Assembly: GCA_030706145.1 (NCBI GenBank) | Contig: JAUZPB010000044.1 | Span: 1 to 32,430, forward strand | DNA length: 32,430 nt | From: Bacteroidota bacterium | Lineage (GTDB): Bacteria; Bacteroidota; Ignavibacteria; Ignavibacteriales; SURF-24 | Reading direction: 5' to 3' | Part shown: positions 1 to 32,430 of the stretch, piece by piece | Position numbering within the stretch: the stretch's first letter is position 1 | Layout of the letters: each line of letters opens with the position of its first letter | Program-made: the position numbers and the translations under genes | The notes under the pieces: generated by a model | Database searches by the model: none | The model's input: the letters and a program-made list of their open reading frames with translations, nothing else | What the model was told of the DNA's origin: nothing

Positions 1-160
1 AATTGCAAATTCAAAGGCATCTGTATCAAGACTTTTTGATGCAGATATGGCAATGGAACAGCTGAATGCAACCAAAGGTACTATAGGTGCTCAGGCAGCA
101 ACTGCGATGCTCTCTCAGTTGAATTCTGCTCCGCAGAACATTCTTCAGCTCTTTAGATAG
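1..160 (+). CDS. Flagellin, C-terminal fragment (partial, 5' end outside window)
   Basis: The frame whose first full codon starts at base 2 stays open for 52 residues and ends in TAG at 158-160. It reads as a flagellin C-terminal D0 helix: a SRLFDADMAMEQ stretch, then GAQAATAMLSQLN, and the terminal PQNILQLFR. This matches the conserved flagellin ending (DADxAxE, QaxxAmLaQaN, PQxxLxLLR). This part of flagellin packs in the filament core and carries export and polymerisation determinants. The adjoining fliS (its export chaperone) and fliD (the filament cap) support the call. The N-terminus lies outside the window, so paralogue identity cannot be judged. Confidence 0.93.
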   Translation, partial: IANSKASVSRLFDADMAMEQLNATKGTIGAQAATAMLSQLNSAPQNILQLFR

Positions 161-204
161 TAGTTCTCTTTAATTAGTGTTTTTTAATTCGTAATGATCT
201 CTCG

Positions 205-232
205 TTTCTCCCGGCCTAAAAACCGGGAGAAA
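205..232 (+). terminator. Hairpin after flagellin gene
   Basis: A perfect 10-bp inverted repeat (TTTCTCCCGG, loop CCTAAAAA, CCGGGAGAAA) lies 45 bases after the flagellin stop codon. Only a short CTTT follows, so it may be a weak intrinsic terminator or a 3'-end stabilising hairpin that lets some transcription continue into fliS. Confidence 0.75.
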
Positions 233-265
233 CTTTGAAAATAAATTTTTATAAATGAGGAAAAA

Positions 266-601
266 ATGTACAACACGGCTTATACTTTTAACAGAGGGAA
301 CCAAGTTAATCAGTATCTTGTCAAAGAAATTATGGAGGCAACTCCTCAGCAGCTATTAATAAAAATATATGATTTTGCTATTGTTAATTGTCAGAAACAT
401 AACCTTGAAAAAACAAATAAAGCAATTCAGGAATTAATAAACTCTTTAAGGTTCGATCTTGATGAGGCACGTGAGATTTCGATCGGTTTGTTAAAATTAT
501 ATCAGTTTTGCCAGGAACAGATGCGTCAGAAAAATTATGACATTGTATATAAGATCCTTACTGAATTAAGAGAAACTTGGTTAGGGATTTTCAAAAAATA
601 A
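266..601 (+). CDS. fliS: Flagellar export chaperone FliS
   Basis: This 111-residue, mostly helical protein matches FliS. Its N-terminus (MYNTAYTFNRGNQVNQY) resembles the family's Y-x-x-N/Q pattern. The stretch from residue 23 (MEATPQQLLIKIYDFAI) is the conserved 'asP.eLi..LYdgal' helix. FliS binds the disordered C-terminal helix of flagellin in the cytoplasm, prevents premature polymerisation and delivers flagellin to the export gate. It is slightly shorter than typical members (about 120-130 residues). A GAGG Shine-Dalgarno lies just ahead of the ATG. It sits between flagellin and fliD, 13 bases ahead of the latter, so the two are probably co-transcribed. Confidence 0.92.
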   Translation: MYNTAYTFNRGNQVNQYLVKEIMEATPQQLLIKIYDFAIVNCQKHNLEKTNKAIQELINSLRFDLDEAREISIGLLKLYQFCQEQMRQKNYDIVYKILTELRETWLGIFKK

Positions 602-614
602 GGAATAATCTATA

Positions 615-2393
615 ATGGCTGATATTTTATCTACCTCTACTATTAGTGATTATGTTGAGTCTTATAGGACTAGCGAGCAGGATAAGATCATTACACCCTT
701 AACTACTCAACAAACAAAATATCAGAAACTTTCAACTAGTTATACGACTTTAAGCTCAAAAATTCTGTCCTTAAAGACTCTTTTATCTAATCTGAAAGCT
801 ACTGGCTCAAGCTCTTCTTTTTCTGCTAAAGTAGCTTCCAGCTCAAACTCTAGTTTTGCTACGGCAACAGTTTCAAATACCGCTTCTTCAAGTGCGTATT
901 CTCTTCGTATTAATCAGCTTGCTAAAAGCGATATAGCTCTGTCTCAAGCACTTACTTCCTCTACTTCTAGAGCGGATCTTGCTGGCACTCATACCTTTAC
1001 TATTAAAGCCGGCGATGGCACAGGTGGTGAGTATACTAGTACGGTTCAGGTGGACCTTTCTTCTTCTGAAACAAATCAGACCGTCATGGAGAAAATAAGG
1101 GATGCCATGAATACCGATAAAGCAATAGTTACTTCTTCCTCCAAGGCTTCTACAGATGCTTATGCTGGTGGGGCTAGCAGTTTTAAGATAAACCTTAACG
1201 GAACTGAAACTACTATTAGCGTAAATGGCGGCGGAACATATTCTGATCTAATGGATGAGATGGCTTCCCAGATTAATTCTAATGTATCTGGAGTTATTGC
1301 CGAAAAGGTTGTTGACCCTCAAAATTCTGCAAATTATAAACTTCAGCTTACTGTAAGTGACCCTTCGAATTATATTTCTATTTCACATGTAAGTGGTACT
1401 GATCTTGTCAGTGACTTAAATATTGGTGTAACAAAGGAAAAAGCTGCCTCTAGTCTGGTTACTGCTTCTGTTTTTTCTCCATTGACTGGAAGTAGTCAGT
1501 TTTCTCTTACATCCGATCAAACCGGACTGGATTACAGGATTACACAGCTTTCCGATGATTCCGGTGGGCAGGCCCTCTCTGCATTAGGTCTGAATCTGGG
1601 GACAACAAGAACTGCCTCTGATCAAACTAACAATATTTCTGGGTTCGTTTATGCAGATACTTCACTGACAAATAACTTGCTTAACGCTAAGCTTAATTTT
1701 AATGGAGTTGATGTACAAAGAAATTCTAATGCAATAAATGACCTTGCAACAGGTGTTACTTTTAACCTTAAATCAGTTATGCAGTCATCTGATGCTACGG
1801 TCAATATTACTGCAAGTAATGATATTACAACTGTAAAAACTAAAATCCAGGATTTCATTACAAAGTTTAATGACCTTTACTCCTTTATTAAATCTAATAC
1901 TGGTTCAAAAGATGGAGTTCGTGGAACTCTTATTAGTGACTCTAATTCCACTTCTTTAATGTCAATTCTTAGATCAATACCTTATCAGGTTGTCTCTGGT
2001 CTCCCAAGTAGCAGCCTCAATAAATTAGGTGATATAGGTATAACTTTCGATACATATAATGGACTTACTATTTCAAATTCTTCAACTTTGGATGATGTCC
2101 TGACAAACAAAGCTTCCCAGGTTGAGTCTATTTTTAATTCTGACAATGGTATCGCAAACTCTTTGTATAATGCAATTAACCCTTATACTGGTTCTGCTGG
2201 GTATCTTACTAGCACAAAATCTTCTTTCGATAGAAATATTACAAGAATTAATGACCAGATTACGGCTGCACAAAACCGTATTGATAAGAGTGCAGAAAAT
2301 TTACGAAATCGCTATCAGGAGATGCAGGTACAACTTGCCTCTCTCTATAGTACTCAAAGCTATTTCTCATCATCAGGGTTCTTTAGCTCATGA
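615..2393 (+). CDS. fliD: Flagellar filament cap protein FliD (HAP2)
   Basis: This 592-residue, Ser/Thr/Asn-rich protein has the FliD architecture. The N-terminal coiled region (about 10-105) begins with an ISDYVESYRTSEQDKI helix and a TTQQTKYQKLSTSYTTLSSK segment. Variable beta-rich domains follow. The FliD_C region (about 330-585) includes DVQRNSNAINDLATGVTFNL and a closing helix (ITRINDQITAAQNRIDKSAE, then LRNRYQEMQVQLASL). FliD forms the cap at the filament tip and promotes flagellin insertion. It has no signal peptide, as expected for a type III export substrate. AAGGA precedes the ATG. Its stop codon overlaps the next start (ATGA), indicating translational coupling. Confidence 0.93.
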   Translation: MADILSTSTISDYVESYRTSEQDKIITPLTTQQTKYQKLSTSYTTLSSKILSLKTLLSNLKATGSSSSFSAKVASSSNSSFATATVSNTASSSAYSLRINQLAKSDIALSQALTSSTSRADLAGTHTFTIKAGDGTGGEYTSTVQVDLSSSETNQTVMEKIRDAMNTDKAIVTSSSKASTDAYAGGASSFKINLNGTETTISVNGGGTYSDLMDEMASQINSNVSGVIAEKVVDPQNSANYKLQLTVSDPSNYISISHVSGTDLVSDLNIGVTKEKAASSLVTASVFSPLTGSSQFSLTSDQTGLDYRITQLSDDSGGQALSALGLNLGTTRTASDQTNNISGFVYADTSLTNNLLNAKLNFNGVDVQRNSNAINDLATGVTFNLKSVMQSSDATVNITASNDITTVKTKIQDFITKFNDLYSFIKSNTGSKDGVRGTLISDSNSTSLMSILRSIPYQVVSGLPSSSLNKLGDIGITFDTYNGLTISNSSTLDDVLTNKASQVESIFNSDNGIANSLYNAINPYTGSAGYLTSTKSSFDRNITRINDQITAAQNRIDKSAENLRNRYQEMQVQLASLYSTQSYFSSSGFFSS

Positions 2394-2722
2394 ACAATTT
2401 GGAATTGAAAATTAAAGAAATAAAAATGATATTAGAGCAGATTTCAGAGGCTCTACTACAACTTAATGCTGAGAATTTTGACCCGGTTCTGACAGAGTTG
2501 AACCAGAACCTTTCAAAAATAACGGCCTTAAAACAGGATCTCAAATCCCAATTCGATCTTCCAACTCTTAAGAGCCATGAAGAGCCATTAAATATTTTGA
2601 CTAAACAAATTTACGAAAGGTTCGATAATATAATTAATGAAATGAAAAGAGAACAAACTTTAATTCAAGTTGAATTAAAGAACATTCAAAATAAAAAAAA
2701 ATTGGCAAATTATAACAGGTGA
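2390..2722 (+). CDS. Small coiled-coil protein, probable FliT/FlgN-like flagellar chaperone
   Basis: The 110-residue protein is almost entirely helical by composition, with heptad-like Leu/Ile spacing and a basic C-terminus (QNKKKLANYNR). It starts inside the fliD stop codon (ATGA overlap), and its own stop overlaps the GTG of the next gene. Size, helical hairpin pattern, the C-terminal motif and the position right after fliD all fit the FliT/FlgN class, which bind FliD or hook-associated proteins before export. Sequence identity to any named family is too weak to assign by eye, so the call rests largely on context and could instead be an unrelated flagellar accessory coiled coil. Confidence 0.6.
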   Translation: MNNLELKIKEIKMILEQISEALLQLNAENFDPVLTELNQNLSKITALKQDLKSQFDLPTLKSHEEPLNILTKQIYERFDNIINEMKREQTLIQVELKNIQNKKKLANYNR

Positions 2723-2985
2723 AAAAGTTGGAAATTAAAGGGATTGGAAATCATAGCTATATTCCTTTGCAGGATATTAAAAAGGTGCAAACACCGCCAG
2801 CTGAGGTTGAGAAAAAACAAGATAAATTAGAAATTTCCAATGAGGCAAAAGTCTTGCAATCTAATAATGAAAAGACAAAGGATTTATCAGTAATTCAGCA
2901 GAGAATTAAAGATAATTTCTATAATACTGATCAGGTAGTCTCTGCTACAGCTGATGCAATTCTTAAGCAAATTAAGCTTAAATAA
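2719..2985 (+). CDS. flgM: FlgM-like anti-sigma-28 factor
   Basis: The 88-residue protein starts at GTG 2719 (GTGA overlap with the previous stop). It has the FlgM layout: a low-complexity, charged N-terminal half, a DKLEISNEAKVLQ motif at residues 35-47 matching the family's 'D+veiS.eAk.lq', then a helical C-terminal half (IQQRIKDNFYNTDQVVSATADAIL) resembling the sigma-binding region. FlgM holds the flagellar sigma factor FliA inactive until the hook-basal body is complete, then is exported through it. Last gene of the fliS-fliD operon, followed by a strong terminator. Its place at the end of a late-gene operon would give negative feedback. Confidence 0.78.
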   Translation: MKKLEIKGIGNHSYIPLQDIKKVQTPPAEVEKKQDKLEISNEAKVLQSNNEKTKDLSVIQQRIKDNFYNTDQVVSATADAILKQIKLK

Positions 2986-2999
2986 AGAAAGTTCTTCCT

Positions 3000-3054
3000 C
3001 AAATAAAGAGCATTCCTTTTGTAAACTGCTCTTTATTTGGGAAATTTTCTTTTT
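3000..3054 (+). terminator. Strong intrinsic terminator after flgM
   Basis: A 13-bp perfect stem (CAAATAAAGAGCA at 3000-3012; TGCTCTTTATTTG at 3027-3039) with a 14-base loop is extended by two more outer pairs and followed by a U-rich run (TTTTCTTTTTCT). It closes the fliS-fliD-fliT-flgM operon. Confidence 0.9.
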
Positions 3055-3197
3055 CTCCCCATTTCTCCTTACGCTTTTACTATCATTCTTGTATACTTTC
3101 TCTTGATCTGCTACTAGCTGATTTGGCCTAAACTTACTTACTTATCCTCTGATAATCATATCAAAAATGGGCAATTATTATTCCCTGTATTCAAAAG

Positions 3198-3213
3198 TGG
3201 CTAAAAATAAGCA
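3198..3213 (+). promoter_or_regulatory. Possible sigma-54 (-24/-12) promoter
   Basis: TGGCTAAAAATAAGCA has the GG and GC dinucleotides at exactly the sigma-54 spacing (consensus TGGCAC-N5-TTGCA). TGGC and GCA match; the inner AC and TT positions do not. It lies 186 bases upstream of a kinase/sigma-54-activator pair, in a flagellar context where sigma-54 control is common. One match in AT-rich DNA could be chance. Confidence 0.45.
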
Positions 3214-3214
3214 T

Positions 3215-3234
3215 TTTATGTGACATAAATCATA
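3215..3234 (+). promoter_or_regulatory. CRP/FNR-family-like operator palindrome
   Basis: TGTGA-N6-TCATA at 3219-3234 matches nine of ten positions of the CRP half-site consensus TGTGA-N6-TCACA with correct spacing. It is nested with a perfect 7+1+7 palindrome, TTTATGTGACATAAA (3215-3229). It sits directly downstream of the -24/-12 candidate, over the expected transcription start, a place from which a bound regulator would be expected to repress, or to activate a different, sigma-70-type promoter further downstream. Confidence 0.45.
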
Positions 3235-3277
3235 AAATCAGCACATATTTTATTATGAAAACAAATAAGTGAGTTGC

Positions 3278-3409
3278 ATGTTTAGAATAATTTCTCTAAA
3301 ATTAGAACCGAAATTAGAAAAAGTGTTTAATATTAACCAATTTGCTAAAAAGCTCTATATGAAAAGTCAGGGATTTAACTTATTATGGTGGATTAGGAAT
3401 GCACAATAA
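3278..3409 (+). CDS. Possible small leader ORF (43 residues)
   Basis: ATG 3278 opens a 43-residue frame ending in TAA at 3407-3409. It is rich in Lys, Leu and Phe, with two adjacent Trp near the end (LLWWIRNAQ). It overlaps the start of the following kinase gene out of frame by 11 bases, an arrangement seen in translational coupling. The upstream GTGAG is only a weak ribosome-binding site and no family is recognised. It may be a chance ORF. Confidence 0.25.
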   Translation: MFRIISLKLEPKLEKVFNINQFAKKLYMKSQGFNLLWWIRNAQ

Positions 3410-4103
3410 AGTACAGGATAATAAGCTTCAGATTCTCGGTAAGTTAGCAGCCAGTTTAGCTCATGAAATCAGAAATCCTCTTTCGGCCATAAAGCTGAAT
3501 CTTGAATTTGTTAAAATGTCTGAAATAAATGATGAGGTTAGGGAATCAATAAATTCCTGTATTGAGGCAGCAAAAAGAATTCAGAATCTGATTGAAACAA
3601 CACTGGATTTTTCCAGGAGCTCTATAAATGATTGTGTCCCCCAATCGTTAAATGACGTAACTGTTCTGGCCATTGAAATTATGAGCACCAGAGCTAAAGT
3701 GTTGAATATTTCTGTTATCGACAGTCTCGACTACACTATTCCATCTGTTTATTTTAACAAAAATCAGATGCTGCAGGTGGTGCTAAATTTAATGACTAAT
3801 GCGTTTGAAGCAATCGAAAAAAACGGCACTGTCTATATTAAGACTTATTCTGAAAAACTAGATGGTAATCAATTGATTACTCTTGAGGTTGAAGATACTG
3901 GTAAGGGAATAAGTGAGGAGAATAAAGAGAAAATTTTTAACGATTTTTATACAAATAAAAAGCACGGTACTGGCCTTGGCCTTAGTGTCTGCAAAATGAT
4001 TCTTGATGGGTTTAATGCTTCAATGACCTTTGAGTCTCAGTTGAATAAAGGGACCCGCTTCTTTGTAAGATTTAATCCAAACAATAATGGTGTAACAGAA
4101 TGA
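3399..4103 (+). CDS. Sensorless (soluble) histidine kinase, NtrB/FlgS-like
   Basis: The 234-residue protein consists only of a kinase core. It has an HisKA H-box SLAHEIRNPLSAIK with phospho-acceptor His22, an N-box around Asn134 (LNLMTNAFEAIE), a G1 box DTGKG at 166-170 and a G2 box GTGLGL at 190-195. There is no membrane segment or PAS domain, so it is cytoplasmic and must sense through a partner or directly, as FlgS does in epsilon-proteobacteria. An AGGA-like ribosome site precedes the ATG. Its stop overlaps the start of the sigma-54 activator gene (ATGA), so the pair is coupled. Position directly behind the flagellar operon suggests control of flagellar gene timing; that role is an inference. 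Confidence 0.88.
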   Translation: MHNKVQDNKLQILGKLAASLAHEIRNPLSAIKLNLEFVKMSEINDEVRESINSCIEAAKRIQNLIETTLDFSRSSINDCVPQSLNDVTVLAIEIMSTRAKVLNISVIDSLDYTIPSVYFNKNQMLQVVLNLMTNAFEAIEKNGTVYIKTYSEKLDGNQLITLEVEDTGKGISEENKEKIFNDFYTNKKHGTGLGLSVCKMILDGFNASMTFESQLNKGTRFFVRFNPNNNGVTE

Positions 4104-5497
4104 TGCTAAATGTTCTAATAGTTGATGATGACAATTTAATTTGTCTATCTCTGAAAAAAATACTCGTCAAAATGGGCTATCAGGTTGAAACTTGTATGGA
4201 GGGCGATAGGGTATTTGAAAAGGTAAATGAATTTCAGCCAGATGTAATTTTATTAGATATTTATTTAACTAGCCATAATGGATTGGATCTTCTTAAAATA
4301 CTTCAAAAAGATTATTTCCACATCCCGGTCGTAATGATTACCGGATATTCTGACGTGAAAATTGCTGTTACTGCTATGAAATCTGGTGCCTTTGACTTTC
4401 TTCTGAAACCAATTGACATGGAACAACTTCAGTTGGTACTAGCTAAATGCACTGAACATCTGAAACTGAAAAATGAAGTCGAAAAGCTTCAGTCAATTAT
4501 GAAAGAAGATGAAATTTCACGCGAATATTTTGGCAGAAGCAAAGCAATCCTTAGAGTTCTAGCACAAGTGGAAAAATTGGGGAAAAGCGATAATACTACA
4601 ATTCTTCTTGAAGGCGAAAGCGGTACTGGTAAAGAAGTTTTTGCTAAATATATTCATCAGCAAAGTCCACGTAAAAATGCTGCCTTTATTACAATAAACT
4701 GCGCTGCTATTCCGAAGGAACTTGCTGAAAGTGAGCTCTTTGGGCACGAAAAAGGTGCTTTTACAGGAGCTGCCCAAAAAACTAAATTAGGGAAGTTTGA
4801 ACTGGCAGACGGTGGGACAATTCTTCTTGACGAAATTGGCGAGCTTTCTCTGGATCTTCAGGTTAAACTACTTAGAGTCCTTCAGGAAAGGACTTTCTAT
4901 AGACTTGGTGGTGAAAAGGAAATTTCAGTCAATGTGAGGGTTTTAGCTGCAACTAATCGGAATCTAGAGAACGAGGTTCAGAAGGGTAATTTTAGAGAGG
5001 ACCTTTATTACAGGCTCAATGTTGCAAAAGTTGTTATTCCTCCACTACGCGAAAGAAAGGAAGATATTGCTCTTTTAGCTTATAGCTTCCTTAAGGAATT
5101 TGAACTCAAATTTAACCATAGAATAAAAGGTATTGATAAAGATGCACTTGCTTTCTTAGAACGCCAGTATTGGAAAGGTAATGTACGCGAACTTAGAAAT
5201 ACTATTGAAAGAGCTGTCCTGATGCTTGAGGGAGATGAAATTAAAGAGCAACATTTTAGCTTCCTTAATACAGCTAAAAGCAATAATAATAATGTGACCG
5301 ATGAGGATAAATTTCTCTTAAGAATTCCTTCTAAAGGTGTTGGGATTGACCTTGTATTAAAAACTCTCATCTTAAAGACTCTTGATATTACAAAAGGTAA
5401 TCAAGTAAAAGCTGCCAAGATCCTTGGGCTTTCACGTTCTAAGCTTCGCTATAGAATGGAGCAGTTGGAAATTGAAGTAACTAAGAAAATCCAGTGA
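4100..5497 (+). CDS. NtrC-family sigma-54-dependent response regulator (probable flagellar regulator, FlgR/FlrC-like)
   Basis: This 465-residue protein has three domains. A receiver (about 3-118) has acidic residues D10/D11, phospho-acceptor Asp53 and Lys103. An AAA+ sigma-54 interaction domain (about 143-370) has Walker A GESGTGKE (172-179), a GAFTGA loop (219-224) that contacts sigma-54 and Walker B LLDE (242-245). A Fis-type helix-turn-helix at the C-terminus (KAAKILGLSRSKLRYRMEQL) binds DNA. Phosphorylation by the overlapping kinase gene product should allow ring assembly and open sigma-54 promoters. A sigma-54-like site upstream of the pair hints at autoregulation. All catalytic motifs are intact. 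Start: ATG 4100, with ATG 4103 equally possible. Confidence 0.93.
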   Translation: MMLNVLIVDDDNLICLSLKKILVKMGYQVETCMEGDRVFEKVNEFQPDVILLDIYLTSHNGLDLLKILQKDYFHIPVVMITGYSDVKIAVTAMKSGAFDFLLKPIDMEQLQLVLAKCTEHLKLKNEVEKLQSIMKEDEISREYFGRSKAILRVLAQVEKLGKSDNTTILLEGESGTGKEVFAKYIHQQSPRKNAAFITINCAAIPKELAESELFGHEKGAFTGAAQKTKLGKFELADGGTILLDEIGELSLDLQVKLLRVLQERTFYRLGGEKEISVNVRVLAATNRNLENEVQKGNFREDLYYRLNVAKVVIPPLRERKEDIALLAYSFLKEFELKFNHRIKGIDKDALAFLERQYWKGNVRELRNTIERAVLMLEGDEIKEQHFSFLNTAKSNNNNVTDEDKFLLRIPSKGVGIDLVLKTLILKTLDITKGNQVKAAKILGLSRSKLRYRMEQLEIEVTKKIQ

Positions 5498-5514
5498 TAA
5501 AGAAATATTATATT

Positions 5515-5554
5515 AAAAGCTGCTTTTGTTTTTCCCAAAAGCAGCTTTTTTTTT
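5515..5554 (+). terminator. Strong intrinsic terminator after the kinase/regulator pair
   Basis: A perfect 14-bp stem (AAAAGCTGCTTTTG at 5515-5528; CAAAAGCAGCTTTT at 5536-5549) with a 7-base loop is followed by a T run up to 5554. Confidence 0.95.
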
Positions 5555-5697
5555 GCATATCTGCAGCTTTAAGTATAGTATTTTGTCAAATTTTCCCTCA
5601 ATATTTGCGACCTTTATCCGATAATACATAAAGATAAAATATGTTTATTTGAATCGGAAATTACTCTGAAAAAAAAGCGATAAATGAGGGGCCAATT

Positions 5698-7200
5698 TTG
5701 AATTTTAGTAACGGGACCGTTTCTGTATTAAAAGGCATAAGCGATGCTTTAATTATTACAGATACGGAAGGCTGTATCCTTTTTGTTAATCCTGCTGCAG
5801 AAGAAATGACCGGCTTCTCGCAAAAGGAGTCTTTAGGAAAGGATCTGAAAGTCGTTTTTCTCCTCTCTGGAAATGATCTGACCAGTAAAGAGCTTATCTT
5901 GAACCTTTCAATAGCTAATCCGGCCCTAGTCAAGGCTGAATATGGAATACTTACCGACAGGTCTGGAAATGTTAAACAAATTGAATTTAATTTCGGTAAG
6001 CTTCTTGATGAAAGCAACAATTTCTCTGGCGTTATTATAACATTTAGGGATATTCCTGAAAAAATAAGAAGAAGGTTAGAGGAAAAGTCCAAACTTGAAT
6101 TTGCAATTCAGCATTCTGGTGAAGTTATATTTATGACTGATATCAAAGGAATTATCAATTATGCAAATCCAATGTTTATGGAATTTTATGGCTTCTCTAG
6201 ACAAGAAGTTATAGGGGCTACTCCTGCTATAATTAAAAGTGGTTTTATGTCATGTGAGTTTTATTCGCAATTCTGGCATGAAATCTTATCTGGTAAATCG
6301 AATAATTATGAAATTGTTAATAGAACAAAATCAGAGAATTTCGTAACTATTCAGCAAAGTGCCTCCCCTATATTCGATATTGATAACAAAATCTCTGGCT
6401 TTATTTCAATTCAAAGAGATATTACTGAAAAAAAACAAAATGAGGACCTCCTTAGAAGGGCTTTGGATAAAGCAGAAGAATCTGATAAACTTAAGACTGC
6501 TTTCCTTAATCAAATGTCGCATGAAATTAGAACTCCGCTAAATTCAATTTTGGGTTTTATGTCTTTGATGGAGGAGGAGTTAATCAATAAGGGAATTACT
6601 GACCTTGCGCTCTATTTTGATTCTGTGAACAGGTCGTCTTTGAGATTACAGAGGACCATTGAGGATATACTTGCAATGTCAAGTATTCAAATTGGAAATT
6701 ACTATACATCTGCCACTAAATTGAATTTGAGGAGTATCATTGAACTTCTCCTTAATGATTATAGATCCTTAGCTCAGGAAAAGAATATTGAAATTGTTTT
6801 TTCACTAAAGATTGACCTTCCGGTTATATATGGCGATTCATATACTGTTATTCAATCATTTCAGCATCTGATAGATAATGCCTTTAAATTTACAAGTAAG
6901 GGCAAAGTAACTATTACCGTTTATGGCAATGATGATTCTATTAGTGTGGATGTTGAAGATACTGGGATTGGCATATCAAAAGAATATATGGATAATTTGT
7001 TTAAACCATTTTCACAAGAGGATATTGGTTACAACAGAAGATACGATGGAAATGGTCTCGGTCTGGCTATTACAAAAGAATACCTAAGATTAAATCATGC
7101 AAATATTTCGGTAAAAAGTGAAAAGGGTATAGGAACTATCTTTACAGTTACTTTTTATCATCTCCTGGAAGATGATAAATTCGATAACCAACCCGAATAA
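5698..7200 (+). CDS. Cytoplasmic PAS-PAS sensor histidine kinase
   Basis: The 500-residue protein has no membrane segment. The first PAS domain (about 8-118) contains DALIITDTEGCILFVNPAAE. The second (about 134-246) contains GEVIFMTDIKGIINYANPMF and closes with SIQRDITEKK. A linker helix leads to HisKA (FLNQMSHEIRTPLN, His275) and the HATPase domain: Asn394 in the N-box, G1 DTGIG (421-425), G2 GNGLGL (451-456). It starts at TTG 5698, supported by GAGGGG six bases upstream. No response regulator is adjacent, so its partner is encoded elsewhere. The next gene, another kinase, follows after 15 bases, so the two are probably one transcript. The PAS ligand cannot be told from sequence. Confidence 0.9.
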   Translation: MNFSNGTVSVLKGISDALIITDTEGCILFVNPAAEEMTGFSQKESLGKDLKVVFLLSGNDLTSKELILNLSIANPALVKAEYGILTDRSGNVKQIEFNFGKLLDESNNFSGVIITFRDIPEKIRRRLEEKSKLEFAIQHSGEVIFMTDIKGIINYANPMFMEFYGFSRQEVIGATPAIIKSGFMSCEFYSQFWHEILSGKSNNYEIVNRTKSENFVTIQQSASPIFDIDNKISGFISIQRDITEKKQNEDLLRRALDKAEESDKLKTAFLNQMSHEIRTPLNSILGFMSLMEEELINKGITDLALYFDSVNRSSLRLQRTIEDILAMSSIQIGNYYTSATKLNLRSIIELLLNDYRSLAQEKNIEIVFSLKIDLPVIYGDSYTVIQSFQHLIDNAFKFTSKGKVTITVYGNDDSISVDVEDTGIGISKEYMDNLFKPFSQEDIGYNRRYDGNGLGLAITKEYLRLNHANISVKSEKGIGTIFTVTFYHLLEDDKFDNQPE

Positions 7201-7215
7201 AACTTAGAGTCTTAG

Positions 7216-10200
7216 ATGCCCAGACAAATAACCTATAAAATGATATTTCTCATTTTATGGAGTAGTCTTTGCTTTTCGCAAGTCTTACCCTTAAAAAACT
7301 ATTCAGTTAATGATGGTCTGCCCAATCCTTATGTCTCCTCGGTTGTTCAGGATAAAATGGGTTTTATATGGTTCGGTACAAATTATGGCATTAGCAAATT
7401 TGATGGTACCAGCTTTAAGAATTATTCGACTGACCAGGGGCTTATTAGTAATCATATCTATACTCTTTATCTGGACTCAAAAGGAAATATCTGGATTGGC
7501 ACAAGTGCAGGTGTAAGCAAATTTGATGGTCACCGCTTTATAAACTATTCTCTTGAAAAACAATTAATTGACCGTAGAATAAGAGCAATTGCTGAAGATA
7601 AATCTGGAAATATCTGGCTTGGCTCTTCTGGTACAGGTATTTGTAAGCTGACAACTGAGAATAAATTTGTTACTTACAAACAAATAAATGGAAATTATAA
7701 CATAAGAGTTAACCATATTTTCCCCGACTCAAAAGGTAACCTCTGGTTCTCAACATTTGATTATGGAATTCTTAAATACCAAAATGGTACATTCTTTCAC
7801 TATGGCGTAAAAGATGGCATAATAAGCGACTTTATCTGGAATACACTTGAGGATAAAAATGGGGATCTGTGGTTTTCCTCGCAGTCTGGTATAATTAAAT
7901 ATCATAACGGAAAATTTTTTAATTTCCAGGAAATTGATCACCTGAAATTCCCAACTCTCTGGACTTCCACTGAAGATAATAAACATAACCTGTGGTTTGG
8001 CTCCAATGAATTGGGCGTTTTTAAGTATTCATCTGGTAAGTTTACAAGATTTACTACTGCAAACGGTTTTGCTGATAATAGCGTTTTAGCAGTCTTTGAG
8101 GACCGTGAAAAAAATCTTTGGTTTTGTACTGCTGGTGAAGGTGTACAAATGCTGCCTTCGGATGCTGATAGATTTACTTCTTATACCAGGCAGTCAGGTT
8201 TATCTGGTAATAACATTTATTCAATTGTAGAGGATTTAAAGAAAAATATTTGGTTTGGTAGCTATGGTGATGGAATAAGTAAATATGATAATGGAAAGTT
8301 TGTTACATATACTAAACAGCATGGACTTCCAAATAATTATATATATAAACTATATGTAGATAGGAAAGGTAATATTTGGATCGGCAGTAGAAGTGGGGTT
8401 AGTAAATTCTTTAATGGTAAATTTACTAATTATGGAGTAAAGGAGGGGCTTGCTGATAAGTATGTTTACTCAATCCTGGAGGATCATAATGGCAATATGT
8501 GGTTTGGAACCTTTAGAGGTCTGTCAAAATTCTCAAAAGGGAAATTTACTAATTACAGCATTAAAGATGGGCTTTCAAGTAATATTATATGGGACATTTT
8601 TGAAGATAGAAAGGGCAATATATGGTTAGCTACTGATGGTGGGGGAATTAATAAGTTAAGTGGAAACAAAATTGAAGTCTTTTCAACCCAAAATGGTCTT
8701 GCTTCAAATAGCATTACTTCAATTTATGAGGACAGAAAAGGTGACCTATGGTTCGGAACAGATGGAGGTGGACTTAGCAGATATTCTAATGGTAAGTTCA
8801 GTAATCTTATTACAAAAAATGGTTTGGCTAGTAACATTGTAAATTTCATTACTCAGGATGATAATAATAATTATTGGATCGGTACAAGTAATGGCATAAA
8901 TGTATATAATGGCAAGGATATAATATACTTCTCATGCCATGACGGACTTATCACTAATCAAATGAACCAGTCTGCTGTATTAAAAGACTCACAAGGTAAT
9001 CTTTGGTTTGGTACGGCAAAGGGAGTTACAAGATTTAATAAATCCTTTGAAAGCTCAAACCATGTCTCTCCGCTTATCCATATCTTAGGGGTCGAGATTT
9101 CTGGTAAGGAAGCCCCATTACAAGACCAATATAAACTGAAATTTTTTGATAATAATATTAAAATCGATTTTGTTGCACTGTCTTTTACTTCTCCTTCTGA
9201 GGTAGTTTATAGTTATATCCTGGAAGGTATTGATCATTCATGGCATTTCACTAAAAGAAATTCAATTCAGTATGTCTCGCTTCCCGAAGGGAACTACACT
9301 TTTAAGCTTAAAGCTACTAACAACTTTGGAATTTCTTCAGAGAAGACAATTATAATAAAACTATATATTGCTCCACCTTTTTGGAAGCAATGGTGGTTTA
9401 TTGCTTGCCTGGTAGTCATTCTTTTAACACTTGTCCTGCTCAACTATAGGGCAATGAAGAAAAGAAACATTCTCTTGGAGGAAAAAGTAGAGGCTCGTAC
9501 TGAATTACTTAAGAAATCACGTTCTCTTTTAATAACTGAATTGCAAGAAAGGCTAGCTGCCGAAGAAGCTCTGCAAAAATCTCAGTTTCAGCTTGGCCTT
9601 GTTTGGGAAAATTCAATTGATGGAATGCGCATAACTGATAAAGATGGTATTGTTATTAAGGCTAACAATGCTTATTGCAAAATGATGGGCAAATCAAAAG
9701 ATGAAATTGAGGGAAAATTATTTGCACTTATCTATAAGGAAATTGCAATTCCGGAAACAATGAATAAATACAAGGAAAGATTTCAGAACAGAGAGGTTGA
9801 ACCTCATTATGAAAGAGAGTTTGTACTCTGGAATGGTGAAAATGCATGGTTTGAAGTTTCCAGTTCTTATCTGGATCTTGATGGATCCAATCCTTCACTC
9901 CTTTTAATATTCAGAAATGTAACTGAAAGAAAAAATAACGAAACTGCATTGAAAAGCTATGCCTCTGAACTGGAAGTGCTAAATAGGAAATTGGCCGATT
10001 CTGAGTCAAAGTTAAGAGAAATGAATAAAAGTAAGGATAAATATTTTTCAATTATTTCGCATGACTTGCGTAGCCCTTTTAACGCACTGATTGGTATTAC
10101 TGACTTTCTTCTTAATGACTTAGAACATTTATCTCAGCTCGAGGTTAGAAATTTCGTCCAAAGTCTGCATAACTCAACTAAAAATGTTTATCATTTGCTC

Positions 10201-10713
10201 GAGGACCTGCTGCAATGGTCAAGAATTCAAACCGGGAAAATTGAATTTCGCCCAAACATTTTCAAGCTAAATGAGTTATTGTGTTACAACATTTCTCTTC
10301 TTTTAGGTAATTCAGTTAAAAAGAATATTGACCTGATCAATGCGCTTAAGGAGGAAGTTCTTGTCTATGCAGATGAAGCTATGGTCGGTTCTGTATTTCA
10401 GAACTTACTCTCTAATGCTATTAAATTTACTCACCCTGGTGGATTCATTAAGATTAGTTCCAGAATTATAAACAATTTTGTCGAGATTTCAGTTTGTGAT
10501 AATGGCGTTGGAATAGAGAAAACTATTCAGGAAAAATTATTTAAAATTGAATCAAATAGTTCCACTCTTGGAACCGCGAAAGAAAAGGGGACAGGACTCG
10601 GTCTAATAATATGCAAGGAATTTGTTGAACGTAATGGGGGCAAGCTTTCTTTAATTAGTGAAAAAAATAAAGGTACTACTTTCCACTTTACTATTCCATT
10701 ATCGGAAAATTAA
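7216..10713 (+). CDS. Membrane sensor kinase with 14-repeat double propeller, Y_Y_Y, PAS, HisKA and HATPase domains
   Basis: This 1165-residue protein starts with a signal peptide (hydrophobic 8-21). Residues about 25-605 hold 14 copies of the 'two-component regulator propeller' repeat (GN-I/L-WFGT..G-S/V-KF), enough for two seven-bladed propellers. A Y_Y_Y beta-sandwich (about 655-712) and one transmembrane helix (about 724-744) follow, then a PAS domain (about 790-906), a coiled linker, HisKA (IISHDLRSPFN, His949) and HATPase with GTGLGL. The sensor half resembles Bacteroides hybrid two-component proteins that detect glycan fragments in the periplasm. Unlike those, it has no receiver or AraC output domain, so it must signal to a separate regulator. 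Its kinase core closely resembles that at 22175-23215. Confidence 0.93.
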   Translation: MPRQITYKMIFLILWSSLCFSQVLPLKNYSVNDGLPNPYVSSVVQDKMGFIWFGTNYGISKFDGTSFKNYSTDQGLISNHIYTLYLDSKGNIWIGTSAGVSKFDGHRFINYSLEKQLIDRRIRAIAEDKSGNIWLGSSGTGICKLTTENKFVTYKQINGNYNIRVNHIFPDSKGNLWFSTFDYGILKYQNGTFFHYGVKDGIISDFIWNTLEDKNGDLWFSSQSGIIKYHNGKFFNFQEIDHLKFPTLWTSTEDNKHNLWFGSNELGVFKYSSGKFTRFTTANGFADNSVLAVFEDREKNLWFCTAGEGVQMLPSDADRFTSYTRQSGLSGNNIYSIVEDLKKNIWFGSYGDGISKYDNGKFVTYTKQHGLPNNYIYKLYVDRKGNIWIGSRSGVSKFFNGKFTNYGVKEGLADKYVYSILEDHNGNMWFGTFRGLSKFSKGKFTNYSIKDGLSSNIIWDIFEDRKGNIWLATDGGGINKLSGNKIEVFSTQNGLASNSITSIYEDRKGDLWFGTDGGGLSRYSNGKFSNLITKNGLASNIVNFITQDDNNNYWIGTSNGINVYNGKDIIYFSCHDGLITNQMNQSAVLKDSQGNLWFGTAKGVTRFNKSFESSNHVSPLIHILGVEISGKEAPLQDQYKLKFFDNNIKIDFVALSFTSPSEVVYSYILEGIDHSWHFTKRNSIQYVSLPEGNYTFKLKATNNFGISSEKTIIIKLYIAPPFWKQWWFIACLVVILLTLVLLNYRAMKKRNILLEEKVEARTELLKKSRSLLITELQERLAAEEALQKSQFQLGLVWENSIDGMRITDKDGIVIKANNAYCKMMGKSKDEIEGKLFALIYKEIAIPETMNKYKERFQNREVEPHYEREFVLWNGENAWFEVSSSYLDLDGSNPSLLLIFRNVTERKNNETALKSYASELEVLNRKLADSESKLREMNKSKDKYFSIISHDLRSPFNALIGITDFLLNDLEHLSQLEVRNFVQSLHNSTKNVYHLLEDLLQWSRIQTGKIEFRPNIFKLNELLCYNISLLLGNSVKKNIDLINALKEEVLVYADEAMVGSVFQNLLSNAIKFTHPGGFIKISSRIINNFVEISVCDNGVGIEKTIQEKLFKIESNSSTLGTAKEKGTGLGLIICKEFVERNGGKLSLISEKNKGTTFHFTIPLSEN

Positions 10714-10930
10714 GTGTATAATGATGTGCTCTTTTGATTTTTTTTGCGTGAATTAATTAAATATAAATATTTTGTCTCTCGCAATATTACAATATTAAAA
10801 TATTTTATTTCTATTCATTAATCTTTGGTTAAATAACTATTTGTGAAATTATTTTCTTCAGGATATTAACTTATCAAAAAATAATCCGATAATTATTTTA
10901 ACTACAAATCAGTTTCGGAGCCATTTTACT

Positions 10931-11356
10931 ATGTCGCATTTTAAAACATTTCTCGTAGTTTTATTTCTTCTCTTGGGAAATTCTTATCTCTTATATTCAA
11001 AAAACTTAAATATTGTTCCTTCAAATAAAGAATTAGGTGTTCTACAGGAGGATCCTTATCTTGCGTTTGCTGAATCGATGCCTGAACCAGTTGGTGGATT
11101 GCCTGCCATTTACAAAAAAATATCATATCCAAGTGTTGCCAAAAGTGCAGGACTCGAAGGGAAAGTATATCTTTTGATTTTCGTAAATGAAAATGGCGGT
11201 GTTGACAATGTAAAAGTAATTAAGGGAATCGGTGGCGGTTGTGAAGAAGAAGCAGTAAAGGCTGTTAAATCTATTCGCTATACTCCTGGAAAAAATAAGG
11301 GTGTCCCTGTGAAAGTAAAACTTTCACTTGCAATTACTTTTAAATTAAAAAATTAA
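10931..11356 (+). CDS. Small TonB C-terminal-domain protein (energy-transducer TonB family)
   Basis: In this 141-residue protein residues 4-23 form a signal peptide or signal anchor. From about residue 55 it is a TonB_C fold: YPSVAKSAGLEGKVYLLIFV, then NGGVDNVKVIKGIGGGCEEE and AVKAVKSIRYTPGKNKG, ending in a VKVKLSLAITFKL strand. TonB C-termini contact TonB boxes of outer-membrane receptors. The Pro-rich periplasm-spanning linker of true TonB is missing and there are no exbB/exbD neighbours. It may therefore be a stand-alone periplasmic TonB_C protein rather than an energy transducer. It lies between a propeller kinase and a chemoreceptor; no functional link is evident. Confidence 0.82.
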   Translation: MSHFKTFLVVLFLLLGNSYLLYSKNLNIVPSNKELGVLQEDPYLAFAESMPEPVGGLPAIYKKISYPSVAKSAGLEGKVYLLIFVNENGGVDNVKVIKGIGGGCEEEAVKAVKSIRYTPGKNKGVPVKVKLSLAITFKLKN

Positions 11357-11398
11357 TTAGTTCTCTTTGAATTCAAAATTTCACAAAGAAAATGATTG

Positions 11399-11434
11399 AA
11401 TCCCTGCTTTCATCAAGCAAGGATTTCATTTTAT
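11399..11434 (+). terminator. Hairpin after the TonB_C gene
   Basis: AATCCCTGCT (11399-11408) pairs with AGCAAGGATT (11416-11425), with one C-A mismatch and a 7-base loop, followed by a T-rich stretch. It is a probable moderate terminator ahead of the chemoreceptor gene. Confidence 0.6.
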
Positions 11435-11478
11435 TTAAAGATAAATCTTCTATATCAAGCTATACTGGAGTATGAGTA

Positions 11479-13587
11479 ATGGTCTGGCTAAAAAACTTAA
11501 AGTTTGTGAGGAAAATTCAAGGCGGTTTCTTCATCCTTGCTTTTATTTCAACCTTAATTGTTGTTGTGGGCTATACACAATTAACTAAAATGTCATCAAC
11601 AAAAGATCGAATCTTCAAAGACTATATAGCCCCCCAATCACAAATTCAAAATATATATTCGCATTTCCAGAAAACTCAATTTATTATGCTTCAGTTTTCA
11701 ATGAAAGAGTTCGCTTCGAAATTTAATGATAATGTAAAGGACTATGAGCTTCATAAAAAAAGCATTGATGAGGCAATAGAAGCAATTCTAAAGGGGGATA
11801 TAAATGACGAGACACGAAAGAATATTAATGAAGTAAAGAAAATATGGATTGACTATAAGACAATGGTCGCCGATGCAATTATGAGTGCCTCTGTTACACA
11901 GATGTATGAGATGGCTGCTGACATCGCTACAAGCTCAGGTGAAGAAGTTGGCCAAAAGTTAGTTAAGAAGTTCGACAGCATTAATAGCGAATTAGCTGCA
12001 AAAGGAAAAGAGTTAAATAGCTCAGCCGATAGAACTGCTTCAGCGGCAATACTGCTTACCATTCTTGGTTCAATACTCGGCACAGTTGTTTTTTGCTTCA
12101 ATGCATTTTATCTGGCTCCTGCCATCACAAAGCCTATAAACAAGCTCAAGGAAATTGTTAAGGAATTTGCTGTCGGTAATTATGATATAAAAATAAAAAA
12201 TGATTCACAGGACGAAATTGGTGAGCTTACTGATCTTTTCATTACTCTTCAGAAGGCGCAGATTGATAAGATTTATGCTGCAGAACAGATTGCAGCTGGA
12301 AATATGCACAGAGTAAAACCTGCTTCTTCAAAAGATGACCTGGCAAATGCTTTCAATAAAGAAGTCGATATTATTGAATCGATCCTTAATGAAGCTAATA
12401 TGTTGGTTGAGGCAAATAAACAAGGCCAGTTGAATTTAAGAGGCGACGTCTCTAAATATTCTGGAGGTTGGGGAAAACTCATTGAAGGTGTAAATTCAAT
12501 CCTTGATGTTTTTCTGGCTCCAATTAAAGAAGCTTCTGAAGTATTGTCAATAATGGCTGGTGGTGATTTTACAAAGAAGATCCAGGGTGACTATAAAGGT
12601 GATTATAAACTTATCAAAGATAGTGTTAACGATGTTGCCAACTCTTTAAATGAAGCTTTATCTGCAGTTGCTGAAAGCGCTTCTGCAGTTGCAAGCTCCT
12701 CTACGCAAATATCTTCTAGCTCAGAAGAAATGGCAGCAGGAGCTCAGGAACAAGCACAACAGGCTGCCGAAGTTGCTGCTTCAGTTGAAGAAATGACAAA
12801 GACAATTCTCGAAAGTAATAAAAATGCAGGAATAGCCGCTGAGACTTCAAAAAGCTCAAGTGATAATGCAAAAAAAGGTGTACAAAAAGTCGAAGAAACC
12901 AAAAAAGGAATTGATAAAATTGTACTCTCGACTGAAAAAACCGGTGTGATAATTACTTCACTTGTAAAGAAGACTGATCAGATTGGTGAAATTACTCAGG
13001 TAATAGATGATATTGCAGACCAGACAAATCTTCTTGCACTTAATGCTGCAATTGAGGCCGCAAGAGCCGGCGAGCAGGGACGTGGCTTTGCTGTTGTTGC
13101 AGATGAGGTAAGAAAACTTGCCGAGAGGACAACAAAGGCTACAAAGGAAATAGCAGATACAATTAAGGCTATTCAGAATGAAGCTAAAGAAGCCGATAAG
13201 TCTATGGAAGATTCCAATAATGCCGTTAAAGAAGGCATTAAATTAACTGAAGAGGTTGCTCATGCACTTCGTGAGATTCTTATGGGTGCCGATAAGGTCT
13301 CTGATATCGTTGTCCAAGTGGCTTCTGCTAGTGAACAACAATCTGCTTCTGCTGAAATGATTAGCAAAAATATCGAAGGTATTAATACTGTTACTCAACA
13401 GACTTCAGATGGTATTAACCAGATTGCAAAGGCTGCCGAAGATCTAAGCCGCCTTACTGTTAATCTTCAGGAACTTGTAGGTAAGTTTAATATTGATGGT
13501 AATTTGCAACTAGGAAATCATTTCAATAGAATTGAAAAGAATGATTTGATTGCTCCCCATGAAGAACCTGCACTACTTCAAAGCTAA
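11479..13587 (+). CDS. Methyl-accepting chemotaxis protein with four-helix sensor and multiple HAMP domains
   Basis: The 702-residue protein has transmembrane helix 1 at about 15-33, a four-helix-bundle-type periplasmic sensor (about 35-186), transmembrane helix 2 (about 188-212) and a HAMP domain (about 212-263). Two further HAMP-like segments follow at about 265-310 and 345-395 ([20 protein letters not shown]). The cytoplasmic signalling domain runs from about 396 to 670, with the hairpin tip [20 protein letters not shown] near 515-534 and [17 protein letters not shown] after it. The tip contacts CheA/CheW and is diagnostic. There is no CheR-binding NWETF-like tail; it ends in PALLQS. GGAG lies eight bases before the ATG. 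It fits with the flagellar genes at the window start. Ligand unknown. Confidence 0.93.
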
Positions 13588-13618
13588 TAATGTTTTTCAA
13601 AGCTAATAGTATTTATTG

Positions 13619-13651
13619 AAAATCCCGGTTCGTTTGACCGGGATTTTTTTT
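13619..13651 (+). terminator. Bidirectional intrinsic terminator between convergent genes
   Basis: AAAATCCCGGT (13619-13629) pairs perfectly with ACCGGGATTTT (13637-13647) around a 7-base loop. A T run follows on the + strand. It serves the chemoreceptor gene from the left and, read on the other strand, the propeller protein gene ending at 13667. Confidence 0.92.
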
Positions 13652-13666
13652 ACTTGCTAGAAAATT

Positions 13667-15259
13667 CTACCTGATAAGCAGCATCTTCTGCACGCTTGAA
13701 AATTCACCGGATGATAGTCTATAAAAATATATTCCACTTGGTAGATTTTTATCGCTAAATCTTATTGTATATCTCCCTGCATTTTGAACCCCATTAACTA
13801 GCTCTGTTACTATCTTCCCTAAGATATTGTATATCCTTAAAGTAATAAATCCAGATCTGGCAATTGAATAAGTGATATAAGTAGATGGGTTAAATGGATT
13901 AGGAAAGTTCTGTTCGAGTCTGTTATAAAAATTGAAACCTTTTAGATCACCTTCTACTTTTGTTGCTGATTCATCTATTATGGATGTCCAGATGCTTAGT
14001 TCATTGCCATCAAGCCTCATCCATATCGGGTATATTTTACCATTATTTGCCGCAATATTAATATAATCTCCAAAGAAAACTTTTGGATTTGGTGTAAAGG
14101 AACTCTGGCTTACCTTAAAACTGCTGAAGGTTAAGCCTCCATCAGTTGATTTTGAAACGTATAGATCAGTTGCACTATCTGAAATTTCACCTCTGGAATA
14201 ATAGGTAATCCAAAGGGTTCCTGTTTTCTGATCTACTGCTGCCCATGGAAAAAAATGCTCACCCTTTTCTGTTATAGATTTTACCTGCTTGACTTCTTCC
14301 CAACTGTTGCCCCCATCAGTGGACCTGATTAGATATACTTCAGTGTGTCCATTACGCTGATCAGACCAGTTTATATAAATATTTCCTCTGTGTGGTGAAT
14401 TGCTAATATCGCACAGTGTTACTGGGAGTCCATTTGCTCGGTAAATTCCTGCAACGTGAAAGTCCCATCCACCAGGCTGTGAAGTTACATAAACATCTTT
14501 TCCAAAAGTTTTTCCTCCATCTGTTGACTTGTCAAACTTAATACCACCTTTTCCTGCCCAGCTTATGTAAATTTCTCCACTTGGACCTACTGCAGGAACT
14601 GCCCCTTCAACTGTATTGTCGCTGTCTAGGCAATCTCCAGATGTATCACTTATAGTTTGTGGCATCGACCAGTCCTTCCCACCGTTTGTCGACCGGCTGA
14701 AGAGTATTCGAGAACTGTCTTTGGGATCCGTACTTCCATATTTATCAAATTCCGTCCAGCTTAAATATAAATTGTTTTTATATTGAGAGTTAGAAATATC
14801 TGCCGTAATCCATTCTTTGTCTTGCTGTTTTCTTGGTGGGTTATAACCTATTCCTATTCCCTTGTCAAAGCTCTTGCCTCCATCGGTCGACTTTTGTACA
14901 ACTATTCGGTCTATCCAATATCCGTTCTGCTTTGGATTTGATAGATGAGCAAAATATAAATTCCCTGCAGCATCATAGGTCAAAGATGGGTCGCCCCAAA
15001 CACCATACTCGGGCGAAACTAACGATGTGTCTTTCCAACTCTTGCCTCCATCTTCTGAATAGTAAACCGATGCAATATTTGCTCCTGCAGCCAGATTAAG
15101 TGGCTTTAGAGGATTTATTGCAATGGAGACTTCGTTTGGACTGTTGTTACGAGTGTTTACCTTTATGTTTGGGTATTGCCCTTTTAGATCAGAAAACAGC
15201 AACAAGAAAATAAAAAATAGTCTTGTGGGCTTTGTCTTAAAAATAGAAAAGTATATCAT
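13667..15259 (-). CDS. Secreted BNR/Asp-box propeller protein with T9SS type A sorting domain
   Basis: The 530-residue protein has a signal peptide (hydrophobic 13-24, likely cut before QYPNIKV). Six Asp-boxes (S-x-D-x-G-x-x-W/F) sit near residues 68, 124, 190, 245, 313 and 371, as expected for a six-bladed sialidase-like propeller. Residues about 449-530 form a type IX secretion C-terminal domain: QNFPNPFNPSTYITYS, then LRIYNILGKIVTELVNG, LPSGIYFYRL and a KMLLIR ending. It should therefore cross the outer membrane by the T9SS and be released or anchored at the surface. I could not locate the arginine triad of true sialidases, so enzymatic activity is not claimed. It is a single-gene unit, convergent with the chemoreceptor. 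Confidence 0.88.
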   Translation of the reverse strand: MIYFSIFKTKPTRLFFIFLLLFSDLKGQYPNIKVNTRNNSPNEVSIAINPLKPLNLAAGANIASVYYSEDGGKSWKDTSLVSPEYGVWGDPSLTYDAAGNLYFAHLSNPKQNGYWIDRIVVQKSTDGGKSFDKGIGIGYNPPRKQQDKEWITADISNSQYKNNLYLSWTEFDKYGSTDPKDSSRILFSRSTNGGKDWSMPQTISDTSGDCLDSDNTVEGAVPAVGPSGEIYISWAGKGGIKFDKSTDGGKTFGKDVYVTSQPGGWDFHVAGIYRANGLPVTLCDISNSPHRGNIYINWSDQRNGHTEVYLIRSTDGGNSWEEVKQVKSITEKGEHFFPWAAVDQKTGTLWITYYSRGEISDSATDLYVSKSTDGGLTFSSFKVSQSSFTPNPKVFFGDYINIAANNGKIYPIWMRLDGNELSIWTSIIDESATKVEGDLKGFNFYNRLEQNFPNPFNPSTYITYSIARSGFITLRIYNILGKIVTELVNGVQNAGRYTIRFSDKNLPSGIYFYRLSSGEFSSVQKMLLIR

Positions 15260-15447
15260 TTCATTTACTAAAATTATATGGGCAAATCACAATATAAATA
15301 TTATTCTAAAACAGTAGAGTATTATTGTATTTACTGCTTTTTATTAAGTTATCATCATAATTAAAAAGCAAAACCCATAATTCTAGTATATACTAAAGAA
15401 TATGACCTTTAATTCCTTTCCTACTAATTAGATCATTTTATATCAAA

Positions 15448-17865
15448 TTATTTGATTTTCATAACAACAAATGTAATATCATCCTGCTGAATTGAATCTT
15501 TTTGCCATGAGGTTAATGAATCCATCAGTCTGTTAATAATAATATCTAACGTATTATTTGCATTTTCAAGCAGAATTCTCTTTGCTGTCTCGGCTCCTAA
15601 CATTTCTTTATTTTCATTAAACTGTTCAATGTATCCGTCAGACATAAGCAGAATTATGTCACCTTTGGATAACTCAAACTCTTTTAACTGATAGGGAAAA
15701 TCAGAAAAACTTCCTAGTGGCATTCCTTTTATAATTACCTCTTCAATACAGTTTTCTTTAGCATGGTATATAAAAAATGGAGGCATTCCTGCAGAGGAAA
15801 CCTTAAGAAGATAATCTTTTATATAAAGAAGTGTCAGCCCCATATAAAGCTTATCCAAGTTCATTAGTTTTATTGCATCTGTAAATCTATGAAGTATATC
15901 TACTAATTCACTTCCTTTTGTTAATTCATTAAAGAGGATTTTAGAAATCGTAACCATTGTGCCAGCTTTTGTCCCATGGCCTGTTGCATCACCTATTGCT
16001 GCAAAGAATTCATTATCCTTGGTTATCTTAAAATCATAATAGTCCCCACCAACTTCTGTTGCAGTCTTCATAAATGCCGTTATTTCAATATTAGGCAGTA
16101 GCGGTATGTTTTTAGGCAACATAGAAAGCTGAACCCGTCTTGCTTCTTCAAGCTCATCAGTTTTTCTTTCATTGTCAGCTTCCAATAGTTTATTTTCCAT
16201 TTCCTGCTGCCTGCTTAGTCGTTCTTGCTCTATTGCCTTTTTTGAAAGTTCCTGAACCTGCTTTAATTGTTTTTCCAAATTTTTATGTGTTCGTGCAAAA
16301 CCCAAAGATAAATTTATTGATTGCGATATGATTAGTGCTAACATACCATAACCAGTATCTATTGTTATGCCCATGAAGGGTTTAATAAGACCAAGATTAA
16401 GAACTATATTATATATAATTGTAAAAGTAAGTATTCCAAAACCTGTAGCTAGAAGCCATGGACTTCCTTCATTTTTTGTCTTTGATGAAAATATTAATCT
16501 GAACAACTCAAGCATTGCAAGAACTATGTATATGTAAAATACATATATCACGCTCCTCGTTGGCCAAATAAGTGCCCATATTCCTAGGCAAATTGCAGCA
16601 AGAGTGAATATTATTATCCTTAATTTTTTACTGTCCCTATATGCAACTGAAACACTCAACATTCCAAAAAGTACAATGAAAGGGTTGTCTATTAAGGTAA
16701 GTTTATTAAATAAAAACACTTGCTGTGGAGAAGTAGTAAAATATATCTGATAGTAAAGAAAAAATGATAGTGAAAAACAAAGCAAACATAAGCCATAAAA
16801 GAGATTCGTTTTGTCATTAGGATAAAACATGAAAAATAGCAGGTGTAGCAGCGCTAAAATTAGTGGAATGCCAGCAAAGGTCATTTCAGTTACAATTAAC
16901 TGGTAATCTGAAGTTTCAGTTATCTTTATGATTTTTTCTGGATCACTTAAAATGGTATTAAAGCCTGTACTGAATCCAAATTTCCTGAGTGGAAGTGTAA
17001 GGTAGTTCGAATACCTGACTGCCAAAATTTGATCATGCATTCCGCTAAAAGTAATTATAATAGGTTCTCTTTGGATATGGCCAACCTCTTTATTGGGAGG
17101 ACTCCCAATTCTGCCAAGTCTTCGTATAAGTTTTCCATTTAGATATATTTCAGAGGCCCCAAATTGTCTGGCAAACAAGTAGATGGGCTTATTTACAAGC
17201 GAGGTATCTATATTTATGTGCAACCTGAACCAGCCTATCCCATTCCATATGCCTGATGTGTCATCCCAAGGCGTCCTAAGCGTACTCATAACAAACCAGT
17301 CTTTATCATTATATCTTGGATTTGCCCAACTGGTATCATCTCCAGGATGAAACTTCCAAAACGGATTTAACATGTACATTTGAATTGGGTTATCTAAGGC
17401 ATTATAAGGAAGATCTATTACTCCATTGTAGTCTTGACTTAACCAACGTCCAATATAAGTGGTAACAACAGTATCTTCAGAAACCTCAAGTATTGAGTTC
17501 TGTGGTATACTTCCATCTGAATTTATTGCTTCGGTTTCCCATGAGCCTCTTGTAAACTTATACTCAATATGACTTCCTCTCTTAAAGCTAAAAGTCCGCT
17601 TCCATATTCCTTCTGGAGTTTTTTGTAATGCAATTTTATCTGCACTCCAATTCCCAAGCTCTTCTTTATTCCCTGTAATGTAAACCACAGAATCCCTTGC
17701 ACTCGATGGCAGAACTACTTCAAAAGTAATACTCTTTTGGTTTGTGTTGTTTTTGTCTGAACAGGAAACTGGGAGTATTGTGCAAAATAGAAGTATTAGG
17801 AGTTTTAAGAAATTTTTCTCTCTTGTGCCTTTAAGACCTTTTCCAGACAATAACCTTAAAGCCAT
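15448..17865 (-). CDS. Lipoprotein-type sensor phosphatase: CBM20-like domain, jelly-roll, 7TM (7TMR-DISM-like) and SpoIIE/PP2C domain
   Basis: This 805-residue protein starts with a basic segment and a lipobox LPVSC (Cys35). A CBM20-like starch-binding fold follows at about 46-141 (VYITGNKEELGNW, EYKFTRGSW). Next comes a beta-galactosidase-like jelly-roll (about 160-300, with GWFRLHINID and ASEIYLNGKLI), then about seven membrane helices (about 325-525), a coiled coil (526-580) and a SpoIIE-type PP2C phosphatase (about 585-805). The metal-binding Asp residues are all present: GGDYYD (D608), GDATGHG (D626), SDGYIE (D743), QQDDITF (D795/D796). Such phosphatases usually dephosphorylate anti-anti-sigma factors. 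The layout suggests carbohydrate or glycan sensing outside and a partner-switching output inside. An AGGA site lies eight bases before the start. It is probably co-transcribed with the upstream PAP2 gene (27-base gap). Confidence 0.88.
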   Translation of the reverse strand: MALRLLSGKGLKGTREKNFLKLLILLFCTILPVSCSDKNNTNQKSITFEVVLPSSARDSVVYITGNKEELGNWSADKIALQKTPEGIWKRTFSFKRGSHIEYKFTRGSWETEAINSDGSIPQNSILEVSEDTVVTTYIGRWLSQDYNGVIDLPYNALDNPIQMYMLNPFWKFHPGDDTSWANPRYNDKDWFVMSTLRTPWDDTSGIWNGIGWFRLHINIDTSLVNKPIYLFARQFGASEIYLNGKLIRRLGRIGSPPNKEVGHIQREPIIITFSGMHDQILAVRYSNYLTLPLRKFGFSTGFNTILSDPEKIIKITETSDYQLIVTEMTFAGIPLILALLHLLFFMFYPNDKTNLFYGLCLLCFSLSFFLYYQIYFTTSPQQVFLFNKLTLIDNPFIVLFGMLSVSVAYRDSKKLRIIIFTLAAICLGIWALIWPTRSVIYVFYIYIVLAMLELFRLIFSSKTKNEGSPWLLATGFGILTFTIIYNIVLNLGLIKPFMGITIDTGYGMLALIISQSINLSLGFARTHKNLEKQLKQVQELSKKAIEQERLSRQQEMENKLLEADNERKTDELEEARRVQLSMLPKNIPLLPNIEITAFMKTATEVGGDYYDFKITKDNEFFAAIGDATGHGTKAGTMVTISKILFNELTKGSELVDILHRFTDAIKLMNLDKLYMGLTLLYIKDYLLKVSSAGMPPFFIYHAKENCIEEVIIKGMPLGSFSDFPYQLKEFELSKGDIILLMSDGYIEQFNENKEMLGAETAKRILLENANNTLDIIINRLMDSLTSWQKDSIQQDDITFVVMKIK

Positions 17866-17892
17866 CTTGGTATTCCTATAACTGTTGTTAAA

Positions 17893-18453
17893 CTAGTTCT
17901 TTGCCCTCTGCTGAAGATAATCATTTACCTTTATTGCACCATATGAAAACATATAACCAATAGCTGCGCCTATAATTGCTCCTCCTAGTACATCTGATGG
18001 ATAATGTCTTCCTACGTAAATTCTCGAAAAAGAAACTAAAAATGCTACAATAAACAAAATCCACTTTAAATTAGGATATATTTTGGAAAAATAAACAAAG
18101 ACTGCAAAATTATTGACTGCATGCGATGATGGAAATGAAAATGAATTCGAAGGTTCTATTAACAGCCTGGCATCACTTAGAGCATTACATGGACGTATTC
18201 TCGCCACCCAGTGCTTTATAAAAAAGCTACTTAATTGGTCAGAAAATGTAATTAATACTAAGGAACCAATGGCTGCAATTTTCCCAAGCCTGCCTCCTTT
18301 TTTAAAACAAATACCAAGTAAAATCACATAAGCTATGTACCAATGATTTACATCAGTAATAAAAACAAAAAACTTATCGAATAGCGGATTTGCAAGGCTA
18401 TGATTAACGAAATAGAAAACTGCAAGATCAACTGAATAAAGAATATCTGTCAT
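17893..18453 (-). CDS. PAP2-family membrane phosphatase
   Basis: The 186-residue membrane protein carries all three PAP2 signature motifs: K-x6-RP as KHWVARIRP (80-88), PSSH (108-111), and SR-x5-H as SRIYVGRH (143-150). His111 and His150 are the expected catalytic residues. About five membrane helices surround these. Members remove phosphate from lipid phosphates such as undecaprenyl pyrophosphate or phosphatidic acid on the outer face of the inner membrane. The substrate cannot be told here. It lies 27 bases upstream of the CBM20-like/SpoIIE phosphatase gene on the same strand, so the two likely form an operon. Confidence 0.9.
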   Translation of the reverse strand: MTDILYSVDLAVFYFVNHSLANPLFDKFFVFITDVNHWYIAYVILLGICFKKGGRLGKIAAIGSLVLITFSDQLSSFFIKHWVARIRPCNALSDARLLIEPSNSFSFPSSHAVNNFAVFVYFSKIYPNLKWILFIVAFLVSFSRIYVGRHYPSDVLGGAIIGAAIGYMFSYGAIKVNDYLQQRAKN

Positions 18454-18572
18454 AATTATTATTCTAAATATTTTCTGTAAACTGTTAATTAAACCTTTGA
18501 AATATATGACTATTAGATAAATTTTCCCACCATTGGGGTATGTAAAAGATTATGTCTTTTAGGAAAAATTTT

Positions 18573-18595
18573 ATTAAGTTTCGGGAAACCTTAAT
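18573..18595. repeat. Small hairpin in divergent intergenic region
   Basis: ATTAAGTTT and AAACCTTAAT form a 9-bp stem with one bulged C around a CGGG loop. It lies between the divergent PAP2 and PAS-kinase genes. It could be an operator or a leader structure; no known element is recognised. Confidence 0.35.
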
Positions 18596-18653
18596 GCTCA
18601 AAGATCATCAGTCAAAATGTCTTTTTGCTAAAGCTTTTGTTTTTAAGCAAGCA

Positions 18654-18661
18654 TAGATTTG
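18654..18661 (+). promoter_or_regulatory. Possible Bacteroidetes-type -7 box (TAnnTTTG)
   Basis: TAGATTTG fits the TAnnTTTG -7 element and would start transcription about 35 bases before the kinase ATG at 18702. No TTTG is found at the matching upstream distance, so the assignment is weak. Confidence 0.3.
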
Positions 18662-18701
18662 CTTGGTCTGTATAACAGATTTTTCTTAATAGAATTGTAC
18701 A

Positions 18702-19916
18702 ATGAGTTCATCTGATAATAAATATGAAATTATATTCAATTACCTGAGTGTTGGGGTCTTTAAGACTACACTTTCTGGCAAGCTTGTGAATGCTAATAGT
18801 GCTTTGGCTTCTATACTTGGCTATTCTTCTGTCGAAGAACTTTTGAATGCTGACCTTGAAGAACAAATTTATTCCGATAAATTTGATAGACAAAGGCTTT
18901 TTGACATATTAGAAAAATCTGCTCAGGTTAACAATTTTAGATCTTCACTTAAAAGAAAAGATGGCAGTCCAATCTTTGTAAGCCTGGATGTAAAAGTTTT
19001 CTGTTCTGCAGAAGATAAAGAAAAGTACTTGATCGGCTCTTTGCGTGATATTACTGAAGATGTTATTCTTGAAAATGAATATCTGAATAACTTGGGAAAA
19101 TTAAAGAGTGAGTTAGAGAAAGCTCACCTCCTATCCAAGGATGCTATACAGGCAAATGAGGCTAAAAGTATGTTCTTAGCTAGTATGAGTCATGAGATAA
19201 GGACTCCTATGAATGGCGTGCTTGGATTTCTAGATCTGATCGAGCAGGAAGTCTATGAAAATAAGGATGAGCTAAAGGGCTTTGTTACAAAAGCTCGTTC
19301 TGCGGCCGAATCATTGCTCGATATTATTAATAATATTCTTGATATCTCCAAAATCGAAGCAGGTAGAATGGAACTAGATCTTGTCGATTTTAGCCTTAGG
19401 GAAGTCGTCGATGAGGCTGTCTCTATTGTTACTCCGCTTGCTGCTGAGAAGGGACTTTATATTCACTCAAATATTAAGGATGACGTTCCTCTAATATTAA
19501 TTGGCGACCCAGTCCGCATTAGACAGATCTTTTCGAATCTTTTAAGTAATTCTATAAAATTTACAGCTCAAGGAGGTATTAATATCTCCATATCGCTTTC
19601 TTCCGAGGAACAATCTGAAGGAGAGCAAATTAAAGTTGATTCAGAGAGGATGAATGGTAAATATGTGACAATTCTAGTTACAGTTGTTGATAGTGGGATT
19701 GGTATTCCAAAGGATAAACTAGAGCTTCTTTTTAAGCCATTTTCTCAAGTAAACAATTCCTATACAAAAGCTCATTCGGGTACTGGACTTGGATTACGTA
19801 TCTGTAAAGAATTTATTAATATGATGGGAGGTGAAATTGGTGTCAGAAGCCAGGAAGGGCACGGAAGTACTTTCTTTTTCACAGCAAAATTTCTCGTAAA
19901 CGAGCAATATAAATAG
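18702..19916 (+). CDS. PAS sensor histidine kinase (cytoplasmic, BarA-like kinase core without receiver)
   Basis: The 404-residue protein has an N-terminal PAS domain (about 5-120; LSVGVFKTTLSGKLVNANSA, closing with GSLRDITED). A coiled linker (about 121-155) leads to an HisKA domain with FLASMSHEIRTPMNG (His164) and HATPase (N-box LLSNSIKFT, G1 DSGIGI, G2 GTGLGL). The SMSHEIRTPMNGVLG type of H-box is typical of hybrid kinases, but no receiver or HPt domain follows; the protein ends right after the HATPase. No regulator gene is adjacent. There is no membrane segment, so it senses a cytoplasmic signal. It is divergent from the PAP2 gene and convergent with rocD. Confidence 0.9.
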   Translation: MSSSDNKYEIIFNYLSVGVFKTTLSGKLVNANSALASILGYSSVEELLNADLEEQIYSDKFDRQRLFDILEKSAQVNNFRSSLKRKDGSPIFVSLDVKVFCSAEDKEKYLIGSLRDITEDVILENEYLNNLGKLKSELEKAHLLSKDAIQANEAKSMFLASMSHEIRTPMNGVLGFLDLIEQEVYENKDELKGFVTKARSAAESLLDIINNILDISKIEAGRMELDLVDFSLREVVDEAVSIVTPLAAEKGLYIHSNIKDDVPLILIGDPVRIRQIFSNLLSNSIKFTAQGGINISISLSSEEQSEGEQIKVDSERMNGKYVTILVTVVDSGIGIPKDKLELLFKPFSQVNNSYTKAHSGTGLGLRICKEFINMMGGEIGVRSQEGHGSTFFFTAKFLVNEQYK

Positions 19917-19928
19917 GCCTTTGGCCTA
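19914..19928. repeat. Short inverted repeat at the kinase gene end
   Basis: TAGGCC-TTT-GGCCTA forms a compact 6-bp hairpin overlapping the stop codon of the PAS kinase gene and the left edge of the longer inverted repeat next to it. The two structures share bases and could be mutually exclusive. Confidence 0.5.
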
Positions 19929-19997
19929 AATTCTAAACAAATATCTAACTGGCTTTTTATGATTAATAAAGAAACAGTAAGTTTGTTTAGAATTTAG
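19926..19997. repeat. 72-base element with 16-bp perfect inverted repeats
   Basis: CTAAATTCTAAACAAA (19926-19941) is the exact reverse complement of TTTGTTTAGAATTTAG (19982-19997), with a 40-base AT-rich spacer. It lies between convergent genes (PAS kinase and rocD). The loop is long for a standard terminator. It may be a bidirectional terminator, a small MITE-like remnant or an operator pair. Confidence 0.7.
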
Positions 19998-20025
19998 AAC
20001 TTGGGCTAAATAATTATCACCTTTT

Positions 20026-21237
20026 CTAGCTTTCTATCTCTGCTAAAGAATTCTTTATGATTTCTATTGCTTCCTTTATTTGTCTTTCATTTATAACTAG
20101 CGGAGGAGCAAACCGGATTATATTTCCATGAGTTGGTTTAGCCAGTAGTCCATTGTCTCTCATCTTCAGGCAAACGTCCCAGGCTTCTTTCCCTTTCATT
20201 GGCTTTATGATTATTGCATTAAGCAATCCTTTTCCTCTTACCTGTTCAATCATTTTAGAGGTAATCCTGCATAGTCCATCTCTGAATATTTTCCCCATTT
20301 TATCTGCATTTTCTGCTAGTCTTTCATCTTTTACTACAGTTAATGCAGCTATTGCAACCTTTGCTGCTAGAGGACTCCCACCAAATGTAGATCCATGTTC
20401 GCCTGGCTTTATACATAACATTATTTCGTCATCAGCAAGTACAGCCGAAATAGGCATTGTGCCACCAGAGAGTGCTTTACCTAAAATTAATATATCTGGC
20501 CTTACATTTTCATGATCACAAGCTAGCATCTTTCCAGTTCTTGCTATTCCTGTTTGAACCTCATCTGCAATAAAAAGGACATTGTTTTCTTTGCAAAGAT
20601 CATATGCCTTTCTTAAATATCCTTCATCCGGTACAAAGACTCCAGCCTCCCCCTGTATCGGCTCGACTAGAAATCCGGCTACATCTGGATCCTGAAGTGC
20701 TCTTTCTAGTGAATTAATATCATTATATGGAACAGTTATAAAACCAGGTGTATACGGACCAAATCCTCTGTAACTGTCTGGATCAGTGGACATTGAGATT
20801 ATGGTAATTGTTCTCCCATGAAAATTTCCTTCGCAGACAATTATTTTTGCGTTGTTCTCCGTTACTCCTTTTTTTTCATAAGCCCATTTTCTGCAAAGTT
20901 TAATTGCTGTCTCGTCGGCTTCAGCTCCGGAGTTCATTGGAAGAACTTTATCATAACCAAAATAGTTTGTTATAAACTTTTCGTATTCCCCTAAACGGTT
21001 ATTATAAAATGCTCTTGAGGTTAATGTCAGGGTTTTAGCCTGCTCAACCAGAGCTTCAATTATCTTGGGATGGCAATGTCCCTGATTAACTGCTGAATAT
21101 GCTGAAAGAAAATCGTAATATCTTTTACCTTCTATATCCCAGAGGTATACCCCCTCGCCACGTTCTAATACTACAGGTAAAGAATGATAATTGTGAGCTC
21201 CGTATTTCTCTTCTAATTCAATATAATTTGTACTCAT
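20026..21237 (-). CDS. rocD: Ornithine aminotransferase (class III PLP-dependent)
   Basis: The 403-residue protein has the usual length and motifs of ornithine-oxo-acid aminotransferase. [20 protein letters not shown] at the N-terminus and [18 protein letters not shown] are characteristic. The PLP site includes [12 protein letters not shown], the cofactor-contacting Asp225 in ADEVQTG, and Lys254 in LGKALSGG as the Schiff-base lysine. [12 protein letters not shown] binds the cofactor phosphate from the partner subunit. The enzyme interconverts ornithine and 2-oxoglutarate with glutamate semialdehyde and glutamate, linking arginine and proline metabolism. It is a single-gene unit on the minus strand. 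Related acetylornithine or GABA aminotransferases are less likely given the N-terminal signature. Confidence 0.92.
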
Positions 21238-21461
21238 GATAATCTTGCTCTTTTTTGTAATAGTGCCATTTCACCGGAATGTACGAAAAAAAAAGCTTAT
21301 TTTCGATAGCAATTTGGGAGAATATTTGAAATAAAAGAAAAAATTCAGGCACTATATTTATTTCTGCTCGTTATTTCTGCTTTAAAAGATGTTTGCAAAG
21401 ACTCAGAATATCACTAACTTACTGCAGACTTAAAACTTTATTTTATTGATACAGGAGTTTT

Positions 21462-21800
21462 GTGTATAATAATATTTATAAGAAAGCATTTCTTCTTATT
21501 TGGCTGATTATTAGTATTGTTACATTGTTTTCTTTAATTACACCCTTCATTCTATCTGAAAATACTATCTATAAAATTACACCCAGATGTCAGTTGAAAG
21601 AAAAGTACAACAGGGAGTGTATAATGTGCGGGCTTACTTCGGCTTTTATTCATATCTCAAAGGGAGAAATAGCCGAGGCCTCTAGGCACAACAGAGGTGG
21701 TATTTATCTGTTCTCTATATTCATTGCAAATCTAATAGTTTTGATGATTTTTTTATTTATGACTTTCCGAAATGGAATAAAAAATAAATTTTTTGTTTGA
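21462..21800 (+). CDS. DUF2752 family small membrane protein
   Basis: The 112-residue protein starts at GTG 21462 with a good ribosome site (CAGGAG). A hydrophobic helix at about 9-31 is followed by the DUF2752 signature ECIMCGLTSAFIHISKGEIA (52-71) and RHNRGGIYLF, then a second helix at about 82-102. The family's C-x-x-CG(L/M)T motif is complete. Function is not established. DUF2752 proteins are usually small membrane proteins encoded next to other short membrane-protein genes, as here, where an 83-residue membrane protein follows after 84 bases. Confidence 0.85.
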   Translation: MYNNIYKKAFLLIWLIISIVTLFSLITPFILSENTIYKITPRCQLKEKYNRECIMCGLTSAFIHISKGEIAEASRHNRGGIYLFSIFIANLIVLMIFLFMTFRNGIKNKFFV

Positions 21801-21828
21801 TAATTTTGATTTGCTTGTCGTATTTTTA
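21796..21828 (+). promoter_or_regulatory. Possible promoter for the 83-residue membrane protein gene
   Basis: TTTG (21796-21799) and TATTTTTA (21821-21828) resemble the -33/-7 pair, with one mismatch in the -7 box. The -7 box lies about 55 bases before the ATG at 21885. The -33 part overlaps the end of the DUF2752 gene. Confidence 0.3.
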
Positions 21829-21884
21829 TGTTGAATTAACAAAGTGTTCATGTAACATTAAATAAGCCATTTATTGAGGTAATA

Positions 21885-22136
21885 ATGCAAGTTATCAGTT
21901 TTGCCTGGGGGGTAATATCCATAATTTCCGTAATCATCGCCTTTTTCCCATGCCTTGGTTCACTTAACTGGATAGTAGTGCCATTCTCAGCCATCGGTTT
22001 TATCGTAAGCTTTTTGACTTATAACAATACTAAACCAGGCAACCCTAATCGTCCGGCTAAGTTCGGTTGGATGCTTTGTTTGATAGCTGTCTTTGCTGGT
22101 TTATTAAGGCTGATTATTGGTGCGGGTATTTTCTAG
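21885..22136 (+). CDS. Small membrane protein of unknown function
   Basis: The 83-residue protein has about three hydrophobic segments (about 4-22, 26-46, 60-80) and a short hydrophilic loop TYNNTKPGNPNRPAKFG (45-61). TGAGGT sits ahead of the ATG. No catalytic motif is visible and I do not recognise the family with certainty. It lies between the DUF2752 gene and a membrane histidine kinase, with only 38 bases to the kinase, so it may be co-transcribed with either. Confidence 0.7.
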   Translation: MQVISFAWGVISIISVIIAFFPCLGSLNWIVVPFSAIGFIVSFLTYNNTKPGNPNRPAKFGWMLCLIAVFAGLLRLIIGAGIF

Positions 22137-22174
22137 TTTAAAAGACTAGTTAACCTGGAGATTACCAAACTGCT

Positions 22175-23215
22175 ATGAAATACTTAATTACACTTGGTTC
22201 CTTTTCGTATCTAAATCTATCGGTCCTGTTTTCTTATCATGTCATTTGGATAACATTTATTCTAGTACTCGTTCTGATGTTTTCTCTTATGACTTATTAT
22301 AAGAGAAAGATCCGGATAATTGAGCAAAAGAATAGTGAGCTTCAGCTTCAGATGCAACAAAGAGCTATGGAATTGGAGAACAAAGAACTTCAACTCTCTA
22401 AAGTCAATTCACTCCAATCTAGTCTGTTAAAGGATCTCTGGGAATCAAAACGCCACCTTAAACAGATAAATGATAACAAGGATAAGTTTTTTTCAATAGT
22501 CTCTCATGACCTTAAAAGTCCATTTAATTCACTCATTGGGTTTTCTGATATGATTTATGAGGACTTTGATAATTTGTCCATGCAGGAAATAAAAGAATAC
22601 ACCGGATTAATACATAAATCGGTTCGTAACGTGTATAATCTCCTTGAAAATCTACTGGAGTGGTCAAGGATCCAGACAGGAAGAATGGAGTTTTTCCCAC
22701 TTAAAATTGAAATTAATTCACTCATTGAAGAGATTTTCTCGACCCTGAGGGGCAATGCATTGAGAAAAAACATATCTCTTTCTAACCAGATCGGCAAAAA
22801 TATCTTTGTCTTTGCCGATAAGAATATGATTCGATCTGTTCTGCATAACCTCATTTCAAATGCTATTAAATTTACGGCGCCATCGGGGGAAGTAATGCTC
22901 TTGGCTGCTGAAACAGAACGCATGATAGAAATTTCTGTCTCTGATTCCGGAATTGGTATCAATAAGGATGAAATTTCCAAACTTTTCAGAATCGATGTAA
23001 ATTTCAGTAAAAATGGTACGGCAAATGAAAAAGGTACGGGCCTGGGGTTAATATTATGCAAGGAGCTGGTCGAAAAAAATGGCGGAAGAATTAGTGTCGA
23101 AAGTGAATATGGAAAGGGAAGTACATTTGTCTTTACCTTGCCTAAATACTATGACTTACATTTGCAAGCAGATTGTGAAATCGCAAAAGATGAACAGATT
23201 AGTCCTAAAGCCTAA
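22175..23215 (+). CDS. Short membrane-anchored sensor histidine kinase
   Basis: The 346-residue protein has a membrane helix or hairpin at about 8-41 with almost no periplasmic part. A long coiled coil (about 45-100) leads to HisKA (DKFFSIVSHDLKSPFNSL, His111) and HATPase (N-box NLISNAIKFTA, G1 DSGIGI, G2 GTGLGL followed by ILCKELVEKNGG). The kinase core is a close paralogue of the core in the 1165-residue propeller kinase at 7216-10713: both share NVY-LLE-LL-WSRIQTG and an SKNGTANEKGTGLGL-like region. A 17-residue tail extends past the core. No response regulator is adjacent. Sensing is likely intramembrane or via a partner such as the preceding small membrane protein. Confidence 0.88.
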   Translation: MKYLITLGSFSYLNLSVLFSYHVIWITFILVLVLMFSLMTYYKRKIRIIEQKNSELQLQMQQRAMELENKELQLSKVNSLQSSLLKDLWESKRHLKQINDNKDKFFSIVSHDLKSPFNSLIGFSDMIYEDFDNLSMQEIKEYTGLIHKSVRNVYNLLENLLEWSRIQTGRMEFFPLKIEINSLIEEIFSTLRGNALRKNISLSNQIGKNIFVFADKNMIRSVLHNLISNAIKFTAPSGEVMLLAAETERMIEISVSDSGIGINKDEISKLFRIDVNFSKNGTANEKGTGLGLILCKELVEKNGGRISVESEYGKGSTFVFTLPKYYDLHLQADCEIAKDEQISPKA

Positions 23216-23241
23216 AGTGTACCTGTCCCGGGTATTATAAA

Positions 23242-23271
23242 GGGCTGAAGACCTTTGGGAGTCATCAGCCC
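23242..23271 (+). terminator. Hairpin after the short membrane kinase gene
   Basis: GGGCTGA (23242-23248) pairs with TCAGCCC (23265-23271). An inner GAC/GTC stem, one A-A mismatch and an 8-base loop complete a 10-bp hairpin. No T run follows, so it is a probable 3'-end structure or weak terminator. Confidence 0.5.
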
Positions 23272-23318
23272 ATATCCATCAAAAGATTTAAAAATTATAA
23301 AAGATTAAAAATCAAACC

Positions 23319-23534
23319 CTAAGACTTAGAATTTGATGAACCACCGTTGGATTTATGTTTGTAATCTGTCTCATAGAACCCGCTACCTTTGAAGATGGGG
23401 CCTGCTCCCGGACCAATTAACCTTTTTAATTTTCCGTGACATACAGGGCAATTCTGAAGTGGTTCATCTGACATCTTTTGAAAATAATCGAATGTATGTC
23501 CGCATTCTAAACATTTATAATCATATGTTGGCAT
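23319..23534 (-). CDS. FmdB-family zinc-ribbon protein
   Basis: The 71-residue protein starts MPTYDYKCLECGHTF, the typical FmdB beginning. Two zinc knuckles are present: C8-x2-C11 and C29-x2-C32 (NCPVCHGKLKRLIG). A GPIFKGSGFYETDY stretch and a Ser/Asn/Lys-rich tail follow, as in many family members. The family ('regulatory protein FmdB' in databases) has no firmly established role. ATG 23534 is chosen because it begins the conserved domain and has GAGG six bases upstream. A longer frame back to 23600 exists but adds residues foreign to the family. Divergent from the lipoprotein gene. Confidence 0.9.
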   Translation of the reverse strand: MPTYDYKCLECGHTFDYFQKMSDEPLQNCPVCHGKLKRLIGPGAGPIFKGSGFYETDYKHKSNGGSSNSKS

Positions 23535-23556
23535 AAAAAACCTCAAAAAATTCATA

Positions 23557-23564
23557 CAAAAATA
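23557..23564 (-). promoter_or_regulatory. Possible -7 box for the FmdB gene
   Basis: On the minus strand TATTTTTG (23564 to 23557) matches TAnnTTTG and would give a short leader to the ATG at 23534. The -33 region is not recognisable. Confidence 0.35.
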
Positions 23565-23613
23565 ACTAATTTTTCTCATCCATAAAAGATAAAGTGACAT
23601 TTATAAAGTATTA

Positions 23614-23645
23614 TTGCAATAAATAAAAAAAATTGCCTATTTTTG
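23614..23645 (+). promoter_or_regulatory. Probable promoter (-33 TTG / -7 TATTTTTG) of the lipoprotein gene
   Basis: TTG at 23614 and TATTTTTG at 23638-23645 resemble the Bacteroidetes -33/-7 promoter. Expected start near 23651, 19 bases ahead of ATG 23670. This also argues against the upstream TTG at 23643 as start codon, because it lies inside the -7 box. Confidence 0.5.
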
Positions 23646-23669
23646 GCAGTACTTTTTTTTACAGGAAAT

Positions 23670-24338
23670 ATGAATAGAAAAATTCTTTACTTGTTTATCC
23701 TTTATACAACCATATTCTTAAATGGTTGCCTGAATTATTATCAAGAAACAACTCTAAAGACTGATGGTTCAGGGGAAATGTTTGTGCATTACTGGATGAA
23801 ACTTGCAACTGCTCAGGATTCTGCCTTTGTTAAGCAGGTTGGAGTCTTTAATGCCGATTCTGTTAAAAGGGAATTTTTATCCAATTACAGCCATATTAAA
23901 AAGGTTGAGGTCTATACTGATAGTACAGATACTACAATTCATGCAAAGGTTGAATTGGATTTTCAAAAATTAGATTCTCTCAACAACACAAAGGCCTTTA
24001 AAGAGGCTAATCTTTCACTAAAAAATGGGGCGGCAGGTCAAAAGATCTTCTCTCAGTTTATTCCTCCAATTGCCACTGGCTTTGGTGTCAATCCTCAGGC
24101 CTTTACGCTGACCTATGTTTATTATATCCCAGGAGATATTATTACTCATAATGCACATGAGATTAGTAAAAATAAGCTTACCTGGAAATATAAGCTTTCG
24201 GATATTGGAACTGGAAAGACGATTACTGCAACTTTTAGACCTTTTAAGTTAAAAGAAACTCCAATCTGGATTTATTCTCTTGCTGGAGTTGTTTTGCTTG
24301 TTGTGATCATCTTCCTATTCAGAAAGAATAAATCATAA
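23670..24338 (+). CDS. Putative lipoprotein with C-terminal membrane helix (LppM/DUF3153-like)
   Basis: In this 222-residue protein residues 1-20 form a lipoprotein signal peptide with lipobox LNGC (Cys20), and AGGA precedes the ATG. The body is a soluble beta-rich domain opening with a TTLKTDGSGEMFVHYW strand pair. A membrane helix at about 199-218 and a basic tail (FRKNKS) close it. Lipid anchor plus C-terminal helix, and the DGSG strand after the lipobox, recall the LppM/DUF3153 family, but the resemblance is by eye and not firm. Probably held in the inner membrane with the body in the periplasm. Function unknown; single gene ahead of prs. Confidence 0.75.
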   Translation: MNRKILYLFILYTTIFLNGCLNYYQETTLKTDGSGEMFVHYWMKLATAQDSAFVKQVGVFNADSVKREFLSNYSHIKKVEVYTDSTDTTIHAKVELDFQKLDSLNNTKAFKEANLSLKNGAAGQKIFSQFIPPIATGFGVNPQAFTLTYVYYIPGDIITHNAHEISKNKLTWKYKLSDIGTGKTITATFRPFKLKETPIWIYSLAGVVLLVVIIFLFRKNKS

Positions 24339-24390
24339 TATACATTGTAAAATTTGTAATATTATTATAGGTTATAATTTAGTGGATTTT

Positions 24391-24428
24391 GGATTTCGGA
24401 TTGCACTTGTCTCTGCAAAACGAAATCC
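24391..24428 (+). repeat. Two-part hairpin between lipoprotein gene and prs promoter
   Basis: GGATTTCG (24391-24398) pairs with CGAAATCC (24421-24428). Inside, TTGCA (24401-24405) pairs with TGCAA (24414-24418), leaving a 2x2 GA/AA internal loop and an 8-base apical loop. It lies upstream of the probable prs promoter, so it probably belongs to the 3' end of the lipoprotein transcript. No T run follows. Confidence 0.5.
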
Positions 24429-24450
24429 TTATTCCATATGCGCCATATTA

Positions 24451-24481
24451 TTGACTTACCATTTTGTTTTGCGTATATTTG
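24451..24481 (+). promoter_or_regulatory. Promoter of the prs-rplY-pth cluster
   Basis: TTGACT (24451-24456), a 17-base spacer and TATATT (24474-24479) fit a standard sigma-70-type promoter. The same site read as TATATTTG (24474-24481) fits the Bacteroidetes -7 box. Expected start near 24487, about 26 bases before the prs ATG. Confidence 0.65.
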
Positions 24482-24512
24482 AAATTCTTTTTATATATAA
24501 ATAGTTAGGAAA

Positions 24513-25460
24513 ATGTCAGAATTTGAATTTAAGGTATTTTGCGGCGGGTCCAATCCAAAATTGGCAGAAAAGATCGCTGCTCGCTTAGGTACCAAGCTTG
24601 GTGATGTCGATTTAAAAAGATTCAGCGATGGTGAGATTTGGGTCAAGTATAAAGAGAACATCAGAGGTCGGGATGTCTTTATTATTCAGTCTACAGCTCC
24701 ACCAGCTGAAAACCTGATGGAACTGCTTATAATGATTGATGCTGCTAAAAGAGCATCTGCTAAAAGGATTACTGCTGTAATGCCTTACTTTGGTTATGCT
24801 AGACAGGATAGAAAAGACCAGCCTAGAGTTTCAATAACAGCCAAATTAGTAGCAAATTTGATTACTAAAGCTGGTGCGGACAGGGTTATTACTATGGACC
24901 TGCATGCAGCTCAAATACAGGGTTTCTTTGATATTCCTTTTGACCACCTTTATTCTTCCCCTATCTTTTCAGGTATCTTTACTAGTACAAGTGATAACCT
25001 GGTTGTCGTATCGCCGGATGTAGGTGGAATCAAAATGGCTCGTTCTTATGCAAGACGCTTAAATGCAGGCCTTATTGTTATCGATAAAAGACGTCCAAAA
25101 CCAAATGTTGCCGAGGCAATGAACGTTATTGGCGATGTTAAAGATAAAAATGTTTTGATTGTTGATGACCTGATTGATACTGGCGGAACTTTTGTCTCTG
25201 CAATAAAAGCTTTGAAAGATAGGGGCGCTAAAGAGATTTTTGGCGCTGTAACTCACCCCTTGCTTTCTGCTGACGCGGTCGAAAAAATTGAAAAATCGGA
25301 AATCTCAAAACTCTATATTTCCGATACTCTTTATTTTGATGAAAATCGCGGAACATCAAAAATATTTGTCAGAACTGTTTCTGATATATTTGCAGAAGCT
25401 ATCCGCAGAACATATAGAAATGAATCTATAAGCTCACTATTTGAGATTGATAAAGGTTAG
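24513..25460 (+). CDS. prs: Ribose-phosphate pyrophosphokinase (PRPP synthetase)
   Basis: The 315-residue protein is full length for class I PRPP synthetase. Motifs: FCGGSNPKLAEKIA near the N-terminus, RFSDGEIWV, MPYFGYARQDRKD (ATP loop), MDLHAAQIQGFFDIP (residues 128-142, with catalytic His131) and the PRPP-binding loop VLIVDDLIDTGGT (214-226). It transfers pyrophosphate from ATP to ribose 5-phosphate, making PRPP for purine, pyrimidine, NAD, histidine and tryptophan synthesis. It is followed after 28 bases by rplY and then pth, a common bacterial order. Confidence 0.97.
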   Translation: MSEFEFKVFCGGSNPKLAEKIAARLGTKLGDVDLKRFSDGEIWVKYKENIRGRDVFIIQSTAPPAENLMELLIMIDAAKRASAKRITAVMPYFGYARQDRKDQPRVSITAKLVANLITKAGADRVITMDLHAAQIQGFFDIPFDHLYSSPIFSGIFTSTSDNLVVVSPDVGGIKMARSYARRLNAGLIVIDKRRPKPNVAEAMNVIGDVKDKNVLIVDDLIDTGGTFVSAIKALKDRGAKEIFGAVTHPLLSADAVEKIEKSEISKLYISDTLYFDENRGTSKIFVRTVSDIFAEAIRRTYRNESISSLFEIDKG

Positions 25461-25488
25461 GAATTAAGAAAAAAAATATGGAGATAAA

Positions 25489-26112
25489 ATGGCAGAGATA
25501 GTTCTAAATGCCAACGTGAGAGAGATCTCGCGTAAAAGTGCGAATAAACAATTAAGGAAAAACGGTTACGTCCCTGGCGTTTTTTATTCGAAAAGTCAAA
25601 AACCTATTGCCATTGAAGTGGCTGAAAAGGCATTGAAACCTTTAGTTTTTACTTCTGAAGCTCATATAGTTTCGCTTAAAGTTGGTGATAATGATGCTTT
25701 AATTTGTGTTATAAAAGATGTTCAATTTGACCCGGTTACCGATAGAATTGTTCATTTCGATCTTCATGGTATTACTACTGGCGAAAAAATTGAGATCGAA
25801 GTCCCTGTCCTTCTCGTAGGTAATGCTGCAGGCGTTAAACAGGGTGGAGTAATACAGCAGGTATTACATAAAGTTGATATAGAATGCTTGCCAACTGAAA
25901 TGCCTGAACATATTCAGGTCGATATTTCTAAATTACTCCTTGGCGAATCGCTTCATGTCCGTGACTTGAAGTTTGATAACATTAATTTCCTTACTGCTCC
26001 TGAATCGGTCGTTGTTGCTGTTGTAGCTCCAAGGGCTGAAAAGGAAGCAACTGAAGCTCCAGCTGAACCTGAAGTTATTGCTAAGGGTAAGACTGAAAAA
26101 GGGGAAGAATAG
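25489..26112 (+). CDS. rplY: 50S ribosomal protein L25 (long, CTC/TL5 type)
   Basis: The 207-residue protein has the N-terminal L25 beta-barrel (about 5-93; ISRKSANKQLRKNGYVPGVF and VIKDVQFDPVTDRIVHFDLH). A TL5/CTC-type second domain follows (about 98-185; EIEVPVLLVGNAAGVKQGGV, then LHKVDIECLPTEMPEHIQVD), and a charged Ala/Glu-rich tail. It binds 5S rRNA in the large subunit. A GGAG ribosome site precedes ATG 25489. It sits between prs and pth with short gaps. Confidence 0.96.
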   Translation: MAEIVLNANVREISRKSANKQLRKNGYVPGVFYSKSQKPIAIEVAEKALKPLVFTSEAHIVSLKVGDNDALICVIKDVQFDPVTDRIVHFDLHGITTGEKIEIEVPVLLVGNAAGVKQGGVIQQVLHKVDIECLPTEMPEHIQVDISKLLLGESLHVRDLKFDNINFLTAPESVVVAVVAPRAEKEATEAPAEPEVIAKGKTEKGEE

Positions 26113-26118
26113 TTTAAT

Positions 26119-26727
26119 TTGCGAGCAGTCTTAGGTATTGGAAATCCGGGTAACACTTATAGCCATACACGCCATAATATTGGGTTTATGCTTCTTGACT
26201 ACCTTGCTGGTAAACTAAATCTACACTTCAAGGCTGCTAAAAAGGATTATTATTATGTCTTGGGAGAATTAAATGATTCTCCCTTTGTTTTTGTTAAACC
26301 AACAACCTATGTGAATCTAAGCGGTACTGCTGCTTTAGATATAGTTAATAACTATAAAATTGATATCGAGGATCTGCTTGTCATCTGTGATGATATAAAT
26401 CTCGATACTGCTCAGCTTCGTCTTAAGGCTTCTGGCGGTGATGGCGGTCATAATGGCGTAAATTCTATTATTTACCACCTTCAATCTGATAGATTCCCTA
26501 GGCTCCGTTTTGGTATTGGGAGGAACTTCCCACAGGGTAAAATGGCTGATTATGTCCTTAGCCCTTTTAATAAGGAGGAATTTCAGCTACTTGATAATTC
26601 TTTTGGATTTGCTTCTGAACTTATTGTGGAATTTATTAAAGGCGGCCTGAAGGCTTCACTTGACTATTATAGTAAATCCATTAAAAATTTAAAACCCGGA
26701 GGAAATGAAACTCCTCCTGCTCTATAG
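26119..26727 (+). CDS. pth: Peptidyl-tRNA hydrolase
   Basis: The 202-residue protein carries Pth signatures: VLGIGNPGNTYSHTRHNIGF with Asn9 and catalytic His19, VFVKPTTYVNLSG, CDDINLDTAQLRLKASGGDG (catalytic-site Asp region) and GHNGVNSIIYHL, LRFGIGR. It cleaves peptidyl-tRNA released from stalled ribosomes, recycling tRNA. The start is TTG 26119, six bases after the rplY stop, with GGGGAAG further upstream at the end of rplY. The rare start and close spacing suggest translational coupling. The start is fixed by the conserved first residues. Confidence 0.96.
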   Translation: MRAVLGIGNPGNTYSHTRHNIGFMLLDYLAGKLNLHFKAAKKDYYYVLGELNDSPFVFVKPTTYVNLSGTAALDIVNNYKIDIEDLLVICDDINLDTAQLRLKASGGDGGHNGVNSIIYHLQSDRFPRLRFGIGRNFPQGKMADYVLSPFNKEEFQLLDNSFGFASELIVEFIKGGLKASLDYYSKSIKNLKPGGNETPPAL

Positions 26728-26809
26728 CAGCGTGAAATATTTTGTTTTACACTTTCTATTAAGTTGTATATATTTACGTAAAGAAAAAAAACGTTCATTG
26801 AATTTTTGA

Positions 26810-26817
26810 TTATTTTT
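26810..26817 (+). promoter_or_regulatory. Possible -7 box ahead of rpsF
   Basis: TATTTTTG matches TAnnTTTG and would place a start about 90 bases before the rpsF ATG. No matching upstream element was found. The following leader holds only weak hairpins. Confidence 0.3.
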
Positions 26818-26913
26818 GAATCCTAATTAATAGTATTTATGAACTCCTGCTCTCAGAAAAACAATAATTTTAACTACTGAGGGCCTTAAGTCCAGAGGAG
26901 GTGAAAAAGGACA

Positions 26914-27345
26914 ATGCTGAAGAAAAATTATGAAAGTGCAGTAATTATTAATGCTGCAATTGAAGAAGAACAGATTGAAGCTACCATCAATCGTATTGCT
27001 GAACTGATCCGCGTTAATGGCGGTGAGATCGTTGACATCGATAAATGGGGCAGAAAAAGATTGGCTTACACTGTAGAGAAGACTAAAAGTGGATATTATG
27101 TCATCTTTAGATTCGTCGCTCCTACAGATCTGATCGCTAAGCTGGAACGTATGTATCAGCTAGATGAATTTATTCTCAGACATATTATTATCGTCCTGGA
27201 TAAATTTGCTCTCGAATACATGGAAAAAGCTAAGACTCAGAGAGCTCAGGAAAAGCCAGAAGAAAATGCTGTCGCTAATGCTGCCGCTAATACTGCGGAT
27301 GCCACTCTCCCATCAAATGAAGAAAAAACAGAGAACGAAGCATAA
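26914..27345 (+). CDS. rpsF: 30S ribosomal protein S6
   Basis: The 143-residue protein has the S6 fold: YESAVIINAAIEEEQIEATI, then GGEIVDIDKWGRKRLAYTVE, SGYYVIFRF and LERMYQLDEFILRHIIIVLD. Residues past about 100 form a Glu/Ala-rich tail, common in S6. It binds the central domain of 16S rRNA together with S18, encoded two genes downstream. A strong AGGAGGTG site lies about ten bases ahead of the ATG. First gene of rpsF-ssb-rpsR-rplI. Confidence 0.97.
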   Translation: MLKKNYESAVIINAAIEEEQIEATINRIAELIRVNGGEIVDIDKWGRKRLAYTVEKTKSGYYVIFRFVAPTDLIAKLERMYQLDEFILRHIIIVLDKFALEYMEKAKTQRAQEKPEENAVANAAANTADATLPSNEEKTENEA

Positions 27346-27378
27346 AAACCTTATAATGACAAGTATGGAGGAAGAAGC

Positions 27379-27846
27379 ATGGGTGAATTGAAAATGCCTG
27401 AATTAAATAGTGTATTGGTGGCAGGCAATCTAACTAAAGATCCAATATTCAGACAAACGTCGAATAATACACCGGTAGTTAATTTTTCAATTGCTGCTAA
27501 CAGAAAGTACAAAGATAGCTCTAATAATTGGCAGGAAGATGTCTGTTATGTGGGCGTTGTCGCTTGGAACAAATTAGCTGAAAGCTGCAAAGAAAGATTA
27601 AAAAAAGGTAGTGCTGTCTTAGTTGATGGTGAATTGCAAAGCAGAAGCTGGAAAACTGAAGATGGTCACAATAGAAGCATAGTCGAAATCAAAGCCAAAA
27701 GGATTCAATTCCTTAATAAAATTGGCAAGTTTGCAGGTCCTGATACTATTGTTGATTCGACAGAAGAAGATTTATCTTATGAAGATAATTCTTTCGACAA
27801 GTTCTTGTCTGATGAGGAATCAGAATTACTTAACAATCAGTCATAA
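27379..27846 (+). CDS. ssb: Single-stranded DNA-binding protein without canonical acidic tip
   Basis: The 155-residue protein has an OB-fold (about 7-113): NSVLVAGNLTKDPIFRQTSN, VVNFSIAANRKYKD, CYVGVVAWNKLAESCKERLK, GSAVLVDGELQSRSW and VEIKAKRIQFLNK. SSB coats single-stranded DNA in replication and repair. The linker is short, and the C-terminus is acidic (DKFLSDEESELL) but ends LLNNQS. The usual DDxPF tip that recruits partner enzymes is therefore missing. A GGAGGA site lies about seven bases before ATG 27379; ATG 27394 is a less supported alternative. It lies between rpsF and rpsR as in many bacteria. Confidence 0.93.
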   Translation: MGELKMPELNSVLVAGNLTKDPIFRQTSNNTPVVNFSIAANRKYKDSSNNWQEDVCYVGVVAWNKLAESCKERLKKGSAVLVDGELQSRSWKTEDGHNRSIVEIKAKRIQFLNKIGKFAGPDTIVDSTEEDLSYEDNSFDKFLSDEESELLNNQS

Positions 27847-27865
27847 TTAAATTGGTTTAAAGGAT

Positions 27866-28084
27866 ATGAAAAATAAAAGAGTATGTAAATTCTGTGAAGC
27901 CAATGTAACATATATCGATTATAAGGATGATAAACGATTGATAAAGTTCTTGACTGAGCAGGGTAAGATAATCCCTAAGAGAATTACTGGTACTTGTACC
28001 AAACATCAGAGGGAACTTGTTACTGCTATTAAAAGAGCCAGACAAATTGCTTTATTACCTTATGTATCTGAAGCCTTAAAGTAA
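27866..28084 (+). CDS. rpsR: 30S ribosomal protein S18 (zinc-binding form)
   Basis: The 72-residue protein contains [20 protein letters not shown] and [20 protein letters not shown], then [11 protein letters not shown], all diagnostic for S18. Cys7, Cys10, Cys44 and His47 form a potential zinc site, so this is the metal-binding (C+) variant. It pairs with S6 on 16S rRNA. An AAGGA site precedes the ATG; rplI follows after 15 bases. Confidence 0.97.
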
Positions 28085-28099
28085 TAGGGAGGAATATTA

Positions 28100-28543
28100 A
28101 TGAAAGTTATTTTAAGAAAAAATTTTGAGCAACTCGGACAGATTGGTGATATTGTTGACGTAAAGGACGGTTTTGCTCGTAACTTTTTGATCCCTCGCAA
28201 TATTGCTTTTGCCGCTCAGAAAGGTAACATGAAGGCACTTGAAGAAGAAAAAAAACAACTTGCTAAAAAGAAAGTTAAAGAACTTCAGGCTGCTGAAAAA
28301 CTTGCCGGTGAGCTGGAAAAAATATCTGTTACAATTCCCGTTAAAGTTGGTGAAGAAGATAAAATCTTCGGTACTGTTACTAATCAGATGATAGCTGATG
28401 CCATTAAGGAAAAAGGCTATGATATTGATAAACGCAGAATCGAAATTGTTGAACCTATTAAATCTCTTGGAATCTATAGTGTCAACATTAAACTTCATCC
28501 CACTGTTACAGCCGTTGTTAAAACTTGGGTTGTCAGGGAGTAG
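28100..28543 (+). CDS. rplI: 50S ribosomal protein L9
   Basis: The 147-residue protein is full length. The N-terminal domain (MKVILRKNFEQLGQIGDIVD, VKDGFARNFLIPRNIAFAA) binds 23S rRNA. A long connecting helix (about 43-75) and a C-terminal domain (EEDKIFGTVTNQMIADAIKE, GIYSVNIKLHPTVTAVVKTW) complete the L9 dumbbell. It has a GGGAGG ribosome site. Last gene of the rpsF operon, followed by a strong terminator. Confidence 0.97.
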   Translation: MKVILRKNFEQLGQIGDIVDVKDGFARNFLIPRNIAFAAQKGNMKALEEEKKQLAKKKVKELQAAEKLAGELEKISVTIPVKVGEEDKIFGTVTNQMIADAIKEKGYDIDKRRIEIVEPIKSLGIYSVNIKLHPTVTAVVKTWVVRE

Positions 28544-28564
28544 AAGCTTCATTTAACAATTTGT

Positions 28565-28601
28565 GCCCTGGATTGGCTCTCCTCTCCAGGGCTTTTTTTT
28601 T
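28565..28601 (+). terminator. Strong terminator of the rpsF-ssb-rpsR-rplI operon
   Basis: GCCCTGGA (28565-28572) pairs perfectly with TCCAGGGC (28585-28592), followed by nine T. Confidence 0.95.
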
Positions 28602-28754
28602 ACACTGCACCTTCATGCCCCTGTGTTATCTCATTTACTCTTCTTTTTATTTGTTTAGCATTTCACTTTTTTTTCATATCTTTCGCTTGTCTGGTGTATG
28701 ACTAGAAAATTTACACGGCTTTTTTAATAAAATTAAACTACAAACCAAACTTTC

Positions 28755-30086
28755 ATGAATGTTATCACTTATTTCAGGAATAATAATCTTAAAAGATTTT
28801 TACTTTATATTTTTATTGCTGTAATAGTTGCGCTGATTGGATTTGTTCTACCATACAGCTCTAGTTTTTATGTCGGTGATAAAGTAACTAAGATCTATTT
28901 TGCTGACCATATTTCGGATGTCTACCAGAAAGTTATAGATGAGTTTAATGAAAAGTATAAGGGGAAAATTCAGGTTATACCTGTACACCTTCCTTTTGAG
29001 AAGTTTACAACTAATGAAAGAAAAGAGCTCCTTACCAGGTACCTTCGTAGTAAAAGTGACCGCATAGACGTCTTTGCAGTTGACCAGATCTGGGTCCCTA
29101 GATTTGCAAAGTGGGGCACTCCATTTGAATCTATTCCAAATAAGTTTGCAGTAGATAGTCTACTTTCTGCTGCTCTTAAATCCTGCGTCTATAACGGTCA
29201 GCTCGTTGCAGCCCCTTTATATATTGATGTGGGACTAATGTATTATAGAAAAGATCTTATTAGACAACTGAAGAATCCGGATAAGTTGGAACAGGATCTT
29301 ATGAGATCTCTTACATGGGATGAGTTTATTCAGCTGCATACAAGAAATCAGAACTCAAATAAACCTTTTTATGTTTTTCAGGCTGACGACTATGAAGGGC
29401 TCGTTTGCATTTTTCTGGAAATGCTAGCTGGACAAAATAAACAGTTGTACGAAAATGGTAAACTCCAGCTGAACTCACCTCAGGCTAAACATGCTCTGAA
29501 ATTACTGGTCGATCTGGTCCATACCTATCATATGTCTCCCTCTGTTGTCTCGAGTTTCAGAGACAGAACGAGTGATCTTTTCTATATGGAAAATAATGGT
29601 CTTTTCCTTAGAGGATGGCCTAGTTTTCTTCGCGATGTTAAAATTGATTTCCGCAATTCAGAAAATATATCAAATCTTGGAATTGCACCACTACCTCACT
29701 TTAAGGGAAATAAACCAGTGGCTCTCCTCGGCGGGTGGAATCTCATGATCTCTAAATACTCTTCCAAAAAGGAAGAATCTATGGAATTTATTAAGTTCCT
29801 TTTAAGTAAGACTACTCAGCAAAGGCTTTATAGAGAGGGTCACTATTTGCCAGTTAATCAAAATGTTTATGCTGATTCACTTATTCAGAAAAAGGATAAT
29901 AATCTTAAGTTCTTCTTTGGACTTATTAACTCAGGGGTGTGCAGGCCCGCCTTGGAGAATTATACAAAAATCTCAGATGTTATTTCTTACTATTTGTACC
30001 TTGCTATTAAAAAAGAACTTTCTGTAGAAACAGCCTTAGATAAAGCAACAGAAATGATAAATTCAGGTAAGGTCCTGATAAGATAA
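28755..30086 (+). CDS. ABC-type sugar solute-binding protein (family 1), membrane-anchored or secreted
   Basis: The 443-residue protein has one hydrophobic segment at about 14-34 after a basic start, without a lipobox Cys: a signal anchor or cleaved signal peptide. The rest is an extracellular solute-binding fold: KIYFADHISDVYQKVIDEFN, then DRIDVFAVDQIWVPRFAKWG, NGQLVAAPLYIDVGLMYYRK, LTWDEFIQLH, and GGWNLMISKYSSKKEESMEF near the end, the usual family 1 pattern for sugars and oligosaccharides. No permease or ATPase gene is nearby. Instead a sensor kinase starts 15 bases downstream, followed by its regulator, which suggests that this protein presents a ligand to the kinase rather than to a transporter. 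Confidence 0.88.
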   Translation: MNVITYFRNNNLKRFLLYIFIAVIVALIGFVLPYSSSFYVGDKVTKIYFADHISDVYQKVIDEFNEKYKGKIQVIPVHLPFEKFTTNERKELLTRYLRSKSDRIDVFAVDQIWVPRFAKWGTPFESIPNKFAVDSLLSAALKSCVYNGQLVAAPLYIDVGLMYYRKDLIRQLKNPDKLEQDLMRSLTWDEFIQLHTRNQNSNKPFYVFQADDYEGLVCIFLEMLAGQNKQLYENGKLQLNSPQAKHALKLLVDLVHTYHMSPSVVSSFRDRTSDLFYMENNGLFLRGWPSFLRDVKIDFRNSENISNLGIAPLPHFKGNKPVALLGGWNLMISKYSSKKEESMEFIKFLLSKTTQQRLYREGHYLPVNQNVYADSLIQKKDNNLKFFFGLINSGVCRPALENYTKISDVISYYLYLAIKKELSVETALDKATEMINSGKVLIR

Positions 30087-30101
30087 AATCATGGAATCTC
30101 T

Positions 30102-31583
30102 ATGAATGATAATATTTTCTTTGAGAAAATAAAAAAATACAGAATTCAATTTAAACATCTTACTGTTCTATTTGTAATTCTTATGGCATTTCAGGTAATT
30201 CTATCTTTTGTACATAAGGCATCACTTCAGAATTTCCTGGTTAAGACACAGGAATGGTATCAGCGGTATTCGGCTGAACGCTTGGCAAACATTACAACTA
30301 CATCACTTGAACTACTACTTGAAACTGTCGAATCAAATAAATCAATTACCCAAACTGAAAAGGCTAAGATTATTCAGGCTATTAACATAATTTTGAGCCA
30401 ACAGATTTTGCAGCAAAATGTCCAGGATATTTCTCTCCTTGTTTCTAATGGCCAGGATAACTATGCCCTTAAGGATGGCGATGATATATTTTCCTATCTA
30501 TATTATAATGATCCTAAAGTGCTGAAAAATAAATATATATCAACAAATACACTTAGACTCTATAAGAGTGTTAAAGATAACCTTACAGGTTCTGAGCAGA
30601 TTTGTAGCGTGCTTGAAGGAGAACAGACTTTCCATATCTTCGTTCCTTTTATTTTGCGTGGCGAATGCATTGGGGCATTATATCTTAAGAATACACCTGA
30701 TTTTTCTTTTATTACTAAAGAAGTAATTAATAACTATAATGAAACTGTTATTATTTATTCTTCACTTATCTTTCTTGGCCTGCTGGCTATGTATTATATC
30801 TCTTCCTATACGGTAAAAGAAAGAGACGAAGCACAGAAACTTCTTTTAGATGAACATGAAAAATATATAAAAGAACAGGTGGTCTATGAAAAAGAAGCCC
30901 TCTTTACAAAAAGAATCTATCATACCCACCATAAAGCTGAAAAAATTATGGGCTTTATTAAGGAGGACCTTATTCACCTTTCCCCAAATAACATAGATGA
31001 AATAAAGTATAGAATAACACAATATTCTAATTTTATCTCAAGAGTTATCTATGATATGAAATGGTTCGATCCTCCGGTTCAGACTATAAGGAATGTTATA
31101 TTTCAAACAAACTTAAATGAGGTTATTAAGTTCATTGTCGATAATATTTTCCTAAGGATCTCAAGTAACGTTGGAATGTATTCTTTTAATCTGGAACTCG
31201 ATAAAAATATTCCAATAATTCATATTAACGAGTTTGTAATCTGGGAGATTATTGAACCTCTTGTTCAAAATAGTATAGACCATGGGGCTAAGAGAACTCT
31301 AAATATTACAATTAAGACATGCTATTCACAAAAGGAAAATACTACACGCGTATTCATAAAAGACGATGGCTATGGAATAATGCCCGATCTTCTGGAAAAA
31401 AATAAAGACGGAGTAAAGAGGATTTTCCTCGAAAATACTTCAACAAAAAAAGAAAGTGGGCGCAACAGAGGCTATGGCTGCTTTCTTGCTTATACAATGG
31501 CCCGTGAAAGGTGCTGCTGGGATCTCGATGTGGAAAACCTTGCCGAGGGTGGATGCCAGTTTATTATTACTCTAAAGAATTGA
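30102..31583 (+). CDS. Membrane sensor histidine kinase with atypical phospho-acceptor region
   Basis: The 493-residue protein has transmembrane helix 1 at about 20-38 and a periplasmic sensor (about 39-214) that begins with a long helix and contains FVPFILRGECIGALYLKN, a Cache/PAS-like strand pattern. Transmembrane helix 2 (about 215-236), a coiled linker and a kinase core follow. The ATPase half is recognisable: N-box EIIEPLVQNSIDHG (Asn390), G1 DDGYG (421-425), and G2-like GRNRGYGCFLAY (453-464). The expected HExxxP H-box is absent; RIYHTHHKAEKIMG offers His274, His276 and His277. It lies 15 bases after the solute-binding protein gene and 14 before the regulator gene, a tight operon. Confidence 0.82.
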   Translation: MNDNIFFEKIKKYRIQFKHLTVLFVILMAFQVILSFVHKASLQNFLVKTQEWYQRYSAERLANITTTSLELLLETVESNKSITQTEKAKIIQAINIILSQQILQQNVQDISLLVSNGQDNYALKDGDDIFSYLYYNDPKVLKNKYISTNTLRLYKSVKDNLTGSEQICSVLEGEQTFHIFVPFILRGECIGALYLKNTPDFSFITKEVINNYNETVIIYSSLIFLGLLAMYYISSYTVKERDEAQKLLLDEHEKYIKEQVVYEKEALFTKRIYHTHHKAEKIMGFIKEDLIHLSPNNIDEIKYRITQYSNFISRVIYDMKWFDPPVQTIRNVIFQTNLNEVIKFIVDNIFLRISSNVGMYSFNLELDKNIPIIHINEFVIWEIIEPLVQNSIDHGAKRTLNITIKTCYSQKENTTRVFIKDDGYGIMPDLLEKNKDGVKRIFLENTSTKKESGRNRGYGCFLAYTMARERCCWDLDVENLAEGGCQFIITLKN

Positions 31584-31597
31584 GTTAAGGGATTGCT

Positions 31598-32430
31598 ATG
31601 TTGAACAATAGACCAATTAATGTGCTTCTGATCGAAGATGAAGACTATGATGTAAGAAGGGTGAAAAACACAATTAGACCCTTTGAAGACAAAATTAATA
31701 TTGTATCAGTTGTCTCAAGTGGCATTGAGGCAGTTGACCTTCTTAAAGAAAATTCGAAAAATTATGATGTGGTAATCATGGACTTCCAGATTGCTGGTGG
31801 TCTTATGGGAGAGGCTTTAATTGCAAATATTAAAGAAATTGACCCTCTTTTGCAGATAATTGTTATAACAAAAATGACAATAAATGTTACGGATTTTAAG
31901 TTTGCCAATGCACTTATTAAAGCTGGCGCATTCTGGTATTGTACTAAATATCCAGGAGATATTGTCCATTATATTTATCAACCTACGGATTTTATTCTTA
32001 GTATTTTTAATGCCTTTGAAAAAAAGAAACTTGAACAGGACCGTTATAGATCTAATAAGAAACTCTCCAGAAATGTAAACGATATCTTATCGCAAAGAAA
32101 GATTGTAGGTGCTTCCAGACCCATAGATGAACTAAAACAGCAGATCTTGAAATGTGCAAAATCAAATACTAGTATTCTCATCAGTGGCCAGTCGGGTACA
32201 GGTAAAGAACTTGTAGCTGCTAACATACATTACCAGTCAGATAGACGTTTTGAAAATTTCGTTGCTATTAATTGCGGAAGTCTCCCTCACGATTTAATTG
32301 AAAGCGAGCTCTTTGGCTATGAAAAGGGATCTTTTACTGGTGCCAGTAAGAGTAAACCCGGATTGTTTGAACAGGCTAATAATGGAACGATTTTTCTTGA
32401 CGAGATTGCTGAGCTTCCACTTAATGCTCA
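31598..32430 (+). CDS. Sigma-54-dependent response regulator (partial, 3' end outside window)
   Basis: The frame from ATG 31598 runs open to the window end (277 codons visible). A receiver domain (about 7-140) has the acidic pair near E13/D14, phospho-acceptor Asp62 in VVIMDFQ, and Lys117 followed by Tyr where a Pro is usual (YCTKYPGD). An AAA+ domain follows: Walker A GQSGTGKE (197-204), sigma-54 contact loop GSFTGA (244-249, Ser in place of the usual Ala) and Walker B FLDE (266-269). The DNA-binding end is not in the window. Placed 14 bases after the kinase gene, it is the likely partner of that kinase and would drive sigma-54 promoters when the ligand is present. Confidence 0.9.
   Translation, partial: MLNNRPINVLLIEDEDYDVRRVKNTIRPFEDKINIVSVVSSGIEAVDLLKENSKNYDVVIMDFQIAGGLMGEALIANIKEIDPLLQIIVITKMTINVTDFKFANALIKAGAFWYCTKYPGDIVHYIYQPTDFILSIFNAFEKKKLEQDRYRSNKKLSRNVNDILSQRKIVGASRPIDELKQQILKCAKSNTSILISGQSGTGKELVAANIHYQSDRRFENFVAINCGSLPHDLIESELFGYEKGSFTGASKSKPGLFEQANNGTIFLDEIAELPLNA

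Follow-up and report, generated by a model that had tools for sequence, protein, structure and literature searches.

Can a polysaccharide outside the cell be read by a single polypeptide that answers, on the other side of the membrane, by taking phosphate off a regulator? The question is raised by one gene in the window, by which is meant the whole 32,430-nucleotide stretch of DNA that was analysed. An initial reading, made from the sequence only, had placed an open reading frame for 805 amino acids on the reverse strand at 15448-17865, and there it is. Its features are as follows, with the basis for each.

15448..17865 (-): whole receptor phosphatase gene, with CBM20-like domain, GH2-like jelly roll, 7TMR-DISM bundle, coiled coil and SpoIIE domain; 805 aa
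17761..17865 (-): signal peptide with a lipobox-like end, ...TILPVS-C, Cys35 being +1; from the sequence and conservation of the Cys in homologues
17443..17733 (-): CBM20-like domain, residues 45-141 (Pfam match 45-111); Pfam, profile matches to solved CBM20s, and homologues
17647..17649 (-): Trp73, equivalent of Trp543 in site 1 of glucoamylase CBM20; aligned with solved CBM20s
17557..17559 (-): Lys103, equivalent of Lys578; aligned with solved CBM20s
17539..17541 (-): Trp109 (GSW motif), presumed equivalent of Trp590; by position only, past the part aligned with solved structures
16936..17388 (-): GH2 sugar-binding-like jelly roll, residues ~160-310; profile against PDB beta-galactosidases
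16309..16884 (-): 7TMR-DISM seven-helix bundle, residues 328-519; Pfam PF07695
16090..16305 (-): cytoplasmic coiled coil or signalling-helix-like linker, residues 521-592; from the sequence, a putative assignment
15454..16017 (-): SpoIIE/PP2C phosphatase domain with D608, D626, D743 and D795/D796; Pfam and conservation of the Asp residues

Architecture of the protein

The CBM20-like domain proposed in the sequence-only reading is matched by Pfam CBM_20 at residues 45-111 (E=1.2e-10, 41.5 bits, the cut-off being 23.3). No Pfam family matches the stretch between it and the membrane in this protein; a profile from 11 homologues does match the GH2 sugar-binding domains of solved beta-galactosidases (6e-10), and to call that stretch a beta-galactosidase-like jelly roll was thus apt. 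Seven membrane helices had also been proposed. The 7TMR-DISM_7TM family (PF07695) matches residues 328-519 (E=3.6e-8, 34 bits for a cut-off of 29; 4.9e-9 at genome level), and hydropathy gives the leader and membrane segments fitting seven helices, with loop charges that fit an N-out/C-in orientation. The seventh helix is weak, being below the hydropathy threshold used yet within the Pfam match. Signalling helices have been described between receptor and PP2C domains (PMC1592074), and residues 521-592 may be of this kind. The phosphatase had been credited with all its metal Asp residues, and the SpoIIE match (PF07228, residues 617-804, E=8.6e-33, 114.3 bits) is accompanied by D608, D626, D743, D795 and D796 that are invariant across the 11 homologues. 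With 49 bits against an NCBIfam SpoIIE cut-off of 490.8, the protein is not an orthologue of SpoIIE itself. Single-sequence structure predictions (pLDDT 35.5 and 43.0) were both set aside.

Among the 11 aligned homologues CBM_20 and SpoIIE match in 11/11 and 7TMR-DISM_7TM in 8/11, which puts the domain set far above chance. The sequence is that of a membrane receptor phosphatase, in which two extracytoplasmic domains are followed by a seven-helix bundle, a coiled coil and a SpoIIE/PP2C domain that is intact, and the whole is conserved as one piece. Its two sugar-binding-like domains probably sense sugar outside the cell, and the cytoplasmic answer is probably removal of phosphate from a regulator.

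Distribution and origin

Is the combination a creature of the assembly? The genome is split into 345 contigs, one of which is, in its entirety, the window, and an assembly chimera, or a chance domain call, had to be considered. However, a paralogue of the same architecture lies on another contig of the same genome (C278, L046) and the architecture recurs in 11 other genomes, leaving either notion with next to no probability; the chimera is rejected on the strength of these homologues. Intact proteins with the whole architecture were found in G003, G004, G014, G016, G018, G026, G029, G037, G058 (two), G106 and G295, which, with both of those in the window genome (G000), comes to 14 proteins from 12 genomes. 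Two broken CBM20-7TMR-SpoIIE copies, from G117 and G152 of one family, f10 (L093:7523-8831 (+) and L094:4128-6481 (-)), bring the CBM20-bearing forms considered below to 16.

A type IX sorting tail and a flagellar gene in the window suggest a motile bacterium from the Bacteroidota/Ignavibacteria side of the tree. When 395 genomes of the phylum were sampled, matches from outside the window’s class started after the CBM20 part, so that in this sample the CBM20 form is seen only within the class. A maximum-likelihood tree of the core, from jelly roll to SpoIIE, was made with 14 CBM20-bearing and 15 CBM20-less proteins. On it possession of CBM20 needs 2 changes, the mean being 9.9 once the labels are shuffled, and a single change suffices in 22% of bootstrap core trees. 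The CBM20-bearing forms appear to be one clade or nearly one, with the window protein near the base of the group, and the pattern would be explained by one gain or loss, perhaps two. The tree of the short CBM20 module itself has 6 changes and gives no single origin, but with ~110 columns and long branches it was accorded little weight relative to the core tree. Purifying selection is acting on the closest pair, G016/G029, with Ka/Ks of 0.10 in the CBM20 part and 0.06-0.07 elsewhere in the protein. A search of IMG/VR yielded no relative, a scan of contigs only a spirochaete SpoIIE locus, and a plasmid search only partial matches.

A probable lipid anchor that accompanies the CBM20-like domain

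The sequence-only reading had the chain begin with a lipobox and a lipid anchor, which conservation across the group supports, with a qualification for the window copy, whose LPVSC fails a strict PROSITE-like lipobox pattern by having Pro at -3. A Cys is at the expected place in 16/16 of the CBM20-bearing forms, the two broken copies included, and the strict pattern is satisfied by 11/16 of them versus 0/15 of the CBM20-less relatives, these being counts of related forms in which the events are not independent. Most of the CBM20-less relatives have ordinary Sec-like leaders at that end. With the Cys in every form that has CBM20 and the strict lipobox in none that lacks it, anchor and domain seem to travel together, and we infer that the CBM20-bearing receptors are lipidated.

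That CBM20-less relatives exist suggests a core sensor made up of jelly roll and seven-helix bundle, to which the lipidated CBM20-like module would add an input or a tether. The clade, in which the same core occurs with and without this module, offers a direct test of what a glycan-binding domain contributes to control of a receptor.

What might the CBM20-like module bind?

A profile of the module matches solved CBM20s with E of ~1e-7 to 1e-8, its first ~65 residues aligning, and W73 and K103 fall at what we take to be the positions of Trp543 and Lys578 (glucoamylase numbering). The alignments stop just after K103, and W109 is for that reason equated with Trp590 from its position. The orthologues were checked for a general loss of the ligand aromatics, and what was seen is retention: W73 is Trp in 16/16 receptors and W109 in 15/16, with K103 being Lys in 15/16, and in the 23 other modules compared all three are invariant (23/23 each). 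The likeness to the starch-binding domains of glucoamylase, CGTase, beta-amylase and STBD1 is accordingly one of the first ~65 residues, with the equivalents of Trp543 and Lys578, whereas the C-terminal third, the last ~35 residues, aligns with no solved CBM20 and has a signature of its own, GSWxxEAxxxDGxIPxN...DTT...W.

Nor are the proteins that harbor the module amylolytic. Within the window genome CBM_20 matches two receptors and one esterase only, and none of its GH13 enzymes carries the domain. The nearest modules are on an esterase, a beta-lactamase-family hydrolase and a DUF5687 permease, with none on starch enzymes. Esterases of ~390 aa, a family represented in many genomes of the class, have the same module at the N-terminus; a secreted-looking example is at L047:5467-6612 (-) on contig C54 of the window genome. 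A beta-lactamase-family serine hydrolase (L120:1-1197 (+), G051:C157) has it at the C-terminus, with similar C-terminal modules at L121 and L122. In a DUF5687 permease (L095:8179-10134 (-), G037:C83), whose gene adjoins one for an ABC-type ATP-binding protein, a member of the same subfamily sits as an insertion between membrane helices.

What of starch? The window genome has many GH13 matches, several of which start with Sec-like leaders, making extracytoplasmic alpha-glucan chemistry likely here. A true receptor for alpha-glucan (starch, glycogen or maltodextrin) that controls its use would fit with these secreted-looking enzymes, with the CBM20 match and with the retained Trp543/Lys578 equivalents, but we consider it unlikely given that no GH13 enzyme of the genome bears CBM20, that the closest modules are on non-amylolytic proteins and that the receptor is without conserved neighbors. 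For the first two of these reasons, and with the last ~35 residues unlike any solved CBM20, starch is a possible ligand and not more; the sequence-only reading is borne out as to a CBM20-like domain, not as to ‘starch-binding’ in the strict sense.

A different reading has the CBM20-like domain serve as a tether or spacer that fixes the receptor to some polymer of the periplasm or to a partner protein, for instance the esterase or permease that bears the module, with the jelly roll and seven helices sensing the signal. The CBM20-less relatives keep jelly roll, seven helices and SpoIIE and therefore the core works without the module, which moreover occurs in four unrelated protein contexts. Against this, nearly every copy retains Trp and Lys where a binding site would be expected to have them, and we rate a mere tether as possible though on the doubtful side.

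The output

In the window genome STAS is matched seven times and two genes are strongly RsbW-like; its contig C1 has SpoIIE, STAS and RsbW-like genes clustered together. The SpoIIE domains closest to that of the receptor, with 41-51% identity, are in proteins of ~1050-1280 aa encoded in tandem arrays, and the one array protein scanned by Pfam has Reg_prop, Y_Y_Y and SpoIIE; the arrays are apparently an expansion of propeller-sensor phosphatases. They are at L096-L098 (G036:C38) and L099-L100 (G009:C10), beside STAS genes, and that of G036 is flanked by an RsbW-like ATPase (PF13581, 1.5e-18) and STAS (6e-12 and 1.6e-16). Where the function of a SpoIIE-type PP2C domain is known, its substrate is mostly a STAS protein.

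With STAS and RsbW-like genes adjoining the nearest arrays and with the window genome encoding both, partner switching is plausible. The sequence-only reading had it triggered by carbohydrate, and the genes that such switching would use exist, but in none of the genomes examined is a STAS or RsbW-like gene linked to the receptor. Might the phosphatase then have some other target? That missing linkage speaks for another target, as does the derivation of the partner evidence from related SpoIIE genes only; the usual STAS substrates of such domains and the company kept by the nearest arrays, STAS and RsbW-like genes alike, speak against it, and we think it improbable.

Across the genomes checked the receptor has no conserved neighbors, the same-genus pair G016/G029 excepted. 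Positions 28755-32428 (+) of the window have genes for a solute-binding protein, a kinase and a sigma-54 response regulator in a row. Such a set is near the receptor in the window, G016 and G029, but the other genomes checked have it in another place or lack it; its proximity is put down to chance.

A possible course of events

The explanation that we favor as a whole, and of which we are about half persuaded, is of a glycan-sensing, lipid-anchored receptor phosphatase with STAS-directed output. Signal peptidase II would remove the leader and Cys35 would be acylated, so that the CBM20-like domain would be fastened by its N-terminus to the inner membrane, on the outer side and next to the seven-helix bundle. 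An extracytoplasmic saccharide or glycan would be held by the CBM20-like site (W73, K103 and W109), by the jelly roll, or by both, and its binding would shift the bundle, then the coiled coil and then the SpoIIE domains, probably as a dimer. These may dephosphorylate a STAS-type anti-anti-sigma protein, or one similar to it, encoded elsewhere, with consequent release of a regulator held by an RsbW-like kinase. A bolder proposal, which we regard as speculative and rather doubtful, is that through the lipid-anchored CBM20-like input a polysaccharide outside directly drives partner switching, and that occurrence of the module on esterase, hydrolase and permease marks a single glycan-handling system.

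Relation to known systems

To our knowledge the ligand has been established for few bacterial 7TMR-DISM receptors. Such receptors have an outer domain predicted to bind carbohydrate, seven helices and a variable cytoplasmic output (PMC6107284, PMC8846402), and all three, the first again as a prediction, are shared by the window receptor. Where 7TMR-DISM receptors (PF07695) have DISMED1 or DISMED2 outside, however, the outer part here is a GH2-like jelly roll preceded by a CBM20-like domain that is presumably lipid-anchored, and the output is SpoIIE; neither DISMED1 nor DISMED2, which are optional in the superfamily, has a Pfam match in the protein. With the PP2C phosphatases of SpoIIE, RsbU and RsbP type it has in common the SpoIIE domain, the full set of metal Asp residues and a coiled coil before them, and it differs in having an extracytoplasmic double domain and a seven-helix bundle as input.

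Laforin also has CBM20 and a phosphatase, of dual specificity, in one chain. It is soluble, its phosphatase acts on the glycan itself, and the phosphatase folds of the two are unrelated. In the open-access literature, outside of which are most subscription journals, we found no paper on 7TMR-DISM with SpoIIE, on CBM20 with a sensor and seven helices, or on a starch-binding domain with SpoIIE. The assembly of known parts is real and conserved, and apparently undescribed. Should the receptor bind glycan, it would connect the sensing of polysaccharide with SpoIIE partner switching, a connection absent from the papers searched.

Nearest in phosphatase sequence are the Reg_prop/Y_Y_Y-SpoIIE receptors of the same order, the ~1250-aa proteins of the tandem arrays, whose input, by contrast, is a beta-propeller with no 7TMR-DISM or CBM20 match. 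The window itself encodes, at 7216-10713 (+), a sensor kinase of 1165 aa that combines 13 Reg_prop propeller repeats with Y_Y_Y, PAS and kinase domains.
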